Positions 1 through 64,000 of a stretch of DNA of 64,000 nt are shown in pieces; position 1 is the stretch's first letter; each line of letters begins with the position of its first letter. A program made the position numbers and the translations under genes. The notes beneath the pieces were generated by a model. That model was not told the origin of the DNA. It made no database searches and saw only the letters and a program-made list of their open reading frames with translations. Location: assembly GCF_021582895.2 (NCBI RefSeq), contig NZ_CP091139.2:2046001-2110000 (forward strand). The letters run 5' to 3'. This DNA is from Microbacterium elymi. GTDB taxonomy: Bacteria > Actinomycetota > Actinomycetes > Actinomycetales > Microbacteriaceae.

Positions 1-2113
1 GCCCGCCGGCGGACGTCCGGCGCAGAACTTCGACCCCCGCTACGCGAGCACCGCCAAGCGCCGACCCGGCGACTCCTCCACCGGCAAGCCCGGCAGCCGC
101 AAGCCCGCACCACCGCGGATACCGGCCGGCCGAGTCGGAGGGCGCGGAGCGCAAGCAGCGCTGGACCGCCCAGGAGCGCGCCGGACGCGACGAGGCCCGC
201 AGCATCCGCGGCGGCGCCGAGCGGCGCGACCGCGCGCCCCGATCCGATGATCGGACCGCGCGTTACGGCGACCGCCCGCAGCGTTCCTATGCGGAGCGCC
301 CGGAGCGTTCGCAGGATGACCGGCCCCAGCGCTCTTACGGTGACCGGCCGAAGCGTTCGTTCGGGGATCGCCCGCAGCGTTCGCAGGATGACCGGCCGCA
401 GCGCTCCTATGGTGACCGCCCGCAGCGTTCGCAGGATGACCGGGGTCAGCGTTCCTACGGTGACCGACCCCAGCGTTCGTTCGGGGATCGCCCGCAGCGT
501 TCGCAGGATGACCGGCCGCAGCGCTCCTATGGTGACCGTCCGCAGCGTTCGTTCGGGGATCGCCCGCAGCGTTCCTACGCGGATCGCCCGCAGCGTTCGC
601 AGGATGACCGGGGTCAGCGCTCGTACGGCGACCGGCCGCAGCGTTCGTACGGGGACCGCCCGCAGCGTTCGCAGGATGACCGGCCCCAGCGCTCCTACGG
701 CGACCGGCCCCAGCGTTCCTTCGACGACCGTGGCGAGCGTCGCACGGGACGTCCGGCCGCACGCTCGACCTTCCGCGACGACCGGCGCGAGCGTGCGCCG
801 TTCCGCGACGACAGGCGCCCGGCACGCGACGCGTCGCGTGCACCGCAGCGCGATGCGAAGCAGGAGCAGCAGGTGGACGTCGTCCACGAGCGCCTGCAGG
901 CCAACGCGGTGCAGGCCGATGAGGGTGCGACCGCGTCGTTCGCTGACCTGGGCCTCGGCCAGAACATCGTGAGCGCGCTCGCCGACCTCGGCGCGGCGCA
1001 TCCGTTCCCCATCCAGGCGGCGACGATCGCCCCGATCCTCGAGGGCAAGGACGTGCTCGGCCGCGGTCGCACCGGCTCGGGCAAGACGATCGCCTTCGGC
1101 GCTCCGCTGGTCGAGGCGCTTGCGCGCGCAGGCCGGCCAGAAGCGTGAGTTCGGCCGTGCACCCCGGGCGATCATCCTCGCCCCGACCCGCGAGCTCGCG
1201 CTGCAGATCGACCGCACCGTGCAAGCCGATCGCCCGCAGCGTGGGCCTGTTCACCACCCAGATCTACGGCGGCGTGCCGCAGGCGCGCCAGGTCGGTGCG
1301 CTGAAGAAGGGCGTCGACATCGTGATCGGCACCCCCGGCCGCATCGAAGACCTCATCGAGCAGGGTCGACTGGTTCTCTCCGACATCCACTCCGTCGTCC
1401 TGGACGAGGCCGACCACATGTCCGAGCTCGGGTTCCTCGAGCCGATGCAGCGGATCCTGCGGCTCGTCCCGAACGGCGCCCAGAAGCTGATGTTCTCTGC
1501 CACGCTCGACCGCGAGGTCGCCGCGCTGGTCGACGAGTTCCTCGTCGACCCGGCCGTCTACGAGGTCGCCGGCGAAGACCAGGCCTCGAGCACGATCGAC
1601 CACCGGGTGCTCGTCATCGACCACCGCGACAAGGCCGAGATCCTCACGTCGCTGGTCGATCGCGAGGGCAAGACGCTGGTGTTCGCCCGTACCCGCGCCT
1701 ACACCGAGATGCTCGCCGAGCAGTTCGAGGATGCCGGGATCCGCGCCGTCGCCCTGCACGGCGACCTGAACCAGGCCAAGCGCACCCGCAACCTGAAGCG
1801 TCTGACCGACGGCAAGGTGGACGTGCTGGTGGCGACGGATGTCGCGGCCCGCGGCATCCATGTCGACGACATCGACCTGGTGATCCAGGCCGACGCGCCG
1901 GACGAGTACAAGACGTATCTGCATCGCGCGGGCCGCACCGGCCGTGCCGGGCGCACCGGAACGGTGGTCACGATGATCCCGCGCCAGCGTCGCCGGCGGA
2001 TGACCGAGATGCTCGACCGCGCCGAGATCGACGCGCCGTTCGACGAGGTCCGCCCCGGGGACGACCTGCTCGAGGAGCTCGCCGGCCGCCAGGTCGACCC
2101 GGTCGCCTCCTAG
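1..2113 (+). CDS. DEAD-box ATP-dependent RNA helicase (5' end outside window)
   Basis: RNA helicase that unwinds RNA duplexes with ATP, likely in ribosome assembly or mRNA turnover. All core motifs are visible: a Q-motif region (about 940-1020), RTGSGKT (1069-1089), PTRELALQI, GTPGR, DEAD (1402-1413), SAT (about 1496), ATDVAARG and HRAGRTGRAG (about 1921). The core follows a roughly 280-residue basic, disordered N-terminal tail made largely of octapeptide repeats. The frame is broken near 105-120 and at 1121 (GCTGC to GCTTGC) and 1222 (GCAGC to GCAAGC); correcting these gives one continuous protein. The tail's first codons (PAGGRPAQNFDPRY) are open at the left edge, so the start lies upstream. 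Family assignment is firm; the cellular role is inferred. Confidence 0.9.
263..745 (+). repeat. 24-bp coding tandem repeat (RSYGDRPQ octapeptides)
   Basis: About 20 units of 24 bp encode octapeptides of the form RS-[YFQ]-[GDA]-DR-[PG]-Q. They alternate SYGDRPQR, SQDDRPQR and SFGDRPQR. The array lies in the N-terminal tail of the DEAD-box helicase. Arg, Gln, Tyr and Asp richness suggests a disordered RNA-binding or condensate-forming tail, by analogy with RGG/RS tails of other RNA helicases (inference). Repeat number is probably variable between strains. Confidence 0.9.
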
Positions 2114-2281
2114 CGGGGCGGGTGGGCGCGCTCTCACGGAGCGGGAAGAGGGGTTCCGTCCGAGCCGGGTCTCTGCCAGGATGGGGCGCGAGCGTTTGTC
2201 AGGACGGCGTGCGTTACCCGGCGCAGGCGTCCGGCTCGGACCCGGTTGCCCGAGCGCGCGCAGCCGAAGGAGCTTGTGGAC

Positions 2282-4071
2282 GTGTCCTCCCGATTCACCG
2301 GAGCGGTCACCGCTGTCGTGGGCGTGCTGGTCGGCGGGGCACTCATGGCGGCCCCCGCGGCGGCGTCCTCCGCTCCCGCCGCCGCCTCCGAGCAGGCGGT
2401 GACCACCACGCTGAACGGCTACCGCAACGTCGGCTACTACGGCGGGTGGCAGGCCACCGGCGACGCCAAGGCCACCGTGAAGAAGCTGTTCGTCGACACC
2501 CCGGCGGCCAAGAACATCACGCACCTGAACTACGCGTTCGGCAACATCGCCGGCACGCAGAAGGCGCTGGATGCCGCACGCACGGCGGGCGCGCAGGGCC
2601 TGGACGACGTCGAGCCCGGCACCTGCTTCATCTCGGATCAGGCCGCCCCGGCCGCGGGCCAGACCGACGCGGCCGGAGATGCGGGCAACGACTTCGTGCG
2701 GGCGTACTCGGCGGATGAGTCGGTGCTGGGCGTGGCCGACACGAAGACGCAGAAGCTCGCCGGCAACTTCAACCAGCTGCGTGAGCTCAAGCGCCTGTAC
2801 CCGGATCTGAAGATCAACATCTCGCTGGGCGGCTGGTCGTGGTCGAAGTCGTTCTCGACCGCCGTGGCCACCCCGAGAGTCGGGCGGCGCTGGCGAGCAG
2901 GCTCGCATCGACCTGTACATCAAGGGCAATCTGCCGACCATCGACGGGCGTGGCGGCGACGGCGCCGCCGCCGGGATCTTCGACGGCATCGACCTCGACT
3001 GGGAGTGGCCGGGCGCGCCGGACTGGGCGCAGGAGGTCGGCAACACGGTCGATGAGCACAAGGATGCCGCGAACTTCCTCGCCTTCGTGAAGGAGCTGCG
3101 CACCCAGCTGAACGCCCTCACCGCCCGGACCGGTTCGCCGTACCAGATCTCGGCGTTCCTGCCGGCGAGTCCGACCGTGATCACCGCCGGCGGCTGGAAC
3201 GCGGCCGACCTGTTCCAATACCTCGACTACGGCAACCTGCAGGGCTACGACCTGTGGGGGTCGTGGGCCGACACCACCGGCTACCAGGGCAACATCCACG
3301 GCGACTCGGCGCACAACTGGAATCTCGGGCTCGACACGATCGTCGCCTCATACACCGACGCGGGCGTCGATCCCGCGCAAGCTGAACCTCGGCATCCCCG
3401 CATACGGCCAGGGGTGGAAGGATGCCACGGCCCAGCCGTGGGCGCCGGGTACCGGCATCCCCCAGCAGTCCTGGGACGCGCTGAAGGATCGGAAGCTCCA
3501 GATCCATCACGACTACACCGCCGAGGGCGACTTCAACGCGACGTGGGGATTCGACCCCGCCACGAAGGAGTTCTGGTCGTTCGACGACCCGTTCGCGGTG
3601 GCCGAGAAGACGACCTGGGCGACCGCGCAGGGACTCGGCGGCATCGACTTCTGGGACCTCGCCCAGGATGTCGACGGCAACCTGTCGTCGGCCGCGGCGA
3701 CCGTGCTGCGCCACGCCGACCGCGGCCCGGTGAGCGGCTCGCCGGCTGTGCTCTGCCAGAACACGCCGGATGCGGCATCCCACGCCTGGAACGCGCAGAC
3801 CACGTATCACTCCGGTGACCGCGTGTACCTCGACGGACACGTCTACGAGGCCCGCTGGTATGCGAAGCGGCAGGTGCCGGGCGCCTCGAACACCGGCCCG
3901 TGGAGCACCCTGACCGCATGCGGGGTGAATCCGTCGACCGTGCAACCGTGGTACGCCGACCGCGTCTACAACACGGGCGACAAGGTCACCTTCCGTGGGG
4001 CGACGTACACCGCCCGCTGGTGGACGCGCGATCAGACGCCCGGCCCCGTCTGGGGTCCCTGGCAGCGCTGA
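2282..4071 (+). CDS. Secreted GH18 chitinase with two C-terminal chitin-binding modules
   Basis: Endo-acting chitinase that hydrolyses beta-1,4-GlcNAc polymers outside the cell. A signal peptide (FTGAVTAVVGVLVGGALMA, then an Ala-rich cleavage region) precedes a GH18 barrel with SLGGWSWSKSF and the catalytic DGIDLDWEW (about 2982-3008, Glu as acid/base). Near the C-terminus two similar modules (about 3785-3880 and 3945-4040) carry the Trp-Tyr pattern of carbohydrate-binding family 5/12 domains (W/Y..G..V...G..YEARWW). GTG 2282 lies 9 bases after AAGGAG; GTG 2276 is the alternative. Breaks: near 2872 (one C lost), near 2905-2920 (AGCAGCTGC region) and 3377 (GCAGC to GCAAGC). The gene stands alone and ends facing the next gene. 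Confidence 0.9.
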
Positions 4072-4106
4072 CCCGCCGTTCCGCCCGGCATCCATCCATT
4101 CACCAC

Positions 4107-4165
4107 GCGAGATCGGGAGGATGTCTCGCCTTCGCGTCTGTCATGAGACATTCTCCCGATCTCGC
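4107..4165. repeat. Intergenic palindromic repeat, family A, copy 1
   Basis: Inverted arms of 21 bases (GCGAGATCGGGAGGATGTCTC at 4107-4127 and its complement at 4145-4165, 20 of 21 matching) flank a 17-base loop. It lies between the convergent chitinase and the minus-strand gene, so it could act as a bidirectional terminator, but related copies lie elsewhere in the window. Confidence 0.8.
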
Positions 4166-4219
4166 AGGGCGTGGATGTCGCAGGGGCATGGATGCCGCAG
4201 GTGAAGTGGATGCCGCGGG

Positions 4220-5141
4220 TCAGCGGGCCGCCAGCGCGCGCGAGATCCGTGCGGCCAGGGCAGTGCAGTCGGGAGAGATGTCGTCGTGGCCGACGAGCAG
4301 GGTCTTGTATCCGGCATCCTCGAACATCTGCACCCGGGTGAGATCCTTGAGCCAGCGGGACCGCGAGACGCGGTGCTCGTCGCCCTGGTACTCGATCAGC
4401 AGCCTCGCCCGCGGCCAGCCGAGGTCGGCGTGGAGCACCCCGACCGGTGTCGCGACGGGCACCTGCACGTCGGGTTCGGGCAGCCCGCGGTCGACGAGAC
4501 CGAGACGCAGCAGGGTCTCCATCGCCGAGCCGACCGGGTGCCGTGCGCGGGCCAGGGCCGCGCGCATGACCCGCGTGCCGCGGCCGCGGCCGCGACGGGC
4601 GACGGCGTCGGCGAGCTGCTTCGCCGTGCAGAGGGGATGCCACCTCCGACCGTCGTAGGTCCCGCTGAGGAGATGATCGGCGACCGCGACCAGCCATTCC
4701 TCGCCGAGGGCGTCTTCCGGCGGCAATGCGGCGAGCTGGCACCAGGCCTCGTGCGCGGCGACGATCGGCAGGCCGCCGCGCACTTCGCGTTCGATCGCCG
4801 CGTCGGAGCTTCCCCAGCCTGCGGACGCCTGCACGCTCCAACCGATGGTGCGAGCCGATGACGAGCACGTCCAGGTCGTCGGCAGCATCGTCGCCGTCGG
4901 GGAGCGGGCCGCCCGCAGCCTGACGGCCGTCCGATGACTGAACCAATGGTCGGCTCGCATCACCGGCAGCAGCGTCTCGCACCGCTCGGTGAGGCCTCAG
5001 ATCGACGCCGTTCGTGTAGACGCCGTGGAACGGATGCCCGAGGTCGGCGTGTGCGAGACGTCGACGCGAGACGCCGGCCTGACGCGCATCGGCGTAGGTG
5101 AAGGTCGATCCCAGCGGTTCGTCCGGAAGTCTGCGCGGCAT
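4220..5141 (-). CDS. AbiEi-like/DUF559-type protein of unknown function
   Basis: Member of a large actinobacterial family with an N-terminal winged-helix-like segment (FTYADARQAGVSRRRL, then HPFHGVYTNGV) and a C-terminal Vsr/restriction-endonuclease-like fold (LIEYQGDEH, then a basic segment and VGHDDI). It resembles type IV AbiEi antitoxin-like or DUF559 proteins. No partner toxin is adjacent, so no toxin-antitoxin role should be assumed. The protein is reconstructed from two frames, with breaks near 4995, 4920 and 4800; the first and second flank GCAGC/GCTGC sites. The start is the ATG at 5141. The reconstruction is good at both ends and less certain in the middle third. Confidence 0.6.
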
Positions 5142-5208
5142 CCCTCGATCATCGCGAAACCGGCCGATTGCGTGCGGCGGTTATCCACAGGCTGAAGTCG
5201 ATGGATGT

Positions 5209-5267
5209 GCGAGATCGGGGAAATGTCACGAACGCCGGCGTGCGGCGGGACATCTTCCCGATCTCGC
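5209..5267. repeat. Intergenic palindromic repeat, family A, copy 2
   Basis: Arms GCGAGATCGGGGAAATGTC (5209-5227) and its near complement (5249-5267) match at 17 of 19 bases around a 21-base loop. The arm sequence is nearly the same as copy 1. It lies upstream of the AbiEi-like gene and downstream of the radical SAM gene, both on the minus strand. Confidence 0.8.
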
Positions 5268-5287
5268 GTGGAGAAAGCGAGAGTCCG

Positions 5288-5420
5288 GAGGCTGCGGGCA
5301 GGAAGAGCGGTGGGTGGGAGGCCGGAGGCTGCGGGCAGGAAGCGTCGCGGGTGGGAGGCCCGAGGCGGCGGGCGGGAAGAGTGGCGGGTGGGAGGCGGAG
5401 GAGCGGGGAAGAGTGGCGGG
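5288..5420 (+). repeat. G-rich imperfect tandem repeat
   Basis: About four imperfect units of 30-37 bases, each containing a GGAAGAGTGGCGGGTGGGAGG-like core, follow the radical SAM stop codon. The plus strand carries closely spaced G runs (GGTGGGTGGGAGG), which could form a G-quadruplex or act as a transcription pause for the minus-strand gene (inference). No gene is seen here. Confidence 0.7.
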
Positions 5421-5428
5421 TGGCCGGT

Positions 5429-7531
5429 TCAGAAGAGCCGGTCCGCCTCGACGGCGCGGCCGCGCGACGTCGTGACGACCCCGACCCGGGCCGCCGCGGC
5501 CGACGGGGCCGATGGCCGGCGCGGCGGATCGTCCTCTTCGGCGTGGCCGCCGAGCCCGTGCACGCGCAGCAGGGGCCGGACCCGCTTGTTCAGCCAGGTG
5601 CGATACCCCTTCGGCGCGTAGGCGGAGGCGCCCGGGTACAGCCCGCGATACGACGACACGAGCTCGGGATGCTCGCGCTCGAGCCACTGCAGGAACCACT
5701 GCTTCGCTCCGGGCCGCAGGTGCAGCGCGCCGAAGACCACGCGCACCGCTCCGGCGGCCCTGATCCGGGACAACGCGTCATCGAGCTGCGGGATGGAGTC
5801 GGTCAGGTGCGGCAGGATCGGCATCAGGAACACCGTCACCGCGAACCCGGCGTCGGTCGCCGCCCGCACCGTCTGCAGCCGCGCCGTCGCGGTCGGAGTC
5901 CCCGGCTCGATCGAGTGCTGCAGGGCGTCGTCGAACACCGCGATCGACATCGCCAGCGAGACGCGCACGCGGGACGCGGCGTCGGTCAGGATCGGCAGGT
6001 CGCGGCGCAGGAGCGACCCCTTCGTGAGGATCGAGAACGGCGTGCCCGAGTCGGCCAGCGCGGCGATGATGTCCGGCATCAGCCGGTACCGGCCCTCGGC
6101 GCGCTGGTACGGATCGGTGTTGGTGCCGAGCATGACCGGCTCGCGTGCCCAGCTGCCGCGGGCCAACTCGCGCCGCAGCACCTCGGCGACGTTCACCTTC
6201 ACCACGATCTGCGAGTCGAAGTCGTGCCCGGCGTCCAGGTCGAGGTACTCGTGCGTGCCTCGAGCGAAGCAGTTGTGGCTCACGACACCGTTCGCGATGA
6301 AGTCTCCCGTTCCGGTCGTGATGTCGACCATGTCGATGGTGGTGCCGAGATCCTCGATGCTGACGATGCGAAGGTCGGCGACGGACTTCAGCGCAGTACC
6401 GATGATGCCCATCTTGCGGGTGATGGCTGGGTGAACGAGGTGGAAGAAGCGCTGTCGCACTGGCAAGCCACCCACGGTCCGCACGACATGGACGCCGTTC
6501 GGGCGGGGTGGTTCTCGAACGAACGGAATGTCATGCGTGGTGAACGCTTCCTCCAGCAGCCGGAGATAGTCCGCGTCCTTGTTGAAGATCCGAAGCACTC
6601 CCCGAGAGCAGGAACCTTCGGCGTCGAAGGCCCCCGCAAGGAACCCTGCATACCATGCGGCATTCGTCCTGAGTGGGGTGGCGATGAGTGCGGAAATGCG
6701 CGCGACGTCGCGTTGCTTCGCGGTGTGGATAGCGGTGAGCTCGCGGCGAACCACCGTTGCCGGCGTGAATGGGCGCGTGTACGTCTGTACATCCTCCGCA
6801 AGCAACATGAGGCGGACGCGGTCCAGCGCTTCGACATCCGTCAGGGCAAGACGGAACCTGTGGACAGGGCGTACCCGAACGCCGTCATCGTACGTCTTGT
6901 GGAAGATCATGCCGTCACCGCGGATCATTCCGGCGAGATATCCACGCCGGTAATCCGAGCTCGACTCGTCGGCTCCGACCGTCGCCGCCATGCCGAAGCC
7001 GAGGAGCCGGTTGCGCGTGGTGAGGTAAGGGCGCCGGCCACTCCCACTCATCGCGCCGCTCACGTGCTTCCAACCTCGCTCAGTCAAGAAGCGATGGTCG
7101 CCACTCGCGACCAGTACCGTGCCGTCAGCGAGTGTGATTCGGAACGCACGCTTGCGCGTGGACCACTTCGCCTTCACTTGGGTGCGGACGTAGCGGCGAT
7201 AGTCGCCTTCACTCTGGGTGCCGATGATCTCGTCGCCGACCCGCAAATCGGCGATCGGGCGCTGTCGTCCATCGGCCATCAGGACGAGGGTGTCTGGTGA
7301 CAAGCAGTATGCACAGGCATGGCTGCATCCCCGATACGGATTGACGGTCCAGTCGAACGGCATGGCCGACATGCCGGGCACGCGGTTGAGGGCGCTCTTG
7401 GCCATCACCTCGTGGAATGTCATGCCGGCGAAGTCGGGCGTGGTCACCGAGCGGACGAACCCGTCCATGCGGTCGAGGCCGGGCAGCGCGGCGGCGTCCA
7501 CCGCACCCAGTTCCTGACCCTGCCACCGCAT
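5429..7531 (-). CDS. Rv2578c-family radical SAM protein interrupted by an intein
   Basis: A 700-residue precursor whose spliced form would be 355 residues. The host protein resembles actinobacterial Rv2578c-type radical SAM proteins (SplB-like COG1533), whose substrate is unknown. The cluster-binding CxxxCxxC reads GCSHACAYC at residues 68-76. Downstream blocks include LGTNTDPYQRAEGRYRL and SILTKGSLLRRD. The intein occupies residues 76-420, so the third cysteine of the mature motif must come from Cys421. ATG 7531 is preceded by GGGAG. No internal break is seen, unlike many neighbours. The gene is divergent from the carboxypeptidase gene. Confidence 0.9.
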   Translation of the reverse strand: MRWQGQELGAVDAAALPGLDRMDGFVRSVTTPDFAGMTFHEVMAKSALNRVPGMSAMPFDWTVNPYRGCSHACAYCLSPDTLVLMADGRQRPIADLRVGDEIIGTQSEGDYRRYVRTQVKAKWSTRKRAFRITLADGTVLVASGDHRFLTERGWKHVSGAMSGSGRRPYLTTRNRLLGFGMAATVGADESSSDYRRGYLAGMIRGDGMIFHKTYDDGVRVRPVHRFRLALTDVEALDRVRLMLLAEDVQTYTRPFTPATVVRRELTAIHTAKQRDVARISALIATPLRTNAAWYAGFLAGAFDAEGSCSRGVLRIFNKDADYLRLLEEAFTTHDIPFVREPPRPNGVHVVRTVGGLPVRQRFFHLVHPAITRKMGIIGTALKSVADLRIVSIEDLGTTIDMVDITTGTGDFIANGVVSHNCFARGTHEYLDLDAGHDFDSQIVVKVNVAEVLRRELARGSWAREPVMLGTNTDPYQRAEGRYRLMPDIIAALADSGTPFSILTKGSLLRRDLPILTDAASRVRVSLAMSIAVFDDALQHSIEPGTPTATARLQTVRAATDAGFAVTVFLMPILPHLTDSIPQLDDALSRIRAAGAVRVVFGALHLRPGAKQWFLQWLEREHPELVSSYRGLYPGASAYAPKGYRTWLNKRVRPLLRVHGLGGHAEEDDPPRRPSAPSAAAARVGVVTTSRGRAVEADRLF
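6272..7306 (-). mobile_element. Intein with LAGLIDADG homing endonuclease in the radical SAM gene
   Basis: A 345-residue protein intron begins with Cys (CLSPDTLVLMADG, block A) and ends VVSHN before the +1 Cys of CFARGTHEYL. Block B has SGDH where TxxH is usual. The two dodecapeptide motifs of a LAGLIDADG endonuclease are LAGMIRGDG (precursor residues 199-207) and LAGAFDAEG (298-306). Block F reads VDITTGTGDFIANG. All splicing nucleophiles (Cys1, penultimate His, terminal Asn, +1 Cys) are present, so splicing should work. Base composition is visibly lower in GC than the flanking exteins, which supports acquisition by transfer. Homing activity is inferred from intact motifs. Confidence 0.92.
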
Positions 7532-7639
7532 GCTCCCATGGGAACAGAATTACGAACGCATGTCAAGCAGCGGAATCCGACTCTCGAAGAGCGCGCGTTC
7601 TCCTCGCATCCTCAGGCCGAGCGGGGCAGAATGGGGCGG

Positions 7640-8901
7640 GTGACGGTTCCCGACCCGCACGACCCCCCGATCGATCGTGCCCCGATGACGCGGCGTGCGC
7701 TGCGCGCCGCGCACGAGAGGGCGGATGCTGCGGCCGAGACGCCGACTGCTCCGATTCCGATCGTCTCAGCCGGTTCCGACACCCCGTCGCATCCACCGAT
7801 CTTCAAGCCGCCGCCCCCGCCGCTGCGCGCGCAGACCGCGCCCGTCCGCACGCGTCCGGTGCCGCTGATCGCCATGCGCCCCGCCGAGGCGAGCCGGCCC
7901 CGGCACGCCCGGCGCCCCCGGCACCGCGTGGCAGCCCGGGTGGCGATGGCTGCGGCATCCCTCCTCGTCATCGGCGGCGGGGGAGCCGCCGGCGCCCTCG
8001 CGCTGAGCCCCGGCCCCGCCGACGAGCCGATCTCGGCAACCGCAGACATCACCGCCTCGAAGCTCCTGGCTGCCCCGACCGAGACCGCCGCCCAGGCCCC
8101 GACCTCTGCCGCCCGCACGCCGAGCCCCATCACCGGTCAGGTCGACGGGACCGTCGCCGCCCCGGCATCCCTCGCCCTGTGCGAGACCCCGAGCTTCACC
8201 AAAGCCCTCGCCGCGCACGACGATGTCGCCGCGATCGCGGCGGCCGGCGGCGGCGAACGGTTCCGCACGGCGGTCGTCGACGGGCAGGCGCCGTGCGTGT
8301 CGTTGTCCGACCCGACCCGGTTGTGGACCGTGGTCGACAAGACCCGACCGTTCGAGCCGGTCGACTACACGCCGTCGCCCGTGCGGGGGCCCGTCGACGT
8401 GCGCAGGCATCGAGGGTGACGGGCTGCGGGCGGATGCCGCGACCGCCCTGACCCGGATGGTGAAGGCGGCGAAATCCGACGGCGCCGGCGAGATCGCGTT
8501 GGAGAGCGGGTATCGCTCGTACAAGACGCAGGCAGAGTTCCTACGGGCAGCAGGTCCGGATGCGGGGGACGGCGAAGGCCGACCTGGTCAGCGCGCGCCC
8601 CGGGTACAGCGAGCACCAGTCCGGGCTCGCGGGTGACCTCGTGCCGTGCGACGGCGGCACCTGCGGCACGCTCGATGACCTGGCCGGGACGCCGCAGGGC
8701 GACTGGATCGTCGACCACGCGTGGCAGTACGGCTGGATCATCCGCTACGAGAAGGGCCACACCGACGTCTCGGGCTATCTGCCCGAGCCGTGGCACCTGC
8801 GCTACATCGGCATCGACTTGGCGAAGGCTTACCACGACGGCGGCTGCCACACGCTCGAGGAGTTCTTCGACCTGCCGGCGGCGCCCGACTACGCGGGCTG
8901 A
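7640..8901 (+). CDS. Membrane-anchored VanY-type D-alanyl-D-alanine carboxypeptidase
   Basis: Peptidase of the VanY/M15B family, expected to trim terminal D-Ala from cell-wall stem peptides. About 95 basic and proline-rich cytoplasmic residues precede one membrane helix (around residues 100-122, VAMAAASLLVIGGGG). The extracellular domain carries SGYRSYKTQ, the zinc motif SEHQSGLAGD (His-x6-Asp) and PWHLRYIG. Breaks lie at about 8405 (GCAGC to GCAGGC) and about 8540. GTG 7640 or ATG 7631 are both possible starts. It is transcribed divergently from the radical SAM gene, and nothing suggests a vancomycin resistance cluster. Confidence 0.85.
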
Positions 8902-9072
8902 CGCCGGTCGTTTGTGCACTCCGGTGCGGCCGGGGCGCGGCATCCGTCGTTTCCTTGTCGGTGGCACTGAATGCCATCGACGATGACACTGGATGCCGCG
9001 TAGGATCGACGTGCCGCGGCGCGGCAGCGCGCCGCCCATTGAACACTCGGTGAAGAGAGAGGGCTGCCCGCC

Positions 9073-10235
9073 ATGGACCGGGAGATCTACGACGAGGACC
9101 ACGAGGCGTTCCGCGACGTCGTCAAGGAGTTCATCAAGCGCTACGCCACGAACGAGAAGCGCGAGCAGTGGGATGCCGACGGTGAGATCGACCGGGCGAC
9201 GATGCTCGCCGCGGGCGAGGCCGGGATCATCGGCCTGTCGGTCCCGGAGGAGTTCGGCGGCGCCGGGATGCTGCAGGACTACCGCTTCCGGGCGATCGTG
9301 CTCGAAGAGACCATCCAGTCCGGCAACGGCTCGCTGGCCGGCGCGTTCGGCATCCAGGACGACCTCGCAGTGCCCTACCTGGTGCACATGGGCACCGACG
9401 CGCAGAAGCAGAAGTGGCTGCCGAAGATGGCCACCGGCGAGGTGCTCGGCGCGCTCGCGATGACCGAGCCGGGCGCGGGCTCGGACCTGCGCGGCATCAA
9501 GACCACCGCCAAGAAGGTCGACGGCGGCTACCTCGTCAACGGCGCGAAGACGTTCATCTCCAGCGGCAAGACCGCCGATGTCGTCGTGACGTTCGTCAAG
9601 ACGGGCGAGGGCAATCGCCCGGACGCGTTCAGCCTCGTCCTGATCGAGGACGGGATGGAGGGCTTCGATCACGGCAAGAAGCTGAACAAGGTGGGCTTCC
9701 ACGGCTGGGACACCGCCGAGCTCAGCTTCACCGATGTGTTCGTGCCGGAGGAGAACCTGATCGGCGGCGTCGAGGGCAAGGGCTTCATCCAGCTGATGAT
9801 GAACCTGCCGCTGGAGCGGCTGTCGATCGGCGTCGCGGCCGCGGCTGCCGGCGAGGCCGCGCTGAAGTGGACGCTGGACTACACGCTGAGCCGGGATGCG
9901 TTCGGCAGCCGGTCGCGGACTTCCAGAACACCCGGTTCGCGCTGGCCGACATGGCGACCACGGTCGACGTGATGTGGGCGTACATCGATCGTGCGATGCT
10001 GCTCTACAAGGACCGCAAGCTCACGCCGGAGGAGGCCGCGAAGGTCAAGTTCTGGGCCACTGAGCGCGAATGGGAGCTGCTGGACCTGGGCGTGCAGCTG
10101 CACGGCGGGTACGGCTACATGCTCGAGTACCCGATCGCCCGCGCCTGGACCGACGCGCGCGTCCACCGCATCTACGGCGGTACGAACGAGGTCATGCGCG
10201 AGATCGTCGCGCGTCAGGTGACCGGCCGCAAGTAG
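9073..10235 (+). CDS. Acyl-CoA dehydrogenase
   Basis: FAD flavoprotein that introduces a trans-2,3 double bond into acyl-CoA in beta-oxidation or branched-chain catabolism. It has the family's usual length of about 387 residues. Recognisable blocks are AMTEPGAGSDLRG (FAD and substrate binding), FHGWDTAELSF, and the C-terminal GGYGYMLEYPIARAWTDARV followed by YGGTNEVMREI. A single break near 9910 (one C lost beside GCAGC; AFGQPVADFQNTRF on repair) splits the helical C-terminal domain. ATG 9073 is the natural start. The minus-strand TetR gene begins 10 bases after its stop, so the two are convergent. Chain-length preference cannot be read from sequence. Confidence 0.88.
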
Positions 10236-10245
10236 GGGCCGGGGC

Positions 10246-10826
10246 TCAGGCGTCGGCGGCCGGCGTCGCGGCGATGACGGCGACCGCGCGCGCGAGCTCG
10301 TCGCCGGTGGGGATCGCATCCGGGCTCATCAGCCAGAGGATGCCGAGGCTCTGCACGAGCACGTAGTCGAGCTTCGCGACCGCTTCGACGTCGGCGTCGG
10401 CGAGCTCCGGCCGAGCGGCGCGCAGCTGCTCGGCCATGCCGGCGTAGCCCTGACCCGTCGCCGCGGCGAGCTCGCGGCTCGTCGTCCCGTCGCGCAGCAC
10501 GCGCACCGCGTTCTCCAGGCTCGCCAGCAGCGCCTCGCGGTTGGCGGCGAAGATCTCGGGCATCCGGTTCCACAGCGCGGCGAACCCGTCGAGCAGGGGG
10601 CGTCGGCGTGCTCGGCGACGACGTTCTCCATGGCATCGCCGATGCCGCTGCCCAGCGACTGCGTGAGCGCCTCGGTGATCAGCCGCTCCTTCGACCCGAA
10701 GTGGTAGCCGATCGCGGCGAGGCTGACTCCGGCCGCCGTCGCGATCTCGCGCGCGGTCGCTCGGGCCACTCCCTGCTCGAGGATCACCTGGCGCGCGCCG
10801 GCGAGAAGGTCTTCGCGGTTGCCCAT
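10246..10826 (-). CDS. TetR-family transcriptional regulator
   Basis: A repressor of about 193 residues. The N-terminal helix-turn-helix is visible (ARATAREIATAAGVSLAAIGYHFGSKERL broken only by description here: the recognition core is AAGVSLAAIGYHFGSK). The C-terminal ligand domain is poorly conserved, as usual. One break near 10600 is a lost C in a C run (ADAPLLDGF on repair), unrelated to GCAGC. It is divergent from the FAD monooxygenase across a spacer with dyad symmetry, so it probably represses that gene and itself. The ligand is unknown. Confidence 0.82.
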
Positions 10827-10836
10827 GGCGCCAGTC

Positions 10837-10916
10837 TAAGACAAATGAATGAGACGCGCGTACTAGACAGATGTGCAAGCGGTCTGTTAGACATACGTAT
10901 TAGACATTTGTCTCAT
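10837..10916. promoter_or_regulatory. Divergent promoter/operator between TetR and monooxygenase genes
   Basis: The 106-base spacer is AT-richer than its surroundings and repeats AGACA/TGTCT half-sites. The best dyad is ATTAGACATTTGTCTCAT (10899-10916), with arms ATnAGACA and TGTCTnAT. Related half-sites lie at 10837-10855 (AAGACAAATGAATGAGAC) and around 10887. This spacing fits a TetR dimer operator controlling both genes. Confidence 0.6.
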
Positions 10917-10932
10917 CAGATTGGAGCACCTC

Positions 10933-12194
10933 ATGACAACGCACGACAGCAGCATCCGCGTCCTCGTCTCGGGCGGCGGCATCGCCGGCCTCGCTCTCGC
11001 CCTGCAGCTCGTCCGCCAGGGCGTCCGCACCACCGTGGTCGAGCGCGCGAGCGCGCCCCGGCCCGGCGGGCAGGCGGTCGACCTGCGCGGCGCCAGTCGT
11101 GAGGTGGCCGAGCGGATGGGCCTGATGCCCGGCATCGAGCCGCACCGGCTTGCACGAGGAGGGCCTGGCCTACGTCGACGGCCGCGGACGCGTGTTCGGC
11201 CGCATGTCGATGGCCGCATTCGACGGACAGGGCGCCGTCGCGGAGGTCGAGATCGCACGCGGCGACCTCGCCGACGTGCTCCTGGCGGAGCTGACTGCCG
11301 CCGCCGAGGCCGCGCCCGGCCTGCTCGACCTGCGCTACGACGACCGGATCACGGCGCTCGACCCTGCCCTCGACGGCGTGGACGTCGCGTTCGAGCACGG
11401 CGCGCCCGAGCGCTACGACGTCGTGGTCGGCGCGGACGGCGTGCATTCGGCCACGCGGCGGCTCGCCTTCGGGCCGGAGGAGCGGTACGCCACCGGGCTG
11501 GGCGGATACGCCGCCTTCTTCACGATGCCCACGCCCGCCGACATCGAGCCGGGATGGTTCTCGATGCGGTTCGTGCCGGGGGCCACCTTCGGCATCCGGC
11601 CCGACCTCGACCCGACGACGGCGAAGGCGATGCTGACCCTGCGCGTGGACAGCGATCCCCGGCTTGCGCGCAGACCGCGGCCGGCAGGAGGCGCTGATCC
11701 GCGGCCTGCTGCAGGATGCGGGATGGCGCGCGCCCGAGATCCTCGACGCGATGGCCGCGGCATCCGACTTCTACTTCGACGAGCGCTGCGCATCGACCTG
11801 CCGAGCGCGGTGAAGGGCCGCATCGCGCTGCTCGGCGACGCCGCCTCGTGCGGCTCGCCCATGACCGGCATGGGCACCGCCACCGCCCTCGTCGGCGCCT
11901 ACCTGCTCGCCGCGCGCATCGCGGATGCCGGCGGCGACCTGACCGGCGCGCTGCGAGCAATACGACGCCGACATCGCGCCGTTCGCCGAGGCGGGCAAGA
12001 AGGTTCCCGGGGGCGGCATCCAGCGGATGGTGCCGGCGAGCCGCGCCGAGGCCGCCCTCTCGCGGGTCATGACCGGGCTGATGATGTCGCGACCCGCGCG
12101 TCCGATCGTGCGCCGCATGTTCGTCCAGGGGGCGGACGACCTCGCGCTTCCGGTCGGACGCGACGCACCTGCGCGCGTCGCGTCCGCTCGCTAG
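10933..12194 (+). CDS. FAD-dependent monooxygenase (PHBH-like)
   Basis: Class A flavin hydroxylase using NAD(P)H and oxygen; such enzymes act on aromatic compounds or drugs. It has the ADP-binding GGGIAGLALALQL near the N-terminus, a GADGVHSATRRL block and the LLGDAASCGSPMTGMGTA FAD-ribityl motif. Length is about 420 residues after repair. Breaks: 11152 and 11664 (GCTGC to GCTTGC), 11787 and 11957 (bases lost next to GCTGC). ATG 10933 follows GGAG at a good distance. The divergent TetR gene suggests induction by a xenobiotic or by the substrate. The LuxR-type gene starts 29 bases downstream. The substrate is unknown. Confidence 0.85.
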
Positions 12195-12223
12195 CCTGGG
12201 GGCGGGCAGCGGAAGGGGAGTGC

Positions 12224-14909
12224 ATGGCGTACGACCCGGATCGGGAGTGGCCGTTCCTTGCCCGGGACGCCGAGCTGGACGCGCTGTGCACGACGATCCG
12301 GGCCGGTGTCGACACTCCGGATGCTCCGGGCGGGGCCGTCATCGTCGCGGGTGCGGGTGTGGGGAAGACGCGGCTCGCCCGTGAGGCCGCGCAGGCCGCC
12401 GCCGCCCGCGGCATCCCGACGCTGCGGGTGGTCGGCACGCGTGCGACGCGGCAGACGCCGTACGCGGCGGTCGCCCACCTCGCCGCCCACGCGGGGCCGG
12501 AGGAGGATGCCGCGGCCCGCTACCGCGCGGTCGCCGCGGCGCTGCCGGCCGACCCGCGACCGCTGCTCGTGGTCGACGATGCGCAGCTTGCTCGACCCGG
12601 CCAGCGCCGCCCTGATCCTGCACCTGGTGATCACCGCGGCGGTCACGGTGATCGCGACCGTGCGCCGCGGGGCCGTCGTCCCCGACCCGATCACGGCGCT
12701 GTGGGCGGACGAGCTGGTCACGCGGATCGACCTGACGCCCTTGCCCCCGCGGGAGCTGGAGGAGGTGCTGCGGGCCGCCCTCGACGAGCGCATCACCGCC
12801 GCCAGTGCGCACCGGCTCGCGGCCACCGCGGCCGGCAACGCCCTGTACGCGCGGGAGCTCGTGCGCGCCGCGGTCGCCTCGGGGGCGCTCGCCGAGACGG
12901 ACGGAGTCTGGACCTGGGACGGCACCGTCGTGGTGGGCGATCGGCTGGTGGATGCCGTCGGCCGCCGCCTGGGCGGACTGTCGGCCGGTGACCGCGTCGC
13001 GCTGACCCGGCTCGCGGTGGGCGAGCCGCTGTCGCTCGGGCTCGCCGAGCGGGTCGCCGAGCCCGACGCCCTCGCCCGGCTCGAGCGCGAAGGCCTGATC
13101 CGGATCGAGGACGGGCTGTGCCGCCTGGACCATCCGGTGTTCGCGGACGTGCTGCTGACGGATGCGGGGGTGGCGACCACGCGTGCCGCGCTTGCGCATC
13201 CTGGTCGAGGCGTCCGAGCAGCTCTCTCCCGGCGAGGACCTGCTGCGCCGCACCACGTGGCGCCTGGAGAGCGGGATCGCTCCGCCGCCGGACGACCTCG
13301 TGCGCGCGGCACGACTGGCGCTGACGGCGTTCGACCCGGCACGGGCCGCGCGCCTGGCCGAGGCGGCGATCGATGCGGGCGCGGCGGATGCGGCGCAGGC
13401 GCGCGTGGTGTGGGCCATCGCCTGCAACCAGCAGGTGCGGTTCGCCGAGGCCGCGCGGCTGCTCGCCGTGGCCGAGCGCGATGTCCTGCGCACCGGTTCG
13501 CCGGCGCTCCGCCGCGAGTGGCTGGACGCGAGCGTGGTCGCGCTGCACCAGGGGCTGGGCCGGACCGCGGATGCGGAGCACCTCCTGGAGCGGGTCGAGG
13601 CCGCGACATCCGCCCGCCCCGCCGACCGTCGGCTCGCCCGCGCGCTGCGCGCGAACATCCTCGCCGACGACGGGCGACTGGCCGAGACCGTCGACCTGAC
13701 CCGCGCCGTCCTGGGCGACGATGCGCCGCCGGACTACGCCGCCGTGGTCGCCGCATCCTCCCTCGGCGAGGCGCAGGCCACGATGGGGCTGACCCACAGC
13801 GCGCGGCAGACCCATCGGATGCTCTACGCGCTGAAGGACGCGGGGGTGCCCGAGGCGCAGCGCGCCGGAGACTACGCGGCGCTGCAGGAGCTGATGTGCC
13901 AGATGCTGGAGGGCCGCGTCGACGAGGCATCCGTCGTCGCCGAGGGCGTCTACCGGATGCTGGTGGCCGGCCACGAGCACACCACGGTCGGGCTCGCCGC
14001 ACTGGTGGCGGGGCGGTGCCGGCTCGGACAGGGCAGGATCGCCGAGGCCGCGCAGACCATGCGCGAGGCGGTCGACCTGCTTGCGCCGCACCGATCTGGA
14101 CGGCGCGCTGCCCTGGGCGCTGAGCATCCTCGCCCAGATCGAGGCGCTTGCGCGGCGACGTGGGCGCCGCGCAGGAGGCGCTGGACGAGAGCCGCATTCA
14201 GCACCGCACACCGGTGCCCGCCCGCTCGCGGTTCGACCTGATCCTGGCCGAGGTGCGCGTCCGCGCTGCGGCCGGCGACCGCACCGGGGCCGTCCGCATC
14301 GCCCTCGCCGGCACGACACACGCCGGCGCGGACGGAATCGAGCAGTTCACCGTGTACCGGGCCCAGCTGAAGTACCTCGCCGCCCTGCAGGGCGGCGATG
14401 CGGCACTGCTCGCCCCGGAGCTGGCGGCGGATGCCGCGGCCTGCGAATCCGAGCTGGTCGCGCTCATCGCCGACGCCGTCTCGGCGCTGGCGGCGTCGGA
14501 TCCGACGACGCTGGCCCGAATCGGCGAGCGGTTCGAACAGCGGGGGCTGCGGCTGGAGGCGATGGACGCGGCCACGGCGGCCGCTCGCCTCCTCCGCGAG
14601 GACGGACAGGCCGCCCGCGCCGCACGTCTGGAGACGCGCGCTCTGCGACTGGCCCGGCAGTGCGGCGTGGAGATGCCCCGCTCGCCGACCGGCAGGCTCC
14701 GGCTCAGCCGGCGCGAGCAGGAGGTCGCCGCGCTCGCCGCGGAGGGACGGGCCAACGCCGAGATCGCGCAGCGGCTCACGCTCTCTGTCCGTACCGTCGA
14801 GTCCCACCTCTATCAGGCATTCGGCAAGCTCGGGTGCGAGCGTCGCGAAGACCTGGCCGCGGCGCTGTCGCCGACACCCGATCGCCCGGAGACGTTCTCA
14901 GAGTTCTGA
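12224..14909 (+). CDS. Large LuxR-family ATPase regulator (LAL/MalT-like)
   Basis: A regulator of about 893 residues with an N-terminal P-loop ATPase domain, a long helical repeat region and a C-terminal LuxR helix-turn-helix. Walker A is GAGVGKT (residues 43-49) and Walker B is LLVVDDAQL. The DNA-binding end reads LSRREQEVAALAAEGRANAE, then RTVESHLYQAFGKLG. The Ala/Arg-rich middle looks like TPR-type repeats. Breaks at 12590, 13192, 14082 and 14148 are all GCTGC to GCTTGC. The GGAAGGGGAG ribosome-binding site supports ATG 12224. The peptide-type ABC operon starts 127 bases later in the same direction, which makes it a candidate target (inference). Confidence 0.87.
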
Positions 14910-15036
14910 TCCGACGCAGAAGGAACGCTCAGCGCGCTCTGGGCGGTCTTTGTCATTCCGAAGTGCTTACTGAGGAGAAGGAAGTTGCGCGCCACGGCAC
15001 AAGCAACCGCGCCACGCTCAAGCCGGGAGGCTCAGC

Positions 15037-16896
15037 ATGAAACTTCATCTTTCGGGCGCATCGCGCCGGCTCCTGCTGCCGGCCGTGATCGTCGCCGCCG
15101 CATCCATCGCCCTGGTCGGCTGTTCCGGGTCATCCAGCCCCGGCACGACGACGGCACCCAACGCGAACGCGCCAGGCAAGGCATCCGACACCATCTCGTG
15201 GGCGCTGCCGCCGGGCACCGTGCCGAACTGGATCTGGCCGTTCTCGCCGATCGCCGACTTCTCGGTGACCAACGCCGAGATGCAGTCGATGATGTACCGC
15301 ACCCTGTATTGGTTCGGTGACAACGGCAAGACCGGTGTCGACGACTCGCTGAGCCTCGCGAACGAGCCCGCGTACAGCAACGGCGGCAAGACCGTGACGA
15401 TCACGCTCAAGCCGTACGTCTGGTCGAACGGCGAGAAGCTCACCGCGCAGGACGTGCTGTTCTGGATCAACATGGACAAGGCCGAGAAGGCCAACTACGC
15501 CGGCTATGCGCCCGGACAGTTCCCCGACAACATCGTCAGCGCGAAGGCCACGAACGACACGACGGTGGTCCTGACCACAGACAAGGCCTACAGCCAGCAG
15601 TGGTTCCTGTTCAACCAGCTCAGCCAGATCACGCCGATGCCGATGGCCTGGGACGAGACCAGCGCCACAGCGAAGGGCGACTGCGTGACGGACATCAGCG
15701 GCTGCAAGGCCGTGTTCGCGTACCTGACTGCGCAGTCCAAGGACCTGCCGAGCTACGCGACCAGCAAGGTCTGGTCGGTGGTGGACGGGCCGTGGAAGCT
15801 GAAGAGCTTCAACTCGGACGGGCACGTCGACTTCGTGCCGAACCCCACTTACGCCGGGCCGCAGAAGGCGCAGGTGAAGGACTTCAAGATGGTGCCGTTC
15901 ACCACCGACACCGCGGAGTTCAACGTGCTGCGCGGCGGGAGCACCCTCGACGTCGGATACATCCCGACGCAGGACATCGCCAAGCCGAAGCCGGCCGACA
16001 CCTCGCCGGCCTCTCCTGGCCCGAACCCGCTGAACTCGAACTACCAGCTGCTGCCGTGGTTCCTGTACGGATTCAACTACTTCCCGATCAACTACAACAA
16101 CCCCACCGTGGGCCCGATCTTCACGCAGCTGTACTTCCGCCAGGCCCTGCAGTCGGTCGTCGACCAGCAGGGGATCATCTCGTCCACCGCGAAGAACTAC
16201 GGCGTCCAGACCACCGGTCCGGTTCCGCTGTTCCCGGACAGCCCGCTCGTGTCGCAGACCGAGAAGGACAACCCGTATCCGTTCAGCATCGCCAACGCGA
16301 AGAAGTACCTCACCGACAACGGGTGGGACGTGGTCCCGAAGGGGACGACGACCTGCGCGAAGCCCGGAACCGGAACCGGTGAGTGCGGCGCGGGCATCGC
16401 GGTGGGTCAAGCGCTGACCTTCACGCTCCCGTATGCCAGCGGCAACGCGACGATCGACACCGCGATGGCATCGCTCAAGTCGAACGCGGCCCAGGTCGGG
16501 ATCACCCTGAACCTCAAGTCCGAGCCGTTCAACTCGGTCACCGGAGCGACCGTGCCGTGCTCGGGCAAGACCTGCACCTGGCAGATGGGCAACTGGGGCG
16601 GCGGCTGGGTGTACGCACCCGACTTCTACCCGACCGGCGAGCTGCTGTTCGCCACCGGTGCCGGGTCGAACTCGGGCAGCTACTCGAACGCCACCCTCGA
16701 CAAGCTGATCGCCGCGACGAACACGCAGAGCGGCACCGCGGTGCTGCAGGCGTACGAGGACTTCATGGCCAAGAACGTCCCGGTCATCTACCAGCCCAAC
16801 TACACCTACTCGCTCACCGAGATCGCCAACGGGCTGAAGGGCTACACCTCGAACAACCCGTACGGGTACATCACGCCGGAGGAGTGGCACTACTGA
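15037..16896 (+). CDS. ABC transporter substrate-binding lipoprotein (peptide/nickel type)
   Basis: Extracytoplasmic solute receptor of SBP family 5 (DppA/OppA-like), 619 residues. A lipobox ends the signal peptide (SIALVGCSGSS), so it is lipid-anchored. The body has the family's ALPPGTVPNWIWPF start, LKPYVWSNGEKLTAQDV and the C-terminal YxPDFYPTGE type block. The frame is intact. It heads an operon with two permeases and two ATPases. GGGAGG sits just before ATG 15037. The ligand may be an oligopeptide or another small solute; family 5 proteins vary. Confidence 0.9.
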   Translation: MKLHLSGASRRLLLPAVIVAAASIALVGCSGSSSPGTTTAPNANAPGKASDTISWALPPGTVPNWIWPFSPIADFSVTNAEMQSMMYRTLYWFGDNGKTGVDDSLSLANEPAYSNGGKTVTITLKPYVWSNGEKLTAQDVLFWINMDKAEKANYAGYAPGQFPDNIVSAKATNDTTVVLTTDKAYSQQWFLFNQLSQITPMPMAWDETSATAKGDCVTDISGCKAVFAYLTAQSKDLPSYATSKVWSVVDGPWKLKSFNSDGHVDFVPNPTYAGPQKAQVKDFKMVPFTTDTAEFNVLRGGSTLDVGYIPTQDIAKPKPADTSPASPGPNPLNSNYQLLPWFLYGFNYFPINYNNPTVGPIFTQLYFRQALQSVVDQQGIISSTAKNYGVQTTGPVPLFPDSPLVSQTEKDNPYPFSIANAKKYLTDNGWDVVPKGTTTCAKPGTGTGECGAGIAVGQALTFTLPYASGNATIDTAMASLKSNAAQVGITLNLKSEPFNSVTGATVPCSGKTCTWQMGNWGGGWVYAPDFYPTGELLFATGAGSNSGSYSNATLDKLIAATNTQSGTAVLQAYEDFMAKNVPVIYQPNYTYSLTEIANGLKGYTSNNPYGYITPEEWHY

Positions 16897-16938
16897 TCAG
16901 CAGCACATGACGGGCACGACCGGCGGGAGGCGCAAGCG

Positions 16939-17882
16939 ATGGTCGGATACATCATCCGGCGCCTCCTGCAGGCCGTGCTCGTCGTCCTCGTGGTGACGAT
17001 CATCGTCTTCCTCCTGCTGGACTCGCTGCCCGGGGGCCGGCGCGGGCCATCCTGGGGCCGCGCGCGACCCCGCTGCAGATCCAGCAGTTCGACGTCGCGA
17101 ACGGTCTGGATCAGCCTCTGATCGTCCAGTACTTCACGACCGTGGGCGGCTGGGTCACCGGGAACTTCGGGTTCTCATACGTGCTGAACCAGTCGGTCGG
17201 CTCGCTGCTGGTCGAGCGGCTGCCCAAGACGATCATCCTGGCGGTGCTGGCGCTCGTGCTGACCGTCATCGTCGCGATCCCGATCGGCATCTACCAGGCG
17301 GTGCGGCGCAACCGCACCTTCGACTACGTCGCGACCGGGCTCTCGTTCATCTTCTACGCGGCGCCGACGTTCTTCCTTGGGCTCATCATGATCGAGATCT
17401 TCTCGTCGTACCTGGGCTGGCTGCCGCCCGAGGCGCCGCAGTCCGACGGCGTGGTCCCGATCTTCCAGGACTTCGACGCGATGATCCTGCCCATCGTCAC
17501 CCTGGCGCTGCTGGGCATCGCCGGCTTCTCCCGGTACATGCGCTCCTCGGTGCTGGACAACGTGAGTCAGGACTACGTGCGCACCGCGCGCGCGAAGGGC
17601 GCGTCGTCGTCCCGCGTGCTGTGGCGGCACGTGCTGCGCAACGCGCTCATCCCCATCATCACGCTGCTCGGGCTGTCCCTCCCGGCGCTGTTCGCCGGAG
17701 CACTCATCACCGAGTCGATCTTCAACTTCCCCGGGATGGGGCTGCTGTTCTGGCAGGCGGCGCAGCAGTCCGACTACCCAGTCGAGATCGGCGTCGTCAT
17801 CATCACCGCGTTCGCGACCGTGATCGGCAACCTCCTGGCCGACATCTCCCTGGCCGCCATCGATCCGCGAGTGGCGCTGTGA
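16939..17882 (+). CDS. ABC transporter permease (DppB-like)
   Basis: Inner-membrane permease of the peptide importer. It starts with the typical MVGYIIRRLLQAVLVVLVVT helix and has the EAA-type loop ARAKGASSSRVLWRHVLRNA that contacts the ATPase. One break near 17040 is a lost C in a run (GGPARAILGPRAT on repair), splitting the first periplasmic loop. The first piece is only 60 codons, but there is no doubt it belongs. Only 42 bases separate it from the binding-protein gene and 10 from the next permease gene. Confidence 0.9.
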
Positions 17883-17892
17883 GGGCGAGATC

Positions 17893-18852
17893 ATGACGAC
17901 GCAGCTGGGCGGACCCCCTCCGGTCGAACCGGTGGGCGGGCTGGATGCCGCGGCCCCGCAGGTCGCGGCATCCATCGCCACCGGCGGGACCATCGCGGGG
18001 CGTCCGAAGAGCCTGTTCCGGCTCGGGTTCGAGGTGTTCGTCCAGAACCGGCTGGCGATCGTGGGAATCGTCGTGGTCGCGCTCGCGGTGCTGTTCTGCT
18101 TCGTCGGCCCGCTGCTCTACCGCACCGACCAGGTCACGGTGGACCTGACATCCGCGAACCTGGCGCCCGGGCCGGGGCATCCCCTCGGAACCGACGGGTC
18201 CGGCTACGACGTGCTCGGCCGCCTCATGGTGGGCGGGCAGACCTCGCTCATCGTGGGGTTCGCAGCCGCGGCGATCGCCACGATCGTCGGCACCGTATGG
18301 GGCGCGATCGCCGGCTTCTTCGGCGGTGTCGTGGACGGCGTGATGATGCGCATCGTCGATGCGATCCTGGCGATCCCGATCCTGTTCCTGCTGCTGTTCC
18401 TGGTCACGATCGTGCGGCCGTCGCTGCCGGTGATGATCTTCGTGATCGGACTGACGGCCTGGCTGGTGCCCGCCCGGCTCGTGCGCGGCGAGTCGCTCAC
18501 GCTGCGGGTGCGCGAGTACGTGCAGGCGGTGCGCGTGATGGGCGGGTCGTCATGGCGGTCGGTGACCCGGCACATCATGCCGAACGTGGTGGGCACGGTG
18601 ATCGTGAACGCGACGTTCCAGGTCGCCGACGCGATCCTGCTGGTGGCCTACCTCGGCTACCTCGGGTTGGGCATCTCGCCACCGGCCACCGACTGGGGCG
18701 GCATGCTCAGCAACGGCACGCAGTACGTGTTCCTGAACTACTGGTGGCTGATCTACCCGGCGGGGTTGGCCATCATCATCGTCGTGGTGGCCGTCAACCT
18801 CGTCGGCGACGGACTGCGCGACGCGGTCGAGGTGCGGCTCGAGCGCCGCTGA
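17893..18852 (+). CDS. ABC transporter permease (DppC-like)
   Basis: Second membrane subunit, 319 residues and intact. A cytoplasmic N-terminal tail precedes the first helix (RLAIVGIVVVALAVLFCF). The coupling loop is LRVREYVQAVRVMGGSSWRS, followed by RHIMPNV. The C-terminus DGLRDAVEVRLERR is characteristic of the DppC group. It pairs with the preceding DppB-like subunit, and the ATPase gene begins 10 bases after the stop. Confidence 0.93.
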   Translation: MTTQLGGPPPVEPVGGLDAAAPQVAASIATGGTIAGRPKSLFRLGFEVFVQNRLAIVGIVVVALAVLFCFVGPLLYRTDQVTVDLTSANLAPGPGHPLGTDGSGYDVLGRLMVGGQTSLIVGFAAAAIATIVGTVWGAIAGFFGGVVDGVMMRIVDAILAIPILFLLLFLVTIVRPSLPVMIFVIGLTAWLVPARLVRGESLTLRVREYVQAVRVMGGSSWRSVTRHIMPNVVGTVIVNATFQVADAILLVAYLGYLGLGISPPATDWGGMLSNGTQYVFLNYWWLIYPAGLAIIIVVVAVNLVGDGLRDAVEVRLERR

Positions 18853-18861
18853 GGGGGGGTC

Positions 18862-20002
18862 ATGGCGCTTCTGGAGGTGCAGGGGCTGAGCTGCGACATC
18901 CGGCTCAGCAAGTCCGTCGTGCACGCCCTCGACGACGTGTCGTTCACGGTGGATGCCGGTGAGACAGTGGGCCTGGTCGGTGAATCCGGATGTGGCAAGA
19001 CCATGACGGCGATGTCGATCGAGCGGCTGCTGCCGCCGGGCGGCCACCTGGTCGGCGGCCACGTGCTCTTCGACGGCCGAGACCTGACGACGCTGCCCGA
19101 GTCGCACATGCGCGAGGTGCGCGGCGGCGACATCGGGATGATCTTCCAGGACCCGATGACGAGCCTGAACCCGGTCCAGAGCATCGGCGAGCAGGTCGCC
19201 GAGCCGCTGCCGCCGCATCGTGGGATGTCGCGGTCGCAGGCGCGCGAACCGGTGCTCGAGATGCTGCGGCTGGTCGGCATCCCGCACCCCGAGCAGCGGA
19301 TGGACAGCTACCCGCACCACCTGTCGGGCGGGCAGCGGCAGCGCATCATGATCGCGATGGCGCTGATCTGCCGGCCCAAGCTGCTGATCGCCGACGAGCC
19401 CACGACGGCGCTGGATGTCACCGTGCAGAAGCAGATCCTCGAGCTCATCGACCGGCTGCGGACCGAACTCGGGATGGCCGTCATCCTCATCACCCACGAC
19501 CTCGGCGTGATCGCCGGCCGCGCCGACCGCGTCGTCGTGATGTATGCGGGCAAGGTCGCCGAGACGGCCGAGACGCAGACGCTTTTCACTCAGCCCCGGC
19601 ATCGGTACACCGAGGCGCTGTTCGAGGCGCTGCCCGAGCGCGCCGCCGGCTCCGGCGAGAGGCTCTACTCGATCCCTGGGCTTGCCGCCGGACCTGATCG
19701 ACCCGCCGCACGCGTGCCCGTTCGCGCCGCGCTGCCGGTTCGCGATCGAACGGTGCCGCACCGAGATGCCGCAGCTCGAACCGGCCGGCGCCATCTCCGG
19801 TGAATCGGGGATCAGCGCCGATCCGTCCCATCGGTTCGCGTGCTTCGTGCCGCGCACTGAACCGCTGCCGGCGCCCGCCGAGATCGCGGCCGCACGCGCG
19901 CCCGCGGCGGACGCGGCATCCAGCGACGACCGCGAATGGGTCGCCCCCACCCGGTTCATCCCCGCGGACGGCGTGCCGCTGCCGAGCTGGACCGGCTGGT
20001 GA
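18862..20002 (+). CDS. ABC transporter ATPase (DppD-like)
   Basis: First nucleotide-binding subunit. Walker A is GESGCGKT, the Q-loop is [12 protein letters not shown], the signature is LSGGQRQRI, Walker B is [12 protein letters not shown] and the switch His is in ITHDLGV. The C-terminal Cys-rich oligopeptide/dipeptide motif is [14 protein letters not shown], reached after the break at 19682 (GCTGC to GCTTGC). After that motif the frame runs through a natural-looking linker (PADGVPL). A one-base deletion at about 19980 (CTGCTCGAG to CTGCCGAG) would join it directly to the next ATPase, so the two may be one double-ATPase gene. Confidence 0.88.
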
Positions 20003-21057
20003 AGGACTTCCCGGTGACCCGTGGCGCCCTGCCGGCGCAAGGTCGGGGCGATCAGCGCGGTGGCCGGGGCGAGTCTGCGGGTCGCGCGCGGGCAGACCGT
20101 GGGGCTGGTCGGCGAGTCGGGATGCGGCAAGACCACGCTCGGGCGGCTCATCGTCGGGCTCGACCTGCCGACCGACGGGCGGATCCTGTTCCGCGGACGG
20201 CCCCTCGCGCACCGGCACCGTCGCGACCTGCGCGAGGACCGGAGCAACGTGCAGTTCATGTTCCAGGACGCGTACGCCTCGCTCGACCCGCGCATGCGGG
20301 TGCGGGCGATCCTGCGCGAGCCCCTGGAGATCCAGCACGTCGGCACGGCGCGAGACCGCGATCGGCGGGTCGACGAGCTGCTCGAGGACGTCGGCCTGCC
20401 TCGGCGGGCGGCCGAGCGCTACCCGCATGAGTTCTCCGGTGGGCAGCGGCAGCGCATCGGCCTTGCCCGGGCGCTCGCGCTCAAGCCGGCGCTGATCGTC
20501 GCCGACGAGCCGGTGTCGGCGCTGGACGTGTCGATCCAGGCGCAGGTGCTGAACCTGATGAAGGCTAGCAGCGCGACCGCGAGCTGACCTATCTGTTCAT
20601 CAGCCACGACCTGTCGGTGGTGCGCTACCTGTCGGACGTGATCGCGGTGATGTACCTCGGCAAGATCGTCGAGATCGGGCCGGCGGCCGAGGTGTATGCG
20701 GCGCCGCAGCACCACTACACGCGCGGGCTGATCGATGCGATCCCGGTGGCCGATCCGGTCGCCGAGCGCGCGAAGGCCAAGCTCGGTGTCGGCGGCGAGC
20801 TGCCGTCCGCTCTGAACCCGCCCAGCGGCTGCCGGTTCCGCACGCGGTGCCCGATGGCGCAGGAGATCTGCGCCCGGGTCGAGCCGATGCTGCGCGTCGG
20901 CGGCGGACCGTCGCAGGACGCGGAGGATGCCGCGGCCCTCGGTGACGGCGCGGGCGCAGTGCCGCACCGGGTCGCCTGCCACTTCCCGCTGCAGATGACG
21001 ACGGCCGGGCTCATCCCGGGGCGTCCCGACCTGCCGCGGCCCGAGCAGGGGGGTTGA
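19999..21057 (+). CDS. ABC transporter ATPase (DppF-like)
   Basis: Second nucleotide-binding subunit, energising peptide-type import. It has [10 protein letters not shown], Walker [25 protein letters not shown], signature [15 protein letters not shown], Walker [14 protein letters not shown] and [12 protein letters not shown]. The C-terminus carries the family's [15 protein letters not shown]. Breaks lie near 20033 (one extra C) and near 20568 (AGCAGC region). GTG 19999 is a tentative start; the alternatives are ATG 19936 or a fusion with the preceding ATPase. It is last in the importer operon and convergent with the ECF T gene. Confidence 0.85.
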
Positions 21058-21983
21058 TATATCCCCGCCCACGCGAGATCGGCAATATGTGCGGTTTTGA
21101 CGCCCTGGGCGTGCATCTTCCGGATCTCGCGAACGGTCCGGGGCCTTCTTCCGCGGCAGCGGCTACTGGCCGCCAGGGGAAGAACGTGCCGAACAGGGCC
21201 GCCGAGACCGCCAGGAACAGCAGCGCGAACACGACATCGCGCGCACGGAACGGCACCGGGTGGCGCTCGGTGCGGTCCGGGAACGCGCCGAAGGCACGGG
21301 CATCCATCGCCAGCGCCACCCGTTCGGCGTGCCGGATGGCGCCGGCCAGCAGGGGCACGATCGAGCCGAGGCCGCGACCCAGCGCGGCGAACGGACCGCG
21401 CCGGTCGCCGGCCGCGCGCACGCGATGCGCCTGCCGGATGACCTCGTACTCGCGTCCGAACCGGGGCACGAAGCGGAAGGCGGCGATGGCCGTGTAGCCG
21501 ACGCGGTAGGGAACGCGCAGCTGCTGGACCAGCGACCGGGCCAGGTCCGGCCCGGTGGTGGTCAGGCCGGCGATCAGGGCGAGGGCGATGATCGCCGCCA
21601 GCCGCAGGCCGGTCGCCAGGCCGGTCTGCAGGGCCGCGCCGTAGAGCACCCAGTCGCCGATCCGGAGCACGGTCACGCCGTGGTCGACGCCGGCCGGATC
21701 GGCCCACAGCGAGAAGCCGAGACTCATCACCGCCGCCAGCACCGGGATCACCGCGAACAGCATGACCGCCAGCCGCGCGGTCAGGCGCGCACCGACGAGC
21801 ACCACCGCATATGCGAGGGCGAGGAAGGCGAGCGGCGTGGCCAGGTCGCGCACGAAGACCAGGAGGATCATCGCCGGCGCCGGCGAGAGGCTTGGCCAGC
21901 GGGTTCAGCCGGTACAGGAAGCGCACCGGCGAGGCGGGGGCCGATTCGGCGTACGGGTCCAGCGGCAGGGAGGCGGTGCTCAC
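21011..21983 (-). CDS. ECF transporter transmembrane T component (EcfT/YkoC-like)
   Basis: Energy-coupling membrane subunit linking ATP hydrolysis to an S component. It has several hydrophobic helices (MILLVFVRDLATPLAFLALA), the coupling segment RFVPRFGREYEVIRQAHRVR and the ERVALAMDARAFG (Ala-Arg) motif. GTG 21983 overlaps the ATPase stop as GTGA. One indel lies near 21880. The reading frame does not stop at the natural end (about 21150, FFPWRP). It runs through palindromic repeat copy 3 and ends 47 bases inside the convergent ATPase gene, giving an unusual tail ([15 protein letters not shown]). Confidence 0.85.
21072..21131. repeat. Palindromic repeat, family A, copy 3, inside the EcfT 3' end
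   Basis: Arms beginning CGCGAGATC (21072-21092) and ending GATCTCGCG (21111-21131) are less perfect than copies 1 and 2 but share the GCGAGATCGG...ATGT / CAT.TTCC.GATCTCGC pattern. It sits between two convergent genes and is translated as the tail of the EcfT-like protein. Confidence 0.7.
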
Positions 21984-23930
21984 GGTGCGCCCTCCACGGG
22001 GCCGGGCAGGTCGGCCAGCCGGGTGATGGCGGCCAGCTCGGGGTGGCCGGCCAGCATGGCCAGGGCGAGGCGCAAGCGGCGGTGGGCGGAGCCCGGCCCG
22101 GGCGATCAGCGCGGCGTCGGCGAAGACATCCGCCGTCGGCCCATCGGCGAGGACCCGCCCGTCGCCGAGGACCACCGCGCGGGACGCGTACTCGGTGACC
22201 AGCTTGCATGTCGTGCGTGACCACGATGACGGTGGTCCCGTCGGCGTTGAGCCGGGCCAGCAGATCGAGCAGCTCGTCGGCGCGGGCCCGGTCCTGGCCG
22301 AACGTGGGCTCGTCCAGCGCGAGCACCGGCGCGCCGGCCACGAGGGCGGTGCCCACCGAGAGGCGGCGCTTCTGCCCGCCGGAGAGCAGGAACGGATGCA
22401 CGTCGGCGCGGTCGGTCAGTCCGAACCGCGCGAGCACGTCCGCGATCTGTGCCTCGGCGTCCGCGCGCGGCAGATGCCGCAGGCCGTACGCCAGCTCGTC
22501 GTGCACGGTATGGGCGACGAACTGGTGCTCCGGGTTCTGGAAGACGAACCCGATCCTGCCGGTGATCTCGCGCGGCTTCATCCGGGTGATGTCGCGGCCG
22601 TCGATCCGCACCGTCCCGCGGGGCGGGCGGGTGACCCCGGCGATCGCGTGCAGCAGGCTCGTCTTGCCGGCCCCGTTAGCCCCGATCACGGCGACGAACT
22701 CGCCGGCGCGGATGTCGAGGTCGACCTCGTGCAGAACCTCGGTCCGGCCGCGGCGCAGCGTGAGGCCCCGGACCAAGACGACGGGATGCGTGTCGGGTCC
22801 GAGCGGGGACGTGTCAGGTCCAAGCGGGGACGTCTCAGGTCCCTGAGCGAGGGAGCGCAGCGACCGAGACGAAGGGCCGGCCACCGCAATGTCCCGGCGC
22901 TTCGTCTCGCTTCGCTCGCTCAGCGACCTGGGAGCCGGGGTTCCCCGCTCGCTCAGCGACCTGGGGGCCGGGGCTCCCGTCTCGCTCAGCGACCTGGGGG
23001 CCGGGGCTCCCGTCTCGCTCAGCGACCTGGGGGCCGGGTTTCCCGTCTCGCTCAGCGACCTGGGGGCCGGGGGCGGGCAGGCCTCCAGCGCGGCGCGCAG
23101 CTCGGACGGGGTCAGCGGCAGCGGGTCGAGCGCGTATCCGGCGCGGCGCAGCGTGAGCGCGGCCAGCGCCGAGGTCGGCAGCCACACGCCGAGCGCGTGC
23201 AGTTCGGCCGCCCGTGCGCGCAGGATGTCGTCGACCGGACCGTCCGCGATGGTGCGGCCCGCGGCATCCAGCACCACCACGCGGTCGACGAACTCGACGG
23301 CGTGATCGAGGTTGTGCTCGACCAGCACGATGGCGCGGTCGCCGGAGGCGACGATCTCGGCCAGCGCCGCGTACACCTCTTCGATGCCCTGCGGGTCGAG
23401 GTTGGCGGTCGGCTCGTCGAGCACGAGCACCGGCGATCCGAGGGCCAGGGCGGCGGCGATCGCCAGGCGCTGGCGCCCCCCGCCGGACAGGGCGTCCGGG
23501 TTCTCGTGGCGGCGATCCCACAGGCCGACGCGCCGCAGCGCGGTCTCGGAGCGGCCGAGCACCTCGGCCACCGGCAGCCGCAGGTTCTCGGGCCCGAACG
23601 CGACCTCGTCCAGCACCGTGCCGGTGACCTGCTGGGCGTCGGGGTCCTGGAAGACCATGCCGACCCGGGTGGACAGCACCGACACCGGCGTCTCGACGGT
23701 GTCCAGGCCCCCCACGCGGACCATCCCGGTGACCTCGGCGGGGATGTCGTGCGGGATCAGTCCGTTCAGGGCCAGGGTGAGCGTCGACTTGCCGGATCCG
23801 CTCGGACCCAGGCGAGCACCACCTCGCCGCGGCGCACCTCGAACGTCGCAGCGAGCGGGGTGAAGGCATCCTCGCCCGCGTGCCGGATGGCGAGATCGCG
23901 CACGCGCAGCAGCGGCACGGCCCCGGTCAT
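21980..23930 (-). CDS. ECF transporter double ATPase (YkoD-like) with repeat-expanded linker
   Basis: Two ABC ATPase domains in one chain, as in YkoD. Domain 1 has LGPSGSGKS (after repair near 23805), MVFQDPDAQQVTGT, LSGGGRQRLAIA and LVLDEPTANLD. Domain 2 has IGANGAGKTSLL, FVFQNPEHQFVAHT, LSGGQKRRLSVG and LALDEPTFGQD. Breaks near the end lie at 22203 (GCAGC to GCAAGC) and 22073 (GCTGC to GCTTGC). Between the domains, roughly 90 residues are encoded by REP-like and tandem repeats. ATG 23930 overlaps the S-component stop as ATGA, and the gene's own stop overlaps the T gene, so all three are translationally coupled. Confidence 0.88.
22794..22845 (-). repeat. 21-bp repeat in the YkoD-like linker
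   Basis: About two and a half copies of a 21-base unit (plus strand GTGTCAGGTCCAAGCGGGGAC) encode repeated GPDTSPL on the minus strand, between the second ATPase domain and the REP-like block. Confidence 0.7.
22894..23074. repeat. REP-like element and five 33-bp direct repeats in frame in the YkoD-like gene
   Basis: A REP-like core TTCGTCTCGCTTCGCTCGCT is followed by CAGCGACCTGGG (22901-22932). The half-element GCTCAGCGACCTGGG then recurs at 22918, 22951, 22984, 23017 and 23050, exactly 33 bases apart. On the coding strand each unit gives the 11-residue phrase PAPRSLSETGA. The period of 11 codons preserves the frame. Upstream at 22845-22875 lies a diverged inverted copy (GAGCGCAGCGACCGAGACGA). 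Confidence 0.9.
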
Positions 23931-24469
23931 CGCCGGCCGATGCCGGCCTGATGAAGGCCCGCGCCGATCGCCAGGGCGATGGCGGTCCAGGCGATCGGGC
24001 CGAGGACCGAGAGCACGAGGTAGGAGATCTGCGCCCACGGCGCCATCGAGGCGAGGTTGACGACGAAGCCGACCACGACCGCCACGAGGATGCCGATCAC
24101 CGCGCCGGAGATGAAGAAGCGCCACGCCCGCCACACCCGGTATCGGGTGACGGCGGCCACGAGTTCCTGGATGCCGCCGAACAGCACCGCGGTGCCCAGG
24201 AACCGCCCCGCCCACTGCGGCGCCATCGCGCTGGCCACGAGCGCCGCGAGCACATGCGCCAGCAGCGCCACCCAGGGCAGACGCAGCACCTCCTGCGCGA
24301 TGATGCCGGGAATCACGTGCGCGCCCAGGACGAAGCCGTAGATGATCGGCACCCCCGCGATCACGACCGGGGTCACCCAGCCGGCGATACCGCCGAGGAT
24401 GCCGGAGGCCACGCCGATCGCCGCGCACACCAGCAGGACGCGGGTGGAGAGGGCGGAGGTCGCGGGCAT
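23927..24469 (-). CDS. ECF transporter substrate-binding S component (YkoE-like)
   Basis: A 180-residue integral membrane protein with about five or six hydrophobic helices, the size and style of ECF S components. The gene order S, double ATPase, T matches the ykoEDC type known for hydroxymethylpyrimidine/thiamine precursors, so that ligand is the leading guess. No TPP-riboswitch-like sequence was recognised upstream: only 32 bases separate it from the acetyltransferase gene. The frame is intact. The specificity claim rests on gene order alone. Confidence 0.75.
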   Translation of the reverse strand: MPATSALSTRVLLVCAAIGVASGILGGIAGWVTPVVIAGVPIIYGFVLGAHVIPGIIAQEVLRLPWVALLAHVLAALVASAMAPQWAGRFLGTAVLFGGIQELVAAVTRYRVWRAWRFFISGAVIGILVAVVVGFVVNLASMAPWAQISYLVLSVLGPIAWTAIALAIGAGLHQAGIGRR

Positions 24470-24501
24470 CCGTCCAGTCTATCGGCGAGGTGAGGGTAGC
24501 C

Positions 24502-24801
24502 TTAGCCGGTCCACTCCACGGTCAGACCGTCCACGTCGTGCTCGTGCAGGTACTTCTGCACCACCGGGCACAGCGGCACGACCGTCTCGCCGCGGGCCGC
24601 GACATCCGCCATCGCGCCCGAGACCAGCATGCCGGCCAGACCCTGCCCGCGGAAGCTCGGGATGATCACCGTGTGCGGCATGACCAGGCGACCGGCGGCA
24701 TCCGTGCTGATCTGGGTGTAGCCGGCCAGTTCGCCGCCGACCGTGATCACGTAGCGGCCGTTCGCGTCGTCGCGCGAGACGGCGGTCTCTGAGTCAGCCA
24801 T
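24502..24801 (-). CDS. Small GNAT acetyltransferase (YjdJ-like)
   Basis: A single-domain N-acetyltransferase of 99 residues, as short as the YjdJ/GtN-type group. The acetyl-CoA loop is FRGQGLAGMLVSGAM, preceded by the beta strand MPHTVIIP. The C-terminal PLCPVVQKYLHEH is typical of this subfamily. ATG 24801 follows GAGAGGA. It probably leads the ECF transporter operon on the minus strand. The substrate is not known for this group. Confidence 0.82.
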   Translation of the reverse strand: MADSETAVSRDDANGRYVITVGGELAGYTQISTDAAGRLVMPHTVIIPSFRGQGLAGMLVSGAMADVAARGETVVPLCPVVQKYLHEHDVDGLTVEWTG

Positions 24802-24892
24802 GCGGGTTCCTCTCGTCGCAGTCTCCAACGTAGGCCGTGCCGGGTGTGTTCCGCGAGGGCGGATGCCGCACCCGGTACGGCAGACTCGAGTG

Positions 24893-27427
24893 ATGACCGC
24901 CCCCCTGATGGATCTGCTCGCCGGCGCCGATGCGGACGCCGTGTACGACGGGTTCGTCGAGTGGGTGGGCCAGCGCGGGCTGACGCTCTACCCGGCGCAG
25001 GACGAGGCGGTCATCGAGCTGGTCTCGGGCGCGCATGTGATCCTGTCCACGCCGACCGGCACCGGCAAGTCGCTGGTGGCGGTCGCCGCGCACGCGGCGG
25101 CCGTGGCATCCGGCAAGCGCACCTTCTATACCGCCCCGATCAAGGCGCTGGTCAGTGAGAAGTTCTTCGCACTGGTGGAGATCTTCGGCGCCGCGAACGT
25201 GGGCATGGTCACCGGGGACTCCTCGGTGAACCCGGACGCGCCGATCGTGTGCTGCACCGCCGAGATCCTCGCGAACATGGCGCTGCGGCAGGGCGCCGAC
25301 GCACCGGTGGACCAGGTCGTGATGGACGAGTTCCACTTCTACGGCGACCCCGAGCGCGGATGGGCCTGGCAGGTGCCGCTGCTCCTGCCTGCCGCGGGCG
25401 CAGTTCCTGCTGATGTCGGCGACCCTCGGCGACGTCACCGACATCGCCGACGATCTGACCCGGCGCACCGGCCGGCGCACCGCGCTGGTGACGGGCGTGG
25501 AGCGGCCCGTGCCGCTGCACTTCTCGTACGAGGTGCGCCCGGTGCACGAGGTGCTCGAGCGCTGCTCCGGGACGGCGAGATCCCGGTCTACATCGTGCAC
25601 TTCTCGCAGGCGGCGGCCGTCGAACGCGCCCAGGCGCTGTCGAGCGTCAAGGTGATCAGCCGCGCCCAGCGCGACGAGATCGCCGAGGCGATCGGCGGGT
25701 TCCGCTTCTCGACCGGATTCGGCAAGACGCTGTCCCGCCTCGTGCGGGCGGGCATCGGCATCCATCACGCCGGGATGCTGCCCCGGTACCGCCGGCTGGT
25801 CGAGACGCTCGCCCAGCGCGGCGCTGCGCGTGATCTGCGGCACCGACACCCTCGGCGTCGGGATCAACGTGCCGATCCGCACCGTGGTGATCACCGAGCT
25901 GACCAAGTTCGACGGGACCCGGATGCGGCAGCTGTCCGCCCGCGAATTCCACCAGGTCGCCGGCCGGGCCGGCCGTGCCGGCTTCGACCCGTACGGGAAC
26001 GTCGTGGTGATGGCCCCGGAGTGGGAGATCGAGAACGCCGCCGCGCTCGCCAAGGCCGCCGACAACCCGGCCAAGCGCAAGAAGATCGTGCGCAAGAAGG
26101 CCCCCACCGGTGCCGTGAACTGGGGCAAGGGCTCGTTCGAGCGGCTGGTGGCCGCCGTCCCCGAACCGCTCGTGCCGCAGCTGCCGCTGACCGCCGCGAT
26201 GCTGATCAACGTGATCGCACGCGGCGGCGACGTGTTCGCGCACGTGCGCTCGCTCGTGTTCGACAACCACCAGACCAGGCCGCAGCAGTACGCGCTCGCG
26301 CGGCGCGCGCTGGCGATCTTCCGCACGCTGCGCGATGCCGGAATCGTCGAGACTCAGGTCGTTGAGCGAGCGCAGCGAGACGAAACGCCCGGGACACCGA
26401 GCATCCGCCTCACCGTCGACCTGCAGCCGAACTTCGCGCTGAACCAGCCGCTGTCGCCGTTCGCGCTCGCCGCCATCGAGCTGCTCGACCCGGAGGACGC
26501 GCCGGACTCCGCCGGCTCGGGGCACTACGCGCTCGACGTGGTGAGCGTGATCGAGGCGACGCTGGACGATCCGCGGGCGATCCTCGCGCAGCAGGAGCAC
26601 AAGGCGCGCGGCGAGGCGATCGGCGCGATGAAGGCCGAGGGACTGGACTACGACCAGCGCATGGACGCGCTCGAGGAGATCACGTACCCGAAGCCCCTGG
26701 ACGAGCCTGCGGCAGTCGTACGAGGTGTTCGCGTCGAGCCAGCCCTGGATCCGCGACTTCGAGCTCAAGCCGAAGACCGTGGTGCGCGACATGTTCGAGC
26801 GGGCGATGTCGTTCTCGGAGTTCGTCTCGTTCTACCAGCTCGCCCGCAGCGAGGGGCTCGTGCTGCGCTACCTCTCCGACGCGTACCGTGCGATCCGGCA
26901 GACCGTGCCGCTGGAGGCCCGCAACTCCGAGCTGCTCGACGTCATCGAGTGGCTGGGCGAGCTGGTGCGCCAGGTCGATTCGAGCCTGGTCGACGAGTGG
27001 GAGCAGCTCGTGCATCCCGCCGTGGACCCGGATGCTCCGGTGGTGCCGCCGGCCCCGTCCTCGGTGGTGGCGAACCACCGGGCCTTCACCGTGCTGGTGC
27101 GCAACGAGCTGTTCCGCCGGGTGCAAGCTGGCGGCCCTGCAGCGCGACGACGAGCTGGTCGCGCTGGACCCGGATGCCTCCTGGCCCGAGGCCCTGGACG
27201 AGTACTTCGCCGAGCACGACACGATGGGAATCGACGGGCGCGCTCGGTCGCCGCGTCTGTGCACGATCGACGAGGGAGCGGCCGCGTCGGGTCTGTGGCG
27301 GGTCGAGCAGACGATCGACGACCCGGCCGGCGACCACGACTGGCGCATCCGCGCCGAGGTCGACCTGGCCGAATCGGAGGATGCCGGGGCCGCCGTGATC
27401 CGGGTGACCGAGGTCGTGCGGCTGTAG
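24893..27427 (+). CDS. DEAD/DEAH-box helicase with C-terminal DUF3516-like region
   Basis: A superfamily 2 helicase of about 845 residues, of an actinobacterial type with a long C-terminal DUF3516-like half. The core has STPTGTGKSLVA (motif I), a DEFH form of motif II (VVMDEFHFYGD), LLMSATLGD, ICGTDTLGVGINVPIRTV and QVAGRAGRAGFD. The cellular role is not established; RNA or DNA processing is likely. Breaks: 25388 and 26709 (GCTGC to GCCTGC), 25565 and 25828 (bases lost beside GCTGC), and 27125 (GCAGC to GCAAGC). A REP-like element is read in frame at 26356-26389. It is divergent from the GNAT gene. Confidence 0.87.
26356..26389. repeat. REP-like element in frame in the DUF3516-type helicase gene
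   Basis: The stretch AGGTCGTTGAGCGAGCGCAG then CGAGACGAAACGCC is read as QVVERAQRDETPG between two conserved parts of the helicase. It is the reverse complement of the element in recQ and the YkoD-like gene. Confidence 0.8.
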
Positions 27428-27512
27428 CCTGCGCGCTGGCCGGCGCCGGGCCCGCGCCGCTGCTGGGCCCGCGCCGCGCGAACGCTGCCGCGGCCCGCGC
27501 CGCTGCGCAATT

Positions 27513-27586
27513 CGCCGAAACCAGGGGATCGCCGCGAGACAAGGGACGTCCCCCTGGGTTTCGCGGAGAATCCCCGGTCTCGCTGG
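27513..27586. repeat. Intergenic palindromic repeat, family B, copy 1
   Basis: Outer arms CCGAAACCAGGGGATC and AATCCCCGGTCTCG flank an interior containing GGGACGTCCCCCTGGGTTTC. The same order of blocks recurs at 60650-60722. It lies in the 209-base gap between the helicase and the VapB-like gene, where no gene is seen. Confidence 0.75.
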
Positions 27587-27636
27587 GCGCCGGTCACGGC
27601 AGGTAGACATGGAGACCGCGAGGGTTGACTTCTGCC

Positions 27637-27858
27637 ATGAGCCTGAACATCAAGAACGACGAGGTTCACGCGGCCGTCCGCGAGCTGTCCCGGCGCCTGG
27701 GTGTGAACCAGACATCCGCCGTCGAGATCGCCGTGCGTGCGAAGCTCGCCGAGCTGGGGGACGAGCAGCAGCGGGTAGACCGCGCCCGCCGCATCCGGGC
27801 GGCGGCCGAGGCGGGAAGGATGGCGTTCCGCGATGTCGATCTGCGGGCGGCGGCGTAG
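27637..27858 (+). CDS. VapB-like antitoxin without an adjacent toxin
   Basis: A 73-residue protein of the Rv0623-like VapB group. A ribbon-helix-helix-type start (MSLNIKNDEVHAAVRELSRR, then GVNQTSAVEIAVRAKL) is followed by an Arg-rich toxin-binding tail. Normally a PIN-domain toxin follows, but here a VOC protein gene follows 32 bases later. The toxin has been lost, or the antitoxin acts in trans on another PIN protein. A broken vapC lies at 48.1 kb. ATG 27637 is chosen over the upstream TTG 27625. Confidence 0.75.
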   Translation: MSLNIKNDEVHAAVRELSRRLGVNQTSAVEIAVRAKLAELGDEQQRVDRARRIRAAAEAGRMAFRDVDLRAAA

Positions 27859-27890
27859 ACTCTGGGCGCCCGCACATCGAGGGAGCTGTC

Positions 27891-28289
27891 ATGGTCAGCG
27901 TGAGCGTGCGATACATCGTGGCCGACGTCGATGCCGCGATCGACTTCTACACCCGTCACCTCGGGTTTCACGAGGTCATGCACCCGGCGCCGTCGTTCGC
28001 GATGCTCTCCCGCGGCGACCTGCGGTTGAACCTCAGCTCGCCGAGCGCGCAGGGCGGTGGCGGGCAGGCGATGCCCGACGGCACCGTGCCGCAGCCGGGC
28101 GGCTGGAACCGGTTCGCGCTGGAGGTGACGGATCTCGACGAGACCGTCCGCATGCTGCGCACGGCGGGAGTGCGCTTCCGCAATGAGATCGTCACGGGCG
28201 TGGGCGGCCGCCAGGTGCTGATCGAGGACCCGTCCGGCAACCCGGTCGAGCTGTTCGAGCCGACCCTGCCCGAGGCGCGACTCGGGTGA
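27891..28289 (+). CDS. VOC-superfamily (glyoxalase-like) protein
   Basis: A 132-residue metalloprotein fold with paired beta-alpha-beta-beta-beta modules. It has the N-terminal VRYIVADVDAAIDFYTRHLG and the C-terminal RQVLIEDPSGNPVELFEP. The family includes glyoxalase I, dioxygenases and antibiotic-binding proteins, and nothing here selects among them. The frame is intact. It is convergent with a second VOC gene only 6 bases away. Confidence 0.85.
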   Translation: MVSVSVRYIVADVDAAIDFYTRHLGFHEVMHPAPSFAMLSRGDLRLNLSSPSAQGGGGQAMPDGTVPQPGGWNRFALEVTDLDETVRMLRTAGVRFRNEIVTGVGGRQVLIEDPSGNPVELFEPTLPEARLG

Positions 28290-28295
28290 GCGGAC

Positions 28296-28697
28296 TCAGC
28301 CCTCGCGCGGCGGGTTGTGCATGAACTCGATGCGGATGCCGTTGTCGTCCTCGACGAACGACGCGTAGTACCGGTCGGTGAATCTGGGGTAGAGCTTCGG
28401 CGCCCGCACGACCGACCAGCCCGCGTCCGTCGCGATCTCGTGCAGACGATCGACCTCGGCGCGCGACCCGACCTCGAACGCGAGATGCTGCCAGCCTACG
28501 CGGCCGTGCACGTGCGGTCCGCTGTCAGGTTCGCGGGCGGGGAGAAGGATGAATTCGGGTTCGTCATCGCGCTGCCAGCTCGAATCGTTCTCGCGGTCGA
28601 ACCGCTCGAAGCCGAGGGCCTGCATGACCGGGTCGAACTGCTCACGGGCGCGGTCGATGTCGGCGACGGAGATGCTGAGGTGGTCGAAGACGAGCAT
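28296..28697 (-). CDS. VOC-superfamily (glyoxalase-like) protein
   Basis: A 133-residue protein with LVFDHLSISVADIDRAREQF at the start and GIRIEFMHNPP at the end, the usual metal-binding strands of VOC proteins. It is not a close copy of the convergent VOC gene (different spacing and core), so a recent duplication is unlikely. The frame is intact. The function is unknown; isomerase, lyase and dioxygenase roles all occur in the family. Confidence 0.85.
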   Translation of the reverse strand: MLVFDHLSISVADIDRAREQFDPVMQALGFERFDRENDSSWQRDDEPEFILLPAREPDSGPHVHGRVGWQHLAFEVGSRAEVDRLHEIATDAGWSVVRAPKLYPRFTDRYYASFVEDDNGIRIEFMHNPPREG

Positions 28698-28797
28698 GCG
28701 GGCGAGTCTAAAGGCGGGGCGCCGACGCCCACCAGGAGCGGAGGATGTCGGCCTTGGCGCCGGCCACCGTGTCGCCGGGCCCGGTTAGCCTGGACCG

Positions 28798-30883
<2,086 letters not shown>

Positions 30884-30904
30884 TCCGGCACCACAGAGTC
30901 CCGA

Positions 30905-30940
30905 GCATCACTGCATCAGTCATGGTGATGCTATGATGCA
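30905..30940 (+). promoter_or_regulatory. Promoter/operator of the VapBC-type pair
   Basis: Two interleaved perfect inverted repeats are present: GCATCAC (30905-30911) with GTGATGC (30925-30931), and TGCATCA (30912-30918) with TGATGCA (30934-30940). A -10-like TATGAT (30932-30937) ends seven bases before ATG 30944. That predicts a nearly leaderless transcript under autorepression by the antitoxin. Confidence 0.6.
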
Positions 30941-30943
30941 AGC

Positions 30944-31192
30944 ATGCGCACCACCATCACGTTGACGCCCGAGGCCGAGTCGGTGATCCGCCGCATGATG
31001 GACGAGCGGAAGCTGTCGTTCAAAGAGGCTGTGAACTCCGCCATTCTCAGTGCGCCACGCCATGAGGCACGCGAACGATACGTGCTGCCCTCCTTCACCC
31101 TCGGCACGCGGGTCCCATTGGATGACATCAAGGGTCTGCTCGGGCAACTCGACGACGAGGACTACCTGCGCAAGCAGGAGTTCGGCAAATGA
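30944..31192 (+). CDS. VapB-type antitoxin
   Basis: An 82-residue protein with an N-terminal ribbon-helix-helix DNA-binding region (MRTTITLTPEAESVIRRMMD, then ERKLSFKEAVNSAI) and a C-terminal tail (DDEDYLRKQEFGK) expected to cap the toxin. Its stop overlaps the toxin start as ATGA, the usual coupling of such pairs. The strand-initiating TITLTPE matches RHH antitoxins. GC content is lower here than in neighbours, which suggests transfer. Confidence 0.85.
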   Translation: MRTTITLTPEAESVIRRMMDERKLSFKEAVNSAILSAPRHEARERYVLPSFTLGTRVPLDDIKGLLGQLDDEDYLRKQEFGK

Positions 31193-31623
31193 AGCTCGTC
31201 GACACGAACGTTCTCGTGTACGCCGTGGTCTCGGATGCGCCGCACCATGCGCGTTCGAAGGAGTGGCTCGAGCGCGCGTTCGGGGGCGTTGACACCGTTC
31301 TGCTGCCGTGGGTGAGTCTTATCGGCTTCATCCGGATTGTGAGCAATCCGCGTATCCACGAGAGCCCCGTTGCCGTGGATGAGGCACTGCGGGTGGTCGA
31401 CGAATGGCTGGAGCGCGCGGTATCCGTCGCTCCCGTACCGGACGCGCGCCATCCCCATCGCATGCGCGAATTGCTCACTCCGATCGCCGCGTCGGGCGGG
31501 AACATCGTCAACGACGCTCATCTGGCAGCGCTTGCCGTCCAGTACGGCGCAACAGTCGTGACGTTCGATTCAGACTTCGGCCGGTTCCCCGGGGTGAAGT
31601 GGGAGCAACCGGGTCCGGGCTGA
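31189..31623 (+). CDS. VapC-type PIN-domain ribonuclease toxin
   Basis: A 144-residue PIN nuclease. The acidic metal-binding residues are recognisable: the Asp of KLVDTNVLVYAV, a central Glu/Asp region, NDAHLAALAVQYGA and TFDSDFGRFPG. VapC toxins cleave tRNA or rRNA when the antitoxin is degraded. The frame is intact and the catalytic residues look complete, so the toxin is probably active. The RNA target cannot be predicted from sequence. Confidence 0.87.
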   Translation: MKLVDTNVLVYAVVSDAPHHARSKEWLERAFGGVDTVLLPWVSLIGFIRIVSNPRIHESPVAVDEALRVVDEWLERAVSVAPVPDARHPHRMRELLTPIAASGGNIVNDAHLAALAVQYGATVVTFDSDFGRFPGVKWEQPGPG

Positions 31624-31648
31624 GTCTCCGAGGCACACTAGAAAACCG

Positions 31649-31668
31649 AACGATATTCGTTTTATGCT
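31649..31668 (+). promoter_or_regulatory. Promoter/operator of the GH3 glycosidase gene
   Basis: The dyad AACGA-TAT-TCGTT (31649-31661) lies just before a -10-like TATGCT (31663-31668), and ATG 31675 follows six bases later. The position suggests repression at the promoter and a leaderless or very short leader, although GGGGG before the ATG could also serve as a ribosome-binding site. Confidence 0.5.
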
Positions 31669-31674
31669 GGGGGC

Positions 31675-33454
31675 ATGAGACGAGACCTCTCCGAAGACGC
31701 TGCCGTCGACGCCCGATACCGCGACGCCTCCCTTCCCACCGACGAGCGCGTCGAGATCCTCCTCGGGCAGATGACGATCGAAGAGAAGGCGGGTCTGCTC
31801 TTCCACACGATGATCGCGATGGGCGCCGGCGGTGAGCTGTCGGACGGCGACCCGACCTTCGGGCTGCCCTCGAACCGCGAGTACGTGATCGAGAAGGGCA
31901 TGACGCACTTCAACCTGTTGGGGGTGGCTCCCACGGCGGGCGAGATCGCACGCTGGCACAACAAGCTGCAGGAGCTGGCGGCATCCACTCGCCTCGGCAT
32001 CCCGGTGACGATCTCGACCGATCCGCGGCATGCGTTCAGCGAGAACCCCGGCGCCTCCATGCTGTCCGGGCCGTTCTCGCAGTGGCCCGAGCCGCTCGGG
32101 CTGGCCGCCACCGCCGACCCCGAGCTGGTGCAGCGCTTCGGCGATATCGCCCGGCAGGAGTACACCGCGGTCGGCATCCGCGTCGCCCTGCATCCGCAGG
32201 TGGACCTCGCCACCGAGTCGCGCTGGGCGCGGGCAGCTGCAGACGTTCGGCGAGGACCCCGAGCTCGCGGGCGACCTCGGTGCGGCCTACGTGCGTGGCT
32301 TCCAGGGCGAGTCGTTCGGCCCCGGGTCGGTCTCGACGATGACCAAGCACTTCCCCGGCGGCGGCCCGCAGCGCGATGGCGAAGACCCGCACTTCGCCTA
32401 CGGGCGCGAGCAGGTCTACCCCGGCGGGCAGTTCGAACTGCACCTGACGCCGTTCGAGAAGGTCTTCGCCGCCGGCGGCCGCCAGATCATGCCGTACTAC
32501 GGCATGCCGGTGGGCACCGAGTACGAAGAGGTCGGCTTCGGCTTCAACAAGTCGGTGCTCACCGGACTGCTGCGCGAGCGCTTCGGCTTCGACGGCATCG
32601 TCTGCACCGACTGGGGCCTGATCACCGACAACGAGATCATGGGTCAGCCCTTCCCGGCACGTGCCTGGGGCGTCGAGCACCTGACGCCGGCCGAGCGCAT
32701 GCAGAAGATCCTGGATGCCGGAGCCGACCAGTTCGGCGGCGAGGCCTGCGTCGATCTGCTGCTCGAGCTGGTTGCATCCGGTGCGGTCAGCGAGGCGCGG
32801 CTGGATGTCTCGGCCCGCCGGCTGCTGCGCGAGAAGTTCGCGCTGGGTCTGTTCGAGAACCCGTACGTGGATGCCGCGGCCGCCGATGCGATCGTCGGGT
32901 CGGCCGAGTTCCGCGCCGCGGGCGAGGACGCACAGCGCCGCTCGATCGCCGTGCTCAGCAACGGCGGAGCGCTGCCGTTCACCGCCGGCGCCCGGCTGTA
33001 CGTCGAGGGCATCGACGCCACCGTCGCCGGGGCGTACGGGCAGGTCGTCGCGACCCCGGGCGAGGCCGACCTCGCGATCCTGCGCCTGCAGGCGCCGTAC
33101 GAGCAGCGCGCGACCATGTTCGAGAACTTCTTCCACGCCGGCTCGCTCGACTTCGCCCCGGAGGTGATCGCGCACGTGGCCGAGGTCGCGGCATCCGTCC
33201 CCACCGTGGTCGACGTGTTCCTGGACCGCCCGGCGATCCTGGCGCCGATCGTCGAGGCCGCCGACGCGGTCGTGGCGGACTGGGGCGTGAGCCCGGCCGC
33301 GCTGCTGGACGTGCTCAGCGGCGCGGCGCCGGCACAGGGCCGGCTGCCGTTCGATGTGCCGCGCTCGATGGCGGCGGTCGAGGCATCCCGCCCGGACGTG
33401 CCCTTCGACACGGCCGACCCGCTCTTCCGGTTCGGGCACGGGCTGAGCCTGTAG
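31675..33454 (+). CDS. GH3-family glycoside hydrolase (beta-glucosidase-like)
   Basis: A retaining glycosidase of about 593 residues with no signal peptide, so probably cytoplasmic. The N-terminal barrel has RLGIPVTISTDPRHAF and MTKHFPGGGPQ, and the nucleophile Asp lies in GIVCTDWGLITD. The C-terminal alpha/beta sandwich ends RFGHGLSL. One break at 32232 adds a G beside GCAGC (RWARQLQTFGEDPEL on repair). It precedes the hexuronide operon but has its own promoter; a role in releasing sugars from imported oligosaccharides is plausible. Linkage specificity is unknown. Confidence 0.87.
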
Positions 33455-33464
33455 CCCGGCGGCC

Positions 33465-33550
33465 GTGCAGAACTCCGGAGATTTCGAGCACGCACGGCCC
33501 GGCTCCCCCGAATTGGGGGTGTGCCGCTCCGGATCTCCGGACTTCTGCAC
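33465..33550. repeat. Intergenic palindromic repeat, family C
   Basis: Outer arms GTGCAGAACTCCGGAGAT (33465-33482) and the near-perfect complement (33533-33550, 17 of 18) enclose an inner hairpin CCCCC-GAATT-GGGGG. It starts 10 bases after the GH3 stop and may terminate that transcript. Confidence 0.8.
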
Positions 33551-33574
33551 CGGCGTCGCCGCGGGGCGCCTTCG

Positions 33575-33668
33575 TGCAACCGGTTGTCACTAGGATCTCA
33601 GTGCGCAGAACGCGCCTGTGAATCATCTCTGGCAATCGGTTGACAAAACGGCCGGACGAGCGCATGAT
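33575..33668 (+). promoter_or_regulatory. Promoter with two LacI-type operators upstream of uxaC
   Basis: TTGACA (33640-33645), a 17-base spacer and CATGAT (33663-33668) form a good promoter ending six bases before ATG 33675. Two LacI-family-like palindromes are present: TGCAACCGGTTGTCA (33575-33589) and TGGCAATCGGTTGACA (33630-33645). The second covers the -35 box. The LacI gene at the end of the operon is the obvious regulator. Confidence 0.72.
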
Positions 33669-33674
33669 GGACCC

Positions 33675-35079
33675 ATGCCCGCGACGACGCAGACCGACAT
33701 GGCGCTGATGCCCGCCGATGAGAAGACCCGTGATGTCGCCCTCGAGCTGTATGCCGAGGTCGCCGACGCCGCAATCATCTCGCCGCACGGCCACGTCGAC
33801 CCGGGGATGCTGGTGCACGACGTGCCGTTCGCCGATCCGGCCGAGCTGCTGATCACCAAGGACCACTACGTCACCCGGCTGCTGTTCGCCTCGGGCGTGC
33901 CGCTGGAACAGCTCGGTGTGGGCGCCGCGGGCGCGGCGGCCGACCCGCGCGAGATCTGGCGCGCACTCGCGTCGCGGTGGCACCGCTTCGCCGGCACGGC
34001 GTCGGCGTACTGGATCGACTACGAGCTTGCGCACGCTGTTCGACATCGCCGACGAGCCGAGCGCAGACAACGCCGACGTCCTCTACGACGCGATCAGCAG
34101 GAAGCTGGCCGAGCCCTCGTTCCGGCCCCGGGCCCTGTTCGACCGGTTCCGGATCGAGGTGCTGGCCACCACCGACGACCCGCTCGACGACCTCGCCGCG
34201 CACGCCGCCCTCGCCGCCGACCCCGGCTTCGGCGGGCGCGTGCTGCCGACCTTCCGACCCGACGCCTACCTCGATCCCGACGCCGCGGGCTTCGGCGAGC
34301 GGGTCCGCCGACTGGTCGAGACCACCGGGCAGGCGACATCCTTCGCGGGTTATCTGAAGGCGCTGCGCGAGCGCCGCGCGCACTTCGTCGCGCACGGCGC
34401 CGTCTCGGCCGATCATGGCGTGCTCGAGCCGTACACCACCGACCTCGACCCGGCCGCCGCGCAGGATCTGTTCGCGCATGCGATCGACCATCGGCTGGAT
34501 GCCCGGGCCGCACGCGAGTTCCGCGGGCACATGCTCTTCCAGATGGCGAAGATGAGCGTCGACGACGGCTTGGTGATGACGATCCACGCCGGGGTGCGCC
34601 GCAACCACCACCGCCCGACGTTCGACGCCTTCGGCCCCGACACCGGGCACGACATCCCGGTGCGCACCGACTACACCGAGAACCTGCGCCCGCTGCTGGA
34701 GGCGTTCGGCACCGCGCCCGGCCTGCACATCGTGCTGTTCACGGTCGACGAGACGAGCTTCTCGCGCGAGATCGCACCGCTGGCCGGCTTCTACCCGAGC
34801 CTGTACATCGGCGCCCCGTGGTGGTTCCTCGATGCGCCGGACGCGATCCTCCGCTTCCGCTCGGCCGTCACCGAGACCGCCGGGTTCTATCGCTCGAGCG
34901 GCTTCATCGACGACACCCGCGCGTTCCTGTCGATCCCCGCACGGCACGATGTGTCGCGGCGGATGGATGCCTCGTTCCTGGCGCGGCTGGTCGTGGAAGG
35001 CCGGATCAGCCCGCCCACCGCCCGCCGGATCGCACGCGACCTCGTCGACGCGATCCCCCGCGAGGTGTTCAAGCTGTGA
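33675..35079 (+). CDS. uxaC: Glucuronate (uronate) isomerase
   Basis: Converts D-glucuronate to D-fructuronate (and galacturonate to tagaturonate). It has the family's HGHVDPGML metal-site segment, LITKDHYVTRLLFASG, QMAKMSVDDGLVMTIHAG and LYIGAPWWF blocks. Length is about 467 residues after repair. One break at 34030 (GCTGC to GCTTGC; YELRTLFDI on repair). ATG 33675 is the first gene of the hexuronide operon, directly behind the LacI-controlled promoter. The stop overlaps the next start (TGATG). Confidence 0.93.
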
Positions 35080-36425
35080 TGGAGTTGAATCGCGCGAGCC
35101 TTTCGGCCGCCGGCATCCCCTCCGCTCCCGACCCGGTGCGCATCGTGCACCTCGGGCTGGGCGCCTTCCACCGTGCGCACCAGGCGTGGTACACCCAGCG
35201 GGCGGGCGACGGCTGGGGGATCGCCGCGTTCACCGGCCGATCGCCGCGGGCCGCCGGGCCGCTCGCCGCGCAGGACGGCGTGTACGCGCTGGTCGAACGC
35301 GGCGTCGACGGCGATGCCGTCCGGGTCATCACCAGCATCGTCGAGGCCCGCGACGGCGCCGACCTCGACCGGCTCGACCGGCTGATGGCCGATCCGGCCG
35401 TGGGCGTGGTCACGCTGACCATCACCGAGGCCGGCTACCGGCTGGATGCCGCCGGCGACCTCGATCTCGACGACCCGGATGTCGCGGCCGACATCCGCGC
35501 ACTGCGCGGGACGGGCGCCCCGAAGACCCCGCTCGGCCGCCTCGTGCGCGGGCTGCAGGCACGCCGCACCGCCGGCGCCGGGCCGATCGCCATCGTGTCG
35601 TGCGACAACATCCCGGCCAACGGCGCCGTCACCTGCCGGGCGCTGACGAGCCTGGCCGCCGAGGTCGACGCCGCACTGGGCGCGTGGGTCACCGACAGCG
35701 TCTCGTTCGTCAGCACCAGCGTCGATCGGATCACTCCGGCCCACACCGGCGAGGTCGAGGCTGTGAGGGAGGCCGGCTGGCACGACAACGCCACGGTGAT
35801 CACCGAGCCGTTCGCCGACTGGGTGCTCGAGGGCGAGTTCCCTGCCGGCCGCCCCGCCTGGCACGAGGCCGGCGCCCGCTTCGTCGACGACATCGGACCC
35901 TGGGAGGAGCGCAAGCTCTGGCTGCTCAACGGCGCGCACACGATCCTCGCGGTCGCCGGCCCGCCCCGCGGCCACACCACGGTGGCAGAGGCCTTCGCCG
36001 ACCCCGCCTGCCGTGCGATGGTCGACGCGTTCTGGGCCGAGGCCGTCACGTGCCTGCCCGCCGACGTCGAGCACGTCGCCTACCGCCGGCAGCTGGCCAG
36101 GCGCTTCGCGAACGCCCGCATCGTGCACCGGCTCGACCAGATCGCCGGCGAGACCACCACCAAGATCCGCTACCGGCTCGTCCCGATCGCGCGGCACCTG
36201 CGCGCGCGGGGGGAGGATGCCGCCGGCACGATCGCCGCGCTCGCCGCCTGGGTGTCCGCCGCCATCGCGGGCATCCCCGCTGCCGACCGGGAAGCGGACG
36301 CGGTGGCGGCTGCGGCATCCGCCCCCGATCCCGTCGCCGCGCTGCTGGCCCTCGTCGGCGCCGACCTCGACCCCGATTTCGTCTCGCAGGTGCGCGCCCG
36401 GCTCGCCGCCGCCGCGATCGCGTGA
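35079..36425 (+). CDS. uxuB: Mannitol dehydrogenase-family oxidoreductase, likely fructuronate reductase
   Basis: NAD-dependent reduction of D-fructuronate to D-mannonate is the expected step here, inferred from its place between uxaC and the mannonate dehydratase. The nucleotide-binding start is VRIVHLGLGAFHRAHQAWYT. Later blocks are VSCDNIPANG, SFVSTSVDRITP, and ERKLWLLNGAHTILA with the catalytic Lys and substrate-binding residues. 448 residues, intact. Other family members act on mannitol or tagaturonate, but the context favours UxuB. Confidence 0.88.
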   Translation: MELNRASLSAAGIPSAPDPVRIVHLGLGAFHRAHQAWYTQRAGDGWGIAAFTGRSPRAAGPLAAQDGVYALVERGVDGDAVRVITSIVEARDGADLDRLDRLMADPAVGVVTLTITEAGYRLDAAGDLDLDDPDVAADIRALRGTGAPKTPLGRLVRGLQARRTAGAGPIAIVSCDNIPANGAVTCRALTSLAAEVDAALGAWVTDSVSFVSTSVDRITPAHTGEVEAVREAGWHDNATVITEPFADWVLEGEFPAGRPAWHEAGARFVDDIGPWEERKLWLLNGAHTILAVAGPPRGHTTVAEAFADPACRAMVDAFWAEAVTCLPADVEHVAYRRQLARRFANARIVHRLDQIAGETTTKIRYRLVPIARHLRARGEDAAGTIAALAAWVSAAIAGIPAADREADAVAAAASAPDPVAALLALVGADLDPDFVSQVRARLAAAAIA

Positions 36426-36448
36426 CGACGCGCAGAGAGAAGACAGCC

Positions 36449-38263
36449 ATGCTCACCCCCAAGATCACCGCCACCCGCGAGGTGGTGTCGCTGGACGGCA
36501 TCTGGAAGTTCGCCGTCGACACCGGCGCCGCCGTCGACACCGGCGCCGCCCCGTGGGCGGGCCCGCTCGAGACGACGCTGGAGGCCCCGGTGCCGGCCAG
36601 CTACAACGACCTGTTCACCGACCCGGCCATCCGCGACCACGTCGGCTGGGTCTGGTACCAGCGCACCGTGCGCGTGCCGCGCGGCTGGGCCGACGACCGG
36701 GTGATCGTGCGCGTCGATGCCGCGACCCATCACGGCGTCGTCTACGTGGACGACCGACTTGTCGCCGAGCACGAGGGCGGCTACCTGCCGTTCGAGGCCG
36801 ACATCACCGATCTGGTCACCGCCGGCGACGAGTTCCGGCTGACCATCGGCGTCGACAACCGCCTGACCCCCGACACCATCCCGCCGGGCACGGTGACCAC
36901 CCGCGCCGACGGCCGTCTCGCGCAGAGCTACATGCACGACTTCTACAACTACGCCGGGCTCGCGCGCTCGGTGTGGCTGGCCAGCCGTCCGGCCGTCCAC
37001 GTCGACGACATCACCGTGGTCACCGACATCGACGGCACCACCGGCGTCGTCGATTACCGGGTCGAGCTCGCCGGCGCCGCCGACGTGCGCGTGCGCCTGA
37101 CCGATGCGACCGGCGCCGAGGTGGCCGCCGCCGAGGGGGCCACGGGCACGTTGCGTGTGGCCGACGCGCACCTGTGGCAGCCGGGTGCCGGGTATCTGTA
37201 CACGCTGGTCGTCGAGGTCACCGTCGACGGCATCGTGGTCGACGAGTACCCGCAGACCGTCGGCATCCGCACCGTCGCCGTCGACGGCGGCAGATTCCTG
37301 ATCAACGGCCAGCCGTTCTACTTCACCGGGTTCGGCAAGCACGAGGACTCCGCCGTCCGTGGCAAGGGGCACGACGACGCCTACCTCGTGCACGACTTCC
37401 AGCTGATCGACTGGATCGGCGCGAACTCGTTCCGCACCTCGCACTACCCCTATGCCGAAGAAGTGATGGACTTCGCCGACCGGCACGGCATCGTCGTCAT
37501 CGACGAGACCGCCGCCGTGGGGCTGAACAAGAAGATCGGCGGCGGCATCGCCGACATGCTGGGCGGCGCCGCCGACAAAGACTTCGCCGATGGCTTCGGC
37601 CCGAAGATGCAGGATGCGCACCGCCGCGAGATCCGCGAGCTGATCGGCCGTGACAAGAACCACCCGAGCGTCGTGATGTGGTCGATCGCCAACGAGCCCG
37701 ACACGATGAGCGAGGGCACCGACACGTACTTCGAGCCGCTGTTCGCCCTGGCCCGAGAGCTCGACCCGACTCGTCCCGTCACGTTCGTGAACGTGATGAT
37801 GGCTCCGCCGAACGTGTGTCGGGTCTCGAAGTTCGCCGATGTGCTGTGCCTGAACCGCTACTACGGCTGGTACGTCGACGGCGGCGATCTCGCCTCGGCC
37901 GAGGCCCACCTCGAGGCCGAACTGCGCGGCTGGGAGGGCATGTACGGCAAGCCGATGATCATGACCGAGTATGGCGCCGACACCATCGCCGGCTACCACT
38001 CGGTGTGGGATCAGCCCTGGTCCGAGGAGTACCAGGCGAGCATGCTCGCGATGTACCACCGCGTCTTCGACCGCGTCGAGACGATGGTCGGCGAGCAGGT
38101 CTGGAACTTCGCCGACTTCCAGACCTCGTCGGGGTTCTTCCGCGTCGACGGCAACAAGAAGGGCGTGTTCACGCGCGACCGCAAGCCCAAGGCCGCCGCC
38201 CACGCGCTGCGCGCACGCTGGACCGCCCGGCGCGACGACCAGACAGGGGTGAACGGGCGATGA
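36449..38263 (+). CDS. uidA: GH2 beta-glucuronidase
   Basis: Hydrolyses beta-D-glucuronides to free glucuronate, feeding uxaC. It has 604 residues, the usual length of UidA. The sugar-binding jelly-roll (YNDLFTDPAIRDHVGWVWYQ) and Ig domains precede the barrel. The barrel has FGKHEDSAVRGKG, NSFRTSHYPY, the acid/base Glu in WSIANEPDTMSEG and the nucleophile Glu in MTEYGADTIAGYH. No signal peptide, so it is cytoplasmic and depends on the adjacent symporter. An in-frame 18-base duplication near residue 21 gives VDTGAAVDTGAA. The stop overlaps the transporter start (ATGA). Confidence 0.93.
   Translation: MLTPKITATREVVSLDGIWKFAVDTGAAVDTGAAPWAGPLETTLEAPVPASYNDLFTDPAIRDHVGWVWYQRTVRVPRGWADDRVIVRVDAATHHGVVYVDDRLVAEHEGGYLPFEADITDLVTAGDEFRLTIGVDNRLTPDTIPPGTVTTRADGRLAQSYMHDFYNYAGLARSVWLASRPAVHVDDITVVTDIDGTTGVVDYRVELAGAADVRVRLTDATGAEVAAAEGATGTLRVADAHLWQPGAGYLYTLVVEVTVDGIVVDEYPQTVGIRTVAVDGGRFLINGQPFYFTGFGKHEDSAVRGKGHDDAYLVHDFQLIDWIGANSFRTSHYPYAEEVMDFADRHGIVVIDETAAVGLNKKIGGGIADMLGGAADKDFADGFGPKMQDAHRREIRELIGRDKNHPSVVMWSIANEPDTMSEGTDTYFEPLFALARELDPTRPVTFVNVMMAPPNVCRVSKFADVLCLNRYYGWYVDGGDLASAEAHLEAELRGWEGMYGKPMIMTEYGADTIAGYHSVWDQPWSEEYQASMLAMYHRVFDRVETMVGEQVWNFADFQTSSGFFRVDGNKKGVFTRDRKPKAAAHALRARWTARRDDQTGVNGR
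36512..36547 (+). repeat. In-frame 18-bp tandem duplication in uidA
   Basis: GCCGTCGACACCGGCGCC occurs twice head to tail and encodes AVDTGA twice. It lies in a surface turn near the N-terminus, where length variation should be tolerated. Confidence 0.85.
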
Positions 38264-39756
38264 CCGCCAGACTGCCCAAGATCAGCGTCATCGGCTACGG
38301 CGCCGGCGACGCCGCGAACAACCTCGCCTTCACCACGGCGACGATGTTCCTGCTCATCTACTACACGGATGTCGCGGGCATCGCCGCAGCATCCGTCGGG
38401 ACGCTGTTCCTCGTCCTTCGCATCCTCGACGCGTTCGCGGACGTCGCGGTGGGACGCCTCGTCGACCAGGTGAACACGAAGCGGTGGGGCAAGTTCCGGC
38501 CGTTCATCCTGTTCGGCTCGCTGCCCCTGCCTGCTCACGGTGGCCACCTTCCACGTGCCGCAGATCGGACAGTCGGGCATGCTGCTGTACGCGTACCTGA
38601 CGTACGGCCTGCTGAACATCGCGTACTCGCTGGTGAACATCCCCTACGGGGCGCTGGCCGCGGCGATGACGCAGAGCCCGAGCGAACGGGCCAAGCTGGC
38701 CACCGCCCGCACGATCGGGGCCGTCATCACCGGTGCCGCGCTGGGCATCGTGGTCTCGCCCCTGCTGGGCGCCAAGGACAACCTGCAGGGCGTGTTCACC
38801 ACGGTCACGGTGTGCTTCGTGTTCATCGGCGTCGCCCTGTACCTGTTCACCGTGTTCACGACGAAGGAGCGCGTGCACCGCGCGGTGCCTCATGTATCCA
38901 TGCGGCAATCGATGGCCACCCTGAAGGGGAACAAGCCTCTGCCTGCTCCTGTGCATCAGCTCCCTGCTGTTCCTGACCGGCATGATCTCGATGTCGACCG
39001 CGCAGATCTACCTCATGCGCGACGTCTTCCACGCGCTGTATCTGGTGCCCTTCCTCTCCATCGGCCAGCTGGTGCTGGTCTTCGCGCTGGCGCCGTTCGT
39101 GCCCGCACTGGTGCGCAAGCTCGGCAAGCGCACCGCCTACATCGCCGGTTCCTTCCTCGGAGCGATCGGCATGCTGTCGGCGGCCTTCGCGCCCAACGGC
39201 GGCGTCGCGTTCGTCGCGCTGTTCCTCGGCATGATCGGGGTGATGCTGGTGAGCATGCTGATGTGGGCGATCGAGGCCGACACCGTCGAATACGGCGAGT
39301 GGAAGACCGGCGTGCGCACCGAGGGCATCACGTACGCGCTGTTCTCGTTCACCCGCAAGACCGGGCAGGCCTTCGGCGGTGCGGTCGCGGCGTACGCGAT
39401 CGGGATCGGCGGGTATGCCTGCCGGTGCCGCGACGCTGACGACGCAGGCGGAGTGGGGGATTCGCGCCGGTGCCGCCCTGATCCCCGCGATCTTCGTCGT
39501 GCTGGCGGCTGTCGTCATGTTCCTCTATCCGCTCACGGACACGGCGCACGCACAGATCGTCGCCCAGATCGCCGAGCGCCGCGCCGACGAGGACGCCGCC
39601 GCGTCCGAAGCGGAAGCGGCGATCACGGTCGCCGGAGAGGGCATCAGCCTGGAGACGGCGGGCGTCGATGCCGAGGCGTCCGATGTGAGCCTGTCGACGG
39701 CGGCATTCGCCGCGGGCAAGGCGCGCCCCGCGCGGCTCTCGCGCAAGAAGCACTGA
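38260..39756 (+). CDS. GPH-family sugar:cation symporter (glucuronide transporter-like)
   Basis: A membrane carrier of the glycoside-pentoside-hexuronide family, the family of UidB. It has about twelve hydrophobic segments, the start ISVIGYGAGDAANNLAF, the family loop GRLVDQVNTKRWGKFRPFIL, and ADTVEYGEWKTGVRTEG. Breaks: 38530 and 38940 (GCTGC to GCCTGC) and 39420 (same type, GYAAGAATL on repair). A C-terminal acidic tail of about 60 residues is longer than in UidB. Its position after uidA points to import of glucuronides or other hexuronides. Confidence 0.9.
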
Positions 39757-39788
39757 AGAAGCACTGAAGAAGCAAGGAGAAGACCCCC

Positions 39789-41028
39789 GTGATCATCGAC
39801 AAGGCAGAGGTCGTCGTCACCAGCCCGGACCGGAACTTCGTGACGCTCAAGCTCACGACCGACGACGGCGTGACGGGGTTGGGCGATGCGACCCTGAACG
39901 GCCGCGAGCTGGCCGTGGTCGCCTACCTGAGCGAGCACGTGGTGCCGCTGCTGATCGGCAGCGACGCCTCGCGGATCGAGGACGCCTGGCAGTTCCTCTA
40001 CCGCTCCGCGTACTGGCGCCGCGGCCCGGTGACGATGGCCGCGATCGCCGCGGTCGACATGGCGCTGTGGGACATCAAGGGCAAGACCGCCGGGATGCCG
40101 GTGTACCAGCTGCTCGGCGGAGCCAGCAGGTCGGGCTGCTCGCCTACGGCCACGCGTCGGGCAAGGAGCTGCCCGAGCTGTTCGACTCGGTCCGCGACCA
40201 TCTCGAGAAGGGGTACCGGGCCATCCGCATCCAGACCGGCGTGCCCGGGCTGAAGGCCATCTACGGCATCGCCTCGCAGGGCGCCGACCAGGGCGAGCCG
40301 GGCGTGCGCTACGACCACGAGCCGGCGGTGCGCGGCGCCAAGCCGGTGCAGGAGGACTGGGAGACCCGCGCCTACCTGCGCCACCTGCCGGGTGTGTTCG
40401 AGGCGGTGCGCAATGAGTTCGGGCCCGAGCTCCCGCTCGCTGCACGACGGCCACCACCGGATGACGCCGATCCAGGCGGCCAAGCTCGGCAAGTCGCTCG
40501 AGCCCTACGACCTGTTCTGGCTCGAAGACTGCACGCCGGCCGAGAACCAGGAGGCGCTGCGGCTGGTGCGACAGCACACGACCACACCGCTGGCGATCGG
40601 CGAGATCTTCAACACCGCCTGGGACTTCAAGGACCTCATCCGCGAGCAGCTGATCGACTACGTGCGCGGCGCCGTCACCCACATGGGCGGCATCTCGCCG
40701 CTGAAGAAGACCCTCGACTACGCGGCGATGTACCAGATCAAGTCCGGCATGCACGGCCCCACCGACATCTCGCCGGTCGGCATGGCGGCCGCGATGCATC
40801 TGGGGCTGGCGATCCACAACTTCGGCATCCAGGAATACATGCAGGCACGGCTCGCGGACCGACCAGGTCTTCGAGCAGTCGTTCACCTGGGCGAACGGGA
40901 TGCTGCACCCCGGCGACAAGCCCGGCCTCGGCGTCGAGCTGAACCAGGACGAGGCCGGCAAGTACCCTTATGAGCGGGCCTATCTGCCCTACAACCGACT
41001 CGCCGACGGGACCGTTCATGACTGGTGA
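39789..41028 (+). CDS. Enolase-superfamily D-mannonate dehydratase (ManD-like)
   Basis: Dehydrates D-mannonate to 2-keto-3-deoxy-D-gluconate, replacing the unrelated UxuA. It has the capping domain start [40 protein letters not shown], the ManD-specific RIQTGVPGL, the metal ligands in [10 protein letters not shown] and IGEIFNT, and [10 protein letters not shown]. Breaks lie near 40130, 40437 (a C inserted beside GCTGC) and near 40862; the last cannot be repaired with certainty. GTG 39789 follows AAGGAGAAG. Some ManD-like proteins are weak or promiscuous, but the operon supports the assignment. Confidence 0.87.
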
Positions 41029-41034
41029 TCCGGC

Positions 41035-41527
41035 ATGACCGCCGACGCGCCCCCCATCGTGGTGATGGGCGTGTCGGCATCGGGGAAGACCTCGGTCGGC
41101 CAGGCGCTGGCCGACCGGCTCCACATCCCGTTCGTCGACGCCGACGACCTGCACCCGCAGGCCAACGTCGACAAGATGGCGGCGGGCGTGCCGCTGGACG
41201 ACGACGACCGGTGGCCGTGGCTGGATGCCGTGGCCGCCCGGCTCGCGGACGGTCCGGTCGTGATCGCCTGCTCCGCGCTGAAGCGCCGCTACCGCGACCG
41301 GCTTGCGCGCGTCCGCCCCCGAGGTCGTCTTCGTGCACCTGACCGGAGACAGCGACGTGCTCCGTCGGCGGATCCGGAAGCGCGCCGGGCACTTCATGCC
41401 GGCAAGCCTCCTGCAGTCCCAGCTGGACACGCTGGAGGATCTAGGCTCGGACGAGGCCGGATTCACGCTGGACTTCGCCGACGACGTGGATGCCCTGGTC
41501 GAGCAGGCCATGGAACGGATCGAATGA
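41035..41527 (+). CDS. gntK: Gluconokinase (GntK-like)
   Basis: Small P-loop carbohydrate kinase of about 163 residues that phosphorylates gluconate with ATP. It has VVMGVSASGKTSVGQAL (Walker A), FVDADDLHP, DDDDRWPWLDAV and ACSALKRRYRDRLR, all typical. One break at 41304 (GCTGC to GCTTGC). In this operon it could also act on ketodeoxygluconate, since no classical KDG kinase gene is present, but that is speculation. The stop overlaps the LacI gene start (ATGA). Confidence 0.9.
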
Positions 41528-42580
41528 GCGCGCAGTCCTCGACGGATGGTGACGCCGCCGAGGCGATTCTTGCCCGTGTCCGGGCGCGCGGCGGAGCGGC
41601 GACGATCTACGACATCGCCGAGCTCGCCGGGGTGAATCCGTCCACGGTGTCGCGGGCGCTGGGCAAGCCAGGACGGATCAGCGCCGGCACCGCGGCCAAG
41701 GTGCGCGCGGCGGCCGAGCGCCTGGACTTCCGGGTGAACCCGATGGCGCGGGCGCTGCAGACGGGCAAGACCCGGATGCTGGGGCTGGTGCTAGCCGACA
41801 TCACGAATCCGGTCGTGTTCGGCATCGTTCGCGGGGCTGAGCACGCCGCGGCAGCGGCTGGGTACACGCTGGTCATCGCGGAGTCGCAGGAGTCCGGCGA
41901 GAACGAGGCCGAGGCGGTCGAGCGGCTGCTGCCGAGCGTGGACGGGCTGGTGCTGGCGACGACGCGCCTGAGCGCGTCCGCGATCACCGACCTCGCGCAG
42001 CGCAAGCCGGTGGTGCTGATCAACCGCGCCGTCGACGGCGTCGACGGCGTGCTGCCGGACGTCGGGGCGGGTGTCGTCGAACTGGTCGAACACCTCGCGT
42101 CGTCGGGGCATCGCGCGATCGCATACCTGGCCGGCCCAGACACGTCTTGGATCAATGCCCGGCGGTGGTCCGACATCCTGGCCGCCGCTGAGGAGCGCCG
42201 CATCGCGATCGTAGAGATCGGCCCGAACCACCCGACGATCGCCGGCGGTCGGGACGCGCTGAGACGGGTGCGCGCGGCTCACGTGAGCGCTGTGATCGCG
42301 TACAACGACCTCATGGCGATCGGCCTCATGCAGGAGGCGGCCGCGCGCGGGATCACCGTACCGGATCAGCTGAGCGTCGCGGGATTCGACGACATCTTCG
42401 GCAGCGAACTCATCGTACCGCCGCTGACGACGGTGGCAGCCGACCTGGTCGCGGCAGGCGGGCGCGCGGTGCGCGCTGCTGGCCGCGGACGCCGATTACC
42501 AGCCGAACGCGGCACGTCCGGAACTGCTGCCCACGACGTTGCTCGTGCGTGGGTCGACCGGCCCCGCCCGCGGCGAATGA
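41524..42580 (+). CDS. LacI-family transcriptional regulator of the hexuronide operon
   Basis: The DNA-binding helix-turn-helix is TIYDIAELAGVNPSTVSRAL, with the hinge FRVNPMARALQTGKT, then a periplasmic-binding-protein-like ligand domain (GFDDIFGSELIVPPLTTV near the end). About 352 residues after repair. One break near 42473 lost two bases beside GCTGC (AVRALLAADADYQ on repair). It is the last gene of the operon that starts with uxaC, and its operators are probably the two palindromes before uxaC. The inducer is likely a hexuronate or pathway intermediate. Confidence 0.88.
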
Positions 42581-42675
42581 CGAGCGCGCCGGGGGTGTCG
42601 CAGGCGGGGACGGCTCCGTAGGCTGGCGGCAGGCCGTCCACAAGACGGGCGCGGACGAGAGCCGGAGGTTCGAGG

Positions 42676-44351
42676 ATGAGCCTGAGTAACATCGAGATCG
42701 CACAGGCGGCGCAGCCTGCCCATCGGGGAGATCGCCACCGGGCTGGGGATCCCGCCGGATGCCGTCATCCCGTACGGCACGACCAAGGCGAAGATCGCCC
42801 TGCCGTACCTGCAGAGCCTCGCCGACCGGCCGCCGGGCCGGCTGATCCTCATGACCGGCACCTCGCCGACGCCGGCCGGCGAGGGCAAGAGCACCACGGT
42901 CGTGGGCCTGGGGGATGCGCTGACGCGGCTGGGTGAGAACGCGATGATCTGCCTGCGCGAGCCGGCGCAGGGACCGGTGTTCGGGATGAAGGGCGGCGCG
43001 TGCGGCGGCGGCTACGCCCAGGTCGTGCCGATGGAGGACATCAACCTCCACTTCACCGGCGACTTCGCCGCGATCGCCGCGGCCGCCAACCTGCTGGCCG
43101 CACTCATCGACAACCACATCCACCACGGCAACGCGCTGGGCATCGACGTCCGCCGGGTCACCTGGCGGCGTGCGCTCGACGTGAACGACCGCGCGCTGCG
43201 CGACATCGTGCTGGGCCTGGGCGGCACCGGCAATGGCTCCCCGCGCGAGTCCGGCTTCGACATCGTCGTGGCCAGCGAGGTGATGGCGATCTTCTGCCTG
43301 GCCACCGGCCTGGACGACCTGAAGCAGCGCCTCGGCGAGATCGTCGTCGCCCAGACGCGGGACCGCCGGCCGATCCGCGCCCGCGACCTGGACGCGCACG
43401 GCGCGATGACCGCCCTGCTGCGCGACGCGCTGGCGCCCAACCTCGTGCAGACGATCGAGCACACGCCCGCGTTCGTGCACGGCGGCCCGTTCGCCAACAT
43501 CGCCCACGGCTTGCAACTCGTATCTGGCGACGAGCTCGGCGCTGCGCCTGGCCGACTACGTCATCACCGAGGCCGGCTTCGGCGCCGACCTGGGCGGCGA
43601 GAAGTTCGTCGACATCCTGTGCCGGTCCACCGGCCTGCGCCCGTCGCTGGCGGTGGTCGTGGCCACCGTGCGATCGCTGAAGTACCAGGGCGGGGTGGAT
43701 GTCGCGGACCTGCCGACCGAGGATGTCGACGCGCTCGGCCGCGGCGTGGGCAATCTCGAGCGGCACCTGCACATCGTGCGCGACATCCTCGGCCTGCCGG
43801 CCGTGGTCGCGATCAACCACCGCGCCGAGGACAGCCCCGCCGAGATCGACGCGCTGCTGGCCGCGTGCGAGCGCCTCGGGGTGACCGCGTCGGTCGCCAC
43901 GCACTTCGCCGACGGCGGGGCCGGAGCCGAGGACCTCGCCCGCAAGGTCGTGGACGCCTGCCCGCCGGCGCCGGTCGAGCCGACGTACACCTATCCGCTC
44001 GCGACGACGCTGTGGGACAAGATGACCGCGATCGCGTCCCGGGTCTACGGCGCCGACGGCATCTCGGCCGACGCCGGCGTGCGCGCGCAGATCCAGCGTC
44101 TGCAGGACGACGGCTACGGCGAGCTGCCGGTGTGCGTGGCCAAGACCCAGTACTCGTTCTCGACGAACCCCGCGCTGCTGGGCGCCCCGGACGGGCACAC
44201 CGTCAACGTGCGCGAAGTGCGGCTGGCCGCCGGCGCGCGGTTCATCGTGATGATCTGCGGCAGCATCATGACGATGCCGGGCCTGCCGGCGCGGCCGGCC
44301 GCGGCATCCATCGACGTCGACGCCGACGGACGGATCACCGGGCTGTTCTGA
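42676..44351 (+). CDS. fhs: Formate-tetrahydrofolate ligase
   Basis: ATP-dependent synthesis of 10-formyltetrahydrofolate for one-carbon metabolism. It has the start [24 protein letters not shown] (P-loop), [20 protein letters not shown], the [12 protein letters not shown] block and [14 protein letters not shown]. Length is about 557 residues, normal for the family. Breaks: 42714 (GCTGC to GCCTGC) and 43513 (GCTGC to [25 protein letters not shown] on repair). It is a single-copy type of housekeeping gene, so its apparent disruption argues for sequence error. It converges with and overlaps the MarR gene by 17 bases. Confidence 0.93.
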
Positions 44352-44815
44352 GCGGCGCCGACGAGTCGCGCCGACTCACCGATGCGGCGGCCACATTCCG
44401 TTCCAGGTCGGCGAGATCGTCGATCATCCGCGCCACCCGATCGTCGGACAGCTCGCCTCGCGTCACGCGTTCGAGCTCTGTCCACGCCTGGTCGACCTGG
44501 GCGCGCAGCGCGAGGCCGGCTTCGGTCACCTCCACGATGACCGCGCGACCATCGGTCGGCGACGGCCGCCGGCGGACCAGGCCGACCTTCTCGAGCCGGG
44601 CGATGCCTGCGCGTCATGGTCCCGGCGTCCGATTCGAGGGCCTCGACGAGGTCGACCTGACGCTGCGGGCCGTCCTCCCACAGCGTCATGAGCACGAGTT
44701 CCTGCCCGGGCCGCAGGCCTGCCCCGCGCAGCAGACGTGCGGCGAGGCTCTTGTGGGCCCGGGCGACGCGGAAGATGGCGCGGCTGAGCGGCAGCGCAGA
44801 TGCAGGTTCGTCCAC
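44335..44815 (-). CDS. MarR-family transcriptional regulator
   Basis: A winged-helix repressor of about 160 residues. It has [20 protein letters not shown], the recognition region [16 protein letters not shown], the wing [15 protein letters not shown], and then [14 protein letters not shown]. One break at 44608 (GCAGC to GCAGGC) lies in the DNA-binding helix. GTG 44815 is the likely start. It is divergent from the Old Yellow Enzyme gene across a spacer with repeated TTAGTTGTTCG sites, so it most likely represses that gene in response to electrophiles or quinones. Confidence 0.85.
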
Positions 44816-44860
44816 ATAGCGAGAGTACGACGAGGGACGCCGGTTCCGGGCGCCCTCGCC

Positions 44861-44915
44861 GGATTAGTTGTTCGAACAGGAATAGGTCCGCGGATTTAGT
44901 TGTTCGGCTAGGTAA
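44861..44915. promoter_or_regulatory. MarR operator region between regulator and Old Yellow Enzyme genes
   Basis: Two direct copies of GGATT(T)AGTTGTTCG lie at 44861-44873 and 44892-44905. The first contains the perfect 10-base palindrome TGTTCGAACA (44869-44878). An AT-rich spacer of this kind between divergent genes fits a MarR dimer binding two sites. AAGGAG precedes ATG 44936. Confidence 0.65.
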
Positions 44916-44935
44916 ATGAGGACAAGGAGCAACTG

Positions 44936-46047
44936 ATGACACACCTCACCACCACCGCCGACACGACCGCGTTCGAGCCCATCACCGTGGGCGACCTCGA
45001 GCTTGCGCAACCGCATCGCGATGTCGCCGATGACCCGCAACCGGGCGTTCGGCACCGTGCCGACGGCCGGCATGGCGACCTACTACAGCCAGCGGGCAGG
45101 GGCCGGCCTGATCATCACGGAGGGCGTCCAGCCCAGCGCCGTGGGGCAGGGCTACCCCGACACGCCGGGCCTGCACTCGGCCGCACAGATCGCCTCGTGG
45201 CGGTCGGTGACCGACGCCGTGCACGAGGCCGGCGGCACGATCGTCGCCCAGCTCATGCATACCGGGCGGATCGGCCATCCGAGCACGACCGAAGCGGTCG
45301 GGCACGGTGCGCTGATCCCGGTCGCGCCCTCGGCGGTGCGCGCGGACGGTCAGGTGTTCACGCCCGTCGGGCGCGCGGACTACGTCACCCCGCGCGCGCT
45401 GGACGAGGCCGAGATCGCCGCCACGATCGACGATTTCGCCGCGGCGGCCCGCCATGCGATCGATGCGGGCTTCGACGGGGTCGAGGTCCATGGCGCCAAC
45501 GGCTACCTGCTGCACCAGTTCCTCGCGCCGAACGCGAACCGGCGCTCCGACGGCTGGGGCGGCAGCCCGCAGAACCGCATCCGGTTCACCGTCGAGGTCG
45601 TCCAGGCGGTCTCCGACGCCATCGGGGCGGGGCGCACCGGCTTGCGGATCTCACCCGCGAACGGGCTGGGCGACACGGTCGAACCCGACTACGCGACCGT
45701 CTACCCGATGCTCGTGCGGGAATTGGACGGGCGGGGGCTGGCGTACCTGCATCTGATCGAGGCGGGGGCGCCGGAACTGACACCGGTGCTTCGCGAGCTG
45801 TGGCATGGTCCGCTGATCCTGAATGCGGCCGATCCCGATCCGCTCACCCACGTCGATCGGCTTGCAGCGAGTCGCGCGCGGCGATGCCGACATGCTCTCG
45901 TTCGGCCGTCTCTTCATCTCGAATCCTGACCTGGTCGATCGGCTCGCGGTGGGTGCACAGCCGGCGCTGCCCGACCTGTCGAAGGCGTACGGCGGAGACC
46001 ATCGCGGCTACACCGACTATCCGTCTCTCGCTGCCGTGGGCGGCTGA
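44936..46047 (+). CDS. Old Yellow Enzyme-family NADH:flavin oxidoreductase (NemA-like)
   Basis: FMN-dependent ene-reductase that reduces electrophilic alkenes, quinones or nitro compounds. It has the LRNRIAMSPMTRNRA start, IIVTEG-like LIITEGVQPSA, LMHTGRIGHP with the substrate-binding His, GFDGVEVHGANGYLLHQFL, NRRSDGWGGS and ISPANGLGD. About 369 residues after repair. Breaks: 45002 and 45868 (both GCTGC to GCTTGC). Divergent MarR control and the nearby azoreductase suggest a shared electrophile-stress response. Confidence 0.9.
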
Positions 46048-46108
46048 GCGGCGACACTGCGACGACGACTGCGCCCCGGGCCTCCCCGGGCGCAGTCGTC
46101 GAGGCGGG

Positions 46109-46752
46109 TCAGGCGGCGCGCTCCGCGAACCTTCTGCCCTCGATCTCGGCCTCGCGCAGTGCCTCGCGGTGCATCGTGGCGGCCATGTCGGTGAACCGGT
46201 CGAGCGCCGGGTTGACGCCGACCAGAGTGAACCGGCGCTGGACGGTGGTCAGATCGAGCGCCAGCACGTCGGTGAGGACGCGCTGCAGCCAGCCGGTGGA
46301 GTGATCCCATCCCTCCTTCGGCGTCCCCGGCCCGTAGTTGCCGCCGGTGACGGTGACCAGGAGGGCGGGGCGGCCGCGCAGCGGGGCGCCGCCCTCGTCG
46401 ACGCGGGGATCCGTGTACAGGATGTCGAACCAGGCCTTGACGTGCTGCGAGACGCCGTAGTTGTACAGCGGCACCGCGAACAGGAGCGCATCGGCGGCGA
46501 AGAGTTCGTCGGCCAGCGTGGTCGCCAGCTCCACGGCGGCCTGCTGGGCGGGGCTCGGTCGCCCTGCGGCAGCCGGTGCCCGACCACCGCTTCGGCCCAT
46601 GTCGTCGACGAGAGCGGGTCCGTGCCGATGTCGCGGCGGACCACCGCCTCGCCGGGATGAGCGGCTGTCCACTCCGCTTCGACGATGTCGGCCAGCTCTC
46701 GGCTGGCGGACCGGCCGGGGAAGACGCTCGCGTCAAGTCGGAAGAGTGTCAT
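46109..46752 (-). CDS. FMN-dependent NAD(P)H azoreductase/quinone reductase (AzoR-like)
   Basis: Flavodoxin-fold two-electron reductase, about 213 residues. It has the start FRLDASVFPGRSASRELAD, FAVPLYNYGVSQHVKAWFD (FMN binding) and VTVTGGNYGPGTPKEGWDH. One break near 46570 lost a base beside GCTGC. It is convergent with the Old Yellow Enzyme gene and 31 bases downstream of the F420-reductase-like gene, with which it forms a minus-strand operon. The likely physiological role is quinone detoxification. Confidence 0.87.
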
Positions 46753-46783
46753 CGTGTCTCCTCGCGATCGAGCGTGCCCGCAC

Positions 46784-47410
46784 TCACTTGGATGCTCCGG
46801 TGTTGACGCCGAGCGAGAAGTCGAATCCCAGTCCGGTGCGGGCCAGGTTGACCGCCAGCAGGCCGGCGCCCTCCAGCCAGTGCGCCATGCTCAGGCCCCC
46901 GGCGTCACGGGGGCGCAGACCGAGGCCCGTGATGAACGCAGACACGCTCGCCTTGCTCTGCGGATCGTCGCCGGCCAGGAACACGTCCACCGGGTCGCCG
47001 GCGGCGACGATGTGGGCGAACAGCGTGTTGAACGCCTTCACGACCCGCGTGCTGGCCGGGGCCGCCTGGGCGATCAGCTGTGCGGCGGAGGTGTCATCGG
47101 GAACGCTCATGCCGCCGAGGTCGCCGCGGAACGGGTTGGTGATGTCGACGAGGACCTTGCCGGCCAGCGCCTGCCCGTACTCGGTGACCACCGGCAGGGC
47201 GCCGTCGAACCGCACGGCGAGGATCACGATGTCGCCCGACGGCGGTGCGCCCCACGTGCCGGCCGTGGCGCCGTCGCCGAGCGCCCGGACCGCGTCTGCG
47301 GTCTTGACCGCATCGCGACCCGCGATCTCGACGGTGTTGCCTGCCCTCAGGGCCGCGGTGCCGATGGCTCGTGCCATGTTCCCCGAGCCGATGATGCTGA
47401 TGCTGCTCAT
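46784..47410 (-). CDS. NADPH-dependent F420 reductase-like oxidoreductase
   Basis: A 208-residue Rossmann protein with the N-terminal ISIIGSGNMARAIGTAALRA and the NPFRGDLGG and VKAFNTLFAHI blocks of the F420H2:NADP oxidoreductase/YqeC group. The frame is intact. Many such proteins have no proven F420 dependence, and no F420 biosynthesis gene is in the window. It leads the azoreductase operon, so a redox stress role is likely. ATG 47410 is chosen; an upstream in-frame ATG at 47476 would add an uncharacteristic basic tail. Confidence 0.82.
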   Translation of the reverse strand: MSSISIIGSGNMARAIGTAALRAGNTVEIAGRDAVKTADAVRALGDGATAGTWGAPPSGDIVILAVRFDGALPVVTEYGQALAGKVLVDITNPFRGDLGGMSVPDDTSAAQLIAQAAPASTRVVKAFNTLFAHIVAAGDPVDVFLAGDDPQSKASVSAFITGLGLRPRDAGGLSMAHWLEGAGLLAVNLARTGLGFDFSLGVNTGASK

Positions 47411-47479
47411 GACGTACTCCTTACGTGATGGATGTCTCGACGGGGTCTTCCGCCGGGAGTCCGGTTCGAGCGTCAAAGT

Positions 47480-47523
47480 GAGGCACCCCTCCGGACATCA
47501 CGATTGAACCGGAGGGGTGCCTC
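47480..47523 (-). terminator. Perfect 15-bp hairpin downstream of the GNAT gene
   Basis: GAGGCACCCCTCCGG (47480-47494) pairs perfectly with CCGGAGGGGTGCCTC (47509-47523) across a 14-base loop. It lies after the minus-strand GNAT gene and before the F420-reductase-like gene. Only a short T run follows, so termination is likely but not certain. Confidence 0.65.
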
Positions 47524-47578
47524 GCCTATTCCGCGTGGCGGCAGAATCACGCAGACGGTCAGCGGAGGGATGCCACGG

Positions 47579-48064
47579 TCACAGACGCAGCACCCACACG
47601 TTGTACTCCAGCACGCCGCCGCGCCACGGCTCGGTGCCCGACCCGGTGTGCGTGAAGCCGGCGCCGCGGCACAGCGCGTTCGACGCGGGGTTCTCGACGC
47701 CGGGATACGCGGTGAGCAGCTCGCGGTCGCCCCGTGCGATCACGCGGGGGATCAGCATCCGCAGTGCCTCGCGGGCGACCCCGCGTCCCTGGAACTCGGG
47801 CAGGGTGTTCCACCCGGTCTCGTACGCCGGGGTCCCCTCGTGGTCGACCTGCCAGAACCCGATGCCGCCCGCCGGCTCGCCGTCCACCTCGATGCGGTAC
47901 ATCTCGGCCTCGCCGGACGCGGACAGCCGCAGGTATCGCCGGTTCCGCTCGACGAGCTGCTCGGCCGTCTCGGGTCCGCCGATGAACCGCGTCATCTCCG
48001 GAGTGTTGGCGCGCTCGAGCAGCGGAAAGTCGGTCTCGGCCCAGGGCTCCAGCGTGATCCTCAT
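47579..48064 (-). CDS. GNAT-family N-acetyltransferase (RimJ/RimL-like)
   Basis: A 161-residue acetyltransferase. The N-terminus is ITLEPWAETDFPLLERANTP, the acetyl-CoA loop is LPEFQGRGVAREALRML, and the C-terminal part PASNALCRGAGFTHTG is typical of the RimJ/RimL group. The frame is intact. The acceptor could be a protein N-terminus or a small molecule. ATG 48064 is chosen. Confidence 0.87.
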   Translation of the reverse strand: MRITLEPWAETDFPLLERANTPEMTRFIGGPETAEQLVERNRRYLRLSASGEAEMYRIEVDGEPAGGIGFWQVDHEGTPAYETGWNTLPEFQGRGVAREALRMLIPRVIARGDRELLTAYPGVENPASNALCRGAGFTHTGSGTEPWRGGVLEYNVWVLRL

Positions 48065-48104
48065 CCTCCGATCCTCCCCTCGGCCCCCGACATCCCGCCG
48101 TCGA

Positions 48105-48288
48105 TCACTCTTCGCAGATGACCTCGAGCCCGATGAAACGGGTGAAGCCCTGGTCGGCGGTGATCAGCGGTATGCCGAGGCTGACCGCGTGCGCCGCGAT
48201 GAGCGCGTCTGTGGAACGCGCCGCCGTCGGCGGTTGCGCCGCGAGCATGGCATACGCCGTCGATGCGGCGCTGTCGAACGGGCGCCTT
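48105..48288 (-). pseudogene. vapC-type PIN toxin remnant (C-terminal part only)
   Basis: The minus strand encodes RPFDSAASTAYAMLAAQPPT, then STDALIAAHAVSLGIPLITADQGFTRFIGLEVICEE and a stop. This is the second half of a PIN domain, including the DALIAAHA and ITADQGF acidic residues. An in-frame TAA lies just upstream and the first half with DxxxxY/E motif is absent. No antitoxin gene is adjacent. It looks like decay by truncation, not an indel at GCAGC. Confidence 0.75.
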
Positions 48289-48370
48289 TAGACCTCTCAC
48301 TGTCGGATCGGATCGGCTCCCGCATTCGTCTCCCTATGCGACCGCGCCGCGGGGCGGGGCCCGGTGTCGG

Positions 48371-48418
48371 GATGCCACAATCAGGCGCTGCCGCGTGACG
48401 GCGCCGGGTTGTGGCATC
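48371..48418. repeat. Palindrome upstream of the acyl-CoA oxidase-like gene
   Basis: GATGCCACAA (48371-48380) pairs with TTGTGGCATC (48409-48418) across a GC-rich 28-base interior with further pairing potential. It could be an operator, a leader hairpin or another palindromic repeat family; no second copy was found in the window. Confidence 0.55.
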
Positions 48419-48485
48419 CATCAACGCGTTTGAAGCGCGATTGTGGGAGTCCTACCGTTGGGGTGATCCCTTCGAAAGGTCCCCC

Positions 48486-50594
48486 ATGGTCGATGCCGTC
48501 CGCACGAAGAAGCCCTCCGTCCACACGCGTCATCCCGCCGGCGGTGCGCCCACGGCCGCGCACAGCGCCGCCGAGGCGCGCGAACCCCGAATCGACCGCG
48601 ACGCGGTCACCGACCTGCTGCTGGGCACGTGGGGCGATGCCCGCCGCGAGGCGCGCGAGATGATCCGCGACGAGGCGTTCTGGCAGATCCCCGGCCAGCC
48701 GATGGCCGAGCACCGCGAGCGCGTGCTCGGCCAGCTTGCAGCTATTCGTCGACGCCGGCGCGGCCGGCCGCGCGTTCCCGGTCGAGCATGGCGGGCAGAA
48801 CGACAACGGCGCGAACCTCGCCTCGTTCGAAGAGCTCGTGCTGGCAGACCCGAGCATGCAGATCAAGGCGGGCGTGCAGTGGGGGCTGTTCGGTTCGGCC
48901 ATCCAGCAGCTGGGCACGCAGAAGCATCACGACAAGTGGCTGTCCGACGTGCGCACCCTGAAGCTGCCGGGCGCGTTCGCGATGACCGAGATGGGGCACG
49001 GATCGGATGTCGCGGCCATCGGCACCACCGCGACCTACGACGCCGACGCCTCCGAGTTCGTCATCCACACCCCGTTCCGTGCGGCGACCAAGGAGTTCCT
49101 CGGCAACGCCGCCCTGCACGGGCGTGCGGCCACCGTGTTCGCGCAAGCTGATCACCGGCGGCGTGAACTACGGCGTGCACTGCTTCTTCGTGCCGATTCG
49201 GGACGAGGACGGCGCCTGCCTGCCCGGCGTCACGAGCGAGGATGACGGGGTCAAGGGCGGACTGAACGGCATCGACAACGGGCGGCTCGCATTCGACCAC
49301 GTCCGCATCCCGCGCGAGAACCTGCTCAACCGCTACGGCGACGTGGCCGCCGACGGCACCTACTCCAGCGACATCCCGAGCCCCGGTCGCCGCTTCTTCA
49401 CCATGCTCGGCGCGCTCGTGCAGGGCCGTGTGTCGCTCGACGGCGCCGCCACCACCGGCGCCGCGCTGGCCGAATACATCGCCATCACGTACGGCAACCA
49501 GCGTCGCCAGTTCGACTCGGGCACGGGGACCGACGAGGTCGTGCTGCTGGACTACGGCAGGCACCAGCGCCGCCTGCTGCCGCGCCTGGCGCAGACCTAC
49601 GCGCAGTTCTTCGCACACGACCAGCTCCTGCGCACGTTCGACGGCGTGTTCGGCGGCGCGCACGACACCCCGGCCGAGCGGGAGAACCTCGAGACCCTGG
49701 CGGCGGCGCTCAAGCCCCTGTCGACCTGGAACGCGCTGGACACGATCCAGGAGTGCCGCGAAGCCTGCGGCGGGGCGGGGTTCATGGCCGAGAACCGGCT
49801 GGTCGGCCTGCACCACGACCTCGACGTGTATGCCACCTTCGAGGGCGACAACAACGTGCTGCCGAGCTGGTCGGCAAGCGTCTGCTCAGCGACTTCGCGA
49901 AGCAGTTCACCGGGAAGGATGCCGCGGCCCTGGCCCGCTACGCCGTCGGACAGACCGCCGGCAAGATCTTCCACGGCGCGGGGCTCCGCCGGCTCGGCCA
50001 GTCCGTCGCCGACTTCGGATCGACCGCGCGTTCGGTCGAGCTGGGTCTGCGCGCCGAGCAGCAGCACGAGCTGCTGGCCGGCCGCGTCGAGCAGATGGTG
50101 ACGGATGTCGCGACCGCCCTGCGCCCGGCATCCACGCTGTCGCCCGCCGACGCGGCCGCACTGTTCAACGAGCACCAGTCGGCGCTGATCGAGGCCGCGC
50201 GCGCCCACGGTGAGCGCTGCAGTGGGAGGCGTTCGCCGAGGTCGTCGGCCAGATCCCGGATGCCGGCACCCGCCAGGTGCTCACCTGGCTGCGCGACCTG
50301 TTCGGACTCTGGCTGATCGAGAAGCACCTGGCCTGGTACCTGATCAACGGGCGGCTGTCCACGCAGCGCGCGGCATCCGTCACCCGCTACATCGACCGGC
50401 TCTGCGCCCGGCTGCGCCCGCACGCGCAGGACCTCGTCGACGCCTTCGGCTTCGCCCTCGAGCACGTGCGCGCCCCGATCGCCTCGGGCGCCGAGCGGCA
50501 GCGGCAGGACGAGGCCCGCGCCTACTACGCCGAGCTGATCGCGTCGGGGCAGGCGCCGGTCAGCGAGAAGACCCTGCGCAAGCAGAAGAAGTAG
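48486..50594 (+). CDS. Acyl-CoA dehydrogenase/oxidase-family protein (long actinobacterial form)
   Basis: A flavoprotein of about 702 residues, longer than a standard acyl-CoA dehydrogenase and similar in layout to acyl-CoA oxidases. It has FAMTEMGHGSDVAAIGTTA, the RIPRENLLNRYGDV block, QECREACGGAGFMAENRL and the catalytic-region TFEGDNNVLLQLVGK, then a helical C-terminal domain. Breaks: 48737 (GCTGC to GCTTGC), 49145 (GCAGC to GCAAGC), near 49873 (CTGCTGCAGC region) and 50218. ATG 48486 follows GAAAGG. Whether it uses oxygen or an electron-transfer flavoprotein cannot be decided here. Confidence 0.87.
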
Positions 50595-50610
50595 CCCGCG
50601 GCAAGATCAC

Positions 50611-50647
50611 GAATCGGCAACGTTTGCCGATTCCCTGTCAGGAATCG
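50611..50647 (+). terminator. Two mutually exclusive hairpins after the acyl-CoA oxidase-like gene
   Basis: GAATCGGCAA-CGT-TTGCCGATTC (50611-50633) is a perfect 10-bp stem. Overlapping it, CCGATTCC and GGAATCGG (50627-50647) form a second stem. They begin 16 bases after the stop codon. No long T run follows. From 50648 to about 50814 nothing recognisable is seen. Confidence 0.55.
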
Positions 50648-50818
50648 GGCTGTGCGGACACTTCTCTGATGAAGGCATCTCTGAGATGACCTCGCAGTCG
50701 GGCGAATGCGGGGCGCGTGTCTTCGCGGGGACCGCGATCGGGATCGCGGTCCCCGCCTTCGCGTCGGGCACAGTGATCCGGCGACGGCGTGCGGGTGCAG
50801 CATCCCGTGGCACCGCGC

Positions 50819-51117
50819 GGTTCGGTCGACGGGATGTGCGGTGTGCGTGGGCCGGGAGCAAGCCGTTTGCGTCGACCGAAGGGTGGGTGCTGCGGGTGGC
50901 GCGGTTCGGTCGACGCGATGTGCGGTGTGCGTGGGCCGGGAGCAGCGATTTGCGTCGACTGAACGGGGGATGCTGTGGGGTGGTCTGGTTCGGTCGTCAC
51001 GAACTGTGACGTCGTGCGTGTGCGGACCGCAGTTTGTGACGACTGAACGGGGGATGCTGTGGGGTGGCGGGTTCGGTCGTCAGGAACTGTGGCGTCGGGG
51101 GCCGCCGGTAGTCTGAC
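50819..51117. repeat. Array of three and a half palindromic repeats upstream of tag
   Basis: GGTTCGGTCG recurs at 50819, 50903, 50988 and 51070, about 84 bases apart. The first three copies are closed by GTCGACCGAA, GTCGACTGAA and GACGACTGAA, so each unit is bounded by 10-base inverted arms. Units 1 and 2 share GATGTGCGGTGTGCGTGGGC inside. The arm change GAC to GTC in units 3 and 4 is matched on the opposite arm, so pairing is preserved. The last unit is cut short by the tag start. Confidence 0.85.
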
Positions 51118-51120
51118 CGG

Positions 51121-51701
51121 GTGGATCCGGGTGCTGATGTCGTGGTGGGTGAGGACGGGCGTGCCCGGTGCCGGTGGTCGGTTCAGGATCCCGAATACCG
51201 GCGCTACCACGACGAGGAATGGGGCACGCCGCTGCACGGCGACGTCGCGCTGTTCGAGAAGCTGTCGCTGGAGGGATTCCAGGCCGGGCTGAGCTGGATC
51301 ACGATCCTGCGCAAGCGGCCGCGCTTCCGCGAGGTGTTCGCCGGGTTCGACCCGGCGACCGTGGCCGCGTTCGGCGAGGACGACGTGGAGCGGCTGATGT
51401 CGGATCCGGGGATCATCCGCAACCGCGCGAAGATCCGCGCGGCCATCGGCAACGCGGGCATCGTCGCCGGAATGCCGGCCGGTGAACTCGACGCGCTGAT
51501 GTGGTCGTTCGCCCCCACGGCGGCCCGCCCCCGCCCGGTCGGCTTCGCCGAGGTGCCCGCCGTCACCGCCGAGTCGACCGCGATGAGCATCGAGCTCGGC
51601 GCCGCGGCTTCCGCTTCGTGGGTCCGACCACGCTGTACGCGCTGATGCAGTCGGCCGGCATGGTCGACGACCATGTGCAAGGGTGCTGGCGGGGACGTTA
51701 G
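51121..51701 (+). CDS. tag: DNA-3-methyladenine glycosylase I
   Basis: Base-excision repair enzyme removing 3-methyladenine, about 194 residues. It has the Tag hallmarks RCRWSVQDPEYRRYHDEEWG, LFEKLSLEGFQAGLSWITIL, then RGFRFVGPTTLYALMQSAGM and the C-terminal zinc ligands around DDHVQGCW. One break near 51602 lost a G inside GCTGC (IELRRRGFRF on repair). GTG 51121 is directly behind the repeat array. The ABC transporter operon starts 31 bases later in the same direction. Confidence 0.92.
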
Positions 51702-51732
51702 CCTGGGCGGACGCACCCAACGGAGGACCTGC

Positions 51733-54464
51733 ATGCTGTTCGCTGTCCGTCGAGCGCTGCGGCATGGCGGACAACTCCTCGCGATCATCTCGGTCGCGGT
51801 GGTCGTCGGGGGCGCCCTGGCCGCCGCCTCGGCCCTGACCGATCGGATCATCGACACCGGTGTCGATCGGACCGTGGCATCCGCCGACCCGGCCGACCAG
51901 GGCGTCGTCATCGACGGACCGCTCGGCGCCACCGACGAGTCCGCCGTGACCGCCGCGATCGACGAGGCCTTCCGCGGTGCGCCGATCGACGTCGCCCGGA
52001 CGCTGTGGGGAACGGCGTCGTCGACGGCCGTCTCCGACCCCGTGCTCCTGGTGGCCGACGCCGACATCGCCGCCCACGCGGCCCTGGTCGACGGGGCGTG
52101 GCCGACGGCACCGGACCAGATCGCGGTCGCCGCGCCGGCGGTCGAGTCCACCGGCCTGCGGCTGGGCGACGACCTCGAACTCGGCGATCGGACCGTGCAC
52201 GTGGTCGGCGTCTGGGCCGGGGCATCCGATGACCCGACGTGGGGCGGGCAGCCGGCCGTGTTCTCCGGCCGGACCGAGGATGCCGCAGGCCCGGTCCTGG
52301 TCGAGGCGACGCGGTTCCCGGATGCCGCGGACTCGGGCCGGGTGCACTGGACGGTGTCGGCGCGGCATCCGGTCGCCGACGCCGAACTCCCGGCGTACCG
52401 CGCCGGCCTCGGCCGGCTGAACGCCGCGCTGGACGACCTCAACCGCGATGGGGCAGGGCTGCGGGCCGTGGGCGGATGGGATGCCACGCTGGCGCGCGCC
52501 GCCGACGCCGGGAACGTCGCGCGCGGCATCGTCGTCGTGCCGGTCGTGCTGCTGGTGGTCGGGGCACTGGTGATCGGGCTGCTCGCCCGCGCCGCCGGGC
52601 GCCGGGCCGGTCCGGACGTGCACCTGCTGCGGGCCCGGGGCGCCGCCGCGGCGGCCGTGATCGCCGAATCGGCCGGGATCGCCGCGCTGCCCGCGATCGG
52701 CGCGCTGGCCGCGGCATCCATCGTCGGCATCGCCCTCGGGGTCGCGCCCTCTGCGATCGCGGCGCTCGCCGCAGGGTGCGGCCTGGCCGTGCTCGCGCTC
52801 GTGACCGTCGCGCACGCCGGCGGCGCGCTCGCCCCGCCGACCGGCCGCGACGACATCGCCCGCGGCGGCGTCGTGGGCCTGGCCGGGCTCGCGCTGGTCA
52901 TCGCGGTGCTGACCGGCCTCGCGGCCGCGCGCTGCCTGACCACGGGGCTGGCGCCCGGCGGGCGGGCGGATGTCGCCGCCGCCGCATCCCCCGCCGCGGC
53001 GCTGGTCACCGTGGCGCTGATCGCCGCGCTGGTGGCCGCGCCGCTGGCCGCCGGTGCCGCGCAGCTGGCCCGTCGCGGGCGGGGGCTGACCGTGGTGCTG
53101 GCGCTGCGGCGCGTCGAGCGGCAGTCGCGGGTGCTGATCGCCGGGATCGTGAGCCTGTCGCTGGCCGCGGCGGCCATCGCGTTCGCGGCGGTCGCCGTGG
53201 CGTCCGCCAACACCGCGATCCACGCCGAGCTGGGCGAGCGGATCGGCGCGGACGTCCGCGCGGTGTATGACATCTCGCCGACCGTGGATGTCGCACATCC
53301 GGCGGTGTCGGCGAGCGATGTCTCGGCGCCCGGCGAGGTGTTCGCCGCCCTGGGGACCAGCGTCACCGCCGGGCAGACGACGACGTCGCTGGTCGCCGTG
53401 CCGCCCGGCGAACTGGCCGCGGCGACCGACGTGGACGCCGCACGGCTGGCGACGGGCACGCCGCGACCGCTGGACGGCGACCTGGAGGCACGTGTCACCG
53501 CCGCGACGGCGGGAACGGTGCCGGGCGCGGCTCCGGGAACGCGGCTGACGGTGACGGCGTGGCTGACCGATGTCGACGGGGCCGCGCGCGCGATCGCGCT
53601 CGGCAGCGTCCCGGTGGACACGCACGTGCATGCGCTGCGCGTCCACGGCATCGCCGCCGGCCTGTCGCTGGCGGCGATCGACGTGCAAGCGGCGCCCGGA
53701 GGCATCGACCTCAGCGTCCGCGTCGAGCTGCGCAGTGCCGATAAGCGCAGTGCCGGAAGAAGCGGCGGCGCCCCGCTGTCGATCGCGGTCGGGGCCGACG
53801 CGCAGCGCGGCCGAGCCCTGACGGTGGACGACATGCCGGATGCCGTGCCCGCCGTGGTCACCAGGGCGTTCGCCGATCGGCTCGCGCTGCACCCCGGCGA
53901 GGCGGTCTCGCTCCGGCTCGGGACCCTCGCCCAGCCGATCCCGGTCGAGGTCGCCGCGATCCGCGACCAGGTGCCCGGCATCGGCGCCGCATCCGGCGTG
54001 TCCGTCCCGCTTTCCGCACTCGTGGCGCAGTCGCTGGAGTTCGGCGGATCGGTGCCGGCGGCGGATCAGCTCTGGGCGCACACGGCCGACGTGGATGCCA
54101 CGGCCGCCGCGCTGCGGGCGGTCGCCGAGCGCCCGGTGCACATCATCACCGCCGCCTCGGCGGGGACGGCGGCCGTGATCGACCCGATCCTCGCGCTGTT
54201 CGCCGCCGGCATCGCGCTGGTGGCGGCCCTCGCCGCGGCGGGTGCCGTGGTGACCGGCGCGGGGGCGGTGCAGGCGCGCCGCGCCGACGCGGTGCCGCTG
54301 CGGGCGTTCGGCTTCGGCCCCGGCCGGCAGGCCCGGGCGACCGCGCTCGAGCTGGCGGCGACCGCGCTGTTCGCGGTGGTCGCCGGCGGGGCGGCGGGCG
54401 TGCTCATCGCGCTGTGGCTCGGGCCCGCGCTGCTCGGCGCCCTCAGCGGGGAGGAGTGCTGTGA
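51733..54464 (+). CDS. FtsX/MacB-like ABC transporter permease 1
   Basis: A large membrane subunit of about 910 residues with a single N-terminal helix (LLAIISVAVVVGGALAAASAL), a long extracellular domain, a central helix cluster around residues 255-460, a second extracellular domain and C-terminal helices. This layout fits actinobacterial FtsX-domain exporter permeases. A frame change near 54430-54450 is needed so that it ends at TGA 54464, overlapping the next GTG. It works with permease 2 and the two ATPases. The exported molecule is unknown; lipids, peptides or antibiotics are all possible. Confidence 0.82.
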
Positions 54465-57182
54465 CCGCGCGTCGCATCGGCGGGTTCCGGATCGCGGTGC
54501 GGGCGGCGACCACCGCGCCGTTCGCCTCGCTGCTGGTGGTCGTGGTGGTGGCGCTGGTCGCCCTGGCCGGCTCGATCGCGCCGGCGCTGCTGGAGCGGAC
54601 CGGCACCGAGACCGTTCGGGCCGCGCTCGGGCACGCCCCGGCCGAGACCCTCGATCCCACCGCGACCGCGCGGGGCACCGCCGTTCCCGGGCCGGGATCG
54701 GGGCAGTTCGGACTGGATCCGGCACTCGCCGACGTGTGGGGCGGCCCCCTCACCGCCGCGCAAGCGGATCCAGACATCCCTCCCCCGCCGCTGCGCACGG
54801 TCGTGGGCGACGCGCAGGTGTTCGTCGCGACCGACCCCGCCGTCACGCTGCCGGTTGACGGGCCGGCCGTGCCGAGCAACAGCGTGCAAGCTCGCACTCG
54901 ACCCGGGACTCGCCGCGCGGGTGCGGATCGTCGAGGGCACCCTGCCGACGGTGGGGACGGATGCCGCGGACGACGACGCGGAACAGGCCACGCCGGTCGC
55001 GCTGTCGCGCGAGGCGGCGCAGACCCTGGACTGGGCGGTGGGCGCGCAGCGCCGGATCGGCGGGCCCGACGGACGGCTCCTCACGCTGACCGGCACGTTC
55101 GAGGCGCGGGATCCGGACGACCCGGCCTGGCGGCACGAGCCCACCGGTCTGACGCCGGGCATCGCGCAGAGTCAGATGGGCGACATCATCCACCTGGCGA
55201 TGGCGTATGCGCCGGCCGAGCTGCTGACCGGGATGGCGGCGGAGGCCGACGGCGCGTCGACGACCGTCTGGTTCCCGCTGCTGGTGGACCGGATCACCGG
55301 CGAGAACGCCGCGACCGTGGCCGCGCAGCTGCGGGGACTGGCGGGGGAGAACCAGTCGTTCGCAGTGAACGCCGGCAACCAGTTCTACACCGGACTGGTG
55401 ATGCGCAGCGCCGCGCCGGACCTCCTCGACGACGGCGCCGCACGGGTACGGGCGCTGAACGCGGTGGTGCTGCTGGTGGCGATCGCACCGCTCGGGGTCG
55501 CCGTGGTGGTGGTGGGGATGACCGGGACGATGCTGGCGGCCCGGCGCGCAGCATCCGTCCGGCTCGCGCGCGCCCGCGGAGCCTCGACGGCCCGGCTGGC
55601 GGCGCTCCTGGGCGTCGAGGGCCTGATCCTCGGGGTGGTCGGCGCCGCGGTCGGCGCGGGCGTCTCGAGGACGTGGTCGCCGGCCGCGATGGCCGTGTGC
55701 GTGCTCGTCGCGCTCACCCCTGCGGTGGTGCTCGCGATCGAGGCGCCGGCCGCGGCATCCCGCACCGCCCGCGCCGACCTGGGCGCCGCCGACCGTCCGC
55801 ACCGCCGGCGGCGGCTGCTGGTCGAGGCGGCGGTCGTCCTGCCGGCCCTCGCGGTGCTGGTCCTGGCCGCGACCCGGATCGGCACCCCCGGCATCGATCC
55901 GGTGCTGGTCGCCGCGCCGCTGGCGCTGGTCGCGCTGGCCAGCGTCCTCGCGCTGCGCCTCGTGCCCCCGCTGGTCGGGCTGCTCGAGGCGGCGCTGGCC
56001 CGCGGCCGCGGACTGATGGCGCTTGCTCGGCCCGGCGCAGGCCCGGCGCGGGGCGACCGTGCGGGTCGCCCCGGTGCTGGCCGCCGTGGTGTGCGTGGCG
56101 ATCGCGCTGTTCGCGGCGGTGTTCACCGCGACCGTGGCCGCCGGGGTGACCGCGACCGCCCGCGGCCGGGTCGGCGCCGACGTGAACCTGACGGCCACGG
56201 GCATCGATGCCGCCGCGCAGGATCGGCTGCGGGCGCTGGACGGGGTGGACGCGATCGCCCCGGTGTACGCCGACCCGCGGGTGGTGGCGAGCCTGCCCGG
56301 GCATTGGGTCTCGGTCACGGTGTACGCCATCGACCCGGCCGAGCTGGCTCGGGTGCAGCAGGGGTGCCGGGCGCGCTGCCGCTGCCGGCGGCACTGAGTG
56401 AGCCGAGCGGCAGCGCGGGCGGCGACGCCGTTCCCGCCGTGTTCTCGGACGTGCTCGCGGGCGAGGTCGGCGATGCGACCCTGACCATCCAGGACATCCC
56501 GATCGACCGGGTGGCCACGACCTCCACCGTCCCGTTCGGCGCGGACGCGCGCTGGATCGCCGTGGACCGCGACCGCGCGGCTCCGCTGATCGGACCGGAC
56601 CACACCACCCACACCGTGCGCTGCGGCTGGATGCCGACGCCGACACGGCGGCGGTGGCCGGTGCGGCGCGGCAGATCGCCGGGGCCGGGGCGGCCACGGT
56701 GACCCCGGCGCAGGTCGAGCAGGGGCTGGAGGCCGATCCCGCGCTGCAGGCCATGCGCACCGCGCTGGTGGCGGCGCTGGCGGCGGCCGCGATCCTGCTG
56801 GTGTGCGCGATCGCGATGACGCTGCTGCGCACCGCGGGCGTGCGCGGACGGATGCTGGGGCTGCTCGCCGCCGTCGGGTACCCCCGCCGGCGGGCGCTGC
56901 CGCTGGTCGTGTGGGAACTCGCACCGCCGCTGCTGGTCGCCCTCGTGGTCGGCCTGGCCGCCGGGTTCGCGCTGCCCGCTGCTGATCCCGGCTGTGGATC
57001 TCACGCCGTTCGTCGGCGGCAGCATCCAGCCGGCGCCGGTGGTGCAGGGATGGATGCCGGGCGCCGTGGCGCTCGGATTCGTGCTGGTCGGCGCCCTGGC
57101 GGTGCTGATCGCGGCCGCGATCGCCGCGCGGGCGACGGCGTCGGCGACGCTGCGACGGGTCGACGAGGAGGTCGGAACGTGA
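54461..57182 (+). CDS. FtsX/MacB-like ABC transporter permease 2
   Basis: A second large permease of about 905 residues, related in layout to permease 1 but clearly diverged. It has the N-terminal helix ASLLVVVVVALVALAGSIAP, extracellular regions, a middle cluster (VVLLVAIAPLGVAVVVVGMT, then LLGVEGLILGVVGAAVGAGV) and the C-terminal FtsX block ALVAALAAAAILLVCAIAMT. Breaks: 54889 (GCAGC to GCAAGC), 56031 (GCTGC to GCTTGC), near 56365, 56626 and 56982 (all but one beside GCTGC). Start and stop overlap neighbours by four bases (GTGA), so the operon is translationally coupled. Confidence 0.82.
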
Positions 57183-57205
57183 AGAATGTGGACAAGGAGG
57201 CGGAG

Positions 57206-58143
57206 ATGACGGTGAGCAAGCCGGACATCCTCTGCGAAGGCGTGGTGCGCATCTTCACCGCGCAGGGGGTGGAGGTCCAGGCGCTGCAGGGGCTCGAGCT
57301 GATCGTGCAGCCCGGCGAGCTGGTGGCCCTGGTGGGCGCCTCGGGGTCGGGCAAGTCGACGCTCCTCGGCATCCTCGCCGGGCTGGACGCGCCCAGCGCC
57401 GGCCGGGTGCGGGTGGCCGGGCACGAGGTGGGCGCGATGCGCGCCCGGGAACGGGTGCACTACCGCCGGCGCACGGTCGGGTTCGTCTGGCAGCAGTCCG
57501 GACGCAACCTGCTGCCGTACCTGTCCGCACGCGAGAACATCGCGATGGTGCACGCGGTGGCCGGGGTGGTGGAGCGGGGCCGCCGGGATGCGCTGGCCGA
57601 CGAGCTGCTCGACCAGCTGGGCGTCGCGCACGTCGCCGACCACCGCCCTGCGGAGCTGTCGGGCGGACAGCAGCAGCGGGTGGCGATCGCGGTCGCGCTG
57701 GCCAACGAGCCGCGGGTGCTGCTGGCCGACGAGCCGACCGGCGAGCTCGACGAGGCGACCAGCGCCGAGGTGCTCGCGGCGATGGAGTCGGTGAACCGCG
57801 ACCGGAGCGTGACGACCCTGATCGTGACGCACGATGCGGCCGTGGCCGAGCACGTCGACCGGACCGTCCGCATCCGCGACGGACGCACCGCGACCGAGAC
57901 GCTGCGCACCACGCACACCGACGATCAGGGCCGCAGCGTGCGCACGGCGGCCGAGTACGCGGTGCTGGACCGCGCCGGGCGGATGCAGTTGCCCGCCGAG
58001 TACGTGTCGGCGCTGCAGCTGCGCGAGCGGGTGCGCCTCTCGCTCGAACCCGATCGGATCGAGGTGCGCCCGTCGTCCGTGCCGCCGGCGGAGCTCCGCC
58101 GGCGGGCGAGAGCACGCACGAGAGCACGGAGGAGACGTCATGA
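57206..58143 (+). CDS. ABC transporter ATPase with C-terminal AbrB-like domain
   Basis: MacB/LolD-type ATPase. Walker A is GASGSGKSTLL, the Q-loop FVWQQSGRNLLPYL, signature LSGGQQQRVAIAVAL, Walker B VLLADEPTGELD, and switch LIVTHDAAV. After the ATPase, about 45 residues (AEYAVLDRAGRMQLPAEYVS, then LEPDRIEVRP) look like an AbrB/SpoVT swapped-hairpin domain, which is not standard in MacB ATPases. A base missing near 58095 would let it end at TGA 58143 overlapping the next ATG. ATG 57206 follows AAGGAGG; GTG 57179 is the alternative. Confidence 0.85.
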
Positions 58144-58826
58144 GCGCGCTGCACGCCGCCGGCCTGGTCCGCGTGTACCGGACCGCGGCCGGCGAGATCC
58201 CGGCCGTGCGGGGCGTCGACCTCACCGTCGACGCCGGCGAGCTGGTGGCCATCCGCGGGCGGTCCGGGGCGGGCAAGACGACGCTGCTGACCATGCTGGG
58301 CGGACTCGAGCGGCCCGAGGAGGGCAGCGTCCACATCGAAGGACGCGACCTGTTCGAAGCCTCCGGGCACGCGCTTGCGCGGCGATCGGGTCGCCTCGGT
58401 GTTCCAGGCCTTCGGGCTGATCCCGATCCTGTCGGCCGCCGAGAACGTCGAGGTGCCGCTGCGCATCCGCCGGATCCCGGTCGCAGAGCGCACCCGGCGG
58501 GTCGCGGCGATGCTGGATGCCGTCGGCCTGGCCGAGCACGCGGCGCAGCGCCCCGCGGAGCTGTCCGGCGGGCAAGCGAGCGGGTGGGCATCGCCCGCGC
58601 GCTGGTCACCGAGCCGGCCGTGCTGCTGGCCGACGAGCCCACCGGCCAGCTCGACTCGGAGACCGGCGCCCAGATCATGGAGCTGATCGCCCGGCTCGCG
58701 CACGAGCGCGGCACGGCCGCGGTCGTGGCCACGCACGATGCGGCCCTGCTGGCCCGCGCCGACCGCGTGCTCGAGCTGCACGACGGACGACTCAAGCCCG
58801 CGGCATCCGTCCCCGCGGCCGGATGA
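58140..58826 (+). CDS. ABC transporter ATPase (MacB/LolD-like)
   Basis: Second ATPase of the exporter, about 229 residues and without the C-terminal extension. Walker A is GRSGAGKTTLL, Q-loop VFQAFGLIPILSA, signature ELSGGQ, Walker B VLLADEPTGQLDSETG, switch VVATHDAAL. Breaks: 58376 (GCTGC to GCTTGC) and 58577 within the signature sequence (beside GCAGC). ATG 58140 overlaps the preceding stop. Two permeases with two distinct ATPases suggest a heterodimeric nucleotide-binding pair. Confidence 0.87.
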   Translation: MSALHAAGLVRVYRTAAGEIPAVRGVDLTVDAGELVAIRGRSGAGKTTLLTMLGGLERPEEGSVHIEGRDLFEASGHALARRSGRLGVPGLRADPDPVGRRERRGAAAHPPDPGRRAHPAGRGDAGCRRPGRARGAAPRGAVRRASERVGIARALVTEPAVLLADEPTGQLDSETGAQIMELIARLAHERGTAAVVATHDAALLARADRVLELHDGRLKPAASVPAAG

Positions 58827-58842
58827 TGGGAGGATCTGGCTT

Positions 58843-59756
58843 GTGACCATCGACAGCGACGACGGGCTGTCCACGCATCGCATGCGCGAGGCGGCGGCGA
58901 AGGATGCCGCGATGCAGCCGATCGACTGGAGCGTTCTGCCGGCGGGCGCTCAGCGCGACGTCGTGACGGCGCCGTCGGGCTGCTCGCTCGCGTCTCGATG
59001 GGCCCGCTCGACGGCCCGCGCGTGGTCCTGATGCCGGGGATGACCGGCTCGAAGGAGGACTTCGTCCGCGTGATGCCGCTGCTGGCGGCATCCGGTCATC
59101 GGGTCGAGGCGTTCGACATGGCCGGCCAGTACGAATCGTGGGCGGCGGGACCGGCGAACCTCATCCCGCCCGGTGCGCACTACACGATGGCGCTGTTCGA
59201 GGCCGACCTCCGCGCAGTGCTCCAGGCCGGCGCCACCCCCGCACACGTGCTCGGCTACTCGTTCGCGGGCACGGTCGCCGCGGCGGTGGCCGGCACCCAT
59301 CCCGAGCTCGTGCGCAGCCTCACCCTGCTGTCCACGACGCCCCGGTCGGGGCAGGCGCTGCGTGCGTTCAAGGTGCTCGGACCGTTCAGCGGGATGCTGT
59401 CGGCCGCCGCACTCGGGCGCCTGTTCGTCTGGGTGCTCCGCCACAACGTGCACGGGGCGCCGCGGGACCGCGCCGTCTTCGTCACCGCGCGATTCGACCA
59501 GACCAGCATCGCCAGCGTCATCGACATCTTCGGGCTGATGAAGCAGACGCCGGATGTCGCGTCCGCGGTGAGCGCCCACGGCATCCCGACCCTGGTCGTC
59601 GTGGGAGCGCACGACGTGTGGCCGCTGGCCGCGCACCGCGCCTTCGCCGCGCAGCTGGGCGGCCGGCTGGTCGTGCTGGACGCCGGGCACAGCCCGTGCG
59701 AGACCGCGCCGCACCAGCTCGCCGAGGCGATGTCCGCGTTCTTCGCCGGGCGGTGA
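58843..59756 (+). CDS. Alpha/beta-hydrolase
   Basis: A serine hydrolase of about 304 residues. The nucleophile elbow is GYSFAGTV, preceded by the oxyanion strand RVVLMPGMTGSKEDF. The catalytic Asp is probably in VVGAHDVWPLA and the His in DAGHSPCE. One break near 58983 lost a G beside GCTGC (SGLLARVSMGPL on repair). GTG 58843 follows GGGAGG. It could be an esterase, lipase or haloperoxidase-like enzyme. Its stop abuts the convergent glycosyltransferase stop with no spacer. Confidence 0.85.
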
Positions 59757-60545
59757 CTACGCGGGGTCGGACGCTGCGGCCCGGCCCGCGAGCTCGGCCT
59801 GCCGCGCTCGGCGCCGGCGGCGCCCGCGGGCGCCCTCCGCCCGGCGGCGCAGCACCCCGACCTCGCGCAGGTTCAGCGCGATGTCGTGGAACGCCCACGA
59901 GGCCCGCCGCTGGAACCCGGCCACGTTCGCGAACGGCCGCGCCGAGACCTGCACCAGCAGCGCCCGGTCGTAGTCGACGCCCATGTCCGGGTCGAGGATG
60001 AAGCTGATGTCCAGGTCGTCGTGAACGTGCGGGTCGTCCACGTGTGCGCGCTCGCGCACGGCGCGCCAGGCTGTGCGGCGGATCGCGAAGTTCGATCCGA
60101 ACAGCGGCCGATGCCCCATCAGCATCCCCATCGACCAGAAGTAGCCGCCCAGGTACAGGTAGCGGCCGACGAACCGCCAGAACCGGCCGCAGCCGTAGAA
60201 CGAGCCGGTGCCGGTGAGGGCGTGCAGCGTCGCATCGGCCTCGAAGGCGGCCGCGACCCGCGCGGTCCAGTCCGGCGCCGGGCGCGAGTCGGCATCGAGG
60301 CGTCCGATCACCTCGCACCCGGCGGCGTCGAACCCGGCCGCGGTGGCCCGCAGCACCCCGCGTCGCGGCTCGGTCACCACGCGCGCCCCGGCGGCACGCG
60401 CGATTGCGGCCGTCGCATCGGTCGACCCGTTGTCCACCACGATCAGCTCGTCCGGCGGCCGCGTCTGCACCGCGAGCGCGGCGAGGCACCCGCGCAGCAT
60501 CTCGGCGTCGTTGTACGAGGGGATGACGATACTGACCGTGCTCAT
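59757..60545 (-). CDS. Family 2 glycosyltransferase
   Basis: A 262-residue GT-A-fold enzyme. It has the start VSIVIPSYNDAEMLRGCLAA, then IVVDNGSTDATAAIARAAGA, the nucleotide-sugar/metal site GRLDADSRPAPDW and the acceptor-side HDDLDISFILDPDMGVDYD. The C-terminus is strongly basic with no membrane helices. It is likely an inverting transferase for a glycolipid or cell-wall polysaccharide. The frame is intact. No neighbouring polysaccharide genes help to define the product. Confidence 0.87.
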   Translation of the reverse strand: MSTVSIVIPSYNDAEMLRGCLAALAVQTRPPDELIVVDNGSTDATAAIARAAGARVVTEPRRGVLRATAAGFDAAGCEVIGRLDADSRPAPDWTARVAAAFEADATLHALTGTGSFYGCGRFWRFVGRYLYLGGYFWSMGMLMGHRPLFGSNFAIRRTAWRAVRERAHVDDPHVHDDLDISFILDPDMGVDYDRALLVQVSARPFANVAGFQRRASWAFHDIALNLREVGVLRRRAEGARGRRRRRARQAELAGRAAASDPA

Positions 60546-60579
60546 CGTCGGTCAGCCTACGGCCTCGCCCGGCTCGGCC

Positions 60580-60650
60580 CCCGCCCGGCGCACCCGCCGC
60601 GCCCTCCCGCCCCGCCCTCCCCGCCCTCCCGCCCCGCCCTCCCCGCCCTC
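60580..60650. repeat. C-rich polypyrimidine tract
   Basis: CCGCCCTCC-type units repeat almost without purines for about 70 bases in the gap upstream of both divergent genes. It could form an H-DNA or quadruplex structure on the opposite strand. It adjoins palindromic repeat family B. Confidence 0.7.
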
Positions 60651-60722
60651 GCCGAGACCGGGGATCTGCCGTCAACCCGGGGACGTCCGCCTCGGTCTCG
60701 CCGCGATTCCCCGGTCTCGGCA
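60650..60722. repeat. Intergenic palindromic repeat, family B, copy 2
   Basis: Outer arms CCGAGACCGGGGATC and GATTCCCCGGTCTCGG match almost perfectly. The interior contains GGGACGTCCGCCTCGGTCTC in the same order as copy 1 at 27.5 kb. It lies upstream of the LLM-oxidase fusion gene and the divergent glycosyltransferase, so it is not simply a terminator. Confidence 0.8.
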
Positions 60723-60802
60723 CACGGCTCGGCACCCGGCCGACCCGCGCCGCACCGGAATAGCACCGGGCCGAGGAAGGTTGGCCTGGGCGGAGGAACC
60801 AC

Positions 60803-63051
60803 GTGGACTACGGACATACGCTGCGATTCGGCGTCTTCATCACCCCTGCCAATGCCGAGCCGCAGGCGCCGGTCGCGCTCTCCCGGGCGGCCGAGGCATC
60901 GGGTCTGGATCTGGTCAGCTTCCAGGACCACCCCTATCAGCCGGCGTTCCTGGACACGTGGACGCTCATGTCGTACGTCGCGGCGCAGACCCAGAGCATC
61001 CGGATCGCGCCGAACGTGCTGAACCTGCCGCTGCGCCCGCCGCTGGTGGTGGCGCGGTCGGCGGCCAGCCTCGACCTGCTCTCCGGCGGCCGGTTCGATC
61101 TGGGCCTGGGGTCGGGGGCCTTCTGGGACGCCATCGAGGCGATGGGCGGGCGCCGGCTCACCCCCGGTCAGGCGGTCTCGGCGCTGGAAGAGGCGATCGG
61201 GCTGATCCGAGCGGCGTGGGATGCCGGGGCTCGAGGCGGCATCACCAGCGACGGCCGGTTCTACCAGGCGCACGGCGCCAAGCGCGGGCCGCGGCCCGCG
61301 CACGACATCCCGATCTGGCTCGGCGCGTACAAGCCGCGGATGCTGGCTCTCACCGGCCGGAAGGCCGACGGCTGGCTGCCGTCGCACGGGTACATGAAAC
61401 CGGGCGACCTCGCCGCCGGCAACGCGCGGATCGACGAGGCGGCGGCATCCGTCGACCGCGACCCGCGCGAGATCCGGCGCCTGCTGAACATCGGCGGGCC
61501 GCAGGGCGAGCTGAACGGGTGGATCGAGCAGCTCGCGCAAGCTGACCCTCGAGGACGGGATCAGCACGTTCATCCTCGCGGCCGACGACGCGCGCCTGAT
61601 GCAGGTGTTCGGCGAGGATGTCGCCCCCGCCGTGCGCGAACTGGTCGAGCGCGAGCGGGGCGAGCGCGGCACATCCGCCGTCCCGGTGCGCTCGACGGCG
61701 GCGCTGGCCGCCCGGCGGCCCGGCATCGACTACGACGACCTGCCCGCCGGCGTGCACGCGATCGAGCCGGGCGACTTCGACTACCCCGACCTGAAGTCCA
61801 CCTACCTGCGGGGCGGTGCGCCCGGGATCATCCTGCAGCCCGACTCGCCGGCCCAGGTGGCCGCCGCCGTCGGGTTCGCCGCCCGCCACCGCGGCGTGCC
61901 GCTGTCGGTGCGCAGCGGCGGTCACGGCGTCTCGGGCCGATCCACGAACGACGGCGGGATCGTCATCGACCTGCGTCGCCTGGACGCGGTCGAGGTCATC
62001 GACCCGGAACGACGCCTCGTGCGCATCGGTCCGGGGGCGCGGTGGACGTCGGTGGCCTCCGCCCTCGGCGAGCACGGCTGGGCGCTCAGCTCGGGCGACT
62101 ACGGCGCGGTCGGGGTCGGAGGCCTGGCCACCGCCGGCGGCATCGGCTGGCTCGCCCGCGAGCACGGCCTGACCATCGACCACGTGCGCGCGGTCGAGAT
62201 GGTGCTGGCCGACGGCACCGTCACGCGGGTGGACGCGGCATCCGACCCCGAGCTGTTCTGGGCGATGCGCGGAGCGGGAGCCAACATGGGCATCGTCACG
62301 TCGTTCGAGTTCGAAGTCGACGAGGTCGGCCCGCTCGGGTTCGCCCGGCTGGCGTTCGACGCGTCCGAGACCGCGCAGTTCCTCGTCGACTGGGGCCGGA
62401 TCGTGCAGGCCTCCCCGCGCGAGGTCACCAGCTTCCTCATCCTCGGCGCCGCCCGGGCCGGCCGGCCCGCGGTCGCGAACGTGATGGTCGCCGTCGACCG
62501 CGGCGACCCGGACGAGATCATCGAACTGCTGCAAGCCCTTCGCGCAGCTCGGCCCGCTGCTGGACCAGCAGGTGCAAGCTCACCTCGTATGCGCAGATCA
62601 TGGCGAACGCCGACATCGGGCCGCAAGCGCGGGGCGGGCGAGCCGCTGGCCCGGTCCGCCCAGCTCGACGAGATCACGCCGGAGTTCGCCGCGGCGGCGG
62701 TCGGGATGCTGGAGGCCGGGGGGTCCTACTTCTTCCAGATCCGCTCGGTCGGCGGGGCCGTGGCCGACGTGCCGGAGGACGCCACCGCCTACGCCCACCG
62801 CGCCGCGAACTTCTCCGTCGTGGGATTCGGTGCGCATCCGCGCCGATTCGCCGAGGCATGGAGCGTGCTCGCCGCGCATTCGCGCGGGGTCTACCTGAGC
62901 TTCGACAGCTCCCTGCGCCCGGAGCGCATCGCCGAGGCGTTCCCGCCCGCGACCCTGGATCGGCTTGCAGAACATCAAGCGCCGCGTCGACCCGGACGGG
63001 CTGTTCGCGGACAACTTCGCGATCCCGCTGCCGGAGGCCGTCGCCGGCTGA
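60803..63051 (+). CDS. Fusion of LLM-class flavin oxidoreductase and FAD-binding (berberine-bridge-type) oxidase
   Basis: One chain of about 748 residues. Residues 1-275 are a luciferase-like flavin/F420 oxidoreductase (RFGVFITPANAEPQAPVALS, SFQDHPYQPAF, FDLGLGSGAFWDAIEAMGGR). From about 300 onward it is an FAD-linked oxidase with the RSGGHGVSGRSTNDGG loop, whose His normally carries FAD covalently, and a berberine-bridge-like end (RRVDPDGLFADNFAIPL). Breaks: 61540, 62533, 62574 and 62627 (GCAGC to GCAAGC) and 62966 (GCTGC to GCTTGC). No stop or start separates the halves. GTG 60803 follows GGAGGA. The substrate is unknown. Confidence 0.85.
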
Positions 63052-63060
63052 CGGGCCGGC

Positions 63061-63088
63061 CGATGGGGATTAGTCCCCATCGAATTTT
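63061..63088 (+). terminator. Intrinsic terminator after the LLM-oxidase gene
   Basis: CGATGGGGA-TTAG-TCCCCATCG is a perfect 9-bp stem with a 4-base loop, followed by AATTTT. It lies 10 bases after the stop codon. Confidence 0.85.
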
Positions 63089-63270
63089 CAAGGAACCTCG
63101 CATAGTCTGCTGAAGTCGGCCCGTCGGCCGACACCAGTTGAACGATGTCCGTGTGCGCCCGCGCGGGCCGGGAAGCTCCGTTCCCGGGCCGGTGCGGACG
63201 CTCCGCGGCAGGATGTCGGTGTGCCCACCGGGCGGCCCCTGCGCGGAATCCCCGGAGGAGCCGATACCGC

Positions 63271-64000
63271 ATGAGGATCTCTGCGTGGCTGCGCGCGCGC
63301 CCGCGAACCCTCGCCGCCGGAGCGATCGTGACCGCCGGCGCGGTCGCGATCACCACCCTCGCGTTCGTGTATCAGGGCAACCCCACCGCCGAGCTCGACC
63401 TCAACGACGGCAGCGTGTGGGTCACCAAGCAGTCCAGCCTCATGGTCGGCCACTTCAACCACGAGTCCGCCGTGCTCGACGGGGGACTGCGCACCGCGAG
63501 CGATCACTACGACATCCTCCAATCCCCCCAGGCCGTGCTCATGCACGACGAGGCGGGCAACGCCGTCTCGACGGTCGACCCGGCCACGGTCGCCCTCACC
63601 GGCTCGACGAACGTGCCCAGCGGGGCGCAGGTGCTCCTCGGCGCGAAGACCGTCGCGATCCTGGACGCGACCAAGGGTTCGCTGTGGGTCCTGCCGGCGG
63701 CCGCGATCGGCGGGTTCAAGGCGGCCAGCGTGAAGCCGACGGCCCGGCTCGGCGCCGGGGCGGCGGCCACGGTCGCCGTCGACGGCACGGTCTATGCGGT
63801 CTCGCCCACCAAGAAGACCCTGACGACCGTCCGGGTCGACGCCCAGGGTGCGCCCGTCGAGCCGGAGAGCCGGCAGCTGGACGGCCTGGGCAGGAACGCC
63901 CAGGTCTCGATCACCGCGGTCGGGCAGACGCCGGTCGTGCTCGACGCCGCCACCGGCACCGTGATCGACGGGTCCGGACTGGATGAGAAGCTCCCCGATG
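63271..64000 (+). CDS. Membrane-anchored extracellular protein, N-terminal part (3' end outside window)
   Basis: An open frame from ATG 63271 (GGAGGAG just upstream) runs to the window edge, giving at least 243 residues. A basic start (MRISAWLRARPRTLAAGAIV) and one hydrophobic helix anchor it. The rest looks like beta-rich repeats with phrases such as LNDGSVWVTKQSSLMVGHFN and the recurring pattern of a propeller (AVDGTVYAVS, LDAATGTVIDG). It resembles the start of large actinobacterial fibronectin-III/Ig-like surface proteins, which I offer tentatively. No break is seen. Confidence 0.65.
   Translation, partial: MRISAWLRARPRTLAAGAIVTAGAVAITTLAFVYQGNPTAELDLNDGSVWVTKQSSLMVGHFNHESAVLDGGLRTASDHYDILQSPQAVLMHDEAGNAVSTVDPATVALTGSTNVPSGAQVLLGAKTVAILDATKGSLWVLPAAAIGGFKAASVKPTARLGAGAAATVAVDGTVYAVSPTKKTLTTVRVDAQGAPVEPESRQLDGLGRNAQVSITAVGQTPVVLDAATGTVIDGSGLDEKLPD

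Follow-up and report, generated by a model that had tools for sequence, protein, structure and literature searches.

Does an intein that interrupts the iron-sulfur motif of a radical SAM enzyme act there as a redox- or iron-sensitive switch, or is the motif only a favorable landing place? The locus that raises this question lies in a 64,000-nt window of Microbacterium elymi (contig NZ_CP091139.2, positions 2,046,001 to 2,110,000), in which an ORF with an ATG start and no internal stops encodes the precursor (Table 1). The precursor matches the NCBIfam model NF038136, "intein-containing Rv2578c family radical SAM protein," with 806 bits (cut-off 700; E = 2.3e-242) over precursor residues 1-660 and model positions 1-573 of 574, and the model of the Rv2578c family itself, NF038135, with 498.7 bits (cut-off 430). 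Pfam Radical_SAM (PF04055) scores 45.1 bits (cut-off 29.5), its best stretch lying within the C-extein. The CxxxCxxC motif required in the radical SAM superfamily is formed after splicing or, before it, by way of the intein's Cys1, and family membership predicts that the protein binds a [4Fe-4S] cluster and cleaves SAM. Judged by sequence, the protein is a member of the already catalogued family NF038136 (rSAM_Rv_intein), with which it shares host family, intein, and site without essential difference; this model was curated for intein-containing Rv2578c proteins, which agrees with the initial annotation that such proteins are known. No published work on Rv2578c-family inteins was found in a literature that covers few subscription journals, and at the level of titles, with the same coverage, no paper dealing with both inteins and radical SAM enzymes concerned the Rv2578c family.

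Table 1. Features of the intein-containing gene, in window positions.
Feature	Position	Strand	Basis
Whole precursor ORF, 700 aa	5429..7531	(-)	Rv2578c-family radical SAM protein with intein
N-extein, residues 1-75, ends ...NPYRGCSHACAY	7307..7531	(-)	sequence, alignment, site reading
Cys69 codon, first cluster cysteine (-7)	7325..7327	(-)	invariant column
Cys73 codon, second cluster cysteine (-3), possible Cys1 disulfide partner	7313..7315	(-)	invariant column; MoaA precedent
Intein, residues 76-420 (345 aa), CLSPDTLV...ANGVVSHN	6272..7306	(-)	relatives with the same boundaries
Intein Cys1 codon (residue 76), predicted splicing nucleophile at third cluster position	7304..7306	(-)	invariant 19/19
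Intein block B (name presumed), SGDH, intein residues 68-71	7094..7105	(-)	Ser68 and His71 invariant 19/19
First LAGLIDADG-type motif, GYLAGMIRGDG	6911..6943	(-)	sequence; absent from mini-inteins
Second LAGLIDADG-type motif, GFLAGAFDAEG	6614..6646	(-)	sequence, LAGLIDADG_3
Intein His344-Asn345, C-terminal splice junction	6272..6277	(-)	invariant 19/19
Cys421 codon (+1), third cluster cysteine once spliced	6269..6271	(-)	invariant column
C-extein, residues 421-700 and stop, begins CFARGTHEYL	5429..6271	(-)	sequence, alignment; Radical_SAM Pfam

The cysteines of GCSHACAYC in the precursor are residues 69, 73, and 76, and the intein begins at residue 76 with CLSPDTLVLMADG; at its other end, residues 419-421 read His-Asn-Cys, followed by FARGTHEYL, and Asn420 is the final intein residue. 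When 31 proteins are aligned, 19 carrying the intein and 12 lacking it, C69, C73, and C421 are among the invariant columns; the intein is therefore exactly 345 aa long. The insertion site was inspected at 50 loci, of which 29 are empty; in all 21 intein-bearing loci the insertion is in phase 0 and directly before the third-cysteine codon. Within the genus, 18 alleles, along with the window and G106, were read at the sequence level, and the other alleles were classed by match span. The coordinates given in the initial annotation, 6272-7306, proved exact to the base, and its statement that Cys1 holds the third cluster position before splicing and a +1 cysteine, Cys421, afterward is borne out by the sequence and the alignment. 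Its point that splicing and cluster binding have one cysteine position in common is likewise supported, by Cys76 and Cys421, and the comparison it called for, of Rv2578c proteins with and without the intein, yielded the same codon across the 50 loci. Chance or wrongly set boundaries were considered as well and are ruled out by the empty alleles at the same codon and by the E value of the NF038136 match.

Class 1 cis-splicing inteins carry Cys, Ser, or Thr at position 1, a block B His, a penultimate His, a terminal Asn, and Cys, Ser, or Thr at +1. The window intein has C1, H71, H344, N345, and a +1 Cys, and Cys1, Ser68, His71, His344, and Asn345 are invariant in the 19 inteins compared; the SGDH stretch is presumably block B. 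The N-terminal intein model TIGR01445 scores 25.7 bits against the precursor (cut-off 24.5). Against a splicing intein count the C-terminal model TIGR01443 (13.8 bits) and Pfam Intein_splicing (24.7 bits), both under their cut-offs of 15.6 and 35.8. The intein has two LAGLIDADG motifs, Pfam LAGLIDADG_3 scores 23.1 bits (cut-off 22.5), and the best fold matches are the intein endonucleases TliVMA, PI-PfuI, and PI-SceI, together with I-DmoI; sequence and predicted fold thus point to a homing endonuclease. The AlphaFold model of the precursor has a mean pLDDT of 75 and a pTM of 0.45, with residues 67-73 and 422-444 below 50. Additional cysteines of the intein itself were rejected as a conserved switch: besides Cys1, the sole recurring one belongs to a GSC stretch located at LAGLIDADG motif two, and it is present in 12 of 12 full-length inteins but missing from five mini-inteins and from L224 and L227.

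We therefore put the probability at about 0.88 that the gene, a member of the Rv2578c family, carries a class 1 cis-splicing LAGLIDADG homing intein that removes itself and restores the motif. Before splicing, the intein would break the cluster-binding loop behind its second cysteine and so leave the precursor inactive. Splicing would run through a thioester at Cys1, transfer to Cys421, and cyclization of Asn345, joining Tyr75 to Cys421 and giving back GCSHACAYCFAR, so that the [4Fe-4S] cluster could be built. In a reducing cytosol splicing is probably constitutive; a Cys73-Cys76 disulfide, or iron or a cluster at Cys69, Cys73, and Cys76, could retard it, a side effect of where the intein sits. 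Two things would account for the persistence of the intein: the endonuclease could spread it to alleles that lack it, and the site tolerates no loss but a precise one. Splicing and its rate, endonuclease activity, homing, and the inactivity of the precursor are all points that we infer from sequence.

The quality of the assembly bears on whether the element might instead be the leftover of an intein in a gene that no longer functions, or an artefact. The genome is 68% complete, and in the window an acyl-CoA dehydrogenase-like frame and a peptidase-like frame (9073-10235 and 8223-8901 (+)) each run on in another frame that overlaps the first; the breaks look like single-base indels, and the names were given by eye. 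Such probable frameshifts, together with the completeness, suggest an error-rich assembly, and in G707, one of the full-intein alleles of the genus, a TAG occurs within the copy. Despite this, the ORF that carries the intein is itself open for 700 aa, the splicing and radical SAM landmarks are present, and the same arrangement recurs in other assemblies, which makes decay or artefact highly improbable.

The distribution among relatives is that of a sporadic element. The gene is present in 38 of the 39 genomes of the genus, and by match span seven of these alleles (G707 among them) hold a full intein, two a mini-intein, 28 none, and one a partial match. In a sample of 299 genomes of the window's taxonomic family, 17 pass the NF038136 cut-off; five of these 17 inteins are mini-inteins of 156-162 aa that lack the endonuclease and have intact splicing residues. 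Full and mini forms coexist within genera (L006/L013 in g55, L012/L014/L016 in g3, and L008/L015 in g58). Over 19 sequences, mean identity is 59.7% for the intein and 64.1% for the host (r = 0.62), which suggests that the two have diverged about equally, and recent horizontal spread is unsupported by the trees because those of intein and host have several pairs in common (L008/L015, L001/L011, L003/L005, and L006/L013). At the second cluster cysteine, HQC occurs in 9 of 29 empty alleles and in none of 21 intein-bearing ones, which have H[A/S/G]C (raw counts that ignore kinship); this contrast is perhaps a difference in the homing site. Sequence comparison establishes, at its own level, the site, the intact splicing residues, the sporadic distribution, and the fact that several hosts have lost the endonuclease.

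Related inteins occupy the same cysteine in other hosts. A profile of 19 Rv2578c/PA0069-type inteins, here called lineage A, was run on L069, the intein of a SPASM-type maturase-like protein, and on 76 other inteins of the window's phylum; it gave 155.8 bits for L069 and at best 44.7 for the others. The junctions of L069 read CNLRCRY/C...HN/CFVYKL (slashes mark the splice points). The family name of its host is used loosely because the best NCBIfam match, PapB, reaches 94.2 bits against a cut-off of 340. With a 15-row, intein-only alignment (A2), we then searched 396 genomes of the phylum at E up to 1e-10 and obtained matches in 37. Taking one match per genome, all 37 N-terminal junctions immediately precede the third cysteine in a three-cysteine motif, and the +1 Cys is present in 36, the remaining locus (L273) being interrupted by a contig end; the 37 matches are non-independent, representing mostly one allele. 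By motif, 35 of the hosts are Rv2578c-like or PA0069-like. Seven of these were scanned with profiles: three score above the PA0069 cut-off, and in the other four the top model is NF038136 (three above cut-off), with NF038135 at 407-427 bits, just under its 430. The two further hosts are a DUF5131 protein (L275; 318.2 bits) and a QueE (L312:2401-3393 (-); TIGR03365, 309.2 bits, cut-off 206.1). The QueE intein begins with Ser (GCDYRCSW/SVTC...SRN/CDS, boundary set by comparison with other inteins), so the third cluster cysteine is missing from its position in the precursor, and a disulfide between Cys-3 and Cys1 is impossible. A plasmid of Streptomyces sp. P9-2B-2 holds a further intein-containing DUF5131 copy (GCDRVSKGCDN/C...HN/CYA). 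Outside radical SAM enzymes, Virus Rctr197k carries an intein that is 27.9% identical to that of the window over its full length; its junction, KFMQRY/C...KN/CEGH, has no cluster motif, and the only non-intein Pfam match of its host is SNF2-related at 21.7 bits, under the cut-off of 24.9. When viral contigs were scanned for inteins, no relative turned up.

A second set of inteins was found at the third cysteine with a DNA pattern for that junction, scanned over genome contigs. It returned at least 118 stretches; among those listed, 31 are intein-like by eye (17 of 80 and 14 of 38), both intein ends being readable in 21 (11 and 10), and the other 87 are, by eye, ordinary MoaA-like proteins or chance matches. 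Because the pattern covers the third cysteine alone, the scan shows recurrence rather than preference. Most of the intein-like stretches listed belong, by motif, to AmmeMemoRadiSam-system (AmrS-type) hosts, from bacteria and from genomes labelled archaea (L110, L146). Of the seven such hosts scanned, six exceed the TIGR04337 cut-off (L039, L046, L082, L108, L125, and L146) and L110 falls below it. A second host group, with FFSWCNLRCVF/C, comprises L049, L061, L068, and L114, and L068 scores 42.5 bits for Radical_SAM. We assign to a lineage B, in AmrS-type hosts and another radical SAM group, the third-cysteine inteins of L039, L046, L049, L061, L062, L068, L072, L082, L108, L110, L114, L117, L120, L124, L129, L137, L138, and L146; they are mostly 421-465 aa long (L138, 313 aa), with a mini form of 175 aa in L125. 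At E up to 10 the profiles of lineages A and B give no cross-matches, L069 being counted as A; that of lineage B also matches two inteins outside radical SAM enzymes (83.8 and 77.3 bits).

The Tes-intein model NF045703 (rSAM_Tes_intein; Tes is tetraether lipid synthase), whose name implies a radical SAM host, fits lineage B and not the window intein: it matches six of six lineage B proteins scanned and L146, and does not match the mini-intein L125. In five of the six, Cys1 falls at about model position 156 in the best stretch, with the three-cysteine motif directly before it, as read from the model alone. In the 396 genomes of the window's phylum, the lineage B profile gave partial matches alone, most of them in the model's second half. 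By tblastn, none of 18 phage records reached 80% coverage of a lineage B intein; of 128 plasmid records, a single one (Annamia dubia, H28) was covered in full, at 22.3% identity. Neither lineage accommodates L130:123-1808 (-) well (22.7 and 16.5 bits for the A and B profiles); this 155-aa mini-intein occupies the third cluster cysteine in a host of SPASM type (Radical_SAM 30.3 bits and SPASM 21.8 bits, both barely over cut-off). Among the matches listed in a general intein survey, of which 78 were read (30 loci and 48 other listed rows with an open frame of up to 1000 aa), two hosts are radical SAM enzymes, recognized by eye from the N-extein, and both have the intein at the third cysteine.

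This recurrence of the third cysteine across hosts and at least two intein lineages is, on sequence grounds, the most useful new element of the analysis. The hosts include Rv2578c, PA0069, DUF5131, QueE, SPASM-type maturase-like, and AmrS-type proteins, in bacteria and archaea. A probable explanation is site preference without regulation, cluster chemistry being irrelevant in the cell: the third cysteine would be used repeatedly because a +1 Cys, Ser, or Thr is needed, because the motif DNA is highly conserved, and because inteins jump between related motifs. The mostly similar motif sequences of the lineage A hosts, the HQC contrast, such as a homing target might give (kinship ignored), the tolerated Ser1 of L312, and the related intein in a viral protein that lacks a cluster motif all fit this explanation. 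It leaves unexplained why the first two cluster cysteines, also valid +1 residues, were not found in use; such use was detectable only by the intein-only queries and the general survey, in which a single allele or other hosts predominate.

The enzyme MoaA belongs to the radical SAM superfamily. Its Pyrococcus abyssi form contains an intein; according to two reviews that attribute the finding to Callahan 2011, oxidizing conditions stop splicing at its first step through a disulfide that ties Cys1 to a cysteine of the N-extein (PMC10663303), the pair being Cys-3 and Cys1 (PMC3922620). The window precursor has this arrangement, with Cys73 at -3 and Cys76 as Cys1; its host family differs from MoaA, and the two are likened by the cysteine positions given in those reviews rather than by sequence. 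By analogy, regulation of the kind proposed for the window intein has been reported before for another enzyme of this superfamily, and the view of the initial annotation that regulation through the cluster position is not established gives way to the reported MoaA trap (PMC10663303, PMC3922620). The chemistry to which that annotation points is sound in principle, and redox sensitivity of the window intein could be chemically built in, which we infer from this likeness. SufB and DnaB, for their part, are not radical SAM enzymes. The mycobacterial inteins in these two proteins have been proposed to be stress-responsive or extein-regulated (PMC8891592, PMC6195587), SufB being an iron-sulfur assembly protein, and they are likened to the window intein by description.

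A stronger proposal is that the intein is kept as a switch: a Cys73-Cys76 disulfide, or iron or a cluster at Cys69, Cys73, and Cys76, would sequester Cys1 in the precursor, and splicing, with it enzyme activity, would be released only under reducing conditions. Such gating as a selected function appears unlikely to us. The precursor does retain the complete CxxxCxxC spacing, with the Cys-3/Cys1 separation reported to control splicing of P. abyssi MoaA; two lineages whose profiles do not cross-match (E up to 10) share the third-cysteine site in several radical SAM families; and inteins that have lost the endonuclease retain their splicing residues. However, the conservation of Cys73 says nothing about regulation because the cluster needs this residue anyway, the QueE relative with Ser1 would escape a Cys-3/Cys1 trap, and the intein is missing in 28 of the 38 genus members that have the gene, so a switch would be dispensable. 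Moreover, the motif loop, residues 67-73, is modeled at a pLDDT below 50 and so does not support a site already formed before splicing, and the viral relative lies outside any cluster motif.

The intein in the Rv2578c-family gene is, taken singly, a catalogued allele, and its value lies in comparison. In its broadest form the idea would be that the third cysteine is a general landing place for inteins and, in the majority that have Cys1, a mutually exclusive switch between cluster and splicing; we regard this combination as doubtful. Cysteines engaged by a disulfide, iron, or a cluster would lock splicing, whereas a free Cys1 would lead to an apo-enzyme ready for its cluster, and, if true, the maturation of a whole group of oxygen-sensitive enzymes would be confined to reducing cells. 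Because the site recurs, the switch hypothesis could be tested on natural variants, the mini-intein, empty, and Ser1 versions serving as controls, and the redox trap of MoaA would thereby pass from one archaeal example to a question for common bacterial genes.

Several records from mobile elements may be added. Beyond the viral relative described above, the remaining 117 phage records match the intein in part, and 14 of the 15 listed are Mycobacterium phage terminases; L249, a relative on a plasmid of Haloferax, is a frame of 331 aa that lacks an N-extein. The DUF5131 gene with its intein on the Streptomyces plasmid (L248:1327-3171 (+)) has no gene in the plasmid's (incomplete) table, and it adjoins a gene for the three-Cys-motif partner protein TcmP. 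Finally, L247 (KX853510.1, 19211-22480) is annotated as a "radical SAM protein-like protein" and has, outside its intein, only a weak SNF2-related match; by this sequence evidence, the annotation probably derives from the intein.
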